Part shown: positions 1-64,000 of the stretch, in pieces
Layout: every line of letters starts with the position of its first letter
Position numbering within the stretch: position 1 is the first letter of the stretch
DNA from: Thermotoga profunda AZM34c06
Lineage (GTDB): Bacteria; Thermotogota; Thermotogae; Thermotogales; DSM-5069
NCBI RefSeq assembly: GCF_000828675.1
Contig: NZ_AP014510.1
Coordinates: 1,011,413 to 1,075,412, forward strand
Direction: 5' to 3'
Length of the DNA stretch: 64,000 nucleotides
Notes under the pieces: model-generated
What the model was told of the DNA's origin: nothing
What the model saw: the letters and a program-made list of their open reading frames with translations, nothing else
The model's database searches: none
Program-made: the position numbers and the translations under genes

Positions 1-1
1 C

Positions 2-403
2 CCCGGCATTGCAAGGTACGAAAAACCAGGGACAAGACAGAGAAGGGAAATCGCGTATGTTTCCAAAGTGGATTTGAAGGAAGCCTATGAAGTTGGTGCT
101 TTTGCAGCAACACTCGCCTTAAACGGCGAGACAGGTTATATGGCAACGATTATAAGAGTGCCAGGAGAAAAATACGAAGTCCAATACTCAAAAATTCCAC
201 TGAGTGTTGTCGCTAACTCTGCCAGAGAATTTCCAAAACAGTGGATCAGCGAAAACAAAGTCGACGTGACAGACGATTTTGTGAAGTGGGCAATGCCCTT
301 GATAGGTGATCCACTACCTGAATTTGCAAACTTCAGAGAGATAATGGCACCCAAATTGTGTTCAACATATATTCCGGCAGGTTTGAGACAGCAAGGAGCG
401 TGA
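2..403 (+). CDS. PPi-dependent 6-phosphofructokinase, C-terminal part (5' end outside window)
   Basis: The reading frame is already open at base 2, so this is the 3' part of a longer gene; the visible 133 codons are its C-terminus. The stretch ARYEKPGTRQRREIAYVSKV, followed by DLKEAYEVG and a closing block with PLIGD, is the end of the pyrophosphate-type phosphofructokinases, which phosphorylate fructose-6-phosphate with PPi in glycolysis. Thermotogales usually carry both a PPi- and an ATP-dependent enzyme, and this end fits the PPi group. The active-site half (GGDD/PKTID region) lies outside the window, so donor specificity cannot be read here. The stop lies 7 nt before the next start, which suggests co-transcription with the HAD gene. 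Family assignment is fairly sure; the PPi specificity is inferred. Confidence 0.85.
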   Translation, partial: PGIARYEKPGTRQRREIAYVSKVDLKEAYEVGAFAATLALNGETGYMATIIRVPGEKYEVQYSKIPLSVVANSAREFPKQWISENKVDVTDDFVKWAMPLIGDPLPEFANFREIMAPKLCSTYIPAGLRQQGA

Positions 404-410
404 AAAAAAG

Positions 411-1454
411 ATGTATACCAGACTAACACACAAAGAGTTGAAAGAAAGACCAAGAGAGCAACTTTTGAATTTCAAAAGAACCAAGAAATTCCTTGTCGCA
501 ATTGACACAGATGGATGCGTTACAGACAACATGAATGGAAAACAGATTTTGATCTTCCATCCGCATTTCATGGAATTCTACAATCTGTGGGAGATAGAAT
601 CTTATTACAGAGAAATAGCGGAATACTACAATCTCTTCTCGGAGCACAGAGGATGTAATAGATTCATAGCAATCCAGCTCATTCTCCATGCTTTATATGA
701 AAGAAATGATGTACAACAGATAGTAAAAGAAAAGAACATAAAGCTTCCAGATCTGAAAATCCTTGAAGATTTCATAGAATATACCAAGAAGAATAACTTA
801 GGCCTTGGAAATCAGAGCTTGGAGAAATACATAAACGAAGAAAGACCAACGACTCTTGGCTTGTACAAATTGCTCGGTTGGAGTGAAGCAGTGAATAGAA
901 CTTTTCCTCACATCTCAGCAGAAATACCTCCATTTGATGGTGTGGAAGAAGCTGTGAAACTCATGTCACAATATGCTGATATCATAGTTGTCTCACAAAC
1001 ACCCTATGATGATCTTGCAGATTACTGGGAAAAATACAGTCTTGCTCAGTACATATCTCTAATCGCTGGACAAGAGATGGGAACAAAAGCGCAACACATA
1101 GAATTTGCGAAAAAATCAGGTGGATATGCAGATGATGAAGTTTTGATGATAGGTGATGCGATAGGCGATTTGAAAGCTGTCAAATCGAACAACGGTTTGT
1201 TCTACCCAGTTGTCCCTGGAGAAGAAGAAAAATCGTGGCGTGAATTTGAGAAGGCATTTGAAAGATTCATTAAGCATGAATATGCAGGGAAATTTGAAGA
1301 AGACCTCTTGGATAAATTCAACAATGTGCTTTCACAAAAAGAGCCGTGGAATCAACCTAACTATGACCACATAGAACATTACAAGAAATACCAAAATCTG
1401 AGAGTGCAACTATACAAGAGATTCAATCCTACAGGAAGATTACTTGTAATATAA
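411..1454 (+). CDS. HAD-superfamily hydrolase (phosphatase-like)
   Basis: A 347-residue cytoplasmic protein with the HAD signature. Motif I is IDTDGC around residue 31, with D32 as likely nucleophile and D34 as general acid. A motif II-like VVSQTP lies mid-protein, a Lys precedes the last quarter (TKAQHIEFAKK), and motif IV is MIGDAIGDLKA. A long helical insertion between motifs I and II forms a large cap, longer than in small phosphoglycolate-type phosphatases. The substrate is not predictable from sequence. It sits 7 nt after the phosphofructokinase gene with AAGGAG about 12 nt before the ATG, and a strong terminator follows. It could therefore be a sugar-phosphate phosphatase, but that is only a context guess. 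Confidence 0.85.
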   Translation: MYTRLTHKELKERPREQLLNFKRTKKFLVAIDTDGCVTDNMNGKQILIFHPHFMEFYNLWEIESYYREIAEYYNLFSEHRGCNRFIAIQLILHALYERNDVQQIVKEKNIKLPDLKILEDFIEYTKKNNLGLGNQSLEKYINEERPTTLGLYKLLGWSEAVNRTFPHISAEIPPFDGVEEAVKLMSQYADIIVVSQTPYDDLADYWEKYSLAQYISLIAGQEMGTKAQHIEFAKKSGGYADDEVLMIGDAIGDLKAVKSNNGLFYPVVPGEEEKSWREFEKAFERFIKHEYAGKFEEDLLDKFNNVLSQKEPWNQPNYDHIEHYKKYQNLRVQLYKRFNPTGRLLVI

Positions 1455-1455
1455 G

Positions 1456-1476
1456 CCCCCAGAAATGGGGGTTTTT
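1456..1476 (+). terminator. Rho-independent terminator after the HAD gene
   Basis: Five C, loop AGAAAT, five G, then five T: a compact intrinsic terminator 2 nt after the HAD stop codon. It closes the phosphofructokinase-HAD unit. Confidence 0.85.
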
Positions 1477-1577
1477 ATAGAAAATTTTTAATTTTTTTCT
1501 AATTTCGACTTACTATCTTTTCTTATTGTGATGACCATCCTAAGGGGTGGAAATCTTTTAAAACGGGGGGATGAACA

Positions 1578-2072
1578 ATGGTTAAAAAGGCACTGGTGGT
1601 TTTATCCGTATTAGCCCTGATACTATTAACTACCGGAGCAACCTTCAAAAACAAAAGCTGGAATGGCTCTGACTTTCCCTACATTGGAGCCTTATTTTGT
1701 CACGATGGAGATTACGTAAAGTTCTGGTGTTCAGATCAAATGCACAGTTTTTACTTCATGACCTACAAAGATGCCAATGCCTACATCGAATTCTACATAG
1801 ACGGCAAAGGCCTTGGAACTGTGAATGAGATAAAGAACAAATGGAATGGAAAACATTTTGGCAATGAAAAAGTCAATTGGCAGAGATTTGATTTAGGATC
1901 AAGTTTTTGGAATCACTATGTGGAAATTCATCTTGTTGAAAACAGAACAGTCAATGGAAAATACTGTACCGAAAACGACATCATGATAAAACTCGAGGAT
2001 AACAGCTATGCAACTTTATGGAGAAATGTTGATTCCACTAATTACTGTGATCTTGATTTGTATGCTAAATAA
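1578..2072 (+). CDS. Small exported protein of unknown function
   Basis: A 164-residue protein I do not recognise. Residues 1-21 form a clean signal peptide (Lys-Lys, a hydrophobic run, then TTGA), without a lipobox Cys, so the mature protein is probably periplasmic or released. The mature part is rich in aromatic residues and has four cysteines (41, 51, 130, 157) that could make two disulfides, plus many W/Y/F-G-N turns typical of a small beta-sandwich such as a carbohydrate-binding fold; this last point is speculative. The start follows a G-rich Shine-Dalgarno (1565-1570); ATG at 1571 is out of frame. It is monocistronic, bounded by terminators on both sides, and converges on the serpin gene. 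Confidence 0.75.
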   Translation: MVKKALVVLSVLALILLTTGATFKNKSWNGSDFPYIGALFCHDGDYVKFWCSDQMHSFYFMTYKDANAYIEFYIDGKGLGTVNEIKNKWNGKHFGNEKVNWQRFDLGSSFWNHYVEIHLVENRTVNGKYCTENDIMIKLEDNSYATLWRNVDSTNYCDLDLYAK

Positions 2073-2076
2073 AAAA

Positions 2077-2102
2077 ACTGCCCCTCAATGGGGCAGTTTT
2101 TT
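2077..2102. terminator. Bidirectional terminator between the small exported protein and serpin genes
   Basis: ACTGCCCC (2077-2084) pairs with GGGGCAGT (2090-2097) around a TCAAT loop. A-rich sequence precedes it and a T run follows, so it has the form of a terminator for both converging genes. Confidence 0.85.
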
Positions 2103-2106
2103 GAAT

Positions 2107-3267
2107 CTATGGATTAACTAATCTACCCATGAACAATATCAAATTGTGAGTCTTATCGTATACGAAGAAAAGAAAGGGTCTATCTGCTTTGAAGACAACG
2201 GGCATTGTCGGACTCATCTTAACATTAATGATAACTGCCGTTGCTGCTGCCGCTTCTGTACCTTTCTCATTCACATCGACAAATGATTGGTGAATAACAT
2301 CCTTTATCCGCAATTTTTTTGTGCCATCCATCTTTGAAAAATCAGCTGACATTGAAAAAGCATCTGTCATACCCATGTTCATAAGTGTTTGCTTTAGATT
2401 GAATCGACATTCCATTTTGAATCTTGGAAGATAGACTTTGACTTCGGTTAATCTAAGATTTCTCAACCATTCCTCAAAAAGATCTAATGAAAGTTCTCTC
2501 TCCACCTCTTCCATATTATTTTTTGGGAGAACGACTACCATTGAGAGGTTTTTACCAGTATAGGGTAATTCTAAGACTTGAACTAATGAATCTTCTGCAT
2601 ACTTTGTAGTCATATTTTGGTACATCATATCTACTTCTTTTTTCTCATCTTTGCTGATATAGAAAGGCTCCTTCTTTGTCGATGATGCATCGAATGAGTT
2701 TTCCCAATAACCTTTGAAATACACAGCGTTTGTCAAAACAAGCCTTGTGAGTTCATCTATATCGTCTGGTTTTATAATATCCTTTATCTTGTGATTCGTC
2801 TTTTCTTCGACCCATGTATTGATCTTTTGTCTTGCTTCATCTCTGTTGAAAACGAAATCAACGTAATTGATTCCTGCTTGATAATACTTCTGTACTTGTT
2901 CGATGAACCCTTCCAAAAATGGATATCCATCTTGTGCCCACATAGAATTTGCAACAGAAAGTTCGTAATTCTCGTTTGGCTGATTCAAAGACGTTATCAA
3001 TTGAGAGAAATCACTGTGTAATACTTCATCATCAAGATTGAAATGAAGAACTTGTCTCATTTGTCTTGCTGTATCACCAGATGCACCAATATAAGTCATT
3101 GCAAGGGCTGAACTGATACTAAAAGGTGAAAAGAATACATTTCCAGGATTTCTTGACAAAACCTTGTACAATTCAATTCCAAAGAGATTACTTGATTTCT
3201 CAACTGTTCCAAAACCAACAATCGCTACAAAACCAGTTAGAAAAACAATAAACAGAACTTTTTTCAT
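2107..3267 (-). CDS. Secreted serpin (serine protease inhibitor)
   Basis: A full-length serpin of 386 residues with an N-terminal signal peptide (about 1-20), so it acts outside the cytoplasmic membrane. Family hallmarks are NAVYFKGYWENSF (180-192), the breach/shutter segment before VDVNEKGTEAAAATAV, and the C-terminal ADRPFLFFVY. The hinge GTEAAAATA (336-344) is the small-residue form found in inhibitory serpins, in which the cleaved loop inserts into sheet A. Counting from E334 as P17 puts P1 at K350 (K-M-S), which would predict a trypsin-like target; a one-residue shift would make it M351. GGGAGGG precedes the ATG by a normal distance. It appears monocistronic, with its own promoter and a palindrome inside it. 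Confidence 0.95.
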   Translation of the reverse strand: MKKVLFIVFLTGFVAIVGFGTVEKSSNLFGIELYKVLSRNPGNVFFSPFSISSALAMTYIGASGDTARQMRQVLHFNLDDEVLHSDFSQLITSLNQPNENYELSVANSMWAQDGYPFLEGFIEQVQKYYQAGINYVDFVFNRDEARQKINTWVEEKTNHKIKDIIKPDDIDELTRLVLTNAVYFKGYWENSFDASSTKKEPFYISKDEKKEVDMMYQNMTTKYAEDSLVQVLELPYTGKNLSMVVVLPKNNMEEVERELSLDLFEEWLRNLRLTEVKVYLPRFKMECRFNLKQTLMNMGMTDAFSMSADFSKMDGTKKLRIKDVIHQSFVDVNEKGTEAAAATAVIINVKMSPTMPVVFKADRPFLFFVYDKTHNLILFMGRLVNP

Positions 3268-3394
3268 CTTTATCCCTCCCTCAACCCGTTACATCTTTAT
3301 GACTCAGTTTTCTCAAAAGAGTTTTAATGGTGGGGATTACACAAAGGGTTGGGGGAGATAAGGTGTACCAATCCCAAAAGGGTAGACCTATGCC

Positions 3395-3423
3395 AATGTA
3401 CGAAGACAGATCTGTCCGGTCAA
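3395..3423 (-). promoter_or_regulatory. Candidate sigma-A promoter of the serpin gene
   Basis: On the minus strand TTGACC (3418-3423) and TACATT (3395-3400) are separated by exactly 17 nt. The leader to the serpin ATG would be about 120 nt. It is a reasonable but unproven promoter; the 12-bp palindrome in the spacer supports a regulated site. Confidence 0.5.
3405..3416. promoter_or_regulatory. 12-bp perfect palindrome in the serpin promoter spacer (possible operator)
   Basis: GACAGATCTGTC is self-complementary over 12 bp and lies entirely between the predicted -35 and -10 boxes. A protein bound here would block polymerase. The regulator is not known; no regulator gene is adjacent. Confidence 0.4.
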
Positions 3424-3700
3424 GCTTGCCCAATATATAATATACGGAAAGCAAAAATGACTAACATCACACAAATTAAGTATTCATAATGTTTTGATGC
3501 AACTTCATGCAAAATATTTTGTGTTGATGCCATTCTTGGAACTTATTTAAGACTAAGTCTCTCGTTAGAAACTTTTCACTATATTGATCAGGTTTTTGGT
3601 AATGTTAACAGTTTGGTTAACTTCATTAACTTTTTTACAGTGAAGTTTCCTATAAAAAAGGCATATTAAAAATTAGAGTATATCATAGCCGTCATGGGAA

Positions 3701-3838
3701 ATGTATCACTTATTTTTTCAAAGCAAAATAATGCCTGGCTTTTGCTATGAACTTATCAAAAAATTTCCAAATTACATAGAACCAAAAATCGTTAAAGTGA
3801 AAAAATTCGATGAATATTTTTCTCTAAAGACCACATAA
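3701..3838 (+). pseudogene. Short possible gene remnant (45 codons)
   Basis: An ATG-to-TAA frame encodes a 45-residue peptide with a protein-like composition (mixed aromatic, Lys and Glu, ending in KKFDEYFSLKTT). There is no Shine-Dalgarno before the ATG, and the frame is closed by a TAG just upstream. It reads like the tail of a decayed gene rather than a functional small protein. I do not recognise the family. Confidence 0.2.
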
Positions 3839-3868
3839 GTATGAACTTCACAGTTTTTTGTAATTCAC

Positions 3869-4948
3869 TCAAGGTACTACGGGTACAAATACCGTTTTTG
3901 CCACCCATTTTTTGACAAAATCATATGGAGAAAATCTATCTACATCTAACCCGGCCCATATCTGAACTTTTATCTCAATCTGGCTTATTGGTACATTAGC
4001 GGCAGCAGTTTGGGTTATTGTTATGTTCTCTGGTAGGGTGTAACTTATACTACCAACACGGTCAAGTACAATAGTTCGAAAGTCTTTTGCTTTTGGCGTT
4101 GATGTAATTATTATCGCAGTATTGGGATTGAAATTTCCGTAAGTATGTGGTATTGTTCTGGTTTGACCATTTTGGTAGGTAACCGTGACCCAGTAGACCA
4201 TGTAATAGTCCCAAGGACTTGAAGCCGGTTCTGAATTCAAAATGACAGTAACTTTGAGTGATTGTCCTACTTCAAATGGTTCAGGTTCAACAATGATATC
4301 TAATATATCCTTTGGCCAATAATATTGGGTAGTTGTTTGTTGAGATTGGGTTTGCTGTACTTTCTCAGCGAATTGGCATCTTCCAAAAGGTGATGTGACA
4401 GGTCTTGAACAAGTCCAGCTTTTTTGGGTTCCCATATGAACACCAGCCATGGGTTGACCATAAACAGGGTCCATGTCAAGATCAACTATGATCGAAAAAT
4501 CTTTACACATTAGAGGTGAAGCTACTCTCCATCCCCATATTTCTTTGAAACCAGCATCAAGATCTGCTTTAGTGACAAAGAAACCAACTATTTGAAAGCC
4601 ACCATATTGATAATTACTCGGGAAAGCAGATGTTGGACCATAATATACAAGTTGATTTGTCTCTGTCTCACTCAATTTCAAACCAATTAATCTAAGACTC
4701 ATCAATTTCTGTTCGCCTTCTCTTAGATCAAAAGAATAGACAGTTGAACCGGCTATGGTTCTTTGAAAATTGATCTTGATACCCACGCTGAGTACATCGT
4801 TTTCATAAAAAGTTGTTGGGTTGGTCAGTATCTCAATTGAATGTACAGTGAAACCACCCGGTGTTACATGAGTCAATGGAAGTTTTATCTGTGAAAAACC
4901 CAAAAATGTGATGCACAAGACCGTCAAGAGTATCAGAACCTTCTTCAT
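3869..4948 (-). CDS. Exported two-domain beta-rich protein of unknown function
   Basis: A 359-residue protein with a signal peptide (about 1-19, ending FLGFSQ) and no recognised family. Two beta-rich halves (about 33-195 and 213-359) are joined by a Gln/Thr linker (198-208, QQTQSQQTTTQ). Both begin with a similar pattern: an alternating hydrophobic strand, a Pro, a Phe, then a Leu-Val-V strand (SIEILTNPTTF and DIIVEPEPF). This suggests a duplicated Ig-like module. The mature part has three Cys (148, 180, 191). A GTG nine bases upstream is in frame but sits directly on the AAGGGGG ribosome site, so the ATG at 4948 with 8-nt spacing is the better start. A cell-surface or toga-associated role is only a guess. 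Confidence 0.75.
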   Translation of the reverse strand: MKKVLILLTVLCITFLGFSQIKLPLTHVTPGGFTVHSIEILTNPTTFYENDVLSVGIKINFQRTIAGSTVYSFDLREGEQKLMSLRLIGLKLSETETNQLVYYGPTSAFPSNYQYGGFQIVGFFVTKADLDAGFKEIWGWRVASPLMCKDFSIIVDLDMDPVYGQPMAGVHMGTQKSWTCSRPVTSPFGRCQFAEKVQQTQSQQTTTQYYWPKDILDIIVEPEPFEVGQSLKVTVILNSEPASSPWDYYMVYWVTVTYQNGQTRTIPHTYGNFNPNTAIIITSTPKAKDFRTIVLDRVGSISYTLPENITITQTAAANVPISQIEIKVQIWAGLDVDRFSPYDFVKKWVAKTVFVPVVP

Positions 4949-4974
4949 ACCAGACACCCCCTTGGTTTGGAAAA

Positions 4975-4980
4975 ATTATA
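4975..4980 (-). promoter_or_regulatory. Extended -10 promoter element for the exported two-domain protein
   Basis: The minus strand reads TGGTATAAT, a TG-n-TATAAT extended -10 element, with a weak TTTGCA at 17 nt upstream. The same TTGA..TGGTATAAT arrangement occurs before the MATE gene. Confidence 0.6.
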
Positions 4981-5005
4981 CCATCAAATAGCACGAGTGC
5001 AAATT

Positions 5006-6370
5006 TTATCTCACTCTGTACTCTTTCCATTTTCCTTTTGAGAAAACAAAAAGGGCATAGAACAGTTCAGCAATCTCTGCGACAATGAATGAGAACCAAA
5101 TATAAGTACTCGGCAATCTCAAAAATACTACCACGATTACTACGTATGGAAGCTGCGCAAACCATCTTCCGATGATGCTGGAGATCATCGCTGGTAGAGT
5201 ATACCCGGCTCCGAAAAAGCTACTCATCAAAGAAATCGAGAGCGCAGCTATTAACATAGACCAAGATCCAATCCTTACGGCAGAAACTCCTTCTTTGATG
5301 ACGTCTTTTTCGTGTACAAAGAGGTCCATAATCATTTGTGGATAAAAATTAGCGAGTAGTACAAAGACAAGGACAAATAAAGAACCATATAAGGCAGCAA
5401 GAAAAACAGTCTTTTCGGCTCTCTGTACCTTATTCGCACCGAGATTTTGTCCAACAATCGCACTTGCACCCATCGAAAATCCCATCAAAGGTACAAAGGC
5501 AAGACCCATCAATCTGCTAACGACACCTACAACCGCCAGAGTTGAAGAACCATATAAACTGAGAATTTTGGTCAAAACCGCTCCCGAGAGACTTCTCATG
5601 AGCATTTCTACACCGCTCGGCAAACCGATCGTCAAAAGTTTCAAATCAATTTCTCTGTCAAGTTTGAACAAACCAGCCAGTGTTATCTTGATCTTTCCTT
5701 TTCCTTTCAAAAGTGCGCCAAAGCCCCACGAGAATGCCACAATAGTCGATATAACTGTTGCGATTGCAGCACCACTGACGCCCATATTTAAGCCTTTAAT
5801 GTTTGTACCAGGTATTCTGTCAAACATGAAAATCGGATCAAGTATCACATTCAAAATCGCACTTGTTCCCATTATAATCATAGGAAGTCTCGATTCGCCT
5901 GTCATTCTCTGGGCTGTATAAGTTGAATAAGTCGCGAAAAATACAGGCATAAAAAAGGTTCTCCAGTAACCGTAATCGAGTCCAGCTTTGATTACTTCTG
6001 TATCTTTGCTGAAGAAATTCATCAGAGGTTTAAGGAAAATGGCCAGTATGGTTGAAGCGATAATAGCCACAAAGATTTTGAACACTATTGTTTGTTCGAT
6101 TACTCTATTTGTTCGATCGTAATTTCTTGCACCATAATTTTGAGAAATCAAGGAAGTCGAACTCATACCAATTACTTCGTTCAACACTTCAACCAACCAA
6201 AAAACTGTTGAGAAAACAGTTACTCCCGCAATGGATTTGGCAGATATTTTGCCTATCCAAAACATGTCCACTATGTCGTACAAGGTTTGCAAAGCAAAAC
6301 CACCCATCGTGGGCAGCGCCATATAAAAAAGATTTTTAGTTAGACTACCTTGCGTGAGATCTCTACTCAA
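5006..6370 (-). CDS. MATE-family multidrug/sodium antiporter
   Basis: A 454-residue inner-membrane protein with the two MatE repeats, about twelve hydrophobic helices in all. The N-terminal ALPTMGGFALQTLYDIVDMFWIG motif begins with the P and V-D residues typical of the family, and the second half repeats the pattern (GLPSGVEMLMRSLSGAVLTK). Such proteins export cationic or hydrophobic compounds in exchange for Na+ or H+. The start is a TTG with GGTG about 8 nt upstream. It has its own promoter, and the downstream exported-protein gene also has one. The substrate cannot be predicted. The length is normal for the family. Confidence 0.92.
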   Translation of the reverse strand: MSRDLTQGSLTKNLFYMALPTMGGFALQTLYDIVDMFWIGKISAKSIAGVTVFSTVFWLVEVLNEVIGMSSTSLISQNYGARNYDRTNRVIEQTIVFKIFVAIIASTILAIFLKPLMNFFSKDTEVIKAGLDYGYWRTFFMPVFFATYSTYTAQRMTGESRLPMIIMGTSAILNVILDPIFMFDRIPGTNIKGLNMGVSGAAIATVISTIVAFSWGFGALLKGKGKIKITLAGLFKLDREIDLKLLTIGLPSGVEMLMRSLSGAVLTKILSLYGSSTLAVVGVVSRLMGLAFVPLMGFSMGASAIVGQNLGANKVQRAEKTVFLAALYGSLFVLVFVLLANFYPQMIMDLFVHEKDVIKEGVSAVRIGSWSMLIAALSISLMSSFFGAGYTLPAMISSIIGRWFAQLPYVVIVVVFLRLPSTYIWFSFIVAEIAELFYALFVFSKGKWKEYRVR

Positions 6371-6411
6371 AGATATTCACCTTATTATATAAATCAGATT
6401 TTGTACACAAA

Positions 6412-6440
6412 ATTATACCATTCAACGATCTATCTTTCAA
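6412..6440 (-). promoter_or_regulatory. Promoter of the MATE exporter gene
   Basis: TTGAAA (6435-6440) and TATAAT (6412-6417) on the minus strand are 17 nt apart, and the -10 is preceded by TG-n. This is close to an ideal sigma-A promoter, with a leader of about 35 nt. Confidence 0.75.
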
Positions 6441-6597
6441 AACAGTATTAATTAATTTGATTGTAACATAGCCGGTATTTGAGAAGATTTTTCACGAGAA
6501 AAAGAGTTTAAAGGAAAAAGAGATCAAAGTAGTCATCTAAATATCTCTCATGCGGTTATTTGTCGGAAGAATTGATGAATTTGACGGATATCATAAC

Positions 6598-6626
6598 TTG
6601 ACTAATAAGCAAAATGAATGTACTCT
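6598..6626 (+). promoter_or_regulatory. Candidate promoter of the first sugar ABC operon
   Basis: TTGACT (6598-6603) and TACTCT (6621-6626) are 17 nt apart. The -35 is good and the -10 is weak, as expected for a regulated catabolic promoter. The predicted start point lies about 10 nt before the operator palindrome. Confidence 0.45.
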
Positions 6627-6642
6627 GAAGTTGTATCATTCT

Positions 6643-6656
6643 CGGTAACGTTACCG
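6643..6656. promoter_or_regulatory. LacI-family operator palindrome
   Basis: CGGTAACGTTACCG is a perfect 14-bp palindrome with a central CG, the classic shape of LacI/GalR-family operators. It lies just downstream of the promoter candidate and 26 nt before the binding-protein start. The LacI-type gene at the end of this operon is the obvious candidate ligand, giving self-regulation. Confidence 0.7.
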
Positions 6657-6682
6657 GGAATTAAAAGGGGAGGTGTGTGTTC

Positions 6683-7909
6683 ATGAGAAAATTTTTAGTG
6701 ATTTGTTTTGCCATCCTGATAGTATTCACCGTTTTGGCAAAAGAAAAGATCATCGTAAACAGTTACATGTCAGATCCTGCACCGAGAAAAGCCTTTGCAG
6801 ATCTGGTAAAAATCTTTGAAGAAAAATATCCAGACTATGAAGTGGTGATAAATACCTTCGCACACGAAGATTTCAAAACTCTTCTTAGAACCTGGCTTGC
6901 AGCACCTAAGGGTACGGCAGATGTCGTTACGTGGTTTGCAGGTGAACGAATGAGGTATTTTGCAGAAATGGGTTTGATCACTCCTCTGGAAGAAGTGTTT
7001 CAGGGATCAAGGTGGGAAGATTATTTTCCTGCATCTTTCAAGAGTACTTGTTCTTATGACAACAAGATTTATTTCATACCCCAGAGCTGGTATTGGTGGG
7101 GTGTTTATTACAGGAAATCTGTGTTTGACAAACTTGGTATAAAGGAACCCAAGACATGGGACGAATTTTTGAATGTATGTGAGACATTGAAAAAGAACGG
7201 AATAGCTCCTATAGCTATAGGCACTAAATTCCCGTGGACTGCTGCAGGTTGGTTTGACATACTCAATCTGAGAATTAACGGCCTTGATTATCACATCGAT
7301 CTAACAGCCGGGAAAGTTCCATACAATGATCCAAAACTTCTCAAGGTCTTTGAGTATTGGAGACAGCTGATAGAAAAAGGATACTTTTTGCCTAATCATG
7401 CCGCATATGAATGGCAAGAAGGTGCAACTTTCCTATTCCGCGGTCAAGCGGGAATGTATTACATGGGACAGTTCATCAAAGATGTAGCACCTACCGAAGT
7501 AAAGGATGATCTTGATTTCTTTAGATTTCCAGTGATAGATTCTTCCGTTCCTCTTTATGAAGAAACACCTATCGATGGATTCATGATACCTACTAATGCA
7601 CCTAACAAGAAAGGAGCAATTGTGTTTCTCAAATTCATAGCTTCTAAAGAGGCTCAGGAAAAATTTGCCAAAGATTTGGGAAGACTTGCTGCAAATGTTG
7701 AAGTAACACCCCCAGATGAACATGCAAAGAAAGGACTCGATATGATAGTTGCCTCTTCAGGTGTTGCTCAGTTCTATGATAGAGATACTAACCCAGAAAT
7801 GGCAGAAGTGGGCATGAATGCATTCATAGAATTTATGCAAAACCCCGGAAAGATCAATTCGATTCTTGACAGATTGGAACAAGAAAGAAAGAGAATTTAT
7901 TCAAAGTGA
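6683..7909 (+). CDS. Sugar ABC transporter substrate-binding protein (family 1, CUT1)
   Basis: A 408-residue periplasmic binding protein with a Sec signal peptide (about 1-20, cut near VLA-KEK) and no lipobox, as usual for soluble Thermotogales binding proteins. The fold is the two-lobed family-1 solute-binding type: an N-lobe IIVNSYMSDPAPRKAF, the hinge YYRKSVFDKLGIKEPKTWDEF, and a C-terminal FLKFIASKEAQEKFA. Aromatic-rich stretches (SWYWWG, PWTAAGWF) suit a sugar ligand. An in-frame GTG six bases earlier overlaps the GGGGAGG ribosome site, so the ATG is preferred. It heads an operon with two permeases and a LacI regulator. The ligand is unknown; the pectin/uronate neighbourhood suggests an oligouronide or related sugar. 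Confidence 0.92.
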   Translation: MRKFLVICFAILIVFTVLAKEKIIVNSYMSDPAPRKAFADLVKIFEEKYPDYEVVINTFAHEDFKTLLRTWLAAPKGTADVVTWFAGERMRYFAEMGLITPLEEVFQGSRWEDYFPASFKSTCSYDNKIYFIPQSWYWWGVYYRKSVFDKLGIKEPKTWDEFLNVCETLKKNGIAPIAIGTKFPWTAAGWFDILNLRINGLDYHIDLTAGKVPYNDPKLLKVFEYWRQLIEKGYFLPNHAAYEWQEGATFLFRGQAGMYYMGQFIKDVAPTEVKDDLDFFRFPVIDSSVPLYEETPIDGFMIPTNAPNKKGAIVFLKFIASKEAQEKFAKDLGRLAANVEVTPPDEHAKKGLDMIVASSGVAQFYDRDTNPEMAEVGMNAFIEFMQNPGKINSILDRLEQERKRIYSK

Positions 7910-7915
7910 TTATTT

Positions 7916-7937
7916 CCTGTGGGCAATTGCCCACAGG
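7916..7937 (+). terminator. Intercistronic hairpin after the first binding-protein gene
   Basis: A perfect 22-bp palindrome (arms CCTGTGGGCAA and TTGCCCACAGG) lies 6 nt after the binding-protein stop, without a long T run. It is probably an mRNA-stabilising or partially terminating hairpin that keeps the binding protein more abundant than the permeases. Equivalent hairpins follow the other two binding-protein genes. Confidence 0.75.
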
Positions 7938-7963
7938 GTTAAATTTCTGGAGGAAGACATGAG

Positions 7964-8836
7964 ATGAAAAAGAATAAATTGACACCTTATCTATTTCTCA
8001 TCGCTCCACTTTGTATGTACTCAATATGGGTTATATATCCTATCTTTCAAACCTTCGTTGTGAGTTTCACAAAATGGGACGGTATGACAAAGATGAGATT
8101 CATAGGTTTGGAAAACTTCAAGAGATTGATAAACGACAATTATTTTGGCCTGTCTCTGTTGAACAACATCAAGTGGATGATAGGTTTTGTACTCCTTTCA
8201 ATACCTCTGGGTTTGATCTTTGCCTTGCTGATGGATCAAAAGTTTCCTGGTCACAAAATTTACAAATCTTTGGTTTATTTACCAATGGCTCTTTCTTTTG
8301 TCGTTATCGGTCAGATTTGGTCCTGGGTCCTTGAGCCAACAGGAGGTATTGTCAATGCATTCTTAAAATCAATAGGTTTAGAACAATTTGCAAAACCTTG
8401 GTTGAGTGACCCAAAGATAGTAACTTACTCACTCATAGCAGCTGCGCTTTGGAGACAAATTCCATACGCAATGATTCTTTTCTTAGCTGGTCTTAAAAAT
8501 GTCTCAAAAGAATTAGTTGAGGCTGCCATAGTCGATGGTGCAAACTCCACTCAAAGATTTTGGTACGTTATCTTACCGGCATTGAAACCAGCAATGGTGA
8601 TAGCAATAACCGTGAACATCATCGATTCGCTGAGGGCTTTTGATGTGGTCTTTGTCATGACTCGTGGTGGACCATTTTACTCTTCAAGTGTGATGGCAAA
8701 TTACATGTATGTTCAGGCTTTTCACAATTACAGGATGGGGTATGGAGCATCGATAGCTGTAGTACAATTCGGCATCACACTTGGTTTTATAATAATGTAC
8801 CTACTCAACGTTCTCAAAAAGGAGGAAAGAGATTGA
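7964..8836 (+). CDS. Sugar ABC transporter permease, MalF/UgpA type
   Basis: A 290-residue inner-membrane permease with six predicted helices. The cytoplasmic EAA loop, EAAIVDGANSTQRFWYVILP, which docks onto the ATPase, is intact in the last third. The N-terminal YPIFQTFVVSFTKWDG is typical of the A-type CUT1 permease. GGAGGAAG precedes the ATG. It pairs with the downstream permease through a TTGA stop-start overlap. No ATPase gene is present in this operon. Confidence 0.93.
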   Translation: MKKNKLTPYLFLIAPLCMYSIWVIYPIFQTFVVSFTKWDGMTKMRFIGLENFKRLINDNYFGLSLLNNIKWMIGFVLLSIPLGLIFALLMDQKFPGHKIYKSLVYLPMALSFVVIGQIWSWVLEPTGGIVNAFLKSIGLEQFAKPWLSDPKIVTYSLIAAALWRQIPYAMILFLAGLKNVSKELVEAAIVDGANSTQRFWYVILPALKPAMVIAITVNIIDSLRAFDVVFVMTRGGPFYSSSVMANYMYVQAFHNYRMGYGASIAVVQFGITLGFIIMYLLNVLKKEERD

Positions 8837-9663
8837 GAAAGATACCACGAATGATTTTATTCTATGTGTTCTCTACATTGATAGTTGTTATATGGATGAT
8901 ACCATTGATGGTTGCATTTTTCACAGCCTTCAAAACCATGGACGAAATATTCATGCTCAGGAATTTCTGGTCTATCCCGAAAACCTGGACCGTTGAAAAC
9001 TTCAAGACAGCTTGGATCGAAGGAAGAATGCAAAGATATTTTCTGAATACTTTTTTTGTCACTTCTGTATCGGTCATAGCAACTCTGTTTCTATCGAGTT
9101 TGAGTGCTTTTGCCATATCATGGTACAAATTCAAATTGAGAACGGCAATTCTGATCATTTTCGTTGCTGGGATGCTTATACCTTTCCAAATGTTACTGAT
9201 ACCCGTGTACCGATTTTCTGTCACAACTGGTTTGTACGATACACTTTTTGGCGTGATACTTTTTCATATAGCTTTTCAGATAGGCTTTTGCACTTTTTTC
9301 TTACGCAATTTTATGGTTACGATACCGGTAAGTCTATTTGAAGCCGCAAAAATCGATGGGGCAAATGCATTCACCATTTATTCAAAGATCATCATGCCAC
9401 TCGTAAAACCTGCTGTTGCTGCTCTGTCCATATTGGAATTCACATGGATATGGAACGATTATTTGTGGTCATTGATATTACTCCAAAGCGACACTAAGAA
9501 AACCGTTACTATAGGTCTCACGGCTCTTCAAGGACAGTGGATCTCGAGTTGGAATGTCATAGCCGCAGGAGCTCTTTTAGCAGCGATTGTTCCAGTTACA
9601 ATCTTTCTGATTTTTCAAAGATACTTCATAGAGGGTTTGACCCTGGGCAGTGTGAAGGGTTAA
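8833..9663 (+). CDS. Sugar ABC transporter permease, MalG/UgpE type
   Basis: A 276-residue inner-membrane permease, the second half of the heterodimeric channel. The EAA loop is EAAKIDGANAFTIYSKIIMP, and the C-terminus ends FIEGLTLGSVKG, as in MalG-type subunits. It starts at TTG inside the upstream stop (TTGA) after GGAGGAAAGAG, which implies translational coupling. Confidence 0.93.
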   Translation: MRKIPRMILFYVFSTLIVVIWMIPLMVAFFTAFKTMDEIFMLRNFWSIPKTWTVENFKTAWIEGRMQRYFLNTFFVTSVSVIATLFLSSLSAFAISWYKFKLRTAILIIFVAGMLIPFQMLLIPVYRFSVTTGLYDTLFGVILFHIAFQIGFCTFFLRNFMVTIPVSLFEAAKIDGANAFTIYSKIIMPLVKPAVAALSILEFTWIWNDYLWSLILLQSDTKKTVTIGLTALQGQWISSWNVIAAGALLAAIVPVTIFLIFQRYFIEGLTLGSVKG

Positions 9664-9701
9664 AACGATAGTGTAAAATATGGTTCAAAGGAGGTCTGAG
9701 T

Positions 9702-10688
9702 TTGAAAAAGTTCGTCACTATAAAGGATATAGCAATCAGAGCTGGAGTTTCCATAAACACAGTATCAAGGGCATTGAATAACAAACCAGATATAAGCCCT
9801 CAGACTAAACAAAAAGTATTGCAAGCTGCAAAAGAGCTTGGATATATAAAAGACCTCAATGCACTCTCTTTAAAAAATGGAACAACAAAGACTATAGGTG
9901 TCGTTTTCGAAGACAGTTCAAACCCGTTTTATGCAGAAGTCTTTAAAGGTATAGAGTACAGTGCGAAAAAGTATGATTATCAAATAATTCTTATGAATAC
10001 GGAAAGAGATTACATCAACGAGATACAAGCCGTGAAAACTTTAATTGAGAAAAGAGTAGATGGCATAATAATTTCTCCAACCCAGTTTGATGATGAAGAT
10101 ATTAAGCACTTAACAACCCTTAATTACCCTTTTGTTATTCTCGGGGTTCACTTTGAGGATTCTCAAATAGACGAAGTCTACTCTGATGATTTCAAAGGTG
10201 GTTATCTTGCCACAAAACATCTCTTAGAGAAAGGCAAGCGCAAGATATTGATGATCAATGGTTATATGTACAAGTCAGTTGCCAAAATGAGATATCTTGG
10301 TTACGTAAAAGCCTTGGAAGAGTTCGGGTTACAACCATATAAGATGGTAGAGATTGAAGAAGGCTATGACTCGTGCTTTAACAAGATCATCGAATTGAAA
10401 GGTCTTGAATATGATGGAATATTTTGTTTCAACGATGTATTCGCGATCGCTGCACTGAAAGCTTTGCGAACACTTGGAAAGAGTGTACCAAAAGATGTAT
10501 CGGTCGTTGGTTACGATGATATAGCCTATGCATCATTTGTACATCCAACTATTACAACTGTGAGAATCGATAAATTTCAAGAAGGTACAATTGCTTTTGA
10601 ATTACTCTATGAGAGACTTAATCAAAGAAGAGAAAAACCAAAACAAGTAATTTTGGATGTTGATCTGGTTGTTAGAGAAAGTACTTAA
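9702..10688 (+). CDS. LacI-family transcriptional regulator
   Basis: A 328-residue regulator. Residues 4-50 form the LacI helix-turn-helix and hinge (TIKDIAIRAGVSINTVSRAL), followed by a periplasmic-binding-type effector domain (TIGVVFEDSSNPFYAE, VSVVGYDDIAYASFVHP, TTVRIDKFQEG). It is the last gene of the first ABC operon and probably acts on the 14-bp palindrome before that operon, releasing it when the transported sugar or a breakdown product binds. The start is TTG after AAAGGAGG. A weak TGTGAA..TAAAAT pair upstream could give separate low-level expression. Its stop codon overlaps the stop of the convergent GH4 gene by 3 bases. Confidence 0.93.
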   Translation: MKKFVTIKDIAIRAGVSINTVSRALNNKPDISPQTKQKVLQAAKELGYIKDLNALSLKNGTTKTIGVVFEDSSNPFYAEVFKGIEYSAKKYDYQIILMNTERDYINEIQAVKTLIEKRVDGIIISPTQFDDEDIKHLTTLNYPFVILGVHFEDSQIDEVYSDDFKGGYLATKHLLEKGKRKILMINGYMYKSVAKMRYLGYVKALEEFGLQPYKMVEIEEGYDSCFNKIIELKGLEYDGIFCFNDVFAIAALKALRTLGKSVPKDVSVVGYDDIAYASFVHPTITTVRIDKFQEGTIAFELLYERLNQRREKPKQVILDVDLVVREST

Positions 10689-12094
10689 GATTTCAAATAA
10701 TAGTTCTTCATTTCTCTGTTAAAAGGCAAATTCAAGATAGCACTTAACACCTCTTCAACTTGTTTGTACGATCTTGTCCTGGGATCTCTTATGAGGATTT
10801 CTTTCAGAATATTTATATCACCTGTTTTGAAGGCTTCAAGAGCCCATTTCATTTTCAATATCCTTGGTATTAAGTACATTTGTTTTATCCTTTCAGTCAA
10901 ATCTGGTTCTATCTTTTCAGGATGGATTCCTTCTTTGTCAACAACAACAGGTACTTCAACGATAACATCATCGGGTAAATCTTTTAAAAGTCCTTCATTC
11001 AAAATATTCAAGACAAGTCGAGTTTTTTTATCATTCACAATTGCATTTATAAATGGAATATGCTGTTCTTTGCTTTCGAAATTTTTTGTAAATATGTCCG
11101 GCATGACTTTTGTAAGAGTTATTGAAGGGTCTTCACGCAATTCTTCTGCGAGTTTAATGAGTTTTCTTCTGATTTCTCTTAATTGTTCGTAGAATTTGGG
11201 CCTTTCAATTTCGTTGTCTATTCCTCCGAATTTTCCATACCATCTTTTCTTAGTTGCAAGGTCATAGTGATATTTCCACGTGCCACATCTGACAGTATCC
11301 CCTATGGGTAACATACCATAGAATCTGTACATATCTATCGCAGCTGGAGAGAGATCCACATCCCATGGATCTTGCGGTTCCCACTTTTCAGACTCTCTTT
11401 TGATCCATCGATCAAGTGATTCATATCCATTTTTGCCATCACTCTCAAATCTATTCAACCATATTGCATGGTTAACACCGGCCACTTGCCATTTCAATTC
11501 ATCTGGATCAAAGCCTATCTTTCTTGCCACCTTAAAAATATGGGCATACCCATGACACAAGCCAACGATTTTTACCTTCGTCAGTTCTTTTATCAACTGT
11601 GTAATCTCAAATACAGGATTTGATGTCTGCAAAAACCATGCATCTGGACATATTCTTTCAGCTGTTTTTGCTATCTCGAGAGTCATCTTCATGTGGTTAT
11701 AATTGGTCAGAGTATAATAATCAGAAACCATGTTGAATTCCTGACTATCTATTCCTCTATAGTAGCCATATCTCTCGCCAACTTCCCTGATGATTTCATA
11801 TTGTACATAACCATCTTCGTGTCCTTGAGCTCTTGCGAGAGCTGTGTTGATAACAAAATCAGCCCCTTTGAGTGCTTCTTCTAAATCAGTCGTACTTTCG
11901 ATTTCAAAATCTCTTTCAAGTTCTCTTACATATTTTTTTACCAGTAAATATGTTGCATTCAATCTCTCATTGTCTATGTCCATGAGCGATATTTTGACAT
12001 CTTCCAGCTCCTGTGTATTGGCAAGATCGCCAATGAGTTTTATCGTATATCTCACACTACCTGCTCCTATGAAAGCTATTTTCACTGTTGACAT
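10685..12094 (-). CDS. GH4 glycosidase, probable alpha-glucuronidase
   Basis: A 469-residue GH4 enzyme. These use NAD+ and Mn2+ and work by oxidising C3, eliminating, adding water and reducing back. The Rossmann loop IAFIGAGSVRYTIKL is at 6-20. The metal-site tetrad is CHGY at 180-183, the CHG-type signature that the GH4 literature links to alpha-glucuronidases; alpha-galactosidases have CHSV and alpha-galacturonidases CHEV. N159 (TSNP) and H209 (GVNHAIW) are the expected sugar and metal ligands. Cytoplasmic: no signal peptide. It is the last gene of a six-gene operon with an ABC importer and two Gfo/Idh oxidoreductases. Galacturonate-type substrates cannot be excluded by sequence alone. Confidence 0.88.
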   Translation of the reverse strand: MSTVKIAFIGAGSVRYTIKLIGDLANTQELEDVKISLMDIDNERLNATYLLVKKYVRELERDFEIESTTDLEEALKGADFVINTALARAQGHEDGYVQYEIIREVGERYGYYRGIDSQEFNMVSDYYTLTNYNHMKMTLEIAKTAERICPDAWFLQTSNPVFEITQLIKELTKVKIVGLCHGYAHIFKVARKIGFDPDELKWQVAGVNHAIWLNRFESDGKNGYESLDRWIKRESEKWEPQDPWDVDLSPAAIDMYRFYGMLPIGDTVRCGTWKYHYDLATKKRWYGKFGGIDNEIERPKFYEQLREIRRKLIKLAEELREDPSITLTKVMPDIFTKNFESKEQHIPFINAIVNDKKTRLVLNILNEGLLKDLPDDVIVEVPVVVDKEGIHPEKIEPDLTERIKQMYLIPRILKMKWALEAFKTGDINILKEILIRDPRTRSYKQVEEVLSAILNLPFNREMKNYYLKS

Positions 12095-13074
12095 ATCTGT
12101 ATTACCCTCCCTGTATCTGCAGATTCTCTTGCCAGTAAAGCAATCTCAGTCGCCAATATGCTATCTTGAGCTGTTACCATGCAAAATCCCGTTCCCTTTA
12201 CCTGTGATAGGAATTCTGAAAATATCTGTCTTTCAGGCAATAATGCAATTTCATTTTCACCTTTATCATTGATAACAATTACCTTGTTTTTGAATAATTC
12301 AAGTATTCCTTGCGTACCAACAACTCTAACTCGGTCGTCGTCATGAGTTGGTGCTTTATCTGGTCTTAGATAGTCGATACTTATAGATGCAAAAATTTCT
12401 TGGTCAAGAACGAAATTACAAAGAGCAGTTACTTCGAGTTCTCCATGATCCCTATTACAAACTTTCGAATGTACGGCATACACACTCAGAAACTTTTTCC
12501 CTGTGAACCAGTTTATCCAATCTATGGCATGTATGCCAACCCATGGAATTGTTCCACCGTATAATTCCCTTTTCTTGTAAAATTCTGCTCTTTTGCCGAG
12601 TTTGTAAGATTTCTGTGTATTCAAGAGCCTTATCTCGCCGATTTCCTTAGAATCCAGTAGAGCCTTTGCTGTGAGAAAGTGGGCTTTATACCTCAAACCA
12701 AACATAGCCGTGAAAAAGACATCGTCTTTGATTGTTTCGTAGAGTCTCTTGATCTTTTCCAAATCTTCCAATGAAGTGGCTACAGGTTTCTCGGCAAAGG
12801 TGTGAATTTTCCTTTGAAGTGTTTCAAATAAGATACCAGGATTTCTACCAAAAAAGCTATTCACAACAGCTACATCAGGCTTTTCCAAATCGAGCATTTT
12901 TTGGTAATCTTCATATTCCTTGGGTTCTATACCTAATTCTCTTAAAGCTCTTTTTAAAGAAGTCATGTCTTCATTTGCACAACCTGGCGCGATTGCGACG
13001 ATTTTTGTGTTTTTCTGAAGTCCTTTTAGTACATAATGATAATGCCCACTCGAACCTATTATGCATATCTTCAT
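12082..13074 (-). CDS. Gfo/Idh/MocA-family oxidoreductase (330 aa)
   Basis: A cytoplasmic NAD(P)-dependent sugar dehydrogenase-like protein. The dinucleotide loop is shortened (IIGSSGHYHYVLKG instead of GxGxxG), and the EKPVA motif (about residue 114-118) is the conserved Lys-Pro that contacts nicotinamide. The catalytic-region motif GGTIPWVGIHAIDWINWF carries the His typical of family active sites. It overlaps the GH4 start by 13 nt and its own start overlaps the second oxidoreductase by 4 nt (ATGA), so the three are translationally coupled. The modified glycine loop may reduce cofactor binding. Substrate unknown; a uronate or keto-sugar intermediate is likely from context. Confidence 0.85.
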   Translation of the reverse strand: MKICIIGSSGHYHYVLKGLQKNTKIVAIAPGCANEDMTSLKRALRELGIEPKEYEDYQKMLDLEKPDVAVVNSFFGRNPGILFETLQRKIHTFAEKPVATSLEDLEKIKRLYETIKDDVFFTAMFGLRYKAHFLTAKALLDSKEIGEIRLLNTQKSYKLGKRAEFYKKRELYGGTIPWVGIHAIDWINWFTGKKFLSVYAVHSKVCNRDHGELEVTALCNFVLDQEIFASISIDYLRPDKAPTHDDDRVRVVGTQGILELFKNKVIVINDKGENEIALLPERQIFSEFLSQVKGTGFCMVTAQDSILATEIALLARESADTGRVIQICQQ

Positions 13075-14273
13075 ATGCTCTCATTCCTTATACCTTCATA
13101 ATTGTTTAGATCAATGGTCTTTCCACTATACGACCATTGGACTTTAGTTTCTGAAAAAAGCCTGTTGTTTTCAAATGATTCCTTGATTACATCAGTCAAA
13201 TTTTCAACCCAAACAATTTCTTGCTCTCTCTTGATGATTTTTTCTGGAAAATCAACGATCTTTGAAGATTCGTGTGCACCATTTATGACTAAGGTATGAG
13301 CGAGTGCAGATTCCAGAGAGCAATTTATGTTTTTTTCGCCACGTACTGCTCGTATAATATCCCATAATTTTTTCATGCTACCGTGATCAATAACACCGTA
13401 AAATTGTGTTTCTCCATCGTTGTAAACTGCAACCAATTTATTTTCACCCACTCTTGGATCGTTGAAAATGATTCTCGCTTTTTCAAATTCATAAACAAAA
13501 TATGGACCAATCTTTTCTTTTGAAGCATGTGTGGCATAAAACAAGATTTCTATGTTTTTTGCCCATATTCTCATACAACATGTATCAAAACTTTCTATCT
13601 TGTTTGCCCTGTAAAGTTCTGCCTGTATTGTCTGTGGAAATACTGTGTTTGGTAAATCATCTCCAAGTATAAAAAGCATACTATGCAAGAAATGAGCAGT
13701 GGCGTTGTTTGCAACACTGTCTAAGACCCATTTGCCATTTATTTTGATTCGTCCAGCCCATGACGATCTTGTGTAATAAGTGATATCTCTTGGCCAGAGT
13801 ACCATAGTCTTGAGTCTTATGGGTCTTCCAAATTTACCAGCTAATATGTCTTGTTTTAGTTTCAGAAAGGTAGGATCATAGACCCACTGAAAACCTATCG
13901 CAACGATCTTCTCAAAACGATCTCGATATTCAATCATTTTCTTAACTTCCTGGACAGTAGCTGCTGCCGGTTTTTCACAAAGTACATTACTACCGTGTTC
14001 CAGAGCCAAACAGGTTTGATCACAATGGTAATGAATGGGAGACGATATTATAGCAAGATCGGCTTTGTGGTATTTGTAGAAATCTTTTAAATCATCATAG
14101 ATAGGTATTTTCATATCCGCTAAAATGTCATAGAACTTACTTTTTTTCGCTTGTGGGTCAACCACGCCAACGATTTGAACAGAGTAATTTTCTCTTTCTC
14201 TTAGAAGATACTCAACATATTTTGCACCATACCCCCCCACACCAACCAGAAGAATCGATAGCCATTTTTTCAC
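13071..14273 (-). CDS. Gfo/Idh/MocA-family oxidoreductase (400 aa)
   Basis: A second, larger oxidoreductase of the same superfamily. It has a canonical Rossmann loop (LLVGVGGYGAKYVEYL), the SSPIHYH segment, and the nicotinamide-binding CEKPAAAT near residue 98. The C-terminal substrate domain is longer than in the neighbouring paralogue. The start is GTG with AAAGGA 9 nt upstream. It lies 20 nt after the second permease of the operon. Two distinct Gfo/Idh proteins next to a GH4 glycosidase suggests a redox route for an unusual uronide, but no substrate can be named. Confidence 0.85.
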   Translation of the reverse strand: MKKWLSILLVGVGGYGAKYVEYLLRERENYSVQIVGVVDPQAKKSKFYDILADMKIPIYDDLKDFYKYHKADLAIISSPIHYHCDQTCLALEHGSNVLCEKPAAATVQEVKKMIEYRDRFEKIVAIGFQWVYDPTFLKLKQDILAGKFGRPIRLKTMVLWPRDITYYTRSSWAGRIKINGKWVLDSVANNATAHFLHSMLFILGDDLPNTVFPQTIQAELYRANKIESFDTCCMRIWAKNIEILFYATHASKEKIGPYFVYEFEKARIIFNDPRVGENKLVAVYNDGETQFYGVIDHGSMKKLWDIIRAVRGEKNINCSLESALAHTLVINGAHESSKIVDFPEKIIKREQEIVWVENLTDVIKESFENNRLFSETKVQWSYSGKTIDLNNYEGIRNESI

Positions 14274-14293
14274 ACTTTCTCATCCTTTCAAAA

Positions 14294-15106
14294 TCAGTAC
14301 TTCAACCCGCCAGCCATGATACCTCTCATGAAAAAACGCTGGAAGAGTAAGAAAATGATCAAAGTGGGGATTATCGTCAGGGTAGAGAAGGCGAGTATTG
14401 TATTCCAAGGCACTCCACCATATTCACCCTGAATCACTGCGAGTGCGAGTTGAAGTGTGTACAAACTTCTCTTGTTAACAACAAGTAATGGCAAGACAAA
14501 GTCATTCCATCTCCATGTGAATGAGAATATGGCAAGCGCAGCAACCAAAGGCTGGGAAAGTGGCATGACAATTTTCCAGAAAATTTGCCATTCATTGGCT
14601 CCGTCTATCTTGGCGCTCTCAAGCATTTCATCTGGTATATCCTTCATATACTGTATAGCGGTAAACATGCCTGTCGGTGTGTACACTGCAGGTAAAATGA
14701 GACCCCACAAATTATTTATAAGCCCTAATCTCTTTATTATGACAAACAAAGGTACCATTATTACTTGAGCACTAATAAACAGTGTCATCACAACCAGTCT
14801 GTTAAGGGCGAGTTTACCAAGAAATGTTCCTTTTGCCAATCCATATCCTGCCATTACACATATCAATACAGTTATTATTGTGGCAACAAGTGAAACAAAG
14901 AGTGTATTCTTGAGATATGTCAACAAATCTTGGTTTTTGATTGCCTCTCGATAGCCTTGAAGTGTTGGTGAACTTGGAAAAACCGTTGGAGGATAGTTAT
15001 ACACTTCTTGCAGGCTTTTAAAAGAAGAAGCTATTGAATAGTAAACAGGAAGCATATAGAAAACAAGGGCAACTATCAGAAAGATCCATTTTACTATTTT
15101 TGTCAT
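14294..15106 (-). CDS. Sugar ABC transporter permease, MalG type
   Basis: A 270-residue inner-membrane permease. Its EAA loop is ESAKIDGANEWQIFWKIVMP, and the C-terminus FFMRGIMAGGLKY is typical of MalG subunits. It partners the permease at 15121 and the binding protein at 16031 in the GH4 operon. GGAGGGTGCC precedes the ATG. No ATPase gene is in the operon. Confidence 0.93.
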   Translation of the reverse strand: MTKIVKWIFLIVALVFYMLPVYYSIASSFKSLQEVYNYPPTVFPSSPTLQGYREAIKNQDLLTYLKNTLFVSLVATIITVLICVMAGYGLAKGTFLGKLALNRLVVMTLFISAQVIMVPLFVIIKRLGLINNLWGLILPAVYTPTGMFTAIQYMKDIPDEMLESAKIDGANEWQIFWKIVMPLSQPLVAALAIFSFTWRWNDFVLPLLVVNKRSLYTLQLALAVIQGEYGGVPWNTILAFSTLTIIPTLIIFLLFQRFFMRGIMAGGLKY

Positions 15107-15120
15107 TTGGCACCCTCCAA

Positions 15121-15975
15121 TTATTTAGTTTCTCTTACTCTAAGTGTCATAACTGCAATCACAAAAGATATCAACAAAAATACAACTGACATTGCATAAG
15201 CATATCCAATTCTGAACTGTGTGAAAGCACTGTTGTATATATAGAGTGGCGTGACCATAGTTGAATAGCCAGGACCACCACCAGTCAGTACATAGATACC
15301 CGCGAAATCTCTAAACACATGAGCTATAGCAGTTGTCAGTACAAGGAGATTAGTGTTTTTTAGAAGAGGAAAGGTCACATACCAGAAGATTTGCCATTTG
15401 TTTGCTCCATCTATCTTTGCTGCTTCATGATATTCTTCTGAGATATTCTGAAGTCCTGTGATGAACATCATCATCAAAAGTCCTGTCATCGCCCAGGTTC
15501 TGAGTAAGGCTATGGAAAACAAAGCTGGGGTTGGTTTGAGTAACCAACCAACAGGGCTTAGCCCCAAAGATTTTAGAAAGTAATTCAAAAGCCCCAGATC
15601 ATAAGACAAAAGCCACTTCCACATAGTAGTTCCTGCTACAGCAGGCATCATGTATGGCCAGTAGAAAAGTGCCCTGAGTATCTTTGAAGATCCTGTTTCC
15701 TTATACAAAGCAAGCGCAAGAGCTAACGGCACAAAAAAGGTCATCGGTACAGTCAAAATCAGTAATTTTATAGAAACCCATATAGAATTCCAAAACCATT
15801 TATCGCCGATCATCAATTTAAAATTGTTCCATCCGATAAACTTAGGTGGTCTGAGCAAATCCCAACTATAAAAACTCATTGCAAAAATACTTATTATGGG
15901 AATTAAGATGAATATTCCAAGGAAGATAAGAGCTGGTAGGACAAAAATGAATCTACTTTTCACGAGATTTTTCAA
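15121..15975 (-). CDS. Sugar ABC transporter permease, MalF type
   Basis: An inner-membrane permease of about 284 residues with six helices. The EAA loop is EAAKIDGANKWQIFWYVTFP and the C-terminal part carries the conserved GGPGYST. Start choice: the frame stays open to 16047, but that would run back through the intercistronic hairpin into the binding-protein gene. An ATG at 15984 directly abuts the GGAGG ribosome site. TTG at 15975, 9 nt from GGAGG, is therefore the best start. An alternative N-terminus would change only a few residues. Confidence 0.92.
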   Translation of the reverse strand: MKNLVKSRFIFVLPALIFLGIFILIPIISIFAMSFYSWDLLRPPKFIGWNNFKLMIGDKWFWNSIWVSIKLLILTVPMTFFVPLALALALYKETGSSKILRALFYWPYMMPAVAGTTMWKWLLSYDLGLLNYFLKSLGLSPVGWLLKPTPALFSIALLRTWAMTGLLMMMFITGLQNISEEYHEAAKIDGANKWQIFWYVTFPLLKNTNLLVLTTAIAHVFRDFAGIYVLTGGGPGYSTMVTPLYIYNSAFTQFRIGYAYAMSVVFLLISFVIAVMTLRVRETK

Positions 15976-15999
15976 GTCTATCATCCTCCATGCGAACAA

Positions 16000-16019
16000 G
16001 GGGTGCCTGGCGGCACCCC
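16000..16019 (-). terminator. Intercistronic hairpin after the second binding-protein gene
   Basis: GGGGTGCC, loop TGGC, GGCACCCC: an 8-bp GC-rich stem between the binding-protein stop and the permease start, without a T run. It is probably a stabilising or attenuating hairpin, as in the other two ABC operons. Confidence 0.7.
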
Positions 16020-16030
16020 GTCGATCGAAA

Positions 16031-17296
16031 TTATTTTTTGCTACCAAGTTCTGAGAGCAATCGATCGTATTCTTTCCTCAAATTCTTTATCATCTCGTCA
16101 ACACTGATTTGTCCTGCAACAGCAGCAGATGCTTGGTTCTGAATTGCAGTTTGCATATTTGAATAAAGAGTTGAATTTCTAATAGTCACAACCCATGATG
16201 GTGTAACTTCCGCAAGTCTTCCACAAACTGCTTGAACCAAATCCATTATCGGATTATCATACTTGACTACATGTTCTTTATAGGCAGACATGTGGTATGT
16301 TGTTCTCAAATAAATATCATATCCAAGACCTTTCCATCCTAACCAGAGTGCAAACTTTGCAGCAGCTTCTTCTCTATCCTTTTTACCTGTTTTGAACGCA
16401 CCGAAGAATCTTCCACCTTCCAAGCTCAACCATTCAGCATCCTTTGGCAAATAGGCAGGCGCGAAATTCTTACCTGCTTTGAGAAGATCAAGTGTACTCC
16501 AACTTCCAGCCCACAACACTGCCGAGAGCCCACCAGTGAAAGCCATGTTTGGATCTTGGTTAGATATCCATTCTGCTGGCACCATGAGGTTTTGCTTAAA
16601 CAAATCGACAAATTCTGTGAGCATTTGTTTTGCCTTTGGATCTTTATCAAGTGTGAAGTCCAAATTTTCGTCAAGGATCTTTACTCCTCTGATACCAAGG
16701 TAATTGAATAACCTCTCAGCGGTGCGCTGCATCGACATTGCGTATGGAATATTGTTGGCTTGTTTGACCTTTTTCAAAACATCAATGAATTCTGCCCAAG
16801 TCCAAGGATCGGCTCTGCCACCGAATGGTGGGTAAGCAACACCTGCTTTTTTGAAATAATCGACATTTACCCACAAACATTGCATTGTGAAGTGAAGTGG
16901 AACATATCTCACCGCATCTCCTTCCGTAACACGTACTCTCACAACATCATACATTGCATTTTTGAATTGTTCAGGTGTGATTCCAAGATATTTTTGAACA
17001 TACTGCGTTAGATCGAGCATATACTGCATATACCCGGGGGCATAAGGATATGTTATTGTTACAAGATCTGGTAAATCTCCACCCATGATACCAAGTCTGA
17101 CTTTTTGCTCATATTGCGCATAAGGTACATCAACAAGTTCGAAATCAACATCTGGATTGAGTTTCTTGTACTCAGCTATAGCCGCTTCAATGCCCTGTCT
17201 TTCTGTGCCGCCTCCACACCAAATAACGAGTTTGATGGCCCCCATACTTGAAACAACCAGAACAACCAGTAAAAGTCCGACTAACAACCGCTTCAT
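16031..17296 (-). CDS. Sugar ABC transporter substrate-binding protein of the GH4 operon
   Basis: A 421-residue family-1 binding protein with a Sec signal peptide (MKRLLVGLL... cut near SSMGA, no lipobox). N-lobe motif IKLVIWCGGGTERQGIEAAI; hinge segment WVNVDYFKKAGVAYPPFGGRADPWTWAEF. The frame is open upstream to 17344, but the ATG at 17296 follows GGGAGGTAG at a good distance and gives a proper signal peptide. It heads the operon binding protein-MalF-MalG-oxidoreductase-oxidoreductase-GH4. The ligand is presumably a glucuronide or related acidic oligosaccharide, inferred from the cytoplasmic alpha-glucuronidase. Confidence 0.92.
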   Translation of the reverse strand: MKRLLVGLLLVVLVVSSMGAIKLVIWCGGGTERQGIEAAIAEYKKLNPDVDFELVDVPYAQYEQKVRLGIMGGDLPDLVTITYPYAPGYMQYMLDLTQYVQKYLGITPEQFKNAMYDVVRVRVTEGDAVRYVPLHFTMQCLWVNVDYFKKAGVAYPPFGGRADPWTWAEFIDVLKKVKQANNIPYAMSMQRTAERLFNYLGIRGVKILDENLDFTLDKDPKAKQMLTEFVDLFKQNLMVPAEWISNQDPNMAFTGGLSAVLWAGSWSTLDLLKAGKNFAPAYLPKDAEWLSLEGGRFFGAFKTGKKDREEAAAKFALWLGWKGLGYDIYLRTTYHMSAYKEHVVKYDNPIMDLVQAVCGRLAEVTPSWVVTIRNSTLYSNMQTAIQNQASAAVAGQISVDEMIKNLRKEYDRLLSELGSKK

Positions 17297-17334
17297 AGAT
17301 ACTACCTCCCTTCCAGAAGTTGTGGACCAAAAAA

Positions 17335-17363
17335 ATTTTATCAAACCTTATCGATTATTTCAA
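17335..17363 (-). promoter_or_regulatory. Promoter of the GH4 / ABC / oxidoreductase operon
   Basis: On the minus strand TTGAAA (17358-17363) and TAAAAT (17335-17340) are 17 nt apart and the -10 is preceded by TGA (extended -10). The leader to the ATG would be about 30 nt. Confidence 0.75.
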
Positions 17364-17511
17364 CTAACACCATAGATATTTACAAAGGCAAGATAAACTA
17401 CACCAATCTTAAATTTATATGAGAAAGACAATGGCTTGCTTTCATAATAAATAACAATACAATTAAAAAGATGGGCATTTAATCTATGAAAAAAATTTTT
17501 GTATCTTGGTA

Positions 17512-17517
17512 TATAAT
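17512..17517 (+). promoter_or_regulatory. Candidate -10 element of the pectate lyase operon
   Basis: A consensus TATAAT lies 42 nt before the pectate lyase start, but no good -35 is seen 16-18 nt upstream, so an activator or a regulated promoter is possible. The surrounding 260-bp divergent region is AT-rich and carries a 9-bp direct repeat AATGGCTTG at 17430 and 17522. Confidence 0.4.
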
Positions 17518-17559
17518 TACTAATGGCTTGAAACATCACAAAAGGGAAGGAGGGTTTTT

Positions 17560-18657
17560 ATGTACAAAAAGGCCTTCTTGATTTGTATTCTTCTTTCTGC
17601 AATTTCCATGAGTTTCGGCGCTATTCAAGCCAGTTTATCTGACAGTCCAATTGGTTTTGCGAGTGTAAGTGCGCTTGGGCAGGATGGAACTACTGGAGGT
17701 TTAGGTGGACAGATCGTTTTTGTGCGGACTGCTGAAGACCTCGAAAAATCAGTTAAAGCTGATGGAAAAATGATTATTGTCGTAGATGGGATCATTGCCT
17801 TTGATCCAATGAAGGAAATCCAAGTGACATCCGACAAAACAATAATAGGAATCAACGATGCGAAATTGATTGGTGTAGGCTTCGTCATTAAAAAGCAGAA
17901 AAATGTGATCATCAGAAATATTCATTTTGAAGGTTTCTACATGGAAGACGATCCACAGGGAAAGATGTACGATTATGACTACATCAGTGTTGAAAGTTCA
18001 CATCATGTCTGGGTAGATCATTGTACCTTTGTCAATGGAAATGATGGTGCCGTTGATATTACAAACTTGTCCAACTACATAACGGTATCCTGGTGTAAAT
18101 TCGTAGATCATGACAAAGTATCCTTAGTTGGTAGTAGTGACAAAGAAGACCCTTCGGTAGCTTCCGAGAGTTACAAGGTCACCTATCATCACAATTATTT
18201 TAAGAACTGTATCCAAAGGATGCCCCGAGTGAGATTTGGAATGGTACATGTATTCAACAATTTCTACAGTGCAGGATTCAGGATGGATGTCTCAGGAAAT
18301 GTAGTCCCGCAGTATGGCATAGCTTCGACCGTTGGAGCAAGAGTTCATGTGGAAGCAAATAATTTCATGGGGTTTGGTGCAAAGTTGATGGAGGAAGCCA
18401 ACGTCGCCTTTTTACCCGCAACTGTTAGAGCTGGTACCTCACCTGAAGGGTATCTGTCTCTTGGACAAAATGAAGCAAAAAATGTATTTGTTTATTGCAA
18501 AGAGCCTGAAGTAAAATTCATCGAGGAAGGAAAACCTGTCTTTAATCCATCGGAATTCTACAAATACACCATCGATGATGCCAACAAAGTTCCTAAGATA
18601 GTTGTTGATGGTGCAGGTGCCGGTAAATTGGTCTTTATAGATATTCCAAGTAAATGA
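17560..18657 (+). CDS. pelA: Secreted pectate lyase, polysaccharide lyase family 1
   Basis: A 365-residue enzyme with a signal peptide (about 1-20) that cleaves polygalacturonate by beta-elimination with Ca2+ outside the cell. It has the PL1 parallel beta-helix signatures: WVDHCTF (151-157), DGAVDITN (162-169), ITVSWCKF (174-181) and the catalytic-arginine segment RMPRVRFG (220-227). Length and sequence match the short Thermotoga PelA type, which acts on chain ends and releases trigalacturonate; exo action here is inferred. AAGGGAAGGAGGG precedes the ATG. A strong hairpin separates it from the co-directional GH28 gene. Confidence 0.93.
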   Translation: MYKKAFLICILLSAISMSFGAIQASLSDSPIGFASVSALGQDGTTGGLGGQIVFVRTAEDLEKSVKADGKMIIVVDGIIAFDPMKEIQVTSDKTIIGINDAKLIGVGFVIKKQKNVIIRNIHFEGFYMEDDPQGKMYDYDYISVESSHHVWVDHCTFVNGNDGAVDITNLSNYITVSWCKFVDHDKVSLVGSSDKEDPSVASESYKVTYHHNYFKNCIQRMPRVRFGMVHVFNNFYSAGFRMDVSGNVVPQYGIASTVGARVHVEANNFMGFGAKLMEEANVAFLPATVRAGTSPEGYLSLGQNEAKNVFVYCKEPEVKFIEEGKPVFNPSEFYKYTIDDANKVPKIVVDGAGAGKLVFIDIPSK

Positions 18658-18673
18658 TCTCAAATGATCTATC

Positions 18674-18700
18674 AAGAAGGCGGCGTAAAGCCGCCTTCTT
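18674..18700 (+). terminator. Hairpin between pectate lyase and GH28 genes
   Basis: AAGAAGGCGGC pairs with GCCGCCTTCTT over 11 bp around GTAAA. Only three T and then C follow, so read-through is likely. Together with the three binding-protein hairpins it follows the pattern of a hairpin placed after a gene for an exported protein. Confidence 0.75.
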
Positions 18701-18716
18701 TCACGGAGGGATGAGA

Positions 18717-20051
18717 ATGGAACTCGAAAAACAAATTTTGCAAGGAATATCAGAACCAAATATACCTGATAGGAAATTTCTCCTGACAGAATTTGGTGCA
18801 ATTTCAGATGGAAAAACTGATTGTACTAATGCTTTTAAAAATGCAATCGACACCGTATCAAATCTTGGTGGTGGAAAGATAATTGTACCACCTGGTGAGT
18901 ACTTAACAGGTTCAATACACATGAAAAGCAACATTGAACTTCATCTTGAGTATGGAGCAAAGATAAAATTTGACCAAGATCCGAATAAATACCTACCCGT
19001 AGTTTTGACGAGATTTGAAGGTATGGAATTGTACAATTATTCTCCTTTTATATATGCGAGCGATCAACAAAATATTGCAATCACAGGTGAAGGAATATTA
19101 GATGGGCAGTCAGACAATGAGCATTGGTGGTTTTGGAAGGGGAAACCAGAGTTTGGCTGGCACCCAAACCTGCCAGAGCAATCGAGTGATGTGAGAGAAT
19201 TGCTCGATATGGTGAAAAAACAAATACCAGTTGATAAAAGAATATTTGGAATGGGTCATTATCTGAGACCTAATTTCATACAATTCTACAATTGCAAGAA
19301 CATAATGGTAAAAGGAGTCACCATTTTACGATCACCGATGTGGTGCATACACCCAGTTATGTGTGTCAATGTGATTATCAAGGATGTAAAAATAGAAAGT
19401 CGAGGGCCAAACAACGATGGGATAAATCCAGAGTCGTGCAGTTATGTGCTGATAGAAAACTGTCGCTTTGACACCGGTGATGATTCTATTGCAATCAAAT
19501 CAGGAAAAAACGAAGATGGAAGGAAAATCAATGTACCTTCACAATACATTTTGATAAGGAATAACATCGTTCTTGGCAAATACAGTCATGGCGGAGTTGT
19601 CATAGGTAGTGAAATGTCTGGTGGTATTAGAAATATTTTGGCTTATCAAAATATATTCATTAATCTTGAAAGGGCTCTGAGAATCAAGACCAATACATTG
19701 AGAGGTGGAATCATAGAAAATATATCTTTTGTGAATAATACAGCACTGAATGTCTCACATGAAGCCATTGTAATAGACTCATTGTATGACGACGAAACGG
19801 GAGACTATCCTCCAGTTATCAAAGATATCTACATAAAAGAATTCAAGTGTATCAATGGAAATTATGGCATGTTAATCAAAACAGCAAAAGGGTGCGAGAT
19901 TAAAAATGTAACGATCGAAGACTCGCAGATATTGTCAGTCAAAGTCCCTCTGTCTGTAGAAAATGTCGAGAATCTGTCAATTCAAAAAAGCACTTTTAAT
20001 AACATGAATATCGAACATCTCTCTGCGAGTGGAAATCTCAAATTTCTCTGA
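18717..20051 (+). CDS. pelB: GH28 exopolygalacturonase, cytoplasmic
   Basis: A 444-residue glycoside hydrolase family 28 enzyme with a right-handed beta-helix. Catalytic signatures are PNNDGIN (231-237, Asp234), TGDDSIAIKSG (253-263, Asp255/256), the SHGG motif (290-293, His291) and RIK (322-324). No signal peptide is present, so it should act inside on imported oligogalacturonides, like the Thermotoga enzyme PelB, which removes single galacturonates from the non-reducing end. The frame is open to 18654, but GGAGGG at 18705-18710 fits the ATG at 18717. With pelA and the next ABC genes it forms a pectin-use operon. Confidence 0.92.
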   Translation: MELEKQILQGISEPNIPDRKFLLTEFGAISDGKTDCTNAFKNAIDTVSNLGGGKIIVPPGEYLTGSIHMKSNIELHLEYGAKIKFDQDPNKYLPVVLTRFEGMELYNYSPFIYASDQQNIAITGEGILDGQSDNEHWWFWKGKPEFGWHPNLPEQSSDVRELLDMVKKQIPVDKRIFGMGHYLRPNFIQFYNCKNIMVKGVTILRSPMWCIHPVMCVNVIIKDVKIESRGPNNDGINPESCSYVLIENCRFDTGDDSIAIKSGKNEDGRKINVPSQYILIRNNIVLGKYSHGGVVIGSEMSGGIRNILAYQNIFINLERALRIKTNTLRGGIIENISFVNNTALNVSHEAIVIDSLYDDETGDYPPVIKDIYIKEFKCINGNYGMLIKTAKGCEIKNVTIEDSQILSVKVPLSVENVENLSIQKSTFNNMNIEHLSASGNLKFL

Positions 20052-20084
20052 TTTGATGGGCGAATTGACAACAAATCGCTTGAT

Positions 20085-20114
20085 TTGACACTACTAATGG
20101 ACTCGTGGTATGAT
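20085..20114 (+). promoter_or_regulatory. Internal promoter before the third ABC operon
   Basis: TTGACA (20085-20090) and TATGAT (20109-20114) are 18 nt apart, and the -10 is preceded by TG-n. This near-consensus promoter lets the transporter be expressed apart from the lyase and GH28 genes. Confidence 0.7.
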
Positions 20115-20142
20115 CATAGTACCAAAACCGGGAGGTGAAACC

Positions 20143-21408
20143 ATGAGGCGGCTTTTTGTGGCGGTATTGTTAGCCATCGCAGTAGCGACGACTATCTTTG
20201 GGGCAATCACTCTTACAATGGTCGAAACAATAACAAGCCCTGCTCGCACTGAACTTTTAAGACAACTCCTTGATGAATTTGAGGCGACGCACCCTGGAAT
20301 CAAGGTTGAATTGATTTCTCCACCATATGAGAGTTCTGATCAAAAACTCATCATGATGCTCAACACAAAACAGAAGGTCGATGTCTTTGAAGTGCGTGAC
20401 AACTTTCTCGCGATCCATGTGAACAACAAGAATTTATTGGATCTCACTGAATTTGTCAAACAATGGGATGGTTGGAATGATCTTCTTGAACTCACAAAAA
20501 CAGCTGCAACAAAGGTTGAAGGGAAAACCTATTATATTCCTTATGGCTTTTTCATCAAAGCCTTGTTCTACAGAAAGGATATACTCGAAAAGAATGGTAT
20601 ACCAATCCCACAGACAATGCAAGAGCTCTATGAGTCTGCTAAAAAATTAACAGTACCATCAGAAGGGAAATACGGTTTTGCATTCAGAGGAGGAGCAAGC
20701 GAACACTCTTTCTCAGAAATAGTGATAATGTCCTACGTACCAAATATTGACCCCAGACCTGATAGAGGTTATCTAACAACAGATGGAGTTCCATATCACG
20801 ACACACCCGGCGCAATAGAGGGTTTGAAGATGTGGATAAAGTTATATAACGATTGCTCTCCAAAAGATTCTCTGAACTGGGGTTGGGCGGAGCAAGTCAA
20901 TGGGTTTGTTTCCGGCATGACACCATTTTTGATTCAAGATCCCGACACAGTTCCAATAGTTGAAAGAAGGCTTGGTGATCCAAATCTCTACGGTGTCGCA
21001 CCTATGCCAGTTGGCCCGCATGGAAAAGTGTATTTAGACTATGGAAATGCAGGTTGGGGTATAGCTTCTTATTCAAAATACAAAAATGAAGCTTGGGAGC
21101 TTGTAAAATTTTTGTCTTCTCCTCAGGTAAATGCAAGATTCTCTCAGCTCAACGGAACTATTCCAAATTGCAAATCTGCCTTTGCAGATCCATATTATTC
21201 AACAGGTCCTTACAGAGCATGGTATGAAGAGTTGACCAATCCTTCCAAATATATCTTCTACGAAAGGCCTGTTCACATGTCTGGTTTTCCGGCTTATGCA
21301 GAAAAACACAAGAACGATATACAGAACATTATTTTGGGTAAGAAGGATCTGAATCAAGCGGTAAAAGAATGGGCTGAATTTTGGAAGAAAGAATACGGTA
21401 TAAAGTGA
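20143..21408 (+). CDS. Sugar ABC transporter substrate-binding protein of the pectin operon
   Basis: A 421-residue family-1 binding protein. It has a Sec signal peptide (MRRLFVAVLLAIAVATTIFG-A) and no lipobox. The N-lobe is ITLTMVETITSPARTELLRQ, the hinge LFYRKDILEKNGIPIPQTM, and the C-lobe WELVKFLSSPQVNARF. The ATG at 20143 is preceded by GGGAGGTGAAA; an earlier in-frame ATG at 20110 would bury the signal peptide. Position directly after pelA and the GH28 gene points to oligogalacturonides as ligands (inference). Confidence 0.92.
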   Translation: MRRLFVAVLLAIAVATTIFGAITLTMVETITSPARTELLRQLLDEFEATHPGIKVELISPPYESSDQKLIMMLNTKQKVDVFEVRDNFLAIHVNNKNLLDLTEFVKQWDGWNDLLELTKTAATKVEGKTYYIPYGFFIKALFYRKDILEKNGIPIPQTMQELYESAKKLTVPSEGKYGFAFRGGASEHSFSEIVIMSYVPNIDPRPDRGYLTTDGVPYHDTPGAIEGLKMWIKLYNDCSPKDSLNWGWAEQVNGFVSGMTPFLIQDPDTVPIVERRLGDPNLYGVAPMPVGPHGKVYLDYGNAGWGIASYSKYKNEAWELVKFLSSPQVNARFSQLNGTIPNCKSAFADPYYSTGPYRAWYEELTNPSKYIFYERPVHMSGFPAYAEKHKNDIQNIILGKKDLNQAVKEWAEFWKKEYGIK

Positions 21409-21413
21409 TTTAG

Positions 21414-21433
21414 GTGGGGGTTTTCACCCCCAC
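21414..21433 (+). terminator. Intercistronic hairpin after the third binding-protein gene
   Basis: GTGGGGGT, loop TTTC, ACCCCCAC, directly after the stop codon and before the permease ribosome site. It is the same arrangement as after the other two binding-protein genes. Confidence 0.75.
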
Positions 21434-21453
21434 TTTAAGGAGAGAATTATCTC

Positions 21454-22326
21454 ATGGTTAAGGATAGAAAATTCATTTTTTTCATGATTTTGCCAAGTTT
21501 TTTATTCATAAGTATTGTCACTTTTTTACCAGCCATTAGATCGATTTTCATGGCTTTTCAAGATTACAATATGTATTTCTTGACCAAGAAATTCATTGGC
21601 TTTAAAAATTTTACCGATGCTTTTGCCGATCCCATTTTTGTCCAAGCTTTAAAGAATACCATGATTTGGGTTTTACTCTCACTTCTTTTGCAATTTATTC
21701 TGGGCTTTTCATTGGCTCTATTATTGAGAAAACCATTCAAAGGTAGAGGTATATATACAGCACTTGTCTTTTATCCCTGGGCAGTCTCTGGTTTTGTGAT
21801 AGGTCTTCAATGGCGGTGGATGTTTCATGGCTCTGCTGGGGTAATAAATGATCTTCTTTTGAAAATTGGACTCATAAAAGAAAGAATAGCATTTCTTTCA
21901 GATCCACATTATGCACTGTACTCAGCAATAGTGGCGAATATATGGTATGGTGTTCCTTTCTTTGCCATCATGCTTCTTGCCGCTCTTCAATCTGTACCGC
22001 AGGAATTGTATGAAGCAGCTAAGATAGATGGAGCAAATGTCTTTAGACAATTTTCCAACATAACAATTCCCTATGTGAAACCAGTAATAGTGAATACCAC
22101 ACTCATAAGATTCATCTGGATTATCAACTTCCCCGATATTATCTTCTCAATGACAAACGGTGGACCCGCTGGTAGTTCGCATATTCTCTCTACATTGTTA
22201 ATAAGCAAAGTTTACAATGAATATAACTATGGAGTAGCTTCTGCCATCGGAGTAGTTATAATGCTAATCCTTGTGACGTATGCGTACTTGTACTTGAAAT
22301 TCAGTCATGTTGAGGGTGGTTTTTGA
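21454..22326 (+). CDS. Sugar ABC transporter permease, MalF type (pectin operon)
   Basis: A 290-residue inner-membrane permease. EAA loop: EAAKIDGANVFRQFSNITIP; later motif NGGPAGSSHILST. AAGGAGAG precedes the ATG. Its stop overlaps the next start (TGATG). It forms the channel with the downstream permease. The ATPase is missing from the operon. Confidence 0.93.
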   Translation: MVKDRKFIFFMILPSFLFISIVTFLPAIRSIFMAFQDYNMYFLTKKFIGFKNFTDAFADPIFVQALKNTMIWVLLSLLLQFILGFSLALLLRKPFKGRGIYTALVFYPWAVSGFVIGLQWRWMFHGSAGVINDLLLKIGLIKERIAFLSDPHYALYSAIVANIWYGVPFFAIMLLAALQSVPQELYEAAKIDGANVFRQFSNITIPYVKPVIVNTTLIRFIWIINFPDIIFSMTNGGPAGSSHILSTLLISKVYNEYNYGVASAIGVVIMLILVTYAYLYLKFSHVEGGF

Positions 22327-23150
22327 TGAAAAAACTTTTCGTTGCCCTTAGGATATTAGCCTTAGCTGTCTTTCTCATATGTGCACTTTTCCCACTTTAC
22401 TGGACACTCGTTACTTCACTCAAAGGGCCAACAGAGATGTACACCTATCCCATCACATATTGGCCAAAGCATATTACCTTTGAAAATTACAGATATCTTT
22501 TGAAATCATTGAACTTTACAAGATATACAGCCAACAGTGTATTTGTTTCTCTATTTTCAGCATTGATTGCTTTGATCGTCGCTTCTTTCAGTGGGTATGT
22601 TTTGGCAAGAAAACAATTTTTAGCCAATAAAGTACTGTTTTTTCTGTTATTCATAACACAGATTATCCCTGGTTTCATGCTCATGTCATCGATATATGTA
22701 ATGTTCGGACCAATAGGTTTGGTTGACAATCTTTTTGTGTTGATCTTTCTATACACCGGTATAATGGTACCTTTTTCATCGATCATGATGAAGGGATTTT
22801 TCGAAAGGATACCTGAAAGCATTGAAGAAGCCGCTTTAATAGATGGTTGTAAGAAACTTCAAATGCTTTTTAAAGTGGTTTTCCCAGTTACTGCACCCGG
22901 GCTTGCAGCAACCTTTTGCTTTGCCTTTGTAAACTGTTGGAACGAGTTGTTCCTTGCAATTATGCTTTTGAACAGTGAATCCAAGAAAACTATTCCCGTT
23001 GGTTTGAATTCTTTCGTTGGTAAGGCAGATATAGACTGGGGTGCAATGGCGGCTGGAGTGTTGATTGCTTTATTACCAGCTATGTTGATCTTTGCATTTG
23101 CTCAGAAATACATCGTTCAAGGATTGACACAAGGCGCAGTAAAAGAATGA
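22326..23150 (+). CDS. Sugar ABC transporter permease, MalG type (pectin operon)
   Basis: A 274-residue inner-membrane permease with the EAA loop EEAALIDGCKKLQMLFKVVFP and the usual C-terminus IVQGLTQGAVKE. The ATG at 22326 shares its A with the upstream TGA; an in-frame TTG three bases before is possible but less likely. GAGGGTGG lies upstream. Confidence 0.93.
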   Translation: MKKLFVALRILALAVFLICALFPLYWTLVTSLKGPTEMYTYPITYWPKHITFENYRYLLKSLNFTRYTANSVFVSLFSALIALIVASFSGYVLARKQFLANKVLFFLLFITQIIPGFMLMSSIYVMFGPIGLVDNLFVLIFLYTGIMVPFSSIMMKGFFERIPESIEEAALIDGCKKLQMLFKVVFPVTAPGLAATFCFAFVNCWNELFLAIMLLNSESKKTIPVGLNSFVGKADIDWGAMAAGVLIALLPAMLIFAFAQKYIVQGLTQGAVKE

Positions 23151-23165
23151 GAGGAGGAAAATTCC

Positions 23166-24326
23166 GTGGATATCACCCAGATTCTCCACAGTTATGCAGA
23201 AGAAGGTTTTTCGTACAACCCTGTCAGTGTCCCAATATATGAAACATCGATATTTTCTTTCAAAAATTTTGAAGAGTTTCAAAATTCATTACTCAATGAA
23301 TTTGAGGCGCATCTTTACAGCAGAGGCAAGAATCCAACGGCAGAAGTAGTAGAAAAAAAGTTAGCAGCACTGGAGAAAGCAGAGGATGCAAAATTGTTTG
23401 CCTCTGGAATTGCAGCAGTTAGTGCCGCAACGATGGCATTTTTGAAAAGTGGAGATCATGTTGTTTGTGTAAAAGATGCTTATGGGTGGACAAGTAAACT
23501 TTTTTCACAATATTTGAAAAGATTCGATGTTCAAGTGACGTTTGTCGAGGGAATCGATCCGGAAGATTTCATAAAAAATACAAAGCCCAATACGAAACTC
23601 TTTTTCCTTGAAAGCCCAACAACTTTCACGTTTAGATTACAAGATTTAGTCCAAGTTGCAAATTTTGCAAGGCAAAATAACATAAAAACAGTTATAGACA
23701 ACACTTGGGCGACACCTGTGTTTCAGAATCCAATTGAATTGGGAATAGATTTGGTTGTTCACTCTGCCAGTAAATATATTGGGGGCCACAGTGATGTAGT
23801 GGCCGGTGTAGTAATAGGCAAGAAAGAAGACATAAGACACATTTTCAACACTGAGTTTATGAATATCGGTGCAACAATAGGACCATTTGAAGCTTGGCTG
23901 TTATTGCGAGGTCTTCGCACAATTCACGTCAGGATGCAAGGACATATGGAGAACACCTTGAAGGTTATAGAATATCTCCAAACAGTCCCGGAAGTCGAAG
24001 AAATATTCTATCCGTTTTATTCTAAGCATCCCCAGTATGAACTTGCCAAAAAGCAAATGAAAGGTGGGAGCGGCTTACTCAGTATAAAACTCAATGTAAA
24101 AAGTTTAGAAAATGTAATTACTTTCACAAATACCTTGAAGATATTCAGAAGGGCTGTGAGTTGGGGAGGATATGAAAGTCTTGTCATGCCTTATGCAGCT
24201 ACGAATAGAGATGGTTTGACAGAGAAGAATAAAATGATACGACTTCATATAGGATTGGAAAATCCGGATCTTTTGATTAATGATTTGCAAAACGCGTTTC
24301 AAGCTATGAAGAAAGTAAAACTTTGA
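23166..24326 (+). CDS. Cys/Met metabolism PLP-dependent enzyme (cystathionine gamma-synthase/lyase family)
   Basis: A 386-residue cytoplasmic PLP enzyme. It has the substrate-side YSRGKNPT (51-58), the cofactor Asp in VIDNTWATP (D178) and the Schiff-base Lys in HSASKYIGGHSD (K203). Such enzymes make or cleave cystathionine, homocysteine or methionine; the exact activity cannot be set by sequence. It begins with GTG after GAGGAGG, only 15 nt behind the pectin permease, so it seems to belong to that operon although its function looks unrelated. Its 3' end overlaps the convergent GntR gene by 23 bp. Confidence 0.92.
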   Translation: MDITQILHSYAEEGFSYNPVSVPIYETSIFSFKNFEEFQNSLLNEFEAHLYSRGKNPTAEVVEKKLAALEKAEDAKLFASGIAAVSAATMAFLKSGDHVVCVKDAYGWTSKLFSQYLKRFDVQVTFVEGIDPEDFIKNTKPNTKLFFLESPTTFTFRLQDLVQVANFARQNNIKTVIDNTWATPVFQNPIELGIDLVVHSASKYIGGHSDVVAGVVIGKKEDIRHIFNTEFMNIGATIGPFEAWLLLRGLRTIHVRMQGHMENTLKVIEYLQTVPEVEEIFYPFYSKHPQYELAKKQMKGGSGLLSIKLNVKSLENVITFTNTLKIFRRAVSWGGYESLVMPYAATNRDGLTEKNKMIRLHIGLENPDLLINDLQNAFQAMKKVKL

Positions 24327-24960
24327 TATCCATTTCGATGATCATTCGTACTAAGAATTTTGCCCTTGAAACGTCTTTTTGGGCAACGGCATTTAACAAT
24401 TCCATGTGGTAGGGCAGACTTGCCCTACCAAAGGTTCTTTCAACGAATGGGGGATGCCATATAGCGCTTAAAAGGTCGTAAAAGGCTTCGAAGAAATTCA
24501 TCAACACGGTGTTCCCAGACATCTCAAAAAACCTCTTGTGAAATTTCATGTCTTCATCTGGATCAACAAGATCAAGATTTCTCAGCTCATCGATTGCCTT
24601 TAGAAGATCATCCTTTGATGAGTTTTGAACAGTTAATTCAACCGCGAGTTCTTCCATAGCTCCTCTGACTCTCAATAAATCTATTATGAAATCCCTTGAT
24701 GGAGAAAATTTCACCGAGAAAGAAGCTTCGAAAGAAAGTTCGTGTAGATCACTTGCGACAAAAATCCCTTTGGGGGCTTCGACTTTAACAACGCCTTTTT
24801 CCTCCAATTTTTTAATTGCCTCACGAACAGTGGTCCTGCTCACTTGGAAAAGCTGAGCAAGTTCTCGCTCAGAAGGAAGCCTATCTGATGGCCTGAGTCC
24901 CATTCTGACTATGTACCTTATTATCTCGTTTTTTAACCATTCAGATGATGTTTTTTTCAT
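24304..24960 (-). CDS. GntR/FadR-family transcriptional regulator
   Basis: A 218-residue regulator. The winged helix-turn-helix is at about 8-68 (LPSERELAQLFQVSRTTVRE, then VKVEAPKGIFV), followed by an all-helical FCD effector domain (about 85-212). FCD-type GntR proteins usually respond to small acids or sugar acids. It is the third gene of galT-galK-gntR, overlapping galK by 4 nt, so control of galactose genes is the simplest idea. Because uronate regulators such as UxuR/UxaR also belong to this family, and the pectin operon abuts it, control of uronate use is equally possible. Confidence 0.9.
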   Translation of the reverse strand: MKKTSSEWLKNEIIRYIVRMGLRPSDRLPSERELAQLFQVSRTTVREAIKKLEEKGVVKVEAPKGIFVASDLHELSFEASFSVKFSPSRDFIIDLLRVRGAMEELAVELTVQNSSKDDLLKAIDELRNLDLVDPDEDMKFHKRFFEMSGNTVLMNFFEAFYDLLSAIWHPPFVERTFGRASLPYHMELLNAVAQKDVSRAKFLVRMIIEMDIKVLLSS

Positions 24961-26018
24961 TCGACCACCATATGCACTCCGTCGTTGCTGTTTATTCTGA
25001 TCAATGTTGGTTTCTTGCCAAACCTTTCAAAGTAGCTTTTTTCCAATTCTTCAAAAGCTCCTTTTATACAACCAGCTCTGGCGAGTACAAGAACACTACC
25101 ACCAAAACCCCCTCCGACCATTCTGGCTCCAAGTATTCCAAGTTCACCTCGCAAAAAACCAACTATGAAATCTGTCTCATCGCAGGAAACTTCATATAGG
25201 TCTCTCAAACTCACGTGGGATTCATACAAAAGACTTCCTAATAAGAAGACTTCCGAATTTTTCAATGCCCTCACTGAGAGTGTAACACGTTTGTTTTCAT
25301 CAAGAACGTGCCTTGCTCTTTTTCTCAATAGTGGGTCGAGCCTTGCCAGATCATCATAGCTTATATCTCTGAATGACTTTTTATTTAATTTTTTGAGAAC
25401 GGTTTCACACTCTTCGCGCCTTTTGTTGTATTCAGACGAAGATAGTTCATGCTTTGTGTTCGAATCTATCAAAGCGAGTTCGAAATCGTTCAAATTCAAT
25501 GGCACGTATTCATATTTAAGGTTTGAAGTATCAAGAAAGATCGCAAAATCTTTCTTGGCAAAGACCGCAGTGAATTGATCCATCACACCACATCTGACCC
25601 CAACAAATTCTCGTTCCGCCTTCACTCCAATCTGAACGAGCTTTATCTTATCGAGCTTTAAGCCGAAAACCTCGCTTATCCCATAAGCAGTTGCTATTTC
25701 CAATGCTGCAGAACTTGAAAGCCCGGCTCCAACGGGAAGGTTCGAAAAAACATTGACCTGAACAGGTGTTGTTTTGTAACCTTCCTGTTCAATAGCCCAA
25801 ACAACTCCCATGATGTAGTCTGTCCACTTGCCAAGTTTTTGAAATTTCTCAAGTGAAATTGTTTCGTTCATCATTTGAGAAGTGAATATGTATTTATCGC
25901 TTGGTTTAATTTCGACCTCGACGTATTTATCAATCGCAAAAGGAAGAACAAAACCATCGTTGTAATCTGTATGCTCGCCTATTATATTGACTCTACCGGG
26001 TGCTCTGAATCTCGGCAT
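24957..26018 (-). CDS. galK: Galactokinase
   Basis: A 353-residue GHMP kinase that phosphorylates galactose at C1 in the Leloir pathway. The N-terminal signature APGRVNIIGEHTDYNDGFVL binds galactose, LPVGAGLSSSAALEIA is the ATP loop, and the third motif is GARMVGGGFGGSVLVLA. Length is normal. Its ATG shares one base with the galT stop (TAATG) and its stop overlaps the GntR start, so the three are translationally coupled. Confidence 0.96.
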   Translation of the reverse strand: MPRFRAPGRVNIIGEHTDYNDGFVLPFAIDKYVEVEIKPSDKYIFTSQMMNETISLEKFQKLGKWTDYIMGVVWAIEQEGYKTTPVQVNVFSNLPVGAGLSSSAALEIATAYGISEVFGLKLDKIKLVQIGVKAEREFVGVRCGVMDQFTAVFAKKDFAIFLDTSNLKYEYVPLNLNDFELALIDSNTKHELSSSEYNKRREECETVLKKLNKKSFRDISYDDLARLDPLLRKRARHVLDENKRVTLSVRALKNSEVFLLGSLLYESHVSLRDLYEVSCDETDFIVGFLRGELGILGARMVGGGFGGSVLVLARAGCIKGAFEELEKSYFERFGKKPTLIRINSNDGVHMVVE

Positions 26019-26986
26019 TAAATCCCCTCCACTTGTGTATTTCTCAATATCTCCGCAGCCTGTTCAGGTACCACAGGGTTTATGAAAGCCCATGTACCTG
26101 TCTCGACGCTTGCCATCCATTTTATTTTGTCTTTGTCTCTCTTTGGTGGATTGAACTCAACATGAAAATGGAACAAATCATCTTCTTCAGAACAGTTGAA
26201 AGGTTTTTGAAAAAACATCATCATGTAAGGAAACTCTTGGTCAAAAAGTTTATCGTACTTTGAAGTGACTATCTTCAACATCTTTGCAAAATCGACTTGT
26301 TCTTCGTTGGAAAATTCATATATCGCACCGATATGTCGTTTTGGATAGATGTGAACCTCAAAAGGAAATCTCGCATAAAATGGCACTAATGCCACAAAAA
26401 ATCGCGTTTCATAGATTATTCTTTCTTTTTTTGAAAGTTCATTCTCGATTATCTGGCATATCACGCATCGCTTTTTTTCCAAATACCATTTTTTCATTGC
26501 CTCTATCTTAGCTACGATCCTTTTTGGCAGGAATGGGAAGGCATAGATCTGTCCGTGTGGATGTGGTAAGCTCGCACCAACTTCTTTGCCTCTGTTTTCG
26601 AAAATAAAGATATATTTGACAAAGTCATGCTTTGAAAGTTCAATAGTCCTATCTATCCACATTTCAACGAGTTTTTCTATCTGCCTTAAAGGCATTCCAG
26701 GTAAAGCCGTGTTGTGATCTTTTGTGTAAACGACCACTTCACAAACACCAAAAGATCTGGCTTTTTTATAGAAATCGTCTTCGTCAACTTGTGGTGGATC
26801 TTTTTTCAAAGCTGGGAATCTGTTCTCAAAGGTAACAAGATCGTATTCCTCGGGAAGTTCGAGACCACCAATACATATTGGACAGCTCTGCTGTGATGGC
26901 TGTACTGGTCTTTTCTGAGTTTCTGCAGAAACAATGATCCACTCATCAGTCAATGGATTATACCTTAATTCAAGCAACTCTCTCAC
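26018..26986 (-). CDS. galT: Galactose-1-phosphate uridylyltransferase
   Basis: A 322-residue enzyme of the Leloir pathway that swaps UMP between UDP-glucose and galactose-1-phosphate. It has the zinc-site CPIC (35-38), the N-terminal RYNPLTDEWIIVSA, and the catalytic HPHGQ (142-146) with His144 as the uridylylated residue. The length fits the bacterial GalT family. It lies between galK and the degenerate GH36 gene, which ends four bases into it. Confidence 0.96.
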   Translation of the reverse strand: MRELLELRYNPLTDEWIIVSAETQKRPVQPSQQSCPICIGGLELPEEYDLVTFENRFPALKKDPPQVDEDDFYKKARSFGVCEVVVYTKDHNTALPGMPLRQIEKLVEMWIDRTIELSKHDFVKYIFIFENRGKEVGASLPHPHGQIYAFPFLPKRIVAKIEAMKKWYLEKKRCVICQIIENELSKKERIIYETRFFVALVPFYARFPFEVHIYPKRHIGAIYEFSNEEQVDFAKMLKIVTSKYDKLFDQEFPYMMMFFQKPFNCSEEDDLFHFHVEFNPPKRDKDKIKWMASVETGTWAFINPVVPEQAAEILRNTQVEGI

Positions 26987-28092
26987 CCTTCACGGTAAAA
27001 ATAAAACGATCTCCCATCTGGACGGATTTTAGCTTCTTTGATCAAATGCGACGTTGATTCAACCTGTATTCGAATCTGTCCTTCAGTCACAAATAACCTT
27101 TTCAGAGTATTGGTTTTATCAAAACACAATAATTCAAAACCTTCATCGCTCATCTTTTCAAATCTACAAAATTTCGCATACTCTATTCTCTCAAAACTCC
27201 CGTTGAAAACCACACCAAAGCCAAGAGCCTCACAAAGATCAAGTGTTTCTTTGTGAAGACTGTTCATCTCAAGGTACAGTCTCATAACTTTCTGTATCAG
27301 GCTCATTCTCAATAAATCTTCTAATCTTTCATTTTTTCCCACAACAAGACCTTCTATCAAGCCGGCAGCATCCAACAAAGATACATTTTTTGCAACAACG
27401 ATTGAATCTTTTAACACATTTCTAAGTGATTCCACATCTTCTCTTTTCCTATGTTCGAAATCAACTAAGAAAAATTCAAAACCCATTTTTTTGAATTCAC
27501 CAATATCTGGATCAGAAAAATTCACAGCGATACCCGGTAGAAATCCGTTATCTTTGCACAATTGCACAAATTCCTTTGTCCTGTCTATTTTTCTGAGAAG
27601 TAGTACCTGAATACCTTTCTCTTTTGCGCGTTCTATTAATTCATCTTTTATATTCTGCACAGATAAAACACTGTAAGGCTTTGAAATACACCCAATTTTA
27701 TTCTCAAAGGCTAAAAGCTTTGCGTATTCTTTCAGCAAAAGATATCTATCATGAGCTTGTAGAATCACAAAGGGATCGAGATCTATCTGATGATCTGTCT
27801 TTTCAGAGATTTCGATATATCCAGTGAACTCATCACCCTTGCGTTCAATTCTGATATTCCCATTTTCCCTACTCAGAAAACCGATGAGTAAATCATCATT
27901 GAAAATACACTGATCGCCGAAACATTCTGCTTGGGGAAGAACGACCCTGAAGACCTCTATTGTACCAAAGCCTTTTATTTTAGCGCGAAAGACCTTACCG
28001 AGCTGAGTGTTCTCAGATGAAAAAACAAGTTCGTAGTTATCTTTTTTTTGGAAAACCATTCCATCTTTGAAACTCAAGCCATAAATCAACAC
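26983..28092 (-). CDS. Degenerate GH36 (alpha-galactosidase-like) protein, probably not an active glycosidase
   Basis: It resembles the Thermotoga GH36 alpha-galactosidase from end to end but is much shorter: 369 residues against about 552. Counting from an upstream TTG at 28110, matching blocks are LDPFVILQAHDRYLLLKEYA (111-130), NGFLPGI (188-194), KKMGFEFFLVDF (207-218) and the C-terminal DGRSFYFYREG. D217 sits at the nucleophile position, but the acid/base Asp of the RIGPDTAP motif is replaced by VVGKN (N260), and the WCSWYHYF and IDDAYEK substrate loops are missing. The gene occupies the galA position of a galA-galT-galK operon. GTG at 28092 follows AGAGG and gives the family-like N-terminus. 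Function unknown; a sugar-binding or structural role is conceivable. The comparison is from memory of the family. Confidence 0.7.
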   Translation of the reverse strand: MLIYGLSFKDGMVFQKKDNYELVFSSENTQLGKVFRAKIKGFGTIEVFRVVLPQAECFGDQCIFNDDLLIGFLSRENGNIRIERKGDEFTGYIEISEKTDHQIDLDPFVILQAHDRYLLLKEYAKLLAFENKIGCISKPYSVLSVQNIKDELIERAKEKGIQVLLLRKIDRTKEFVQLCKDNGFLPGIAVNFSDPDIGEFKKMGFEFFLVDFEHRKREDVESLRNVLKDSIVVAKNVSLLDAAGLIEGLVVGKNERLEDLLRMSLIQKVMRLYLEMNSLHKETLDLCEALGFGVVFNGSFERIEYAKFCRFEKMSDEGFELLCFDKTNTLKRLFVTEGQIRIQVESTSHLIKEAKIRPDGRSFYFYREG

Positions 28093-28129
28093 AAAAAATC
28101 GCCTCTTCAATTAGAAGATACTCTTTGAA

Positions 28130-28159
28130 GTTATCAAAAGTTTTTAGAGCGTGTTTCAA
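28130..28159 (-). promoter_or_regulatory. Candidate promoter of the galactose operon
   Basis: TTGAAA (28154-28159) and GATAAC (28130-28135) on the minus strand are 18 nt apart. An inverted repeat with arms TCTTC and GAAGA (28104-28118) lies just downstream and could be an operator. Both are modest signals. Confidence 0.35.
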
Positions 28160-28166
28160 TCAAAGT

Positions 28167-28910
28167 TCAGAAAATCTCAAAACCCGCAGATAAGTTGAAT
28201 TCTCCATTGTCAAGAAGCGTGCAGATTATATTATAACTACCTGGTTGAAGAGGTTCGTTAATTTCAACAACGGCAGCTGGATATGTAATGGCTTGTGTAA
28301 CAGGCGTTGAAGGCGAAGGTGATTGTACGTGAGCCTTTATTTGTATTGTCTTGTCGACCAAGTCAACAGAGTCTACAACTACTTCATAACCGCCTGTGTT
28401 TTTCCTACCGGCAGATATCATGATTAATATTTTTTCCCCTGCTTTGAAAGTCTGCGTCAAGACCATTTGGCTGTTCAGTACATCTAATGAAACTGAATCA
28501 CTTCCCCGCGTCGATTTAGTCTTGTAAGAAAAGCTACCAAAAGATATCTCATAACCACCAACAATAATTTTAGAAACTCCCTTAGGTAGAATTAGAAGGT
28601 GTTGAACCATGTAAGTATAAATTCCACTTTTCTTAGCTGGTAATTCTATCTCTCCATCAAAATCTTGAGCGATGACCCTGACTTTGAAAGATTTCGTTTC
28701 ACTAATCTGAACCGGCGTAAACAACCAACCTTTGAGCAGTAAAACGATCTGTTCAGATTTTGAAAGTATCATATACTGGAAATTTGCGGATTTTGAACCT
28801 ATTGACTGATAAAGCTCCTGTGGGAAAACAAACTCCACAGGTGTGTAGTAAATCATACCCGCCATATAGATCGCTCCAAGCAAAAGAATCGCACAAACAA
28901 GGGTTCGCAT
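28167..28910 (-). CDS. Membrane-anchored or exported protein with PrcB-like C-terminal domain
   Basis: A 247-residue protein. Residues 1-20 are a hydrophobic signal or anchor segment (RTLVCAILLLGAIYMAGMI), followed by an unrecognised beta-rich region. From about 155 it has a PrcB_C-like domain: ISAGRKNTGGYEVVVDSV, then IQIKAHVQSPSPSTPVTQA. PrcB domains are named for a spirochaete protease-complex component and are found in many exported proteins of unclear role. The ATG at 28910 after TGTGAGG is chosen over an in-frame start ten codons earlier that overlaps the upstream gene. It is co-directional with the UPF0173 gene (10 nt gap). Confidence 0.75.
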   Translation of the reverse strand: MRTLVCAILLLGAIYMAGMIYYTPVEFVFPQELYQSIGSKSANFQYMILSKSEQIVLLLKGWLFTPVQISETKSFKVRVIAQDFDGEIELPAKKSGIYTYMVQHLLILPKGVSKIIVGGYEISFGSFSYKTKSTRGSDSVSLDVLNSQMVLTQTFKAGEKILIMISAGRKNTGGYEVVVDSVDLVDKTIQIKAHVQSPSPSTPVTQAITYPAAVVEINEPLQPGSYNIICTLLDNGEFNLSAGFEIF

Positions 28911-28920
28911 CTTAATCGCC

Positions 28921-29604
28921 TCACAGTTCAATCGTCTCACCGGGTTCCATTACATGACATTTGATTTGTAATTTCTCGATTTCATGCTTGAATTTCTCTG
29001 GATCTGCCTTTATGAGCTCCCAAGTGTTGAAGTGTATTGGCACAACCAATTTAGGTTGAATCATCTTGACAGCTTCAACGGCATCCCAGAGATCCATCAC
29101 GAAGTTACCACCTATTGGGAGAAAGGCTGCGTCTATTTTTTCCTTTTGCAACAGCTCCATATCTTTTGTTAAACCCGTATCTCCTGCATGGTAGATCTTC
29201 TTGCCTTCGGCTTCAATCAAAAAACCACAAGGATTTCCCGCATAAACAGGTAATTCCTTCTCGATCAGGCTTGAGCCATGAAGTGCTGGTGTCAACTTCA
29301 CACTCCCGAATTCAAAGACATACTTCCCACCGATGTGCATGGGGTGAGTAACAATGCCATGTCGTGCTATGTAACTACACAGTTCGAAGTTAGCTATCAC
29401 AGTTGCTCCATCAGATTTTGCTATCTTTACGGTGTCTCCAAGATGATCTGCGTGACCGTGCGTGACCAGTATGTAATGTATCCTTGGCAGGTCTTGTAAT
29501 TTCACGGGACAACATGGATTTTCACTTATGAATGGATCGATTATCAGATTTTTTTCTTTGAGTTGAATCAAAACAGCTGCATGACCAAGATAACGAATTT
29601 TCAT
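28921..29604 (-). CDS. UPF0173-family metal-dependent hydrolase (metallo-beta-lactamase fold)
   Basis: A 227-residue cytoplasmic protein with the metallo-beta-lactamase motif THGHADH (48-54; H49, H51, D53, H54), HAGDTG further on, and VVPIHFNTW near the C-terminus. It matches the conserved UPF0173 group found in Thermotoga and many bacteria and archaea. The substrate is unknown; relatives include UlaG-like lactonases. The ATG follows GGAGGTGAATAAAG. Confidence 0.92.
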
Positions 29605-29709
29605 CTTTATTCACCTCCACATATATTTTAACGCACGATTGACCTTCAATCACCAAACTTTGCCTCAAAAATTTCAAGAGATATTCATGTGTTGTGACTT
29701 GATAATTCG

Positions 29710-29738
29710 TTGACAGAACATTTTGTGCGGTGTATAAT
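29710..29738 (+). promoter_or_regulatory. Consensus promoter of the hydrolase-glpK-glpP operon
   Basis: TTGACA (29710-29715), 17-nt spacer, TATAAT (29733-29738): a perfect sigma-A promoter. So strong a promoter ahead of a terminator-bearing leader implies that control lies in the RNA and not at initiation. Confidence 0.9.
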
Positions 29739-29769
29739 AAATAATCGTATAACAATAAAAGATATTCAA

Positions 29770-29826
29770 ATGGTATGGTGGGAGAGCGGGAGAAAGCCAT
29801 ATCTCGATATGAGGTATGGCTTTTTT
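29770..29826 (+). promoter_or_regulatory. Candidate GlpP-responsive antiterminator leader (copy 1)
   Basis: The 110-nt leader holds GGTATGG (29772-29778), a purine-rich linker ending GGAGAAAG, and a 12-bp terminator stem. GGTATGG can pair with CCATATC (29797-29803), which is the 5' arm of the terminator, so the two folds exclude each other. The same design occurs before the glycerol-3-phosphate oxidoreductase operon. GlpP, encoded two genes downstream, is the expected protein partner. Confidence 0.75.
29794..29826 (+). terminator. Leader terminator upstream of the hydrolase-glpK-glpP operon
   Basis: AAGCCATATCTC pairs with GAGGTATGGCTT (12 bp including one T-G wobble) around GATAT and is followed by a T run to 29826. 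It lies between a perfect promoter and the first gene, so it must be read through for the operon to be expressed. Confidence 0.85.
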
Positions 29827-29855
29827 ATTTCAAAAACGTCGAGGGAGGTGTATCT

Positions 29856-31652
29856 ATGCGTAAAGGTGCTGGCTGGGTGATTCTTTCACTTGTAATTGTT
29901 CTGGTTGGTGCATTGATTGCATTCTTTGTGCAAACAGATTTTGGGAAAGTCAAGGTCAAAGAACTGAGATTTGTAAGTAGCGATGGAAAGATTTTAAGTG
30001 CCTTGCTGTTCATTCCAAAAGGTGTCTCAGCGGAAAAACCTGCACCAGCTGTCTTAACGATGCATGGTTATATCAATTCGAGAGAGACACAGAGTGGTTT
30101 TAATATTGAATTTGCAAGACGTGGTTATGTGGTTATGGCTATGGACATGGCCGGCCACGGCTATTCTGAGCAAGTCAAAGGCGGACTTGCAAATCCTGCT
30201 CGTGGTGCAGATGCTGGATTACTGTATCTTGCAAGTCTTTCATTTGTCGACAAAAACAATATCGCAGTTGAAGGACATTCGATGGGTGGATGGTCTGTCC
30301 TGAGTGCTGCAGGTAAATATCCAGATCTTGTAAAAACGGTGATTTTAGAGGGTTCCTCCTCTGAAACATATGGCTCTCCAAAGGTAACTGCAGAAACTCC
30401 CTTCAATTTTGCAGTTGTGTTCAGTAAATATGATGAATTCAGCAGACTCATGTGGGGTGTGGAAATCCCATCCGACATAGTCAAGACGCAAAAACTCAAA
30501 GCTGCATTTGGTACCACAGAAGATGTCATACCCAAAAAACTTTATGGTTCATTTGAAAATGAGAGTGCAAGAAAATTATATATACCAAATTGCACGCATC
30601 CAGGAGATCATCTTTCAAAAGAAGCAATTGGATATGCAATAGAATTTTTGCAAGACTCGATAACACCACCCAAATTCATAGATCCAAATAACCAAATATG
30701 GCCTTGGAAAGAATTCGGAACATTATTGGCATTAATAGGTGGCATCATGTTCCTACTCAGTTATGGCTACTGTCTACTCAATAGCGCATATTTCTCATCT
30801 TTAAGAGGAAGAGTTGCTAATTTTAAGGATGTTAAAAAACCAGTAAGTATTATTGTCTGGCTTATTGGTTTTGCACTTGTAACTGCGATACCAGCTTTCA
30901 CATTTTTCAAATTTCAGCAACCTGGAGGCAAAACACCAACGGCTAATGCCTTTTGGCCACAGAGTTTGACCATAGGTTTTGCAAGATGGGCAACTTTTAA
31001 TGCACTCATAGCGATTGGTTTGTTCATCGTTTGGCATTTTGTATATCACCGCAGAATAGGTGGAAATCTGGTAACTTATGGTTTGGCAACAAATCATGAT
31101 AAGCCAAAATTCTCTTTAAAACAACTTTGGAAGGCTTTTGCTTTAGCTGTTTGTGTTGTCTTCACGACACACATAGTTTTGTCGGTTGTTCAATGGGCAT
31201 TCAAAGTAGATTTCAGATGGTGGGTTTTAGCGTTAAAACCAATGGACATAGCTCGATTCTGGATATTCATAAAATTCCTACCTCCGTTTGCTCTATTTAC
31301 ATTTGTCAACGCACTTGTTTTGAATGGTCAACTCAAGGCAAGAGAATTTAAAAATGAAGCCACATCAACTGCCGTATGGATGATCAGTTCAGCCCTTGCG
31401 AATTCTCTTGGTATAGCAATCTTGGTGGCATTGCAGGTTGGAAAACTATTTGCAACTCAAACACTGTTTTTCCCAACTCAATCGCTATTGGGAATAGTTG
31501 CATACCAATTTGTCTTTTTAACAGCCGTTTGCGGTGTATTTTCTTCTTTCTTCTATAGAAGAACTGGTAGCATATATGTTGGAGCCTTTATAAATGCCTT
31601 GTTTGTAACCTGGTACATCGTCGCAGGTCAAGCTATACAATTTGTCGCATAA
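29856..31652 (+). CDS. Alpha/beta hydrolase fused to a polytopic membrane domain
   Basis: A 598-residue protein. Residues 5-25 are an N-terminal anchor; about 35-270 is an alpha/beta hydrolase with HG (70-71), the nucleophile elbow GHSMGG (S142) and a likely catalytic His in CTHPGDH (H248 or H252). From about 285 there are roughly seven hydrophobic helices with no family I can name. The hydrolase domain probably faces the periplasm. Co-transcription with glpK and glpP under a candidate glycerol-3-phosphate-sensing leader suggests an esterase or lipase that frees glycerol from acylglycerols; this is inference. GAGGGAGGTG precedes the ATG. An upstream in-frame ATG at 29775 would read through the terminator and is not used here. 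Confidence 0.85.
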
Positions 31653-31665
31653 GGGGGTATCAAAG

Positions 31666-33165
31666 GTGGCTGAGAAGTATATTCTCGCATTAGACCAGGG
31701 AACAACCAGCTCAAGGGCGATAATTTTCGATCACAGTGGCAAAGTTATGTCTATGGTCAATCAAGAATTCGATCAGATATACCCAAGACCAGGTTGGGTA
31801 GAGCATGACCCTATGGATATCTTGGAATCACAGATAAGTGTTGCGAAAAAGGCTATGAGAAATAGTTCGATAGAACCACATCAAATTGCGGCAATAGGCA
31901 TAACCAATCAAAGAGAAACAACCATATTATGGGACAGGAAGACAGGTAAACCTGTATACAATGCGATAGTTTGGCAATGTAGAAGAACTGCAAATATCTG
32001 TGATGATTTGAAAAATCAGGGTTATGCTCAGAAAGTAAAAGAAAAAACTGGTTTAGTCATAGATGCGTACTTCTCGGCCACCAAATTGAAATGGCTCCTG
32101 GACAATGTAGAAGGCGCAAGGGAAAAAGCGAAAAAAGGAGAATTACTCTTTGGTACTGTTGATACCTGGCTCATTTGGAACCTAACTGGCGGGAAGGTTC
32201 ATGTAACAGACTACTCAAATGCGTCAAGAACAATGCTTTTCAATATAAACACATTAAACTGGGATGAAGAGTTGCTTGAATTATTTGATATACCAAAATC
32301 TGTCCTTCCTGAAGTTTGGCCATCGAGTTGTAAATATGGTTACACGAGTGATGAAATCTTTGGGGAAAAGATACCTATCTCTGGAGATGCGGGTGATCAA
32401 CAAGCGGCACTCTTTGGGCAGGTTTGTTGTGAACCAGGTATGGTGAAGAACACCTATGGTACAGGGTGCTTCATACTAATGAATACAGGTGAAAGACCTG
32501 TTCGTTCCCAATCTGGCCTTTTGACAACTATTGCTTGGGGATTGGAAGAGAAAAAGGTGTGTTATGCACTCGAAGGCAGCGTTTTTGTCGCAGGTGCTGC
32601 TATTCAATGGCTCAGAGACGGTATTAAATTGATTGAAAAGGCTTCAGATACGGAATATCTTGCATCGGCTGTTCCAGATTCTGCTGGTGTCTATTTTGTG
32701 CCTGCTTTCGTTGGTCTTGGTGCACCTTATTGGGACATGTATGCGCGTGGAACAATCGTGGGTATAACAAGAGGGACTTTGAAAGAGCATATCGTTCGCG
32801 CAACTCTTGAATCTATTGCCTATCAAACAAAAGACGTCGTTGATGTAATGTCGAGCGAGTCAAAGATTGAGCTTAGATCTCTGAGAGTAGATGGTGGCGC
32901 TTCTGTGAACAATTTTCTGATGCAATTTCAGTCAGATATACTCGGTGTGCCTGTCGAGAGACCAAAGGTAAACGAAACTACCGCACTTGGTGCAGCGTAT
33001 CTTGCTGGGTTAGCTACAGGCTATTGGCAAAATCACGATGAAATAAAGAGGCAGTGGCAACTTGACAGAAGATTCGAGCCGAGAATGAATTGTGAAGAAA
33101 GACAAAGGTTATACTCAGGATGGAAAAGAGCAGTCAAAAGGGCAACCAGGTGGGTTGAAGAATGA
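31666..33165 (+). CDS. glpK: Glycerol kinase
   Basis: A 499-residue FGGY-family kinase that makes sn-glycerol-3-phosphate from glycerol and ATP. Signatures are [16 protein letters not shown] at the N-terminus, [14 protein letters not shown] (glycerol-site Arg-Glu), the second-domain [17 protein letters not shown], and [10 protein letters not shown]. The start is GTG 8 nt after AAGGGGG; more upstream in-frame codons overlap the hydrolase gene. It overlaps glpP by 4 nt (ATGA). Confidence 0.96.
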
Positions 33166-33719
33166 TAAACTACTTTGAATTTCCAATAGTTCCTGCTATC
33201 AGAGAAGATACTTCAATACAAAAAGCACTTTCGTGTAAGGCAACCTCTGCCTTTTTATTAACAGGAGACATTATGGAACTTGGTCAAATCATACAACTCT
33301 TTCACAATAGTGGCAAATACGTCTTTGTGCACATAGATCTGGTTAAAGGACTTGGTAAAGATGAAGCCGCATTGAAATTTCTCAAAATTCAACTCAGAGC
33401 AGATGGTGTGATAACAACAAAAGGTAATCTCGTAACTTTTGCAAAGAAAATCGATCTTGTCCCCATTCAGAGAATCTTTCTTCTTGATTCTCAATCTCTT
33501 GTTACAGGCATCCAGCAAGCTAAATCACATACTCCAGATTACATAGAAGTATTACCGGGATTGTTACCCGATCTCATAAAGCAAATAAAAGATGAAACAA
33601 AGATTCCCGTCATAACAGGAGGACTCATAAAAACCTTAAATCAGGTTAAAGAAGCTTTGATTAAAGGTGCAACGGCAGTCTCAACCAGTGAAGAGTCACT
33701 GTGGAATATCTCGCTCTGA
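33162..33719 (+). CDS. glpP: GlpP, glycerol-3-phosphate-responsive antiterminator
   Basis: A 185-residue TIM-barrel-like RNA-binding regulator. The N-terminal [16 protein letters not shown], the [20 protein letters not shown] block and [20 protein letters not shown] are characteristic of GlpP. In Bacillus subtilis GlpP with bound glycerol-3-phosphate prevents termination in glp leaders. Here two terminator-bearing leaders of shared design lie within 7 kb (29770 and 36744). Expression from its own attenuated operon would give positive feedback. Its 3' end overlaps the convergent DUF1667 gene by 24 bp. Confidence 0.94.
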
Positions 33720-34076
33720 ATTTTTCAAAACGGTTCTCGTCGCGATGACGTCCACACCTGTATCAAAGATGTTTTTCAAGATAACGTCCCCAACTTTCAC
33801 GGGGGCGTTTACTTTTATCTCTCTGAGTTTTTTCATCAAATGTGGAATATACTTTTTGGGAATCGGTGCAGAGGTTTTGACTGATGCGAGTGGATAATTT
33901 CCTCCTACGACCCTGACACTTGTTGGAACAACTCTTTTTGGTTCTTTGAGTTCATCTTCGAGATATGCAAGGCCTCTTGGGCATTTGTTACCCTCTATTT
34001 TTACAATCTTTCCATCTATCAACTCGAATTTTATTTTACATCCCACAGGACATTGTACACAAACTACTCTATTCAT
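33696..34076 (-). CDS. DUF1667 protein, small Fe-S subunit of the glycerol-3-phosphate oxidoreductase unit
   Basis: A 126-residue protein. Four N-terminal cysteines (6, 9, 13, 32; CVQCPVGC then KCPRG) look like an iron-sulfur or zinc site, followed by a small beta-rich domain ending with VIATRTV. DUF1667 proteins are regularly encoded with two FAD oxidoreductases next to glycerol kinase in Thermotogales and Clostridia, so a role as an electron-transfer subunit is inferred. ATG 34076 is 8 nt after GGAGG. It is the third gene of the operon. Confidence 0.88.
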   Translation of the reverse strand: MNRVVCVQCPVGCKIKFELIDGKIVKIEGNKCPRGLAYLEDELKEPKRVVPTSVRVVGGNYPLASVKTSAPIPKKYIPHLMKKLREIKVNAPVKVGDVILKNIFDTGVDVIATRTVLKNSERDIPQ

Positions 34077-34079
34077 CAC

Positions 34080-35291
34080 TCATTCCTCCTTCAACGAAAC
34101 TACGATCTTATCCAACCCCGTTATTTTCTGAGAAGGAATTTTGATCCTGATCATCTCACTTGGCATTACATCTTCAAATTTTTTTTCGAAATTGCCTGCA
34201 GTTAGAATCGTTTTCTCCATGGGTTTTTTACTCCTCACATATAAAACTAAATCTTCACCACTCACATATCTTTTTGGAAAGATTATCCCAATATTATCTC
34301 CTGGTTCGATTGGTACACCCATTTCAAAACTTTCACCTTTTGCATACAAAGCTGCGTATTTACCTGCTTTTTCTCCTTCTATCGTTACGTAATCCACAAG
34401 ATCGTAGATCACCGTACAATTGCCCGCAGAAAAGATCCATTGGTTTGAACTTTGACCTATGTTAGAACACGAAATGCCTTTTGAGATACGATCCAGTTGT
34501 ACAAGATCGGCAAGTAATTCAACCTGTGGTATTAGTCCAACAGAGAGAACTAACGTATCGACTTTGAAAATTTTTTCTGTACCTGGTATTGGTTTGTAGT
34601 TTTGATCAACCTGTGCAACTACTACTTCTTCAAGCCTCTCTTTTCCTCTCACCTCAACAACTGTACTTGAAAGATACAAAGGTATATTGTAATCCTCAAG
34701 GCACTGTATGACATTTCTCAAAAGTCCACCAGAATAAGGCAATCTTTCTATCACTGCAACCACTTCAACGCCTTCAAGTGTCAGCCTTCGTGCCATGATC
34801 ATACCTATATCTCCTGAACCCAATATCAGAGCCCTTTTACCAATGAGTCTATTTTCTATATTCATGTACTTTTGTGCCACACCAGCTGTGAAGATCCCTG
34901 AAGGCCTATCGCCAGGAATCATCAAAGCTCCAAAGGGTCTTTCTCTCGCACCGGCTGTATAAACAATCGATCTTGTTTCGATCTCAAGGACACCTTTTGG
35001 AGAAACCAATATGGCTTTTCTGTCTGGTTTTACAGTATGAACATGGCAATCCATCAAAAGATCTATTTGGTAATTCTCAAGCAATGCAGAAAATCTCTCT
35101 GCATATTCTGGACCAGTCAGTTCTTCTTTAAAATAATGGAGCCCAAAGCCGTTGTGTATACACTGATTGAGAATTCCACCAGTCCTCTCATCTCTATCAA
35201 CAAGAGTTACTTTTACCCCATTTTTTGCCGCACTCAATGCTGCTGCCATCCCTGCAGCACCAGCACCGATCACAAGAACATCGGTTTTCAT
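34080..35291 (-). CDS. NAD(P)/FAD-dependent oxidoreductase, partner of the glycerol-3-phosphate dehydrogenase
   Basis: A 403-residue flavoprotein of the pyridine nucleotide-disulfide family. The first Rossmann loop is VLVIGAGAAGMAAALSAAKN, the NAD loop ALILGSGDIGMIMARRL, and the FAD-binding GNC near the end. No redox-active CxxC pair is seen. It starts with ATG inside the stop of the GlpA-like gene (ATGA) after GGAAGGTGAGAG; the longer open frame upstream overlaps that gene and is not used. With the GlpA-like subunit and DUF1667 it probably passes electrons from glycerol-3-phosphate to NAD or another carrier. Confidence 0.92.
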   Translation of the reverse strand: MKTDVLVIGAGAAGMAAALSAAKNGVKVTLVDRDERTGGILNQCIHNGFGLHYFKEELTGPEYAERFSALLENYQIDLLMDCHVHTVKPDRKAILVSPKGVLEIETRSIVYTAGARERPFGALMIPGDRPSGIFTAGVAQKYMNIENRLIGKRALILGSGDIGMIMARRLTLEGVEVVAVIERLPYSGGLLRNVIQCLEDYNIPLYLSSTVVEVRGKERLEEVVVAQVDQNYKPIPGTEKIFKVDTLVLSVGLIPQVELLADLVQLDRISKGISCSNIGQSSNQWIFSAGNCTVIYDLVDYVTIEGEKAGKYAALYAKGESFEMGVPIEPGDNIGIIFPKRYVSGEDLVLYVRSKKPMEKTILTAGNFEKKFEDVMPSEMIRIKIPSQKITGLDKIVVSLKEE

Positions 35292-36727
35292 TCTCTCACC
35301 TTCCCATCGACGATCCAACTTTGAGGTGATTTGAGAACAATCTCTGACATATCTAACTTGAGCTCTCTTTCGAGAATCTTCATGATTTTTATAGAGCAAA
35401 AACCACCCTGACATCTCCCAAACATCGCTCTTGTTCGGAATTTTATGCCATCAAGTGACCGTGCACCCCTTCTTATTGCTTCGATTATCTCCGCTTCCGT
35501 GACTTCATTGCAATAACAGATTAATCTACCTGCCGCGGGATCTTTTTTGACAAGTTCTTGCCATTCTTCTAATGGAAGCTCAACGATTTTCTTTATACCT
35601 TTTCTAATGGGGTTGAAATCTTTCTTTGGAAATAATTTCAAACCAAGCTCTTTTTGAATGATCTCTTCTGTCAAATACTCCGCAATCGCTGGAGCAGCGG
35701 TCAAGCCAGGTGATCTCATCGCCATCAGGTTCACAAAATTTTTAACAATCTTGCTCGCCCCTATGAAGAAATCTTTTTGAGGACTTTCGGGTCTAAGACC
35801 ACAAAAAGTTTTAACAGTTTGAGAAAAGTCTAATGATGGAACAAGAGTCTTTGTAAAATTCCTTATCTGTTCCAATCCTTCTTGTGTTGTTTCGAAATGA
35901 TTTTTCATCTCACTTGGTAAGTCAGTTGCTGTAGGTCCAAGCAATAAACCACCATCTATAGTTGGTAAAACCAATATTCCCTTCGATGTTTTAGTAGGTG
36001 TCGGGAAGATGATAGATTTAACGGTCGAGCCTACTTTTTTGTCCAAAAGGATATACTCGCCACGTCTTGGGTGCAATGGTACATACTCTGCCCCGGCAAG
36101 AATGGCTATCTGGTCTGCAAAAAGTCCAGCTGCATTTATCACAATATCCGCTTGATAGGAATTTTTGTCGGTGATGACCTTTTTGATTCTGTCATTTTCT
36201 TTCTCAAAACCTATCACTTTCTCGTTTAAAACAATTTTTGCGCCATTTGCTACAGCATTTTCAACGGCTGCTATCGCAACCATCCAAGGCTCTGTTATAC
36301 CTGCAGTTGGTGCCCAAAGCCCACATTTTACCTCTTTGTTTAAATTCGGCTCTTTCTCAAGTAAGGTACTCCTATCGTGAATTTCCAAACCCGGTACCCC
36401 GTTGACTTTCCCTTGCTCATACAGTTCTTCAATAGTTTTAACCTCTTCATCGCTGAAGGCAACTACATATGAACCTATTCTCTTTATCTCAAAATCCAAC
36501 TCTTGCGAAAGTAGAGTGTACATGGTGTTTCCTTTTGAACAGAATTTTGAACGATTAGAACCAACAGGATCATCATAGCCAGCGTGAAGTATGGCTGAAT
36601 TTGCCTTCGTAACTCCCCAGCCAATATCGAGATTTTTCTCAATTATGGTTAAATCAAGATCGTACTTAGAAAGCTCCCTCGCAGCTAAACTTCCAACAAC
36701 ACCTGCACCGATTATGACAACTTTCAT
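35288..36727 (-). CDS. GlpA-like FAD-dependent glycerol-3-phosphate dehydrogenase with [2Fe-2S] BFD domain
   Basis: A 479-residue flavoprotein. The FAD-binding VVIIGAGVVGSLAARELSKY is at residues 3-22, the DAO-type core contains TKANSAILHAGY and CGLRPESPQKDFFIG, and residues 400-450 hold a BFD-like ferredoxin domain with Cys404, 406, 439 and 444 (CYCNEVT, CQGGFC). It matches the type-2 GlpA family that oxidises glycerol-3-phosphate to dihydroxyacetone phosphate. It is the first gene of a three-gene operon and sits behind the second candidate GlpP leader. GGAGGTGCTTGA precedes the ATG. Electron acceptor not known. Confidence 0.92.
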   Translation of the reverse strand: MKVVIIGAGVVGSLAARELSKYDLDLTIIEKNLDIGWGVTKANSAILHAGYDDPVGSNRSKFCSKGNTMYTLLSQELDFEIKRIGSYVVAFSDEEVKTIEELYEQGKVNGVPGLEIHDRSTLLEKEPNLNKEVKCGLWAPTAGITEPWMVAIAAVENAVANGAKIVLNEKVIGFEKENDRIKKVITDKNSYQADIVINAAGLFADQIAILAGAEYVPLHPRRGEYILLDKKVGSTVKSIIFPTPTKTSKGILVLPTIDGGLLLGPTATDLPSEMKNHFETTQEGLEQIRNFTKTLVPSLDFSQTVKTFCGLRPESPQKDFFIGASKIVKNFVNLMAMRSPGLTAAPAIAEYLTEEIIQKELGLKLFPKKDFNPIRKGIKKIVELPLEEWQELVKKDPAAGRLICYCNEVTEAEIIEAIRRGARSLDGIKFRTRAMFGRCQGGFCSIKIMKILERELKLDMSEIVLKSPQSWIVDGKVRE

Positions 36728-36743
36728 TCAAGCACCTCCAAAG

Positions 36744-36775
36744 AAAAAAGCCACACCCCAAAAGGGATGTGGCTT
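36744..36775 (-). terminator. Leader terminator of the GlpA-like operon
   Basis: On the minus strand AAGCCACATCCC pairs with GGGGTGTGGCTT (12 bp with one U-G wobble) around TTTT, followed by a T run. It lies 17 nt before the first gene and within the transcript leader. The wobble is at the same pair as in the copy at 29794. Confidence 0.85.
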
Positions 36776-36799
36776 TCTCCAGGACTCATACCACACCAT
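36744..36799 (-). promoter_or_regulatory. Candidate GlpP-responsive antiterminator leader (copy 2)
   Basis: GGTGTGG (forward 36791-36797) can pair with CCACATC (forward 36766-36772), the 5' arm of the terminator. Between them the linker ends in GGAGAAAG as in copy 1. Over the shared 34-nt block 27 positions agree, and the A-to-G change in one strand of the antiterminator is matched by T-to-C in the other. This covariation supports a real alternative helix. Confidence 0.75.
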
Positions 36800-36803
36800 T
36801 TTT

Positions 36804-36831
36804 ATTTTACCACAGTCTTTGAGTTTTTCAA
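36804..36831 (-). promoter_or_regulatory. Promoter of the GlpA-like operon
   Basis: TTGAAA (36826-36831), 16-nt spacer and TAAAAT (36804-36809) with TG-n before it on the minus strand. The predicted start is at about 36797, so the transcript begins almost exactly at the 5' antiterminator segment. Confidence 0.75.
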
Positions 36832-36884
36832 CAAAAAATACTATCCCAAAAATCTGTAACAATCTTTCCTTTAACCGTAAATGT

Positions 36885-36890
36885 TATAAT
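36885..36890 (+). promoter_or_regulatory. Extended -10 promoter of the methyltransferase gene
   Basis: TGTTATAAT (TG-n-TATAAT) lies 24 nt before the ATG, with no clear -35. Leader about 15 nt. Confidence 0.6.
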
Positions 36891-36913
36891 TTCGAAAAAT
36901 AGGGGGTGTTAGG

Positions 36914-37642
36914 ATGGAATGGTTCATTGACGAAAGTTTCTGGAAAGATATGTATGACTGGTTATTCCCACCAGAACGTTTCCAAACGGCAAAAGAACAG
37001 GTGGAAAAGGTTTTGAACATAACGGGTATTCAAAGCGGTAATGTACTTGATCTTTGCTGTGGACCGGGAAGACATACTTACGAGCTTGCAAAACTTGGTT
37101 TTTCTGTCACGGCAGTTGATGCTTCGGAATTTCTTTTGAACAAAGCCAAAGAGTTTTGTTCAGAATTCACAAACGTACGTTTCGTTCATGCCGATATGAG
37201 AGATTTTGTTGAGTCAAATCATTTTGATCTTGTCATCAACATGTTCACGTCATTTGGCTATTTTAAAGATCATGAAGATAATCTAAAAGTCCTAAGAAAT
37301 ATCAGAAAAAGTTTGAAAAGTGGCGGCAAACTTTTGATGGAGATGTCTTCAAAGGAGATAATTCTAAAAAACTACAGAGATTCAATAATTAGTGAACGTA
37401 ATCAAAAAATGCTCATCGAAAAACACAGTTTTGAGCCTGGTATGGCAAGGATGATAAATGACTGGATTGTCCTTGAAAATGGCAGATATAAAATTCACAG
37501 ATTGGAGCACTATGTTTATTCTGCACAAGAATTGAGAATGATGCTTCAAATGTGTGGATTTGAAAATATCGTTGTATACGGTTCATTGGATGGAGATCCC
37601 TATGATTTGAACGCTAAAAGATTAGTTGTTGTAGCTGAATAG
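36914..37642 (+). CDS. Class I SAM-dependent methyltransferase
   Basis: A 242-residue methyltransferase. SAM-binding motif I is VLDLCCGPGRHTYELAKLGF, with the acidic motif II ending VTAVDAS and motif IV LVINMFTSFGYF. The fold fits the Methyltransf_11/25 group. The substrate is unknown. It faces away from the glycerol operons and is followed by an esterase, a dehydratase and a GNAT gene on the same strand. Confidence 0.9.
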   Translation: MEWFIDESFWKDMYDWLFPPERFQTAKEQVEKVLNITGIQSGNVLDLCCGPGRHTYELAKLGFSVTAVDASEFLLNKAKEFCSEFTNVRFVHADMRDFVESNHFDLVINMFTSFGYFKDHEDNLKVLRNIRKSLKSGGKLLMEMSSKEIILKNYRDSIISERNQKMLIEKHSFEPGMARMINDWIVLENGRYKIHRLEHYVYSAQELRMMLQMCGFENIVVYGSLDGDPYDLNAKRLVVVAE

Positions 37643-37679
37643 TTTTTAAATAGATTTATAATTTATAAAGGGTGATGTC

Positions 37680-38447
37680 GTGAATTTAGATATATACAAC
37701 CAAGATATTCGTTTGATCGATCCTATATGTTCTCCTGTTTTCAAAGTAAATGGTAAGCGGGGTGTACTTTTGATTCATGGTTTCACAGGAAGTCCACATG
37801 ACATGGCTTATGTTGCCGAAAGGCTTTTCAGTGAAGGATTCACCGTATCCGTTCCGCGACTTCCTGGGCATGGTACGAATCACAAAGATTTTTTGAACTC
37901 AACTTGGAGAGACTGGGTTAGAAGGTCAATAGATGCCTATCTTGATCTAACCAATTTTTGTGATGAAATAAACGTTGTTGGTCTTTCGATGGGGGCACTT
38001 CTTGCTACTGTTGTAACATCGAGCTTCAAAGCCAAGAAACTCGTCTTAGCAGCTCCTGCTTTCAAGGTAACAGACTGGCGGCTGAAATTCACTCCTTTGA
38101 TGAGTTTGTTTGTGCAGTACAGAGAAAAAGAACCACCAGTTTTTGATGATCCTTCATTGAATAAACTGGCTCAGGAGTATTGGAATAAGGTTTTCATCAA
38201 ACCCGCTGCTCAATTGTATAAGTTGCAAAAGATTGCTATCAAGAGCTTGGAGAAAGTTGAATCTTCCACATTAGTCATAGTTACTCAAAAAGACAACACC
38301 GTCCCATTATCTGTCTTGGATGTGATAAGAGAACACTTAAAGTCTGAGTTCAAGACGGTTGTTCTTGAAAAAAGTGCACATCCTGTGACGAATGATGTAG
38401 AAAAAGAACTTGTCGCTGAAAAGATCGTAGAGTTTCTCTCTAATTGA
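37680..38447 (+). CDS. Carboxylesterase, alpha/beta hydrolase fold (Est30-like)
   Basis: A 255-residue cytoplasmic hydrolase. The oxyanion region is LLIHGFTGSPHDM, the nucleophile elbow GLSMGALL, the acid in VTQKDNTVPL and the base in KSAHPVTND. This triad arrangement and length are those of thermostable Est30-type carboxylesterases that cleave short-chain esters. It starts at GTG after AGGGTGATG. A TATAAT at 37657-37662 gives a weak promoter candidate just upstream. Natural substrate unknown. Confidence 0.9.
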   Translation: MNLDIYNQDIRLIDPICSPVFKVNGKRGVLLIHGFTGSPHDMAYVAERLFSEGFTVSVPRLPGHGTNHKDFLNSTWRDWVRRSIDAYLDLTNFCDEINVVGLSMGALLATVVTSSFKAKKLVLAAPAFKVTDWRLKFTPLMSLFVQYREKEPPVFDDPSLNKLAQEYWNKVFIKPAAQLYKLQKIAIKSLEKVESSTLVIVTQKDNTVPLSVLDVIREHLKSEFKTVVLEKSAHPVTNDVEKELVAEKIVEFLSN

Positions 38448-38460
38448 GGAGGAATCAAAA

Positions 38461-39429
38461 TTGATAAAACTTCAAGATATCAAAGATGCCAGGGAAAGAA
38501 TATCAAAGTGGACTCATACAACACCTGTTTTTTCATCACAGACTTTTAATATGATTTCAAACAACTCTGTTTTTCTAAAGGCAGAAAATCTTCAAAAAAG
38601 TGGTTCTTTCAAATTCAGAGGCGCGATGAATTTTTTACTTTCACTGAACGATGAAGATCTCAAGCATGGTGTTGTCACAGGTTCGTCTGGTAATCACGGT
38701 CAAGCTCTTGCTTGTGCTGGAAAAATTGTTGGTACCAAGGTGACTGTGGTCGTTCCAGAGGATGTTTCAGCAGCTAAGCTTTCAGCAATGGAAGGATACG
38801 ATGCGAAGATAGAACGATGCGGTAGGACATCTACAGAAAGACTGAAAAAGGCTTATGAAATATCACAGCAAACTGGAGCGATCTTTGTACCACCTTTTGA
38901 TCATCCATGGATAATGGCTGGACAAGGCACGATAGGTCTTGAATTGGTCGAACAACTCGGTGATTTCGACGCCGTCTTAGTTCCTTGTGGGGGTTGTGGA
39001 TTGATTTCTGGTATTTCTGTAGCGGTCAAGGAGACTCTAAAAGATGTCAAGGTCTATGGAGTTGAACCAGAACAGAGTAACAGCACATATCTTTCTTTCA
39101 AAGCGGGTCATCTTGTTGAATTAAAGAACATAAATACTATAGCAGACGGATTGAGGACTGCCATGCCAGGCAGACTCACGTTTCCTATAGTTCAAAAATA
39201 TGTAGATGATATTCTTCTTGTGTCAGAGGAAGAGATTAAAAAGGCTGTCGTTTTTCTGCTCGAAAGAATGAAACTACTCGTAGAGCCTTCAGGTGCAGTC
39301 ACCGTTGCTGCACTGTTGTTCGGTAAATTCCCATTGAAAAGCAAAAAGGTCATTGCCATCCTTTCTGGCGGCAATGTCGATCTCTTTGCAATTTCTGAAT
39401 GGATTAAAGAAGCTAAGCAAGGGGGATAG
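38461..39429 (+). CDS. Threonine/serine dehydratase (PLP fold type II)
   Basis: A 322-residue enzyme that deaminates threonine or serine to 2-oxobutyrate or pyruvate. The PLP lysine is in SGSFKFRGA (K51), [10 protein letters not shown] binds the substrate carboxylate, and the phosphate loop is [10 protein letters not shown] (the family's glycine loop with one Cys). There is no C-terminal ACT regulatory domain, so it is the short catabolic TdcB-like form; serine racemase activity cannot be excluded. The start is TTG after GGAGGAATC, 13 nt from the esterase. Confidence 0.9.
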
Positions 39430-39431
39430 AG

Positions 39432-39857
39432 ATGAATCAAAAAGCCATTGATCTATTTGAAAAAGGTTTTAGCTGTTCTCAATCAGTTTTTGCAGCCTAT
39501 GCACCGATATTTGGTATAGATGAAAAAACGGCTTTAAAAATCTCATCTGCATTTGGTGGTGGAATGTCAAGACTTGCACATGTTTGTGGTGCTGTCTCTG
39601 GAGCTTTCATGATAATTGGCTTAAAAGCAGGTGGCGAGGACAAAGAGAGTAAAGAACGGACATATCTTTTTGCAAGAGAATTTGCCGAACAATTCAAATC
39701 ATTAAACGGTTCGATAATGTGTAAAGATCTCCTTGGTTATGACATAAGTACCAGTGAAGGTTTGCAAAAGGCAAGAGAAGCGAATTTATTCAAAACAATT
39801 TGTCCAAAGTATGTGAGAGATTCGTGCCAGATCTTAGAAAAGATGTTTTGTTTGTGA
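39432..39857 (+). CDS. C_GCAxxG_C_C family protein
   Basis: A 141-residue protein of the cysteine-rich family named for its motif. It has FSCSQSVFAAYA, HVCGAVSGAFMIIGLK, CKDLLG and CPKYVRDSCQILEKM. The conserved Cys suggest a redox or metal-cluster role, but no activity is established for the family. It follows the dehydratase stop by 2 nt, with AAGGGGG as the ribosome site, so translation is probably coupled. Confidence 0.9.
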   Translation: MNQKAIDLFEKGFSCSQSVFAAYAPIFGIDEKTALKISSAFGGGMSRLAHVCGAVSGAFMIIGLKAGGEDKESKERTYLFAREFAEQFKSLNGSIMCKDLLGYDISTSEGLQKAREANLFKTICPKYVRDSCQILEKMFCL

Positions 39858-39874
39858 ATTGAGGGATTTTGCGC

Positions 39875-40423
39875 ATGGAAATTTTTGAACTCGATAAAGA
39901 GCAATGGAAGGATTTCAAGCTTCATTTTAAATGGTCAAGTGACAAGTATTACAAAGTGGATATCAGAAAAACACAGACAGGTTTGATGGTAGAATTAAAA
40001 CTTCAAACGACCGATAAACCTATCGTTAAAGACTACGAAGAACCACTTTGGCAGCAGTGGATGGATGAAGAAAGTGATGATGAAGCACAGATATTTGGTG
40101 TGAAAATTGATAGTGAAATTGTCGGCTGGATGACTGTTGGTATGGAGAGCTGGAATAACAGACTCAGAGTATATGAATTACTTGTCCTTGAAGGATATCG
40201 CAGAAGGGGTATAGGAAAATTGTTGCTGGATAAAGCCAAACAAATTGCAAGACAGAAAAATTGTCGTGCGATCATCCTTGAGACACAGACCAATAATGTC
40301 AATGCTATTGAATTCTATAAAAAACAAGGTTTTGAATTCGATGGTCTTGATATCACAGCCTATCACAATGATGATGTTGAAAGAAATGAAGTCAGAATCG
40401 AGATGGTTTGTAGAAATTTTTAG
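39875..40423 (+). CDS. GNAT-family N-acetyltransferase
   Basis: A 182-residue acetyltransferase. The acetyl-CoA loop is GYRRRGIGKLLLDKAK, followed by NVNAIEFYKKQGFEFDG, the usual C-terminal signature. It most resembles RimI-like enzymes, but the acceptor cannot be named. ATG at 39875 lies 9 nt after GAGGG; an in-frame TTG six bases earlier is too close to it. Confidence 0.88.
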   Translation: MEIFELDKEQWKDFKLHFKWSSDKYYKVDIRKTQTGLMVELKLQTTDKPIVKDYEEPLWQQWMDEESDDEAQIFGVKIDSEIVGWMTVGMESWNNRLRVYELLVLEGYRRRGIGKLLLDKAKQIARQKNCRAIILETQTNNVNAIEFYKKQGFEFDGLDITAYHNDDVERNEVRIEMVCRNF

Positions 40424-40501
40424 ATTGAATTTTGCAGATCAAAAATCCAAAATACGAAGACAGAGCATCAATGAGATTTTTGAGTTATGACTCTTCTCAG
40501 A

Positions 40502-40655
40502 TCACCTTTCAATATCTTGATAAATAACGTGCAATTTCATTTCGGTGAGAATCTGCAACAGGGAGTCAAATTTGGATGTCTTATAACACGCAGTACAGAT
40601 TCCTTCAGCTGTTGTTCTGCCATCTTATTATCCCGATAATATATCCTATTCGCAT
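40502..40655 (-). pseudogene. Possible frameshifted small Cys-containing gene
   Basis: The minus strand has an ATG (40655) followed by MRIGYIIGIIRWQNNS and a stop, while a shifted frame (40624 down to the TGA at 40502-40504) encodes 40 protein-like residues including DGRTTAEGICTACYKTSKF. A single frameshift between them would make one protein of about 50 residues. There is no clear Shine-Dalgarno. I read it as a decayed small gene downstream of the radical SAM gene; the family is unrecognised. Confidence 0.25.
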
Positions 40656-40673
40656 TATTCAGGTTTGGATTTC

Positions 40674-41738
40674 TTAAATTGTCCTGACTTTGCGCACAAT
40701 TTGCTCAAGTTCATCACGATGCGATATTAAGGAACAAGGTCCCTTGCCATCTTCAAGCAACTTATTGTCGCGTATCTCTCTAAAAAGCCGACTTTTCAAA
40801 CCTTCTTTTAGTGTCGAATATCTCATGTTGTGTGTTGAGACATTTGTTATCGGACATGGTGTAAGGTCTCCCAATGCATTGACGTGTATGAACCCTCTAC
40901 CTGCAGAAACACATCCACCAAATGGTTCCTCATCGCCCGGTGAATGAATTATGAAAATTGGTTTTTCATCCTTATACTCAAGTATCTTTTTTCTAAACAG
41001 TTGTCTTTGATCTGTAGTCAATGATTTTCCATCTTCTTCCGCACCAATATATTCAATGAAAAAACACAACTTCGCACCAAGTTCTATGAAGTAATCAATA
41101 TTGTTGTCGACCATCCAGTATTCATAATTATCTTTTGTGACTGTGATCGATATGCCACTGAGTACACCTTGTTTAGAAAGGTTTTTCAGTGTTGTCAATA
41201 CTTTTTTGTAAACTTTTTCACCTCTTCTTTGATTCGTGAGTCTTTCATCACCTTCTAAACTCAGAACAATGGCTAAGTTTGATGTTTTTTTCAAAAACTG
41301 CAATTGTTCGTTGTTAATACAGGTTCCATTGGTAAAAATGGCAAAAACTCGATCTTTATTGGATGCAATCAAATCCAGTAAGTCCTTCATCAAAAATGGC
41401 TCTCCCCCTGCTATCAAAAAGGCAAAGACACCAAGTTGTTTTGCTTGATTTATTATCTTTTGCCAATCTGAAAGTGTCATCTGTTCTCCTTTGAGTTTTT
41501 CGACAAAACATCCTTGACACTGCAAATTGCAATTGTTGGTTATGCTCAATATCATTACGGGTGGCACTAATAGATTTTCATTTGAAAGCAATTGTTGTCG
41601 AGTTGACTCGCATTGTCGAAATGCTCTCAGTAGTACTGAAGCATTGGCAAGATACCTTGGGTTTTTAAAGAGCCACGGTATGAGAACCTTTGAGAATCTT
41701 GGGCTCACAAGGTTTTTTAAGGCAGCTTCTAACTTCAT
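40674..41738 (-). CDS. Radical SAM protein with SPASM-like C-terminal region
   Basis: A 354-residue protein with the radical SAM cluster motif CNLQCQGC (C70, C74, C77), the glycine-rich IAGGEPF and a later VSLEGDERLTNQRRG, like the heme/peptide-modifying radical SAM enzymes. The C-terminal third has GGCVSAGRGF, LTPCPI and GPCSL, which could bind an extra Fe-S cluster. The open frame runs further upstream to 41837, but the ATG at 41738 follows GGGGGA. No precursor peptide gene is evident nearby, so the substrate is unknown. Confidence 0.9.
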   Translation of the reverse strand: MKLEAALKNLVSPRFSKVLIPWLFKNPRYLANASVLLRAFRQCESTRQQLLSNENLLVPPVMILSITNNCNLQCQGCFVEKLKGEQMTLSDWQKIINQAKQLGVFAFLIAGGEPFLMKDLLDLIASNKDRVFAIFTNGTCINNEQLQFLKKTSNLAIVLSLEGDERLTNQRRGEKVYKKVLTTLKNLSKQGVLSGISITVTKDNYEYWMVDNNIDYFIELGAKLCFFIEYIGAEEDGKSLTTDQRQLFRKKILEYKDEKPIFIIHSPGDEEPFGGCVSAGRGFIHVNALGDLTPCPITNVSTHNMRYSTLKEGLKSRLFREIRDNKLLEDGKGPCSLISHRDELEQIVRKVRTI

Positions 41739-41757
41739 AATATCCCCCGTTGTGTTA

Positions 41758-41786
41758 AGTATAACAGCCACGATCACCACGTTGAA
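41758..41786 (-). promoter_or_regulatory. Candidate promoter of the radical SAM gene
   Basis: TATACT preceded by TG-n (41758-41763) with TTCAAC at 17 nt (41781-41786) on the minus strand; the leader is about 15 nt. The -35 is weak. Confidence 0.45.
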
Positions 41787-41878
41787 TAAGATTCTGTAAT
41801 GATACACAAAAAGAATGATTTTGCCATAGAAAGTCATCGATTCGACAAAATCAAGTATGTAGTAAATCTATGAAACAC

Positions 41879-42556
41879 TCAATGTTTTTCTTGTTCAATT
41901 ATCTTGCCATCTCTTATGACAAGAACACGATTAGCCCTCTTTGCTATACGTTCATCGTGAGTGACGATCACTAATGTTGTATTATTCTGAACTCTCATTT
42001 TTTCGAGTAATTCAATCACACCAAGACCAGTTTCAGAATCGAGATTTCCAGTTGGTTCATCTGCCCAAACTACATCTGGCTCATGAATGAGTGCCCTTGC
42101 TATAGCAACTCTTTGCTGCTCACCACCTGAGAGTTGCGAGGGGAATCTATTGGCTTTGTTTAAAAGCCCGACTTTTTTCAGCATTTCGTACGCACATTCT
42201 AATCCACGATCATGATCTACACCAAGTATTTTGAGCGGCAGTTCTACATTTTCAAGCACTGTGAGAACGGGAACAAGATTAAAAAATTGAAATATGAAAC
42301 CCATATGTTGAGCTCTGAATTTTGTCTTTTCTTCTTCTGCCAAAGAGTGAAAGGCAACGTTGTTGAAGAAGATTTCGCCGCGTGTAGGAGTGTCTATACC
42401 AGACAAACAGTTCAAAAGAGTTGTTTTCCCAGAGCCAGACGGACCAAGAATTGCCACAAACTCACCATCTTCTATTGTAAGATTGATATTTTTGAGTGCT
42501 TCTACTCTATTTTCTCCTTTGCCATAAACCTTATAAAGGTCTTTGATTTGTATCAT
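41879..42556 (-). CDS. ABC exporter ATPase, LolD/MacB type
   Basis: A 225-residue ATPase with Walker A GPSGSGKTT, signature LSGGEQQRVAIARAL and Walker B VVWADEPTGNLDSE. The Q-loop region FIFQFFNLVPVLTVLENVELP is typical of the MacB/LolD/FtsE group. Start: ATG at 42556 is 6 nt after GGAGG; two more in-frame ATGs lie upstream (42562 abuts the ribosome site, 42571 overlaps the permease stop). It pairs with the large FtsX-type permease encoded just upstream. Confidence 0.93.
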   Translation of the reverse strand: MIQIKDLYKVYGKGENRVEALKNINLTIEDGEFVAILGPSGSGKTTLLNCLSGIDTPTRGEIFFNNVAFHSLAEEEKTKFRAQHMGFIFQFFNLVPVLTVLENVELPLKILGVDHDRGLECAYEMLKKVGLLNKANRFPSQLSGGEQQRVAIARALIHEPDVVWADEPTGNLDSETGLGVIELLEKMRVQNNTTLVIVTHDERIAKRANRVLVIRDGKIIEQEKH

Positions 42557-42567
42557 TCGCATCCTCC

Positions 42568-45063
42568 TCATTCAGGTGCTCTGAGAGCTTCAATCGGGCT
42601 TTTCTGAGTAAGGATTGCAGGCAAAGATACAACAACTGTTATAACGACGTATATTGCCAGTATCATGCCAAAAAGATACCAGATAGGAAAGACAAATCGC
42701 CCAGAACCGAACAGTGTGAAAATCAGTTGCATAAGGTCTTTTGATTCCCAAAGACCAGCAAGGACACCTACTGCGATTCCCACCGAAGCCACAATCATAT
42801 TTTCCAAAATAAAGGCAACACCAAGACTTTTAGAACTCACACCTATCGCTCTCAGAGTACCGGAAAGACGTTTTCTAACTATCACACTGCGCAAAGCATG
42901 GAATGCGATACCGCTAAAGCCACTTATCAATCCAAAATAGAGTAAGGTAACACCGGCTTGTACAAGTAGATCGACACCAGAGAATAATCTATTCAATTCT
43001 TCAGTTATATACACGGAAAAATCAAATCTTTTTGTGTAGAATTCCTTTGCTTGTGAAACTATCTGTGGATCAACTTTTCCAAGAATAACGGGAATAACCC
43101 TTACATTTCTCGGTAAACTATTCACCGAAGCGATGTATTTAACAGGAACCATTAACTTTCTCATATCGAAGGTATCGATGACTTCAAAATTCATTTTTTC
43201 ACTTTCACCAATTCTAAAAGGTGATTTTACAGTACCTGATATGGTAGTTAATGAACTTTTTCCTTCTTCAGCAACGTATCCTACAACGATTGTATTGGGT
43301 TGTAGAAGGTTTTTCCTCCATTTTGTGTTTGTTTCAATTGAAACAATGGCTTTTTGTAGAAAATTATCATCGACAAAGGCTATCAGATCATCTTCAAATT
43401 GAGCAATGTAAACTTTGGTAGGGTCTTTTAAATTCTCCGCGGGATCAATATCACCTTTTGCAAAAACCAACTTCAATGGGTTATAAACTGCCATGAAGTT
43501 ATATCCAAAGAGTCCTGTTTCTAATTTCTCTTTCAAAAACCGTTCAACGTTGTATGGAACTGTCATAACTATTACCATCATATAGATGATCAAACTGAAC
43601 ATCAAAGCGATGATAAAAGTGTTCTTTCTATGCCGATCAACGTATGAGAGTGCAATAAAAGTAGAAACCGACCCTTTTCCGGAGAGATTCGAAGTCGTCC
43701 TTCTGAACAAGCTGATAATTGGTAAAAAGATCAACCAACTACTTAGAAAAATCACAATTCCTCTTTGCAATACCTTCCAAGCTGTAATAGGTTCAGTTGG
43801 TGGCAAAAGATAAATGAAAATTATCAACAGCACACCCGCGACGAGACTCAGTAAATTGATCGTAAATGGAACGGGCGATGAGACTTTTTGCTCTTGAATT
43901 CTAAGCATCTGTACTGGTGGTCTTTGTGTGATGCTGCGTATTTTAAGGATGAATATCAATAATGGAAGTATCAACCCAGCAAAGACACCAATTATCACCG
44001 TTATAGGAGATACATAAAGTGTGAACTGTGAAAAACTTGTACTAAAGTTACTCATGAAAATGCTGACAATTGTTTGTAACTTTCGAAGTAAAAGATTACC
44101 GAGAAGTATCCCGATCGCACCACCTGTGAATCCCGCTACGAGTAGATATGCCATACCCTCGAGGATGAGTATTAGCGATATGTGTTTTGCTCTCATTCCG
44201 AGAATTCTCAGTGTTACCATCGTGGTATTTCGCTCTTCAACAAAACTCTGCGCAAATATATAGACTAATACAAAAGAGGCAATCATTGAAAAAACGCTGA
44301 AAGCAACTGTTAAGTAACCAAGCGCCTTGTTTGCCGGAGAATTCAAAAGACGCGACTTCATAGCAACTGAACTTACTCCAAATTCAGTTTGTATTTCCTG
44401 AGTGAAAGATTGATGTTTTTCAATACCAATCTTAAGACTCATATAAATTCTTGTTGGAAATGATATTGTCGAAAGATCATCCTTATCAACAAAGATTGCT
44501 CCAGCATAATTTAAGTTTTCACCTCGAAAGTTCAAGAAACCTTTTTCACCTATTTGTGTGACTTTGAATTTAATCTCTCCTCTTCCGATATTCAATGTGA
44601 TTATGTCACCTTCGGAAATATTCAGAAAACCTGTGAGATCTTTTGAAACAATCGCACCACCTTCAGGTAAATCAACGGGCATCTGAACAAATTTTTCAAG
44701 ATCATCTGGTTCGACTCCAACAACGAGGCAATCTTGGAATTTGGAATCGTACTCTATTCTGCCAAGTGTCTCGGCGACAGGTAGAACAGATGAGACTTCC
44801 TGCTTATTTTTCAATTCATCTATAATCCTTTGATCTAACGGCATCTTGAAAAAAATGTTGTTTCTCCTGTTTTCAACGTAAACATCAGCTGTGCCGAAGT
44901 TTGCCGAAAAACTTCTTTCTATATAACGACTAACTGAATCATTCAAGGAAAGACCACCTACAAGGAGCATCGAAGGTACACCAACACCGAAGATCAAAAC
45001 AAACACCGACTTGAAGCGCATCAAAAAATTCCTGAAAGCCGTTTTAAAAATCATGCCGAGCAA
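42568..45063 (-). CDS. FtsX/MacB-type ABC permease, duplicated (831 aa)
   Basis: An 831-residue membrane protein with one N-terminal helix, a large extracytoplasmic region (about 40-250), three helices of an FtsX domain (about 255-375), a middle membrane region, and a second FtsX domain near the C-terminus (ending LPAILTQKSPIEALRAPE). It represents two fused permease halves, as in LolC/E-like or lipoprotein and peptide export systems. Substrate unknown. Start is TTG about 7 nt after GGGGTGA; an ATG three codons later is possible. The ATPase gene follows immediately. Confidence 0.9.
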   Translation of the reverse strand: MLGMIFKTAFRNFLMRFKSVFVLIFGVGVPSMLLVGGLSLNDSVSRYIERSFSANFGTADVYVENRRNNIFFKMPLDQRIIDELKNKQEVSSVLPVAETLGRIEYDSKFQDCLVVGVEPDDLEKFVQMPVDLPEGGAIVSKDLTGFLNISEGDIITLNIGRGEIKFKVTQIGEKGFLNFRGENLNYAGAIFVDKDDLSTISFPTRIYMSLKIGIEKHQSFTQEIQTEFGVSSVAMKSRLLNSPANKALGYLTVAFSVFSMIASFVLVYIFAQSFVEERNTTMVTLRILGMRAKHISLILILEGMAYLLVAGFTGGAIGILLGNLLLRKLQTIVSIFMSNFSTSFSQFTLYVSPITVIIGVFAGLILPLLIFILKIRSITQRPPVQMLRIQEQKVSSPVPFTINLLSLVAGVLLIIFIYLLPPTEPITAWKVLQRGIVIFLSSWLIFLPIISLFRRTTSNLSGKGSVSTFIALSYVDRHRKNTFIIALMFSLIIYMMVIVMTVPYNVERFLKEKLETGLFGYNFMAVYNPLKLVFAKGDIDPAENLKDPTKVYIAQFEDDLIAFVDDNFLQKAIVSIETNTKWRKNLLQPNTIVVGYVAEEGKSSLTTISGTVKSPFRIGESEKMNFEVIDTFDMRKLMVPVKYIASVNSLPRNVRVIPVILGKVDPQIVSQAKEFYTKRFDFSVYITEELNRLFSGVDLLVQAGVTLLYFGLISGFSGIAFHALRSVIVRKRLSGTLRAIGVSSKSLGVAFILENMIVASVGIAVGVLAGLWESKDLMQLIFTLFGSGRFVFPIWYLFGMILAIYVVITVVVSLPAILTQKSPIEALRAPE

Positions 45064-45092
45064 TCCAATTCACCCCAATTCTTTGCAAAAGT

Positions 45093-45098
45093 ATTTTA
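45093..45098 (-). promoter_or_regulatory. Extended -10 element for the ABC exporter operon
   Basis: TGATAAAAT (TG-n-TAAAAT) on the minus strand, 30 nt before the permease start; no convincing -35. Confidence 0.5.
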
Positions 45099-45221
45099 TC
45101 ACCGACAAGGATCTTCAGGCTTCGACATCAAGGTACCTAATGTGGTTCAGATAAAAAGCGTAGATGGTTGTCACGAAGAACGAACTGAAGTTTATGCCAT
45201 ATTGTTCAGATAAAGCTACTA

Positions 45222-45249
45222 ATGCAATATAATGTATCTTATATTGCAT
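45222..45249. repeat. 11-bp perfect inverted repeat
   Basis: Arms ATGCAATATAA and TTATATTGCAT around TGTATC. No T run or G-C content for a terminator, so a protein-binding site is more likely than an RNA hairpin. Confidence 0.6.
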
Positions 45250-45394
45250 GACTAACATAATGGCTGATGCGAAAAAATACCTCCGAATTTTTGCAAAGCA
45301 AATCGAGTCTGAAATACTTCCGTTAAATATTTTTAGTAATCGCTTGTGGTTCAGAAAATAGCAATTAACAGGTGTGTGTTATGAATAAAATACG

Positions 45395-45970
45395 ATGTAC
45401 TCAATGACTGAGAGAATAGCATTACTCACACAACAAGTTTTGGAATTGTATACAGATCTGGAGCAGCACCAAAGAAACCTTGTTATGTGTTCGTATGGCT
45501 GTAGGACGTGCTGTGATGTTTCTGCTTTGAATATCGAAGTAACGATTCTTGAATTCTTACCTTTAGCAATGTATTTGGTGAGTGAAAATCAATTAGAATG
45601 GATTGATCATGCAGAGAAAGCTACAGATGAAGATCGTTGTATATTATTTCAACCTGATTCTAAATTGAAACCCGAAGGTGGTTGTTTGTTTCACAAATTT
45701 CGACCACTTGTTTGTAGACTGTTTGGAGCAAGCTTTACAATTAGAAAAGATCAAAAACAATTCCTTGGGTGTCAGTTATTGCACGAGAAAGTTCAGGTAT
45801 CTCTCCACTTGTTACCAAATGCTCAGGACTATCACACAAGACTCTTAAGCATAGATTTTTTTCTTGCTCAGAAAGCCTATGGTATTAATACAGCTCTGAG
45901 AAAGGCTATACAGTACGTTGGTTTGTATTACGCTCCCACATATCCCACTATAAGAACAAGATCTGCCTGA
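45395..45970 (+). CDS. YkgJ-family Cys-cluster (zinc/iron-binding) protein
   Basis: A protein of up to 191 residues. It has the cysteine pattern of the YkgJ/CxxCxxCC group: Cys32, 36, 39, 40 (CSYGCRTCC), Cys82, then GGCLFHKFRPLVCRLFG with Cys97 and 107. These are thought to bind a metal; the function is unknown. The start is uncertain: no good ribosome site lies near ATG 45395 or the ATG three codons later, and AGGTG is 20 nt away. Confidence 0.78.
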   Translation: MYSMTERIALLTQQVLELYTDLEQHQRNLVMCSYGCRTCCDVSALNIEVTILEFLPLAMYLVSENQLEWIDHAEKATDEDRCILFQPDSKLKPEGGCLFHKFRPLVCRLFGASFTIRKDQKQFLGCQLLHEKVQVSLHLLPNAQDYHTRLLSIDFFLAQKAYGINTALRKAIQYVGLYYAPTYPTIRTRSA

Positions 45971-46179
45971 CGAACCCGGATTTATAATGCCATAATAATC
46001 TTTTTGTGTTCTTTGGATTTGTAATATCTTTGGCAATATTATAAAGCTATATGATATTATTTATCATAAAAATATTTATATGATTTTTTTATTTACTAAT
46101 TAATTTTTGATTTTATAAATTAAAAAGTACGTGGTAAAATTCGTCGTTGGTCATATAAAATTTATTTAGGGGTGATGTC
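45971..46179. other. Very AT-rich 209-bp intergenic region
   Basis: Long A/T runs without hairpin terminators. TGGTAAAAT (46132-46140) gives an extended -10 for the following gene, with the start point about 30 nt before it. Nothing else supported. Confidence 0.5.
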
Positions 46180-46746
46180 ATGATATTGTTTGCACAAAAA
46201 GGTGAAGTTAACACTCAGGCGACGTTAAAGATCGCTGTTGAAGAACTTAAAAAAGCCAAATTGAGCAAATTGGTTATTTCATCAACGCGGGGGAACAGTG
46301 CAAAAGAAGCCATGGAGATTATCCCAGATGGTGTCAGATTGATTGTTGTTACCCATCATATCGGTTTTAAGGAACCAGATCAAGATGAATTTTCATTGCA
46401 GGTCAAGGACGAATTACTCAAAAAAGGACACATTGTTCATAGCGCAACACATGTCCTTTCGGGTGTTGAGAGAGCATTTCGAAGAGAATACAACGGAATA
46501 TATACAGCTGAAATAGTTGCAAATACCCTGAGGCTATTCAGCCAAGGTGTGAAAGTTTGTGTAGAAATCACGCTTATGGCTGCTGATGCAGGACTTGTAA
46601 GATCAGATGAGTGGATCGTAGCATGTGGAGGTTCAAGTAAAGGACTTGACACGGCTATAGTTATAAAGCCAGCTAATTCTTCAAGAATGTTGGATTTGAA
46701 GATTGGAAAGATACTTTGTATGCCATCTGAGTATCAAAGCTCATAG
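46180..46746 (+). CDS. Pyruvate kinase C-terminal-domain-like protein
   Basis: A 188-residue protein resembling the alpha/beta (PK_C) domain of pyruvate kinase as a free-standing protein: NTQATLKIAVEELKKAKLSK, VISSTRGNSAKEAME, LIVVTHHIGFKEP and a C-terminal AIVIKPANSSRM. The catalytic barrel of pyruvate kinase is missing, so no kinase activity is expected. Such stand-alone proteins are known in thermophiles and methanogens without an assigned role; ligand binding is possible. AGGGGTGATG precedes the ATG. It overlaps the convergent plsY-fusion gene by 6 bp. Confidence 0.85.
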   Translation: MILFAQKGEVNTQATLKIAVEELKKAKLSKLVISSTRGNSAKEAMEIIPDGVRLIVVTHHIGFKEPDQDEFSLQVKDELLKKGHIVHSATHVLSGVERAFRREYNGIYTAEIVANTLRLFSQGVKVCVEITLMAADAGLVRSDEWIVACGGSSKGLDTAIVIKPANSSRMLDLKIGKILCMPSEYQSS

Positions 46747-47919
46747 GACTTTCCATAAACTCATCATCAGTGCAGAAAAAATTGGAACTGAGAGATTATC
46801 ATCCACGCCCAGTGGAAAAATTTCGCTTGCTGTTGCGGTTATTGCTCCCACAATACCAATACGAAGATCGACCAAGTTGGTTATACTCATCAAATAGGAG
46901 CTATAAAAACAAATAATAAAGCAGGTTAGTGAACCTTCAATAGTTTTGCCGAAAAATCTTTTCCTACCAAAAGACATTCCTACAAGCTTTGCTGTAAGAT
47001 CACCAAAAGCGAGAAACAGCATTGATAGAAAGGCTATGTTCCGCTCAAACAAAAAGAATACGATAAAGGTACTCAGTAAAAAGAAAGACATGGATGATAT
47101 CTCTCTTTTTTCCTTCTCTTTGTAGATCTTGAATACCATCTTTGTATGAAAAAATCCATGAACCTTTTTGTTAACGAGCCGAACGATATCTGTGATGAGA
47201 AAGATCGATAGAACCGTTCCGGTTAGGATCAAAAAATTACCATGTGAGACTAAAAAGCTAAGGCAAAACAATATCAAAGAAAATGGCTTTATATAAATTC
47301 TCCATGCACGGATATCCTCAGTGAACTTGAATAATTTGTACTCTGAAATATTTCTGAGATTTATGATCAAAAGAATACTTATTAGTATGTCGGCAAACCA
47401 ACTTTTGGAAAAATCAGTCCTGATTCCTATCAATATTGCAAGGGCAGGCAAGACAAAAAATCCTATGATATCGCCCTTTTTTGTGGTATAGAGAAGTATC
47501 AAAACTAACGAGAGTAAGACAAGCAAGTCTAAGGTTAGATCTTTTATCGGAATACCTTTGCTCAACTCCCAAAGTGCCATGAGTAACAACCCGGTAGTCG
47601 TGGCTGCACCTTTCCCACCACGAAAGCCTATGTAAAACGGAAAAATATGCCCAATGATCGCACAGAACCCACTGATATAAGATATCCATTGAGGATATCC
47701 AAGAGAATTTGAGATGGATACTGCGAGAATACCTTTGAGCCCATCATACAATGCAGTTAAGACGGCAGGTGCCAAGCCCGCTGCCCTATAAACATTTGTT
47801 GTTCCGGCGTGATGTGTCCCGATAGTTCTCACATCAATACCCGCGATCCATCTTACAAGAAAATATGCCGGCAAGAAGCAACCAAGTAGATACCCCAACA
47901 ACAATGGAAACCAGATCAT
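46741..47919 (-). CDS. plsY: PlsY glycerol-3-phosphate acyltransferase fused to a CTP-dependent lipid kinase-like domain
   Basis: A 392-residue membrane protein with two parts. Residues 1-195 are PlsY: GTHHAGTTNVYRAAG (34-48) and GHIFPFYIGFRGGKG (90-104) are its acyl-phosphate/glycerol-3-phosphate motifs, and it makes lysophosphatidate. Residues about 205-392 resemble dolichol/phytol/diacylglycerol kinases of the SEC59/VTE5/DGK1 type: DIVRLVNKKVHGFF (244-257), FGDLTAKLVG (305-314), GKTIEGS (324-330) and DDNLSVP (373-379). PlsY alone is usually about 200 residues. The fusion would join phosphatidate synthesis to lipid phosphorylation in one protein. The ATG overlaps the upstream small gene's stop. 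Confidence 0.85.
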   Translation of the reverse strand: MIWFPLLLGYLLGCFLPAYFLVRWIAGIDVRTIGTHHAGTTNVYRAAGLAPAVLTALYDGLKGILAVSISNSLGYPQWISYISGFCAIIGHIFPFYIGFRGGKGAATTTGLLLMALWELSKGIPIKDLTLDLLVLLSLVLILLYTTKKGDIIGFFVLPALAILIGIRTDFSKSWFADILISILLIINLRNISEYKLFKFTEDIRAWRIYIKPFSLILFCLSFLVSHGNFLILTGTVLSIFLITDIVRLVNKKVHGFFHTKMVFKIYKEKEKREISSMSFFLLSTFIVFFLFERNIAFLSMLFLAFGDLTAKLVGMSFGRKRFFGKTIEGSLTCFIICFYSSYLMSITNLVDLRIGIVGAITATASEIFPLGVDDNLSVPIFSALMMSLWKVL

Positions 47920-48077
47920 TTTTGCTTTTTCTTTGATAATTTCACAGCGACATACTCTTCGTTCTTTTGGAAAATCGCATATCTGTCTTTGTTTTTCACC
48001 ACAATTTCAACAAATTCATAACCTTCGGAGAGCTTTTTTTCGATTTTTTTCTTATCAGATTCTGTATATTCCTCCAC
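47916..48077 (-). CDS. Small Lys/Glu-rich protein (53 aa) of unknown function
   Basis: A 53-residue frame starting at GTG (48077), six nt after AGAGGTGG, and ending in an ATGA overlap with plsY. It is highly charged (MEEYTESDKKKIEKKLSEGY, ending KLSKKKQK) with a beta-like centre (YAIFQKNEEYVAVKL). Ribosome site, tight fit between two genes and coupling make it a likely real gene. No family recognised. Confidence 0.7.
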   Translation of the reverse strand: MEEYTESDKKKIEKKLSEGYEFVEIVVKNKDRYAIFQKNEEYVAVKLSKKKQK

Positions 48078-48093
48078 AGATAACCACCTCTAA

Positions 48094-49455
48094 TCATGCA
48101 AAGAAAAATTCCTTTGGTCTTGTATAGGACAGTTCAACACACAATTCGACTGCTTCTTTCAACGGTATTTGACCTTTTTCCACCATCTCACCAACAACAC
48201 TGGATAATACCCTTCTGAACATCTCTGTGCGAGATCCATAAGACATGAGTTTTCTTGAATCAGTAACCATACCGACCAGATTGCTCAACAAATCTACAGA
48301 GGCAATGTATTGCAATTGTAACTGCATTCCATATGGGCTGTCGTTGAACCACCACGGCGCTCCTAAGAAAACATTTTCAAAGGCCCTTGCAATGGTAGTC
48401 ATAACAGAAAGATATGTTGTATCAAGGCAATACAGAATTATTTTTGTTTTGCCATCGAAGGTGTTGAAAAAATCTCTCATACCAGTTGCAACATCCACAT
48501 AACCAGCCGAGATATCACCACCACTATCTGGTCCTAATTTCTCAAATAATTTATCTCGATAATCTCGCAATGCACCAATATGAAGTTGCATTTTCCAATT
48601 CTTCTCGTGGTTCATCTGTGCGAAAACATATAGCATGTACGATTGGAAATCGAAAAGATCTTGTAAAGAAACACTTTGCTTTAGAGCTCTGTTGAATATC
48701 TCTTTGGCTTTTTCATAAGTGATAGATTTTCCCACTGGGTAAAGCAAAGCATGATCGCTGCAAACACATCCTACTTGATCAAAATAATCGTGTGTCTTCT
48801 TCAGTGCGTCTAAAAAACCATTGAAAGTCATAGTATCTGTTGCTGTAGTCTCGGAGAGTTTTTGGATATATTCTTTCCAATCTGCTTTATCTATTCTGCA
48901 AGCTCTGTCGGGCCGCCAAGTTGGTAAAATTTTCACACCCTCAACTGAATTTTGTGCGATTTTGTGGTATTTCAAATCTGAAGTTGGATCATCCGTAGTG
49001 CACATTATTTCAACGTTCATCTGTCTCAAAAGTTCCTGTGGTTTCATTTTCTGATCTTTCAATAATTGTTTTGTTTTCCACCAAATCGAATTAGCCGTTT
49101 CTTTTGAAATTATCTCATCTATCCCAAAACGCCGTCTCAAATCAAGGTGAATCCATTCATAAGTTGGATTCCCAACGAATTTTGGAAAGACTTCTGCCAA
49201 GGCAAGCCATTTTTCATAATTGGTGGCATTCCCCGTTATTTTCTCTTCCGATACTCCCCTTCGTCTCATCAATTCCCACACATAGTGATCAGTTGCCGCT
49301 TCAACTTCCCATATATCATTCCATCCTTTGTTTTCAACTATTTCTTTTACATCACCATGATTGTGAGCATCAACTATTGGAAGATCTCTCACCGTTTCGT
49401 ACAACTTCACAGCAGTTTCGTTAGTCAACAAATATTTTTCACTGAGAAAACTCAT
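48094..49455 (-). CDS. uxaC: Glucuronate/galacturonate isomerase
   Basis: A 453-residue enzyme of the amidohydrolase-like UxaC family that converts glucuronate to fructuronate or galacturonate to tagaturonate. The N-terminal IVDAHNHGDVKEI carries the metal His-x-His, followed by ATDHYVWELMRRRGV, the TTDDPTSDLKYH block and KILPTWRPDRA. This is the first cytoplasmic step for uronates released by the GH4 and GH28 enzymes far upstream. It lies in a housekeeping operon. AGGGGGTGTG precedes the ATG. Confidence 0.95.
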   Translation of the reverse strand: MSFLSEKYLLTNETAVKLYETVRDLPIVDAHNHGDVKEIVENKGWNDIWEVEAATDHYVWELMRRRGVSEEKITGNATNYEKWLALAEVFPKFVGNPTYEWIHLDLRRRFGIDEIISKETANSIWWKTKQLLKDQKMKPQELLRQMNVEIMCTTDDPTSDLKYHKIAQNSVEGVKILPTWRPDRACRIDKADWKEYIQKLSETTATDTMTFNGFLDALKKTHDYFDQVGCVCSDHALLYPVGKSITYEKAKEIFNRALKQSVSLQDLFDFQSYMLYVFAQMNHEKNWKMQLHIGALRDYRDKLFEKLGPDSGGDISAGYVDVATGMRDFFNTFDGKTKIILYCLDTTYLSVMTTIARAFENVFLGAPWWFNDSPYGMQLQLQYIASVDLLSNLVGMVTDSRKLMSYGSRTEMFRRVLSSVVGEMVEKGQIPLKEAVELCVELSYTRPKEFFFA

Positions 49456-49458
49456 TTT

Positions 49459-50532
49459 TCACACCCCCTGTGAATAGATCTTCTCAACATGAGGACAAGT
49501 CATAGCCCTCAACAAGGCACCATAACTCAATTTAAATCTCATGATGTCACCGACTTTGATCTCTTTTTCCAAATCGGTAATGTCGATTATCGTATGATCA
49601 CTTGATGCGTGTATCACTTCGATACCGCTATCCAGAGGTTTAAGTCCAGTCGGAACGATATCCTGCTCTCCAAGTGCAAGTATAGCGCGTTTGCGTTTAC
49701 CTCTATCGATAAAGATTGGTTTTCTTCCAAAGGCGTCCTGGCCTATTTCGCCTTCTGGAAATGAAGGTTTCACTTTAACCTCGATTACCTGTGCTTCTAA
49801 GATAATTGCATCTTGTATTAACCAATCAATTTGGCGATTATTTGTCACATCTGTGCCAAGAAAGATAGCCTCTCCTACTCTGTATTGGTTAACACCTGAA
49901 GGCAAGTCTCCATTTTCGAGCAGTTTTAGGGCAGAAGTATTTCCCCCAGATACGATAGGTAATTTGTGGAAAGTCTTTTTTTCAACCATATCTCTAATCT
50001 CAACAAGTATTCTCAAGTTTTTGTTAGATGGTAGTACCCCTCCATAACAGCCTAAATTTGTGCCAATACCAATAACTTTTACCTTCTTTGAAATTTTCAA
50101 AGCTTGAGTGACTTCCTCGACGGCATCTTCATGCCATACACCTTCTCTCAAATCGCCAACATCAACCATGTAGATTGCAGATATCGACTTATTCATGTCA
50201 CAAGCAATTTCTTCCATCCATTCAATTGTTTTGAGTTCTGAAACAAGCACATATTCACACAGTTTCACTATCCTTGGTAGATCTTCTTTTTGTGGTATAC
50301 GAATCATCATGAAAGGACCATCTATACCATTCTCAGACATTCTCAAGATATTCTCAACTCTTGATTCACCGATGATTTTTATACCAGCATTTCTCATTGC
50401 CTGAGCTATCTTAGGATCTCCAAGACTGACTTTAGTAACCCCTACGACTTCAACACCAAATTTAGAACATCTCTCCAAGACCCTACGTGCATTTTCTTCT
50501 ATTGACTTGAGATTTATATAGATCCGAGGCAT
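49459..50532 (-). CDS. Amino-acid racemase, lysine/ornithine type (PLP fold III)
   Basis: A 357-residue PLP racemase of the alanine-racemase fold. The PLP lysine is K34 in GVTKVSLGDPKIA, and the phosphate-side motifs are IVSGGNTSALKLL and VNQYRVGEAIFLG. The arrangement matches ornithine racemase-like proteins, one of which in Thermotoga maritima acts on lysine for its D-Lys-containing peptidoglycan; a similar role is inferred. It sits between era and uxaC with 3-11 nt gaps. Confidence 0.85.
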   Translation of the reverse strand: MPRIYINLKSIEENARRVLERCSKFGVEVVGVTKVSLGDPKIAQAMRNAGIKIIGESRVENILRMSENGIDGPFMMIRIPQKEDLPRIVKLCEYVLVSELKTIEWMEEIACDMNKSISAIYMVDVGDLREGVWHEDAVEEVTQALKISKKVKVIGIGTNLGCYGGVLPSNKNLRILVEIRDMVEKKTFHKLPIVSGGNTSALKLLENGDLPSGVNQYRVGEAIFLGTDVTNNRQIDWLIQDAIILEAQVIEVKVKPSFPEGEIGQDAFGRKPIFIDRGKRKRAILALGEQDIVPTGLKPLDSGIEVIHASSDHTIIDITDLEKEIKVGDIMRFKLSYGALLRAMTCPHVEKIYSQGV

Positions 50533-50543
50533 GAATACCCTCC

Positions 50544-51443
50544 TTATTCCATTTCATCTTTCATACCTATCTCGTTGAGAATAATGAAATCTTTATCTCT
50601 CCAATTCTTCTTCACCTTTACGTGAAGATCTAAATAGACTCTTTTTCCAACGATCGACTCAATCTCTATTCGTGCTAAGGTCCCGATCTGTTTTATCATG
50701 GAACCATCTTTCCCTATGATGATACCTTTTTGAGAGTATCTCTCAACATATATCGTAGCAGAGACATAAACCAGATTTTTTTCCCTCTCGAGAATCTGAT
50801 CGACAATCACAGCAACACAGTGAGGAACTTCTTCTCTTGTAAGCAATAATATTTTTTCACGTACTATCTCAGCTATTTGAAAGGATATAGGTCTGTCGGT
50901 AATCATATCTTTTGGAAAATACATTGGACCTTCTGGCATAAAAGATTTGATTGCTTCAAAGAGTTCGAAAATTCCGCGATTTTCTACAACGCTCGTGGTA
51001 AAAGTTTTGGTGAATATATCACACTTGTTTTTTGTGGTTTCAATGATTTTCACATGATCATTGACTAAGTCTATCTTGTTTATAACTAAAAAAGTCCTGG
51101 TTTTAGAAGCTCTTACAAGATCACACATCTTTGCTTCAGCTTCACCATATCCTTTAGAAGCATCTACCACAAATAGAATCAAATCACAGCCTTTCATTGC
51201 CTGAATCGCTGCTTTTACCATAAATTCCCCAAGTCTATGAATTGGTTTGTGTATACCCGGAGTGTCTGTGAAAATTATCTGACAATCATCGTCTGTATAA
51301 ATACATCTTATTCTGTTGCGTGTAGTCTGTGGTTTATCTGAAACAATGAGTACCTTCCTACCAAAAAAAGCATTCACAAGACTTGATTTACCAACGTTTG
51401 GTCTCCCGATAACTGTGACAAAACCAGACTTCAATCTATTCAC
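50544..51443 (-). CDS. era: GTPase Era
   Basis: A 299-residue ribosome-assembly GTPase. G1 is GRPNVGKSS, the switch region [14 protein letters not shown]3 DTPGIHK, G4 NKID, followed by a C-terminal KH domain (about 205-285, [22 protein letters not shown]) that binds the 3' end of 16S rRNA. Length is normal. It overlaps cdd by 4 nt (ATGA). Confidence 0.96.
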
Positions 51444-51823
51444 CTCTTTAATTTAAAAGCATAAGGTAGCAGTGCACTAACTTTCGTTATAGTGTGTTTT
51501 CCTTGAAAATTGGCTAAGATCACTTCAAAATCTCCAAACTCACTCATGACTTGTCTACACGCACCACATGGACTGACTGGTTCAGGAGTATCGGCTACAA
51601 CAACGAGTTTTTCTATGTCTCTTTCTCCTGAAGCTATAGCTGAAAAGATTGCTACTCTCTCGGCACATATGGTTAATCCATAAGATGAGTTCTCAATATT
51701 ACATCCTGTGAAAATCTTCCCACTTTTCGTAACAACAACAGCCCCAACTCGAAAACCCGAGTAAGGTGAATAAGCCTTTTTCATGGATTCTACAGCCATC
51801 TCGATCAAATCTTCATTTTTCAG
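51440..51823 (-). CDS. cdd: Cytidine deaminase, probably starting at CTG
   Basis: A 127-residue homotetrameric-type cytidine deaminase. It has [17 protein letters not shown], with zinc Cys53 and the proton-shuttling Glu55, then PCGACRQ with Cys86 and Cys89. The start needs care: no ATG, GTG or TTG lies at a good distance from AAAAGGAG. The GTG at 51832 is part of the ribosome site, whereas CTG at 51823 is 8 nt downstream and gives an N-terminus equal in length to Bacillus Cdd. I therefore propose CTG. It overlaps the upstream CBS-protein gene, consistent with coupling. Confidence 0.92.
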
Positions 51824-53099
51824 TAGAATCACTCCTTTTGATCATCATCAATACTCTATCAATTCTGTTTTTGGTTGCCGCAACGATTCTAAAATGAAAT
51901 TGACCAACGTCTATCTCCTCACCTACAGAAGGTATTCTCTGAAATAATTCCAGAAGGTAACCAGCCAGAGTTTCATGTTCAGTTTCCTCGAAATGAACAC
52001 TTAACTCACGTTCGATATCGTTAATTGGCGTGGCGGCATTTATCAAATAACTATTCTCGTTAACTTTTTTAATCCCGCTGATTTCATCATAATCATATTC
52101 GTCCATTATTTCACCGATCAACTCTTCTAAGATGTCTTCAAGAGTTGCAATACCTGCCGTTCCTCCAAATTCATCGACGACAATCGCTATATGCATCTTC
52201 TTTTCTTTGAAGATCTTGAGTAATGTACTAACTCTCATCGTTTCAGGGACGAATATTGGCTCTCTCATGATTTCTTTAACTTTTTTCTCACCAAGGTTTG
52301 TCGCTCCATTTTCTTGTATATACCCAACGACATCTTTTGCATAACAGACACCAATGATGTTGTCTATATCTTCTCGATAGACTGGTATTCGAGAATAACC
52401 TTCGCGATTTACAATTTCCATGAGTTCTAACAACGACGCATTTTCTTCCACCGCGACGACATCAACTCTTGGTGTCATGATTTCTTTGATAGTTGTTTCA
52501 TTCATCTGAAAAGTTCTCTCAACGATCATGCCTTCTTGGTGATCTATCGTTCCACCTTCTTTTCCAAGGTTCACTGCCTCAATGATGTCTTCTGAAGTGA
52601 CAAAAGGTGCATCTTCCATAGCTCGACCACCAAAGATTCTGACTATGCCATTGCTTAGAAAGAGCAGTAACCTAATAACAGGATCGAGTAGCTTCGCAAA
52701 GAATGCTATAAACTTTTCCGTCAGGTTGTAAACCTTCTCAGAGTATTCTCTTGCATAGATTTTTGGTGTGATTTCCCCAAATATCAAAACTGTTATCGTT
52801 GTGAAAATCGTTCCAATTAAAGCGATCATTCCACTACTCATATTTTTGAACAATCTCACAAGAAGAAGTGTGGCGATTGAAGAGATCAAGAGATTGACAA
52901 AATTGTTCATAACCAAGGTCGCTGTTAAAAGCCTGTTTACCCTGTGAATACCTTCCTTCTCATCCTTTTTCAAAAGTTTCAATCTACTCACCGAAGTGAG
53001 AGCCGTTTCAGATGCTGAAAACATCGCAGAGAACATTAGCAACACCAAAATGAACAACAGGTACAATAAAACTGAAACAGTACTCGCAGGATCATCCAC
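51813..53099 (-). CDS. CBS-domain membrane protein (CorC/HlyC family, DUF21)
   Basis: A 428-residue protein. An N-terminal DUF21 domain has about four helices (from LLYLLFILVLLMFSAMFSAS, ending before DLNEKVYNL-like loops), followed by two CBS domains (IMTPRVDVVAVEEN, VKEIMREPIFVPE) and a C-terminal CorC_HlyC domain (DEFGGTAGIATLEDILEELIG). Family members are tied to magnesium or cobalt efflux. The start is GTG at 53099 after GGAGGTGAG; the frame stays open upstream into rlmH but that extension is unlikely to be used. Confidence 0.9.
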   Translation of the reverse strand: MDDPASTVSVLLYLLFILVLLMFSAMFSASETALTSVSRLKLLKKDEKEGIHRVNRLLTATLVMNNFVNLLISSIATLLLVRLFKNMSSGMIALIGTIFTTITVLIFGEITPKIYAREYSEKVYNLTEKFIAFFAKLLDPVIRLLLFLSNGIVRIFGGRAMEDAPFVTSEDIIEAVNLGKEGGTIDHQEGMIVERTFQMNETTIKEIMTPRVDVVAVEENASLLELMEIVNREGYSRIPVYREDIDNIIGVCYAKDVVGYIQENGATNLGEKKVKEIMREPIFVPETMRVSTLLKIFKEKKMHIAIVVDEFGGTAGIATLEDILEELIGEIMDEYDYDEISGIKKVNENSYLINAATPINDIERELSVHFEETEHETLAGYLLELFQRIPSVGEEIDVGQFHFRIVAATKNRIDRVLMMIKRSDSTEK

Positions 53100-53115
53100 T
53101 TCGATCTCACCTCCT

Positions 53116-53574
53116 CTAATAATGATATCTTTGACCGTGGATGATCTTAAAGGCTCTGAAAAGTTGTTCAAGTAGAACAACAACTGCAAGCTGATGGGTG
53201 AGAGTCATTTTTGAGAGAGAAAGTAACTCGTTTGCCCTGTTTTTCAAACTACTATCAATGCCAAAAGGACCACCAACTACAAAGACTATCGATGATTTTT
53301 CCCAAGTTAATTGGGACAAATGTTTGGCAAAAGAAAGTGAATCATAATCCTTACCATTCTGATCCAGAACAATAACATAGTCTGATTCCTTCAATCGATT
53401 AAGAACTTCTTGTGCTTCTTGCTTCAAAGCAATTTCATTCATTTCTGTAGCTTTGACATGCTTTAACTGCACAACTTCTATTTGTGTAAAAGGTCTCAAC
53501 AGTTTCATATAATCGTCACATGCTTTTTGTGCATATTCTTTGAGTTTACCCACCACTATTACTTCAATTTTCAA
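53116..53574 (-). CDS. rlmH: 23S rRNA pseudouridine(1915) N3-methyltransferase RlmH
   Basis: A 152-residue SPOUT methyltransferase acting on 23S rRNA helix 69. Markers are VIVVGKLKE at the N-terminus, the knot region IVFVVGGPFGID, and the C-terminal LTHQLAVVVLLEQLFRAFKI plus HGQRYHY. Length is exactly the family norm. It overlaps hutI by 11 nt. Confidence 0.95.
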   Translation of the reverse strand: MKIEVIVVGKLKEYAQKACDDYMKLLRPFTQIEVVQLKHVKATEMNEIALKQEAQEVLNRLKESDYVIVLDQNGKDYDSLSFAKHLSQLTWEKSSIVFVVGGPFGIDSSLKNRANELLSLSKMTLTHQLAVVVLLEQLFRAFKIIHGQRYHY

Positions 53575-54760
53575 AAATCTGTCCCCTTTTCACAATATAC
53601 TTTGGAACTATTCCTATAAAATACATGATAGTTTCCAGATCTGCATCTTTGTAGATGACAAAATCGGCTTCCTTACCAATTTCAACGGTTCCTAACCTGT
53701 CTGCTATGCCAAGTACACAGGCAGAATTGATGGTGTAAGCACTGAGAATTTCTTGTGGTGACATTCCAAGAAATCTCACAGCAAGATTCATAACCAATGA
53801 AGGTTCAATTACAGGACTCGAGCCAGGATTGAAATCACTTCCCAAGGCTATTGCGGCTCCATTATCTATCAATTTTCTTGCTGGGGCATAGGTTTCGTTC
53901 AAATAGAAACTCGTTGTTGGCATTAAGACAGCTGTTGTACCACTTTGCGATAGAAATTCGATGTCTTTGTCATCAATTTTGAGTAAGTGGTCAGCAGAGA
54001 TTGCATTCATTTGAACTGCGATTTTCACTGCACCTATATTAGACAATTCATTTGCGTGAATACGAAGCTTAAATCCTTTTTCTCTTGCTGCTTCAAGATA
54101 TCTCTGCGTGTTGTATATGTCAAAAGCACCGGTGTCGCAGAAGATATCGACAAAATCACATTTGTCCTTCACCAGATCGAGCGTCTTTATCAGATAATCA
54201 ATATAGTCTTGTTGATTGAAACCTTTTGGGATAGCATGAGCACCCATGAAAGTTGGAATTACGTCGATCGGTGAAATCTTTTTGAGAATTTCTATTACTC
54301 TGAATTGTTTGAGTTCATTTTCTTCATCAAGTCCATATCCTGTCTTACATTCTATAGTTGTGACACCTTTCCTGAGAAAAATTTTGGTGAGATTCAAATT
54401 GAAGCGAACAAGTTCTTTGAAAGTAGCTCCTCTAAGTTTTGAGACAGATTCATAAATGCCTCCCCCAGAATTGTGTATTTGTGAGTAAGACAGACCAGAG
54501 ACCCTTCTCAAGAAATCTTGCTCTCTGTAACCGTAAAAGGGGATGTGAGTGTGACAATCCACAAAACCGGGTACAACAAGATCTCCTTCCAATAAGAAAT
54601 CTGCCGATCGAGGTTTATGATTGAGAAATTCTACGATCTTACCGTCTTCAACACATATGAAAATATTTTCAAGCTTTTCAAGCTGTGACATTTGATGTCC
54701 TCTTTTTGGACTGTTACCAATCGAAGTGTACAATCTTTTAGCGTATATCACTAACTTCAC
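53564..54760 (-). CDS. hutI: Imidazolonepropionase
   Basis: A 398-residue amidohydrolase of histidine degradation that opens 4-imidazolone-5-propionate to formiminoglutamate. It has the metal motif VDCHTHIPF, ECKTGYGLDEENELKQ, HANELSN and the Asp in ALGSDFNPGSSPV. The product is the substrate of the neighbouring FtcD. hutH and hutU are not in the window. Overlaps ftcD by 4 nt. Confidence 0.95.
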   Translation of the reverse strand: MKLVIYAKRLYTSIGNSPKRGHQMSQLEKLENIFICVEDGKIVEFLNHKPRSADFLLEGDLVVPGFVDCHTHIPFYGYREQDFLRRVSGLSYSQIHNSGGGIYESVSKLRGATFKELVRFNLNLTKIFLRKGVTTIECKTGYGLDEENELKQFRVIEILKKISPIDVIPTFMGAHAIPKGFNQQDYIDYLIKTLDLVKDKCDFVDIFCDTGAFDIYNTQRYLEAAREKGFKLRIHANELSNIGAVKIAVQMNAISADHLLKIDDKDIEFLSQSGTTAVLMPTTSFYLNETYAPARKLIDNGAAIALGSDFNPGSSPVIEPSLVMNLAVRFLGMSPQEILSAYTINSACVLGIADRLGTVEIGKEADFVIYKDADLETIMYFIGIVPKYIVKRGQIFEN

Positions 54761-55680
54761 TGTTTTCCAGCACCTTCTTTTGCCAGAATATCCATGACAC
54801 GATTTTCGATTATTCTGTTGATCCCAAAATCATCGAGTTGCAAATAATATTGTGCAACTTCAAGCATTGCTTGCATTGGAACCATACCTATTATCTCTGT
54901 TCCCACTACAGCCACACCATATCTCTGTGCTTCTCTTTTGATGGTCTCAAAAACTCTGAAAAGTGGGCTTTTCTTGTAGTTGGTCATATTCATAGAGATT
55001 TGAACTAAATTCTTGTCTTTCAGTTCCACAGCTATTGCCTTTACATATCTGTATCCGCCACTTATATATCTCACAGCTTTTGCAATCTTTTCAGCTATAT
55101 CGATTCTATTTGTTCCCAAATTAACATTAAAAGCTATCAGATATTCTCTTGCACCCACAGCAGTAACACCAGCGGTTGGGTGCACTTGATCTGGCCCAAA
55201 ATCCGGTTTCCACATGGGTTGTTTTATTTTTTCAAAAAAACCTTCGAATTCGCCTTTTCTTATCTCTGAGAGATTTTCTCTATGAGATGCTGTTGCAGAC
55301 TTCTCATACAAAAATACCGGTATTTGTAATTCCTCACCAATTCTCTTTGCCAAAATTTTGGAAAGTTCGATACATTCAGACATTTCTGCGCCCATTACAG
55401 GAACCAGTGGTATGACATCTGTTGCACCCATCCTTGGATGTTCACCTTTATGGTTTCTCATGTCTATCAGCTCTGCAGCCTTTTTTGTCATGTTAAAAAG
55501 GACCTGCAATAGTGGTTCAGGAGTTCCAACGAGTGTGACAACCGATCTGTTGTGGTCACTGTCCATGGACCAATCAAGAACCCAAACACCTTTGACATTT
55601 TCCGCTTGAGCGACTATCTCCCTGACAATGTCCTCACGTTTACCTTCACTAAAATTTGGTGCTGACTCTATGATTTTCAT
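54757..55680 (-). CDS. ftcD: Glutamate formimidoyltransferase
   Basis: A 307-residue enzyme transferring the formimino group from formiminoglutamate to tetrahydrofolate. It has the formiminotransferase N-domain (ESAPNFSEGKREDIV, HPRMGATDVIPLVPV) and C-domain (GPDQVHPTAGVTAVGAREY, LIAFNVNLGT). The cyclodeaminase half of the vertebrate enzyme is absent, which is normal in bacteria. It is the first gene of a ten-gene minus-strand operon. GGAGGTGATC precedes the ATG. Confidence 0.95.
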   Translation of the reverse strand: MKIIESAPNFSEGKREDIVREIVAQAENVKGVWVLDWSMDSDHNRSVVTLVGTPEPLLQVLFNMTKKAAELIDMRNHKGEHPRMGATDVIPLVPVMGAEMSECIELSKILAKRIGEELQIPVFLYEKSATASHRENLSEIRKGEFEGFFEKIKQPMWKPDFGPDQVHPTAGVTAVGAREYLIAFNVNLGTNRIDIAEKIAKAVRYISGGYRYVKAIAVELKDKNLVQISMNMTNYKKSPLFRVFETIKREAQRYGVAVVGTEIIGMVPMQAMLEVAQYYLQLDDFGINRIIENRVMDILAKEGAGKQ

Positions 55681-55707
55681 GCGATCACCTCCTATTTTTA
55701 CATGTCG

Positions 55708-55713
55708 ATTATA
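55708..55713 (-). promoter_or_regulatory. Extended -10 promoter of the ftcD-to-plsY operon
   Basis: TGATATAAT (TG-n-TATAAT) on the minus strand, 27 nt before the ftcD start. The -35 is poor. It is the only promoter signal seen for the 9-kb operon. Confidence 0.6.
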
Positions 55714-55741
55714 TCATCTGTTGTTCAATGAGATTTGGAAC

Positions 55742-55770
55742 TTGATTTTTGGTGTAAATATGACTATAAT
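55742..55770 (+). promoter_or_regulatory. Promoter of the phd-like / ATPase operon
   Basis: TTGATT (55742-55747), 17-nt spacer, TATAAT (55765-55770). It points away from the ftcD promoter. The leader is about 15 nt and includes CAGGAGG. Confidence 0.7.
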
Positions 55771-55790
55771 TATGGTCAGGAGGTTTTGCT

Positions 55791-56057
55791 GTGCCGAAAA
55801 ACAATGAGATCTTTTATAGCTTGGCAGAAGCAAAGGCAAAGTTGTCTGAGGTTGTAAAAAAAGCTCGTCAAAGCGATGTACTCATAACTAAAAATGGTAC
55901 ACCTTGTGTGGTGCTAATGAATTATGAAAGGTACAAAAAGATGACAAAATTACTTGATGATTTGTATGATTTGTATTTACTTGAAATAGGAGATCCATCG
56001 CGGTTTGGTCAGATAGATCAACAACAATTACTTGAGGAAGATATTGAGGAGGTGTAA
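55791..56057 (+). CDS. Phd/YefM-family antitoxin-like protein without a toxin gene
   Basis: An 88-residue protein with the Phd/YefM fold. The N-terminal IFYSLAEAKAKLSEVVKKAR, KNGTPCVVLMNYERYKKM match the DNA-binding half; the C-terminal part is short and acidic. The next gene is a sugar-ABC ATPase, not a toxin, and overlaps or abuts it by a stop-start junction (TAATGATG). A transcriptional autoregulator of the ATPase gene is a fair guess. Start GTG after CAGGAGG. Confidence 0.85.
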   Translation: MPKNNEIFYSLAEAKAKLSEVVKKARQSDVLITKNGTPCVVLMNYERYKKMTKLLDDLYDLYLLEIGDPSRFGQIDQQQLLEEDIEEV

Positions 56058-56059
56058 TG

Positions 56060-57163
56060 ATGGCACAGGTAGATCTTGAGAAGGTCACTAAAGTGTACGA
56101 GAACAAAGTTGTGGCTGTAAAAGAAGCAACGGTCACGATCAACGACAAAGAATTCGTAGTGTTACTTGGACCATCTGGTTGTGGAAAGACCACAACACTC
56201 AGAATGATCGCGGGGCTTGAAGAAATCACTTCTGGTACGATTAAGATCGATGGTAAAGTTGTCAACGATGTTGAACCAAAGGATAGGGACATCGCAATGG
56301 TTTTTCAGAATTACGCCTTGTATCCACATATGACTGTTTACGAAAACATGGCCTTTGGTCTTAAGCTCAGAAAATTTCCTAAAGCAGAGATTGATCAAAG
56401 AGTGAAAGAGGCGGCAAAAATCCTTGGTATTGAAGAATTGTTGGATCGCAAGCCCAGACAGCTTTCAGGTGGTCAGAGGCAACGTGTTGCGGTTGGAAGG
56501 GCAATAGTCAGGAATCCAAAGGTCTTTTTGTTTGACGAGCCTCTCTCAAACTTAGATGCTAAATTAAGAGTGCAAATGAGAAGTGAATTGAAGAAACTGC
56601 ACCACCGCCTTGAGGCAACAATAGTTTATGTCACACACGACCAAGTTGAAGCCATGACAATGGCAGATAAGATCGTTGTGATGAAAGATGGACTCATACA
56701 GCAGATAGGTTCACCATATGAGATATATAACAAACCAGCAAATATATTCGTTGCTGGTTTCATAGGAAGCCCTGCTATGAACTTTGTTGACGCTACATTG
56801 ATAGCAGAACGCGGTGGAATATGGGTACAGACATCTGGATTTAAGGTCAAAGTTGTTAAAGAACATGAGTCAGTACTTGAAAAGTGGATAGAAAAACAGG
56901 TTATATTTGGAATAAGACCAGAAAATATCTTCGATAAATTATTTGCTTTGGCTCCTCAACCAGAGAATACCATTCAAGGAACAGTTGATGTGGTAGAACC
57001 TCTTGGTAGCGAAACTTTGTTGCATGTCACTGTAGGGAATGATTCTATTGTTGCACGTGTTGATCCAAGGACAAAGGCCAAAGAAGGAGAAAAGATTGAT
57101 TTGGTCTTTGATATGAACACGATACATATCTTCGACAAGGAAACTCAGCAGGCAATAATATAA
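56060..57163 (+). CDS. Sugar ABC transporter ATPase, MalK/UgpC/MsmK type
   Basis: A 367-residue ATPase: Walker A GPSGCGKTTTLR, Q-loop MVFQNYALYPHMT, signature LSGGQRQRVAVGRAI, Walker B VFLFDEPLSNLDAKLR and H-loop YVTHDQVEAM. The C-terminal TOBE-type regulatory domain (VIFGIRPENI, DVVEPLGSETLLHV) is that of CUT1 ATPases. No transporter membrane genes adjoin it, so it is a good candidate to energise the three ATPase-less importers at 6.7-9.7, 14.3-17.3 and 20.1-23.2 kb. An ATG at 56057 is also possible, but the 7-nt spacing from GAGGAGG favours 56060. Confidence 0.93.
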   Translation: MAQVDLEKVTKVYENKVVAVKEATVTINDKEFVVLLGPSGCGKTTTLRMIAGLEEITSGTIKIDGKVVNDVEPKDRDIAMVFQNYALYPHMTVYENMAFGLKLRKFPKAEIDQRVKEAAKILGIEELLDRKPRQLSGGQRQRVAVGRAIVRNPKVFLFDEPLSNLDAKLRVQMRSELKKLHHRLEATIVYVTHDQVEAMTMADKIVVMKDGLIQQIGSPYEIYNKPANIFVAGFIGSPAMNFVDATLIAERGGIWVQTSGFKVKVVKEHESVLEKWIEKQVIFGIRPENIFDKLFALAPQPENTIQGTVDVVEPLGSETLLHVTVGNDSIVARVDPRTKAKEGEKIDLVFDMNTIHIFDKETQQAII

Positions 57164-57181
57164 AAGGTGGTCTTTGTAGTT

Positions 57182-57212
57182 ACTGGGAGCTCTTGCTCCC
57201 AGTTTTCTTTTT
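57182..57212 (+). terminator. Rho-independent terminator after the MalK-type ATPase gene
   Basis: ACTGGGAGC, loop TCTT, GCTCCCAGT, then TTTCTTTTT. A textbook intrinsic terminator 19 nt after the stop. Confidence 0.9.
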
Positions 57213-57214
57213 GA

Positions 57215-57220
57215 TATAAT
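57215..57220 (+). promoter_or_regulatory. Extended -10 promoter of the UbiA cassette
   Basis: TGATATAAT (TG-n-TATAAT) directly after the terminator, about 34 nt before the first gene. No good -35 can exist outside the terminator arm. Confidence 0.55.
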
Positions 57221-57253
57221 TTCACACAGGAATCTACAGTAGGGGGTTATGCT

Positions 57254-58129
57254 CTGAACTTTTTCAAATTGATCAGACCAAAACACTGGATAAAGAATCT
57301 TTTTGTTGTAGCACCATTGGTGTTCTCGGGTAGGTTCATGAATATATCATTTATTTATGCTTCACTTTTGGCGTTTATAAGTTTCTGCTTTCTTTCGAGT
57401 GCAATTTATATCCTAAATGACATCAAAGACGCTCTCACTGATAGATTGCATCCCATCAAAAAGAAAAGACCTATCGCAGCAGGCTTGATAAAACCCAACC
57501 ATGCTTTATTATTCGCTATGGGATTGGTTATAATTTCGATCATTCTTGGGACCTTCTTGAACTGGAAGGTTCTTTTTTGCTTGAGTACTTATTTATTAGT
57601 CAATGTCTTTTATACCATCAAGGGCAAAAATTTGATCTTGATCGATGTATTTTGTATTGCAGCCGGTTTTGCGTTGAGGGTTATCACTGGTAGCTACGCA
57701 ATCTCTGTGTTACCATCTGGATGGCTCGTCACAAGTACCTTTTTTCTCGCTCTTTTTCTTGGATTTGGAAAAAGAAGAGGTGAACTTGCTTTCTCGCAAG
57801 TGAATGGATCTGAACATAGAAAGATTTTGAAATACTACGATGTGAACCTTCTTGGCAATATAATGATTTCAACGGGTACAGCTGCCGTGGTTATGTATAC
57901 ACTCTACACACTCGATGTAAGAACAATTGAGCAATTTGGGACAGACAAATTGTATTACACGATACCTTTTGTTGTCTATGGTATATTCAGATACATGTTC
58001 TTGATTTTAAAAAACGACAACGGTGATCCCACGGAGGTTCTCTTAAAAGACAAGGGGATGATTTTTTCCGTTCTTTTTTGGTTTCTGACTACGGTTTTGA
58101 TCATATATCTTGGAGGTAAGATATCATGA
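57254..58129 (+). CDS. UbiA-family prenyltransferase (decaprenyl-phosphate phosphoribosyltransferase-like), probably starting at CTG
   Basis: A membrane enzyme of about 291 residues with eight or nine helices. It opens with RPKHWIKNLFVVAPLVFSG and has the prenyl-diphosphate/Mg motif NDIKDALTDRLHPIKKKRPI (a variant of NDxxDxxxD) and a second Asp-containing loop. This opening is that of decaprenyl-phosphate phosphoribosyl transferase-like UbiA proteins that transfer a sugar phosphate to a polyprenyl phosphate. CTG at 57254 lies 7 nt after AGGGGG and gives the expected N-terminus LNFFKLIRPKHW; the TTG at 57269 is 22 nt away. It overlaps the next gene by 4 nt. Confidence 0.87.
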   Translation: MNFFKLIRPKHWIKNLFVVAPLVFSGRFMNISFIYASLLAFISFCFLSSAIYILNDIKDALTDRLHPIKKKRPIAAGLIKPNHALLFAMGLVIISIILGTFLNWKVLFCLSTYLLVNVFYTIKGKNLILIDVFCIAAGFALRVITGSYAISVLPSGWLVTSTFFLALFLGFGKRRGELAFSQVNGSEHRKILKYYDVNLLGNIMISTGTAAVVMYTLYTLDVRTIEQFGTDKLYYTIPFVVYGIFRYMFLILKNDNGDPTEVLLKDKGMIFSVLFWFLTTVLIIYLGGKIS

Positions 58130-58479
58130 AACAAACGATTATATTGATAATTGCCATAATCGCTAATGCACTTGCAAATATTTTTGTTAAAATGGGTGCG
58201 CTCTCTTTTGAAGATAAGAGATTTTCACAAATCTTGTTTTACTTTCTGAGAAATGTCTACATATGGATTGGACTTGTTTGTTTTGGAGTTGCTTTTGTTT
58301 TTTACAGTATAGTTTTGAGTAAAACAAAATTGAGTGTTGCATATCCTATAATGACGAGTGCAGGGTTTTTAATCGTTTCCATTTTTTCGAATATACTCTT
58401 CAAAGAGAGTTTCTCTGTGTACAAAATCGTTGGGATCGCCATAATAGTGATTGGAATATGGATGGTCTCAACATTGTGA
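58126..58479 (+). CDS. Small EamA/SMR-like membrane protein
   Basis: A 117-residue protein with four hydrophobic helices and the small multidrug-resistance/ArnE-ArnF layout: IIANALANIFVKMGA with the polar helix-1 residues, and KLSVAYPIMTSAGFLIVS. ArnE/ArnF-type proteins flip polyprenyl-phosphate sugars. Position right after the UbiA enzyme fits such a flippase (inference). ATGA overlap with the UbiA gene. Confidence 0.85.
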   Translation: MKQTIILIIAIIANALANIFVKMGALSFEDKRFSQILFYFLRNVYIWIGLVCFGVAFVFYSIVLSKTKLSVAYPIMTSAGFLIVSIFSNILFKESFSVYKIVGIAIIVIGIWMVSTL

Positions 58480-58488
58480 GGTGAAAGC

Positions 58489-59574
58489 TTGAAAAAATCA
58501 AAGGTGGCAGTGTTGAAAACACATCCAGATCGTATTCTTGAAGATTATTTGAGATTAATGGAAATGGCAGAAATTGAAAAAAATCTTGACAAAAATATCG
58601 TTACCATTCTTAAAGATAATATTTCATGGCATCTTCCCATGCCTTCGGCGAACACTACCCCATGGCAACTTGAAGGAACGATAAAAGCCTTGAAGAAATT
58701 TGGCTTTCAGCAGATTGTGGCAGTCGAAAACAAGACAGTTGTCACTCGCCCAAAGCATGGTGAAAAGATGAACAAATTCGATGTTGTCTATTCAAAGTAC
58801 AAAATACCTGTTTTGTACAACTTTGAAGAAAAAGACATGAAATGGGTTGATTACAAACCAAAATCACAACTGAGAGCACTTGATAAGATTTTTCCAGAAG
58901 GCATCAAACTACCAGATTATTTCTTTGGAAAGAACATAGTCCATCTTCCGACCATGAAATGCCACATATACACTACGACAACTGGTGCAATGAAAAATGC
59001 CTTTGGTGGACTTTTGAACACTAAGAGGCACTACGCGCACAGTTGGATCCATGAAACGTTAGTTGACTTACTCAAGATCCAAAAAGAAATTCATTCAGGT
59101 ATTTTTGCAGTAATGGATGGAACAACTGCTGGTAATGGGCCAGGACCAAGGACACTTAAACCTGTTCGAGCTGATTTGATATTGGCAAGTTCTGATCAAG
59201 TTGCCATAGATGCTGTTGCGGCAAAGATCATGGGATTTGATCCAATGCAGATTGATTACATAAGGATAGCTGATGAAGAAGGTTTGGGTAATGGAAAACT
59301 CGAAAACATAGAGATTGTAGGATACGATGTTTCGAATTTGAACTATAAATTCACAGTTGGAGATAACATGGCAAGTAGAGTTGGTGATCTTCTATGGTTT
59401 GGTCCTTTAAAAAGACTGCAGAAGTTGTTCTTCAGAACACCTTTGGTTTATATCTTCGTCCTTGCTTCGGAAATTTACCACGATAGAATTTGGTGGAACT
59501 TCAAAGGCAAAAAAATCTTTGAAGATTGGAAAAGGAATAGTCCTTGGGGGAGGTTGTGGGAGGAATACAAGTGA
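58489..59574 (+). CDS. DUF362 protein
   Basis: A 361-residue protein with the DUF362 core: PTMKCHIYTTTTGAMKNAFGG and the following NTKRHYAH, plus MDGTTAGNGPGPRTLKPVRA and DLILASSDQVAIDAVAAKIM. Many DUF362 proteins end in a ferredoxin-type cluster domain; here only one Cys is seen in the core, so no cluster is predicted. The biochemical role of DUF362 is not settled. Start TTG after GAGGTGAAAGC. It lies between the flippase-like and membrane protein genes. Confidence 0.85.
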   Translation: MKKSKVAVLKTHPDRILEDYLRLMEMAEIEKNLDKNIVTILKDNISWHLPMPSANTTPWQLEGTIKALKKFGFQQIVAVENKTVVTRPKHGEKMNKFDVVYSKYKIPVLYNFEEKDMKWVDYKPKSQLRALDKIFPEGIKLPDYFFGKNIVHLPTMKCHIYTTTTGAMKNAFGGLLNTKRHYAHSWIHETLVDLLKIQKEIHSGIFAVMDGTTAGNGPGPRTLKPVRADLILASSDQVAIDAVAAKIMGFDPMQIDYIRIADEEGLGNGKLENIEIVGYDVSNLNYKFTVGDNMASRVGDLLWFGPLKRLQKLFFRTPLVYIFVLASEIYHDRIWWNFKGKKIFEDWKRNSPWGRLWEEYK

Positions 59575-60815
59575 ATAAAAAGACAATTCTAATAGTCATA
59601 ACAATAGTTGTATTATCTTATATCGTTACTTCAGCTGGATTCTGGCTTGTTGAAAATACTTTTAGCATAGCTGGAAGGGTTTTCTTATATGAATCACACC
59701 GCAAGCTTATCGAAGGTAAGGGTCCTGCTCCAAATCAGTACAGATATGCTCCTTATCTTTTGGTAGAGTACTTTTTCAAATACATTCCTTTGAGATGGTA
59801 TTGCAATACTTATATAAAATTAGAGCGGTGGCTTGGTTTTGATAAGCGTGCATTTGTTCAAAAAGAAAATGAATTGAATCTGAATGCCCATATCTCAGCT
59901 GAAGAAAGAGAAAAAATAATTGAAGATTTGGAATCCTTTATAAAGGACAAATTGCTTGAGATAACCAAAAATCCATTAACGACAAATCTTATTGTCAATG
60001 TTGTGAACAATTTTGGATGGAAGGAGTGGATAGAAGATCCATTTACTTTCCTACAGCAATTTTCCCAGCAGATGCCTGATAATATAAAGGATATTTTTGA
60101 TAAGAAGAGTGACTTAACCAAGATCATCAATGGATATGCGAATATGAGATTCACATTCACAATAATAATCCTTTTGTTTTTGTATTTATGGATGAGAATT
60201 TTCACAAACGAATTTGTTTCTTACGTTTCACTCTTCGCATACTCCATTTTTATCGTATTTAGTTATGGTGATTTTGGACAACAAGAATTTCTCATCTCTG
60301 TGGCACTTTTCATTGCTGGCATAACCCTAATTTATCGAAAAAAACCTTGGTGGATGATCCTTGTTCTCATTTCGTTAGAGTGTTTTGTCCGAACAGATCA
60401 TGCACTATTCATAGCTGTGATATACAGTTTATATAATTTACCATTGAATAGAAAAAAATTGTCCTTACATGGTATATTATTTTTCATACCAATTTTTGCA
60501 ACGTATTTGCTTGCCAAGGTCTTTTTTCCTAATGCCGTTTACTACACATTACCATTCATACTCGAAGAAAACCTACAAGACCCTTGGGCTATAGTCTATC
60601 CTACGGTTTTTTTCGTTTTACCATTGCTTTTTATCAAGAAATTTGGAGAATACGAGTTTTATAAGAAAACATGGTTGTGGATGATACCATTTGTCGCGTT
60701 GAATTTGATGATGGGAGCGGTACGAGAGATCAGGCTTTTTCTTCCTTTAATGGCATATCTATTCCCAGTGTTGTTCACAGGAATAGTTTCGTTGTATAAT
60801 ACAAACGAAAACTGA
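59571..60815 (+). CDS. Polytopic membrane protein of unknown function (last gene of UbiA cassette)
   Basis: A 414-residue protein with one N-terminal helix, a long extracytoplasmic region (about 30-190) rich in Glu/Lys, then about eight helices to the C-terminus. The layout (helix, soluble loop, many helices) and an acidic-residue-rich loop recall GT-C glycosyltransferases, but no motif proves this. The start is GTG after GGGAGG, overlapping the DUF362 stop (GTGA). Its 3' end holds the promoter of the downstream riboswitch. Confidence 0.8.
   Translation: MNKKTILIVITIVVLSYIVTSAGFWLVENTFSIAGRVFLYESHRKLIEGKGPAPNQYRYAPYLLVEYFFKYIPLRWYCNTYIKLERWLGFDKRAFVQKENELNLNAHISAEEREKIIEDLESFIKDKLLEITKNPLTTNLIVNVVNNFGWKEWIEDPFTFLQQFSQQMPDNIKDIFDKKSDLTKIINGYANMRFTFTIIILLFLYLWMRIFTNEFVSYVSLFAYSIFIVFSYGDFGQQEFLISVALFIAGITLIYRKKPWWMILVLISLECFVRTDHALFIAVIYSLYNLPLNRKKLSLHGILFFIPIFATYLLAKVFFPNAVYYTLPFILEENLQDPWAIVYPTVFFVLPLLFIKKFGEYEFYKKTWLWMIPFVALNLMMGAVREIRLFLPLMAYLFPVLFTGIVSLYNTNEN
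60771..60800 (+). promoter_or_regulatory. Candidate promoter of the cobalamin-importer operon
   Basis: TATAAT at 60795-60800 with TTGTTC (60771-60776, 18 nt) or TTCACA (60774-60779, 15 nt) as -35, inside the end of the preceding gene. The start would be about 20 nt before the riboswitch. Confidence 0.5.
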
Positions 60816-60825
60816 ATAAGAGGCG

Positions 60826-60981
60826 TCAGAGGGTACCAAGAAGGTTTAATAGGGAAGCCGGTGAAAATCCGGCACGGGGACGCCACCGTGACTGGGGACG
60901 AAACCCACAAAAACCACTGGCACATTGCTGGGAAGGTGTGGGGAGTAGGAAGATCCAGAAGTCGGGAGACCTGCCCTTTGA
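60826..60981 (+). ncRNA. Cobalamin (AdoCbl) riboswitch aptamer
   Basis: Closing helix P1 forms from TCAGAGGG (60826-60833) and CCCTTTGA (60974-60981). Conserved blocks present are GGGAAGCCGGTGAAAATCCG and the following CGCCACCGTGA, the GGGAAGG core and the B12 box (GTCGGGAGACCTGCC). It senses cobalamin and, as expected, sits directly upstream of a BtuFCD importer. The class (with J6/3 GGA-type core) fits AdoCbl riboswitches. Confidence 0.95.
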
Positions 60982-60987
60982 TTGAAA

Positions 60988-61020
60988 TCACCACTTTCTT
61001 CGACACCAAGAAGGTGGTGA
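60988..61020 (+). promoter_or_regulatory. Expression-platform hairpin of the cobalamin riboswitch
   Basis: TCACCACTTTCTT pairs with AAGAAGGTGGTGA over 13 bp (one wobble) around CGACACC. The loop ACACC is complementary to GGTGT at 60935-60939, so a kissing-loop contact with the aptamer is possible. No T run follows, and the ribosome site AAGGAGG at 61035 lies 14 nt further on, so control of translation is more likely than termination. Confidence 0.65.
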
Positions 61021-61047
61021 AAAATTTTGCAAGAAGGAGGTATCAAG

Positions 61048-61938
61048 ATGAAAAGGATTCTTACGATCTTGATGGTTGTTCTTACCGTTTTGGCAATTTC
61101 CTACCCATTAACGATCTTTGATGATGCGGCTCGGGTTGTCACAATTACCAAGGAACCTCAGCGTATTGTCAGTGTTGCTCCGCTGGCGACAAAATATCTA
61201 CAATATCTTGGAGTTGAAAACAAGGTAGTTGGAGTTACAGATTGGGATGATTTTGAAGCAGAAAAGATAGGAAATATGGTGCCTCTTAATGTTGAAAAGA
61301 TACTAAGCCTGAAACCAGATATCGTCTTTGCGTCTGGAGGCTTTCAATTTCCCGAGATTGTCAAACTTGAAGAACAAAAAATAACCACAGTTGTCTTGAA
61401 TCCAAATACAATTGAGCAGATACTCACCGATCTTGTCATGGTTGGTACGATAATGAACAAAACCATCGAAGCTAAGAAACTCGCAGATGAGTTGAAAAAT
61501 TATTATCAGTCTGTTGCTAAGAAGGCATACAGTATTCCTTTTGAGAAGAGAGTGAAAGTAGTCTATTTATTAGACATACCCGGCCCTGAGGTTCGTGAAA
61601 TTTGGACATGCGGTCAAGGCTCTTATTTAAATGAGATTATCACACTTGCTGGTGGTGTCAACATAGCAGCTGCTTATACAGGAGCCAACGGTTGGTTACC
61701 TGTTTCGATTGAGTTTATAGCCGCTCAAAACCCCGATGTACTTTTAGTAGCAAATTACGTTCCTGGTACAGAAGATCAAATCAAAGAAAAGCTAAAGCAA
61801 CATTCTGCATTTAAGGATATCAAAGCTGTCAGAAACAACAAGATATACATCTACGATGGAAATCTTCTCTCATTGGCAGTACCACAGATAATAAATTTTG
61901 TAGAAAAATTCTACAACGACTTCTACGGGGGGAAATGA
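61048..61938 (+). CDS. btuF: Cobalamin ABC transporter substrate-binding protein
   Basis: A 296-residue class III binding protein with a Sec signal peptide (about 1-18). The PQRIVSVAPLATKYLQYLG opening, VVGVTDWDDF and the C-lobe EIITLAGGVNIA/PDVLLVANYVP fit BtuF/FepB-type helical-backbone binders. The cobalamin riboswitch directly upstream fixes the likely ligand as a corrinoid. ATG at 61048 is preceded by AAGGAGGTATC; an in-frame TTG at 61027 lies before the ribosome site. Confidence 0.92.
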   Translation: MKRILTILMVVLTVLAISYPLTIFDDAARVVTITKEPQRIVSVAPLATKYLQYLGVENKVVGVTDWDDFEAEKIGNMVPLNVEKILSLKPDIVFASGGFQFPEIVKLEEQKITTVVLNPNTIEQILTDLVMVGTIMNKTIEAKKLADELKNYYQSVAKKAYSIPFEKRVKVVYLLDIPGPEVREIWTCGQGSYLNEIITLAGGVNIAAAYTGANGWLPVSIEFIAAQNPDVLLVANYVPGTEDQIKEKLKQHSAFKDIKAVRNNKIYIYDGNLLSLAVPQIINFVEKFYNDFYGGK

Positions 61939-62927
61939 ATTTGAAAAAATGGCGCTTTCTTTCGGTGGCTTTCTTGTTAATGGGCACCATTTTGATCTGT
62001 GTTGGTTTTGGTGGAACTAAAATACCATTCACTGAGGTTATGGGATCTATCTTTCTAAAAAAAAGTGATTGGCAGCACATTATTTGGAATATAAGATTGC
62101 CAAGAGTAGTCATGTCTGTTGTTGTTGGTGCCGGCTTGTCCACCGTTGGAAGCGTCTTCCAGGGACTTCTTAGAAATCCTCTTGTCGATCCGTACCTTCT
62201 TGGTGTCTCTTCAGGCGCCTCTTTTGGAGCTGTTCTCTCTTTGTTGTTAATGGATATCTTTGGTTTACATTTATTACATAGAATGTCTGTATTGAGTTTT
62301 GGTTTTGCTATTTTAGCAGCTTTCATGACCATCATTCTTTCCAGAAGAAACGGTGTGACACCCATAACAGAACTCATACTAAGTGGTGTATTGGTGAGTA
62401 TTCTGTTCAGTTCAGCCACTGTTATGAGCATGATGCTCTTAAGGAAGAACATAACGCATGCTTATGTGTGGCTTTTTGGAACTTTATCAGGTATCAGTTG
62501 GAAAGATGTACCATTGCCTTTGCTGAGTGTTATTGGCTTTATTGTGATTTCTACGGGTTTATCACAGCAATTGAACGTCATATCTCTTGGTGAAAATCAA
62601 GCCAGGATTTCAGGGATCAACGTCGAATTTGTGAGAATATTTCTTTACTTGTTTGGTAGCTTCGTCACAGCAACGATTGTCTCGGTTTGTGGTGTTATAG
62701 GTTTTGTTGGACTGATAACACCTCATATGGCAAGGAGATTATTCGGCAATGACCACAAGATTTTAATAGTTTCAAGTGCTTTAATTGGTGGCATACTACT
62801 TTGCGTTTGTGATACCTTAGCAAGATCCATAATAAGACCTTCCGAGATACCAATTGGTGTTATAACGTCCTTTGTTGGTGCACCTATAATGTTTGTCCTC
62901 ATGAAAAGAGGTGGCACCAATGTTTAA
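61935..62927 (+). CDS. btuC: Cobalamin ABC transporter permease (FecCD family)
   Basis: A 330-residue permease with about ten helices. Typical markers are RLPRVVMSVVVGAGLSTVGS, the following QGLLRNPLVDPYLLGVSSGA, and GLITPHMARRLFGNDH, the loop contacting the ATPase. It overlaps btuF by 4 nt (ATGA). Function as a corrinoid channel follows from the riboswitch and operon. Confidence 0.93.
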   Translation: MNLKKWRFLSVAFLLMGTILICVGFGGTKIPFTEVMGSIFLKKSDWQHIIWNIRLPRVVMSVVVGAGLSTVGSVFQGLLRNPLVDPYLLGVSSGASFGAVLSLLLMDIFGLHLLHRMSVLSFGFAILAAFMTIILSRRNGVTPITELILSGVLVSILFSSATVMSMMLLRKNITHAYVWLFGTLSGISWKDVPLPLLSVIGFIVISTGLSQQLNVISLGENQARISGINVEFVRIFLYLFGSFVTATIVSVCGVIGFVGLITPHMARRLFGNDHKILIVSSALIGGILLCVCDTLARSIIRPSEIPIGVITSFVGAPIMFVLMKRGGTNV

Positions 62928-63696
62928 GATCGTTCTTGAGAATGTGAGATTTCGTTACAATTCCAAGAGTCAATTTGCGTTAGATGGAGTAGATCTTGAG
63001 ATAAATGAAGGTGATTTTGTTGCATTGCTTGGTCCAAATGGATGCGGGAAGACAACTCTACTGAAGTTAATAGCAGGACTATTATCACCTTCAAGTGGTT
63101 TGGTAAAGATAGATGGTAAAGATCCAAGTAAATTGAAGAGAAAGCAATTGGCAAGAATGGTAGGACTTGTGACACAAGACTTTGCACCGGTATATAATTA
63201 CACTGCAATTCAAATTGTTTTGACTGGAAGATTACCATATTCAAGAAGTTTTTTTTCAACATGGACAGAAAATGATGTTGAGATTGCCAAAAATTCATTG
63301 GTGAAAGTAGATAGTGCTGAATTTACAAATAGATTGTTCTACAGTCTCAGCACGGGTGAACAAAAAAGGGTGGCAATCGCCAGGATATTGGCGCAGGATA
63401 CTCCTATTTTGCTGTTGGACGAACCGACGGCACATTTGGACCCGGGACATGTTGTAAAGATAAAGGAATTACTAAAGAATTTACATCAAGAAGGAAAAAC
63501 TTTAATTGCGGCTTTTCATGATATAAATACGGCAACTGAACTGTGCAACAGATTGGTTTTGATGAAAGAAGGAAAAGTACTGTTTTGCGGTACACCCGAA
63601 CAGGTGATTAACGTAAATAACCTTGAAACGATTTATGGTGTTCAAGTTTCGATAATCTCAGATCCGAAAACAAAGCGTCCTGTTGTCGTTTATTAG
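62920..63696 (+). CDS. btuD: Cobalamin ABC transporter ATPase
   Basis: A 258-residue ATPase with Walker A GPNGCGKTTLL, signature LSTGEQKRVAIARIL, Walker B ILLLDEPTAHLDPG and H-loop AFHDINTA. The signature has Thr-Gly instead of Gly-Gly, as in several FecE/BtuD ATPases. ATG at 62920 follows AGAGGTGG; a GTG three codons earlier overlaps the ribosome site. It overlaps the btuC stop by 8 nt and meets the convergent last gene by 4 nt. Confidence 0.93.
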   Translation: MFKIVLENVRFRYNSKSQFALDGVDLEINEGDFVALLGPNGCGKTTLLKLIAGLLSPSSGLVKIDGKDPSKLKRKQLARMVGLVTQDFAPVYNYTAIQIVLTGRLPYSRSFFSTWTENDVEIAKNSLVKVDSAEFTNRLFYSLSTGEQKRVAIARILAQDTPILLLDEPTAHLDPGHVVKIKELLKNLHQEGKTLIAAFHDINTATELCNRLVLMKEGKVLFCGTPEQVINVNNLETIYGVQVSIISDPKTKRPVVVY

Positions 63697-63998
63697 TATG
63701 TATCGGAATTAGTATACGGTAGCCCACCCAGCATCTCTCGCTGTATCTTTAGTGCCTTTTCAAGATCTATTTGATTCACAAGTTGTAAGCGAAGAAGAAT
63801 CTTTCCTATAGTAGCTCTTGTGATCATACGTTTTTGAATGGCAAGGGCTTCATTTAGTTCATCTTGTGTGATCGCATCTAATTGAACCAGAATCTCACCC
63901 AAGCGCATTGGAGGATAAATTTGTATGACTTTACCACCGCATCGTTGACAGTTTTTATTTTTCTGATATTCTAATGGAGCCGCCGAATAAGTTATCTC
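63693..63998 (-). CDS. Gene end with zinc-ribbon motif and MshEN-like tail (5' end outside window)
   Basis: The frame is open from the right edge of the window, so the ATG at 63908 is internal. Visible order: a CxxC half-zinc ribbon (NCQRCGGKVIQIYPP), then two helical repeats RLGEILVQLDAITQDELNEA and IGKILLRLQLVNQIDLEKAL, like the MshEN/GspE N-terminal domain of type II secretion and pilus ATPases. The second half of the ribbon may lie outside the window. Such domains can bind c-di-GMP; whether this one does is unknown. Its stop overlaps that of btuD. Confidence 0.75.
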   Translation of the reverse strand, partial: EITYSAAPLEYQKNKNCQRCGGKVIQIYPPMRLGEILVQLDAITQDELNEALAIQKRMITRATIGKILLRLQLVNQIDLEKALKIQREMLGGLPYTNSDTY

Positions 63999-64000
63999 CC

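Follow-up and report, generated by a model that had tools for sequence, protein, structure and literature searches.

A membrane alpha/beta hydrolase of Thermotogota as a probable member of the GlpP antitermination regulon

In the genome of the thermophile Thermotoga profunda AZM34c06, a gene for a membrane-bound alpha/beta hydrolase lies directly ahead of the glycerol kinase gene glpK, which raises the question of whether a membrane hydrolase takes part in glycerol catabolism and on which substrate it would act. The locus falls within the window, a 64-kb stretch of the 2.19-Mb single-contig genome, whose closest named relative was an uncultured Pseudothermotoga (90% protein identity). The preliminary description had placed the hydrolase first in a hydrolase-glpK-glpP operon, and this arrangement was borne out (Table 1). 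All three genes are on the same strand, glpK follows 13 bases past the hydrolase stop with GTG as its probable start, glpP overlaps glpK, and a terminator scan listed no site between them. The hydrolase reading frame begins with ATG behind a strong ribosome site. Elsewhere in the window, a PrcB C-terminal domain protein is encoded at 28167-28940 (-), adjoining the hydrolase locus in genomes G001-G003 too, and a cobalamin riboswitch lies at 60814-60992 (+, 107 bits).

Table 1 Features of the hydrolase-glpK-glpP locus and the convergent glpA-like operon (window coordinates)
Feature	Position	Strand	Basis
Sigma-70-type promoter, TTGACA-17-TATAAT	29710..29738	+	12/12 consensus positions
Proposed antiterminator hairpin, arm 1, GGTATGG	29772..29778	+	Pairing count in 35 leaders; nascent fold
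Loop with two GGAGA-type boxes, putative GlpP contact	29780..29793	+	Most conserved unpaired stretch of leader alignment
Leader terminator (arm 2, loop, arm 3, T run)	29793..29826	+	Folds and alignment pairing
Membrane alpha/beta hydrolase, 598 aa; S142, candidates D193 and H248/H252; nine predicted helices	29856..31652	+	
glpK, glycerol kinase	31666..33165	+	NCBIfam TIGR01311, 781 bits; start chosen by eye
glpP, glycerol-3-phosphate responsive antiterminator	33162..33719	+	PF04309, 212.5 bits
DUF1667 protein of glpA-like operon	33696..34079	-	
Second FAD oxidoreductase of glpA-like operon	34080..35294	-	
glpA-like FAD oxidoreductase, Fer2_BFD domain	35288..36727	-	Best NCBIfam match type 2 G3P oxidase, under cut-off
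Leader element copy 2, upstream of glpA-like operon	36744..36797	-	

The GHSMGG elbow noted earlier was found intact at residues 140-145, with S142 as the nucleophile. Hydrolase_4 was the best Pfam fit (46.5 bits against a cut-off of 27), and Abhydrolase_1 likewise scored above its cut-off. S142, D193, H248 and H252 were invariant in an alignment of 13 diverse members. With its GxSxG elbow and conserved acid and histidine, the membrane protein belongs to the serine alpha/beta hydrolase superfamily; D193 and H248/H252 are candidates for the acting acid and histidine, judging from the alignment. The Hydrolase_4 assignment and the elbow are shared with monoacylglycerol lipases, and GHSMGG itself also occurs in human MGLL, whereas the hydrolase studied here is fused to an eight-helix membrane part. 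Its best solved-structure matches were feruloyl and cinnamoyl esterases, MHETase and acetyl xylan esterase, and the solved esterases resembled it over about 130 residues only. No chain named monoacylglycerol lipase occurred among all 42 matches of one list or the best 60 of 77 in a second, so that full-length similarity to such lipases was not found among these matches. A second, soluble alpha/beta hydrolase of 255 aa is encoded near the glp cluster at 37680-38447 (+). This protein, which is nearer to the monoacylglycerol lipases than the membrane hydrolase is, matched thermostable enzymes of that kind over almost its full length (best E 5.6e-28), making it a candidate cytoplasmic monoacylglycerol lipase by sequence; its position beside glp was not seen in the relatives whose neighbourhoods were compared.

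The membrane portion was described less accurately at the outset. The N-terminal anchor was recovered as a hydrophobic segment at residues 7-25, but the proposed seven-helix domain gave eight C-terminal hydropathy peaks (residues 290-591), and eight helices also appeared in a low-confidence AF2 model built from three close sequences (window, L002 and L003; mean pLDDT 41.5). The claim that this domain has no recognised family stood, with no Pfam match at E 0.01 in the 10 members scanned. The 13 members analysed fell into a short form (seven members, eight C-terminal helices) and a longer one (six members, ten helices); four of the long proteins also had a borderline peak (1.25-1.39) within the hydrolase part, which was not counted as a helix. 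In the window protein, lysine and arginine were concentrated in the short loops on the N-terminal side (18 vs 8). Because of this charge pattern and the positive-inside rule, the hydrolase part is predicted to face outward, outside the membrane. D452, R454 and W456, in a predicted outer loop, were likewise identical in all 13. No copy of the membrane part lacking the hydrolase turned up in 103 Thermotogota genomes, apart from one 55-residue match (E 8e-5) and a contig-end fragment in G015. Neither the MIP/GlpF profile nor any other transporter profile matched it by Pfam scan or hhalign. A CPBP/Rce1 (PF02517) origin, prompted by eye from a TGxxY..AFxN motif near the end, was also considered and rejected: hhalign with 15 and then 13 members gave scores no better than reversed controls, the EExxxR motif of CPBP/Rce1 proteins was absent from the 13 aligned members, and no Pfam match to the membrane part was obtained.

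To survey the distribution of the family, a profile search of the 103 genomes was performed, yielding 19 full-length members (E below 1e-200). The next gene was glpK in nine carriers (G000, G001, G002, G003, G006, G020, G044, G095 and G097) and a glpA-like gene in four (G030, G060, G085 and G086), whereas the hydrolase was unlinked in the remaining six (G005, G007, G008, G009, G024 and G028). Linkage to glp genes, expected from the initial reading, was thus present in 13 of 19 carriers and in Deinococcus ficus but was not constant, being absent in the six; a complete lack of such linkage elsewhere, named at the outset as grounds for refutation, was not what the survey showed. Since the linked members from other families mostly shared 27-29% identity with the window protein (59% for G086), the linkage reflects more than recent inheritance. 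All 19 carriers encoded GlpK above the cut-off together with GlpP, the latter being present in 79 of the 103 genomes. These counts leave out eleven f11 matches confined to the hydrolase region, eleven Bacteroidota loci whose similarity ended at residue 167, and a G015 match of 54 residues at a contig end; L058, a peptidase-type protein, was left out of later alignments. In the G015 case (L057 11462-11626, G015:C11:71461-71625, family f2), the contig ends in the last 54 hydrolase residues at 89% identity, which suggests recent transfer or contamination. In G010, a leader element (L215 9-74, G010:C170) points to the contig end, and the adjoining frames match in length those upstream of the hydrolase in L048; for this reason its hydrolase probably sits in an assembly gap.

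Outside Thermotogota, a tblastn search of the membrane part against plasmids returned four records. Deinococcus ficus had the order hydrolase-glpK-glpD, the last encoding glycerol-3-phosphate dehydrogenase, and in Jeotgalibaca the hydrolase lay between gldA-dhaKLM and glpK with transposases intervening; the neighbouring stretches shown for the Haloarcula and Maritalea homologues contained no glycerol genes. In a gut clone recorded as an unverified phage, the hydrolase was accompanied by a PocR/AraC-type regulator and by the beginning of a GlpK-like frame, for which the FGGY match fell under the cut-off. No hydrolase relatives were found in the viral contigs searched. Altogether, the fused family was found in four bacterial phyla and one archaeon.

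The region between promoter and hydrolase points to how these genes are controlled. After the promoter, the leader folds into a terminator (z -3.07), which a simple terminator scan did not list; TTGACA-like boxes precede the hydrolase in close relatives too. The convergent glpA-like operon carries a near-identical leader, and a strict leader pattern occurred at exactly these two sites in the genome and was absent from the control. In an alignment of 35 leaders, some rows of which appeared by eye to be out of register, 96.8% of the terminator cells were paired and eight of 13 pairs had changed on both sides. An upstream hairpin of 7 bp, mutually exclusive with the terminator, was paired in 79.0% of cells, compared with 30-58% when slid, and both partners had changed in 21 cells (3.8 in shuffles), although two of five antiterminator measures were not above shuffles (171 and 222 of 500). 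When six leaders were folded, the part before arm 3 formed the upstream hairpin and the whole leader the terminator. Ahead of the hydrolase, the promoter is followed by a terminator of the conditional type, with which an alternative hairpin competes. No Rfam family matched it at the gathering score.

A covariance model of this element, R1, matched 82 of the 103 genomes at E 0.01 or less. T. profunda had three sites: before the hydrolase, before the glpA-like operon, and before a ugpB/ugpA-like operon, whose ugpB-like protein reached 257 bits with the UgpB model, under its cut-off of 411. The third leader, at L203 5650-5715, is followed by the ugpB-like ABC operon and then, at L203 9025-11037, by a dCache-domain chemoreceptor with a possible role in chemotaxis to glycerol-3-phosphate (G3P) or glycerol compounds. 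Upstream of the hydrolase, R1 was found in 16 of 19 carriers (exceptions G024, G060 and G085), 10 of these 16 leaders having been in its training alignment; the likely glycerol control proposed at the start gained support from this GlpP-type leader. Five of the six unlinked carriers (G005, G007, G008, G009 and G028) kept the leader, while G024 was both unlinked and lacked a recognisable one. By counts read by hand from related, non-independent genomes, R1 occurred in 73 of 79 GlpP-positive and nine of 24 GlpP-negative genomes, and at E 1e-6 or less in 61 of 79 against one of 24, that one being a 71%-complete genome. The discordant cases comprised six GlpP-positive genomes without R1 and nine GlpP-negative genomes with it, mostly as weak matches. 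G050 and G087-G092 (genus g20) showed weak R1 matches without GlpP, which may be terminators matched by chance or signs of a different use of the element.

Glatz 1996 and Glatz 1998 are reportedly works on GlpP antitermination in Bacillus subtilis. There, control of glpD, glpFK and glpT by this mechanism is established, according to PMC9604022, which describes GlpP, a promoter, a GlpP site and an inherent terminator in the 5' UTR; the system presented here has the same parts, its GlpP site being putative. Because GlpP controls these genes in B. subtilis, the leader element is read as its target, and by analogy GlpP may bind it with the loop boxes as contact. In a Cytobacillus plasmid (Bacillales), R1 gave weak matches (E 0.031 and 0.5 in 127 kb), one in the glpP-glpFK interval and the other ahead of glpD, where the GAGA boxes were the same and the element was degenerate; among seven other loci in that search, Paenibacillus L232 scored better (E 0.00022). 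With considerable confidence, we assign the hydrolase to the GlpP antitermination regulon, a membership that very probably extends to the five genomes where it is unlinked and keeps the leader.

These results can be combined into a working model. Transcripts from the promoter would end at the leader terminator by default, whereas GlpP with G3P would hold the alternative hairpin with its two GGAGA-type loop boxes, allowing read-through and joint production of the hydrolase, GlpK and GlpP. Anchored by an N-terminal helix and eight further helices in its C-terminal part, the serine hydrolase would sit at the outside of the cytoplasmic membrane and cleave glycerol esters (mono-/diacylglycerols or lysolipids) there; the released glycerol would enter the cell, be phosphorylated by GlpK and be oxidised by the glpA-like complex. 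The computed basis comprises gene order, leader anatomy with covariation, regulon content, conserved catalytic residues and charge pattern; the catalysis and the route of glycerol entry are proposed, and family and context point to an acylglycerol substrate. The preferred functional reading, in which we place middling confidence, is that glycerol esters are hydrolysed on the outer face, and the overall account of an outward-facing, GlpP-controlled membrane hydrolase of such esters has a chance of about one half.

Two other substrate classes were weighed against it. The hydrolase could instead deacylate the cell's own or scavenged (lyso)phospholipids, with free glycerol not the main product and the glycerophosphodiesters or G3P being taken over by two other products of the regulon, the ugpB-like ABC transporter and the glpA-like complex. 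The third leader before the ugpB/ugpA-like operon and the glpA-like gene next to the hydrolase in four of 19 carriers favour such lipid turnover, as does the phospholipase B activity reported from Thermotoga lettingae in PMC4613230. However, glpK is the commonest neighbour (9/19), GlpK is present in all carriers and D. ficus also pairs the hydrolase with glpK, which leaves this account unlikely, if worth keeping in view. Somewhat less probable still is an esterase that acts on another class of acylated or glycerol-containing compounds (feruloyl or short-chain esters, acetylated polyols) and was brought into the regulon since glycerol is one product. The varied substrates of the best solved-structure matches agree with it, but soluble esters would not need an eight-helix membrane part, and the setting is one of glycerol catabolism, not of polysaccharide use.

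The membrane part might also stand in for GlpF as a channel or carrier for glycerol, fed by the hydrolase part. It occupies the same slot before glpK as the MIP protein GlpF of Thermotoga-type glp operons does in G021 and G094, although it has no sequence similarity to GlpF. In genus g36, the slot before glpK-glpA holds MIP in G094, the hydrolase in G095 and G097, and other genes in G096 and G098; the order is MIP-glpK-glpP in G021, and MIP follows glpK in G032 and G036. The search for MIP proteins was negative in the T. profunda genome and in all 19 carriers, and the membrane part, with its invariant residues, was never found as a full domain without the hydrolase. Nevertheless, MIP occurred in only seven of 103 genomes, exclusivity by presence and absence alone was not significant (chance probability of non-overlap 0.23), no transporter profile resembled the membrane part, and glycerol also crosses membranes unaided. 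The channel or carrier is accordingly improbable. The same low standing applies to a one-protein glycerol intake module, in which an outward-facing esterase, joined to a novel channel or carrier in place of GlpF, would release glycerol from lipids and move it directly towards GlpK; if true, it would be in use in Thermotogota, Deinococcota and Bacillota.

The mechanism classes involved are already known. In contrast to the B. subtilis system, the regulon belongs to another phylum and takes in a ugpB-like operon as well as a membrane hydrolase. No description of the hydrolase family, the leader element or a Thermotogota GlpP regulon was found in the literature searched, which mostly lay outside subscription papers. 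The recurrence of this gene pair in unrelated bacteria makes the role of the enzyme directly testable. The analysis ties an uncharacterised family of fused membrane hydrolases to glycerol catabolism and provides a clear substrate class to assay.
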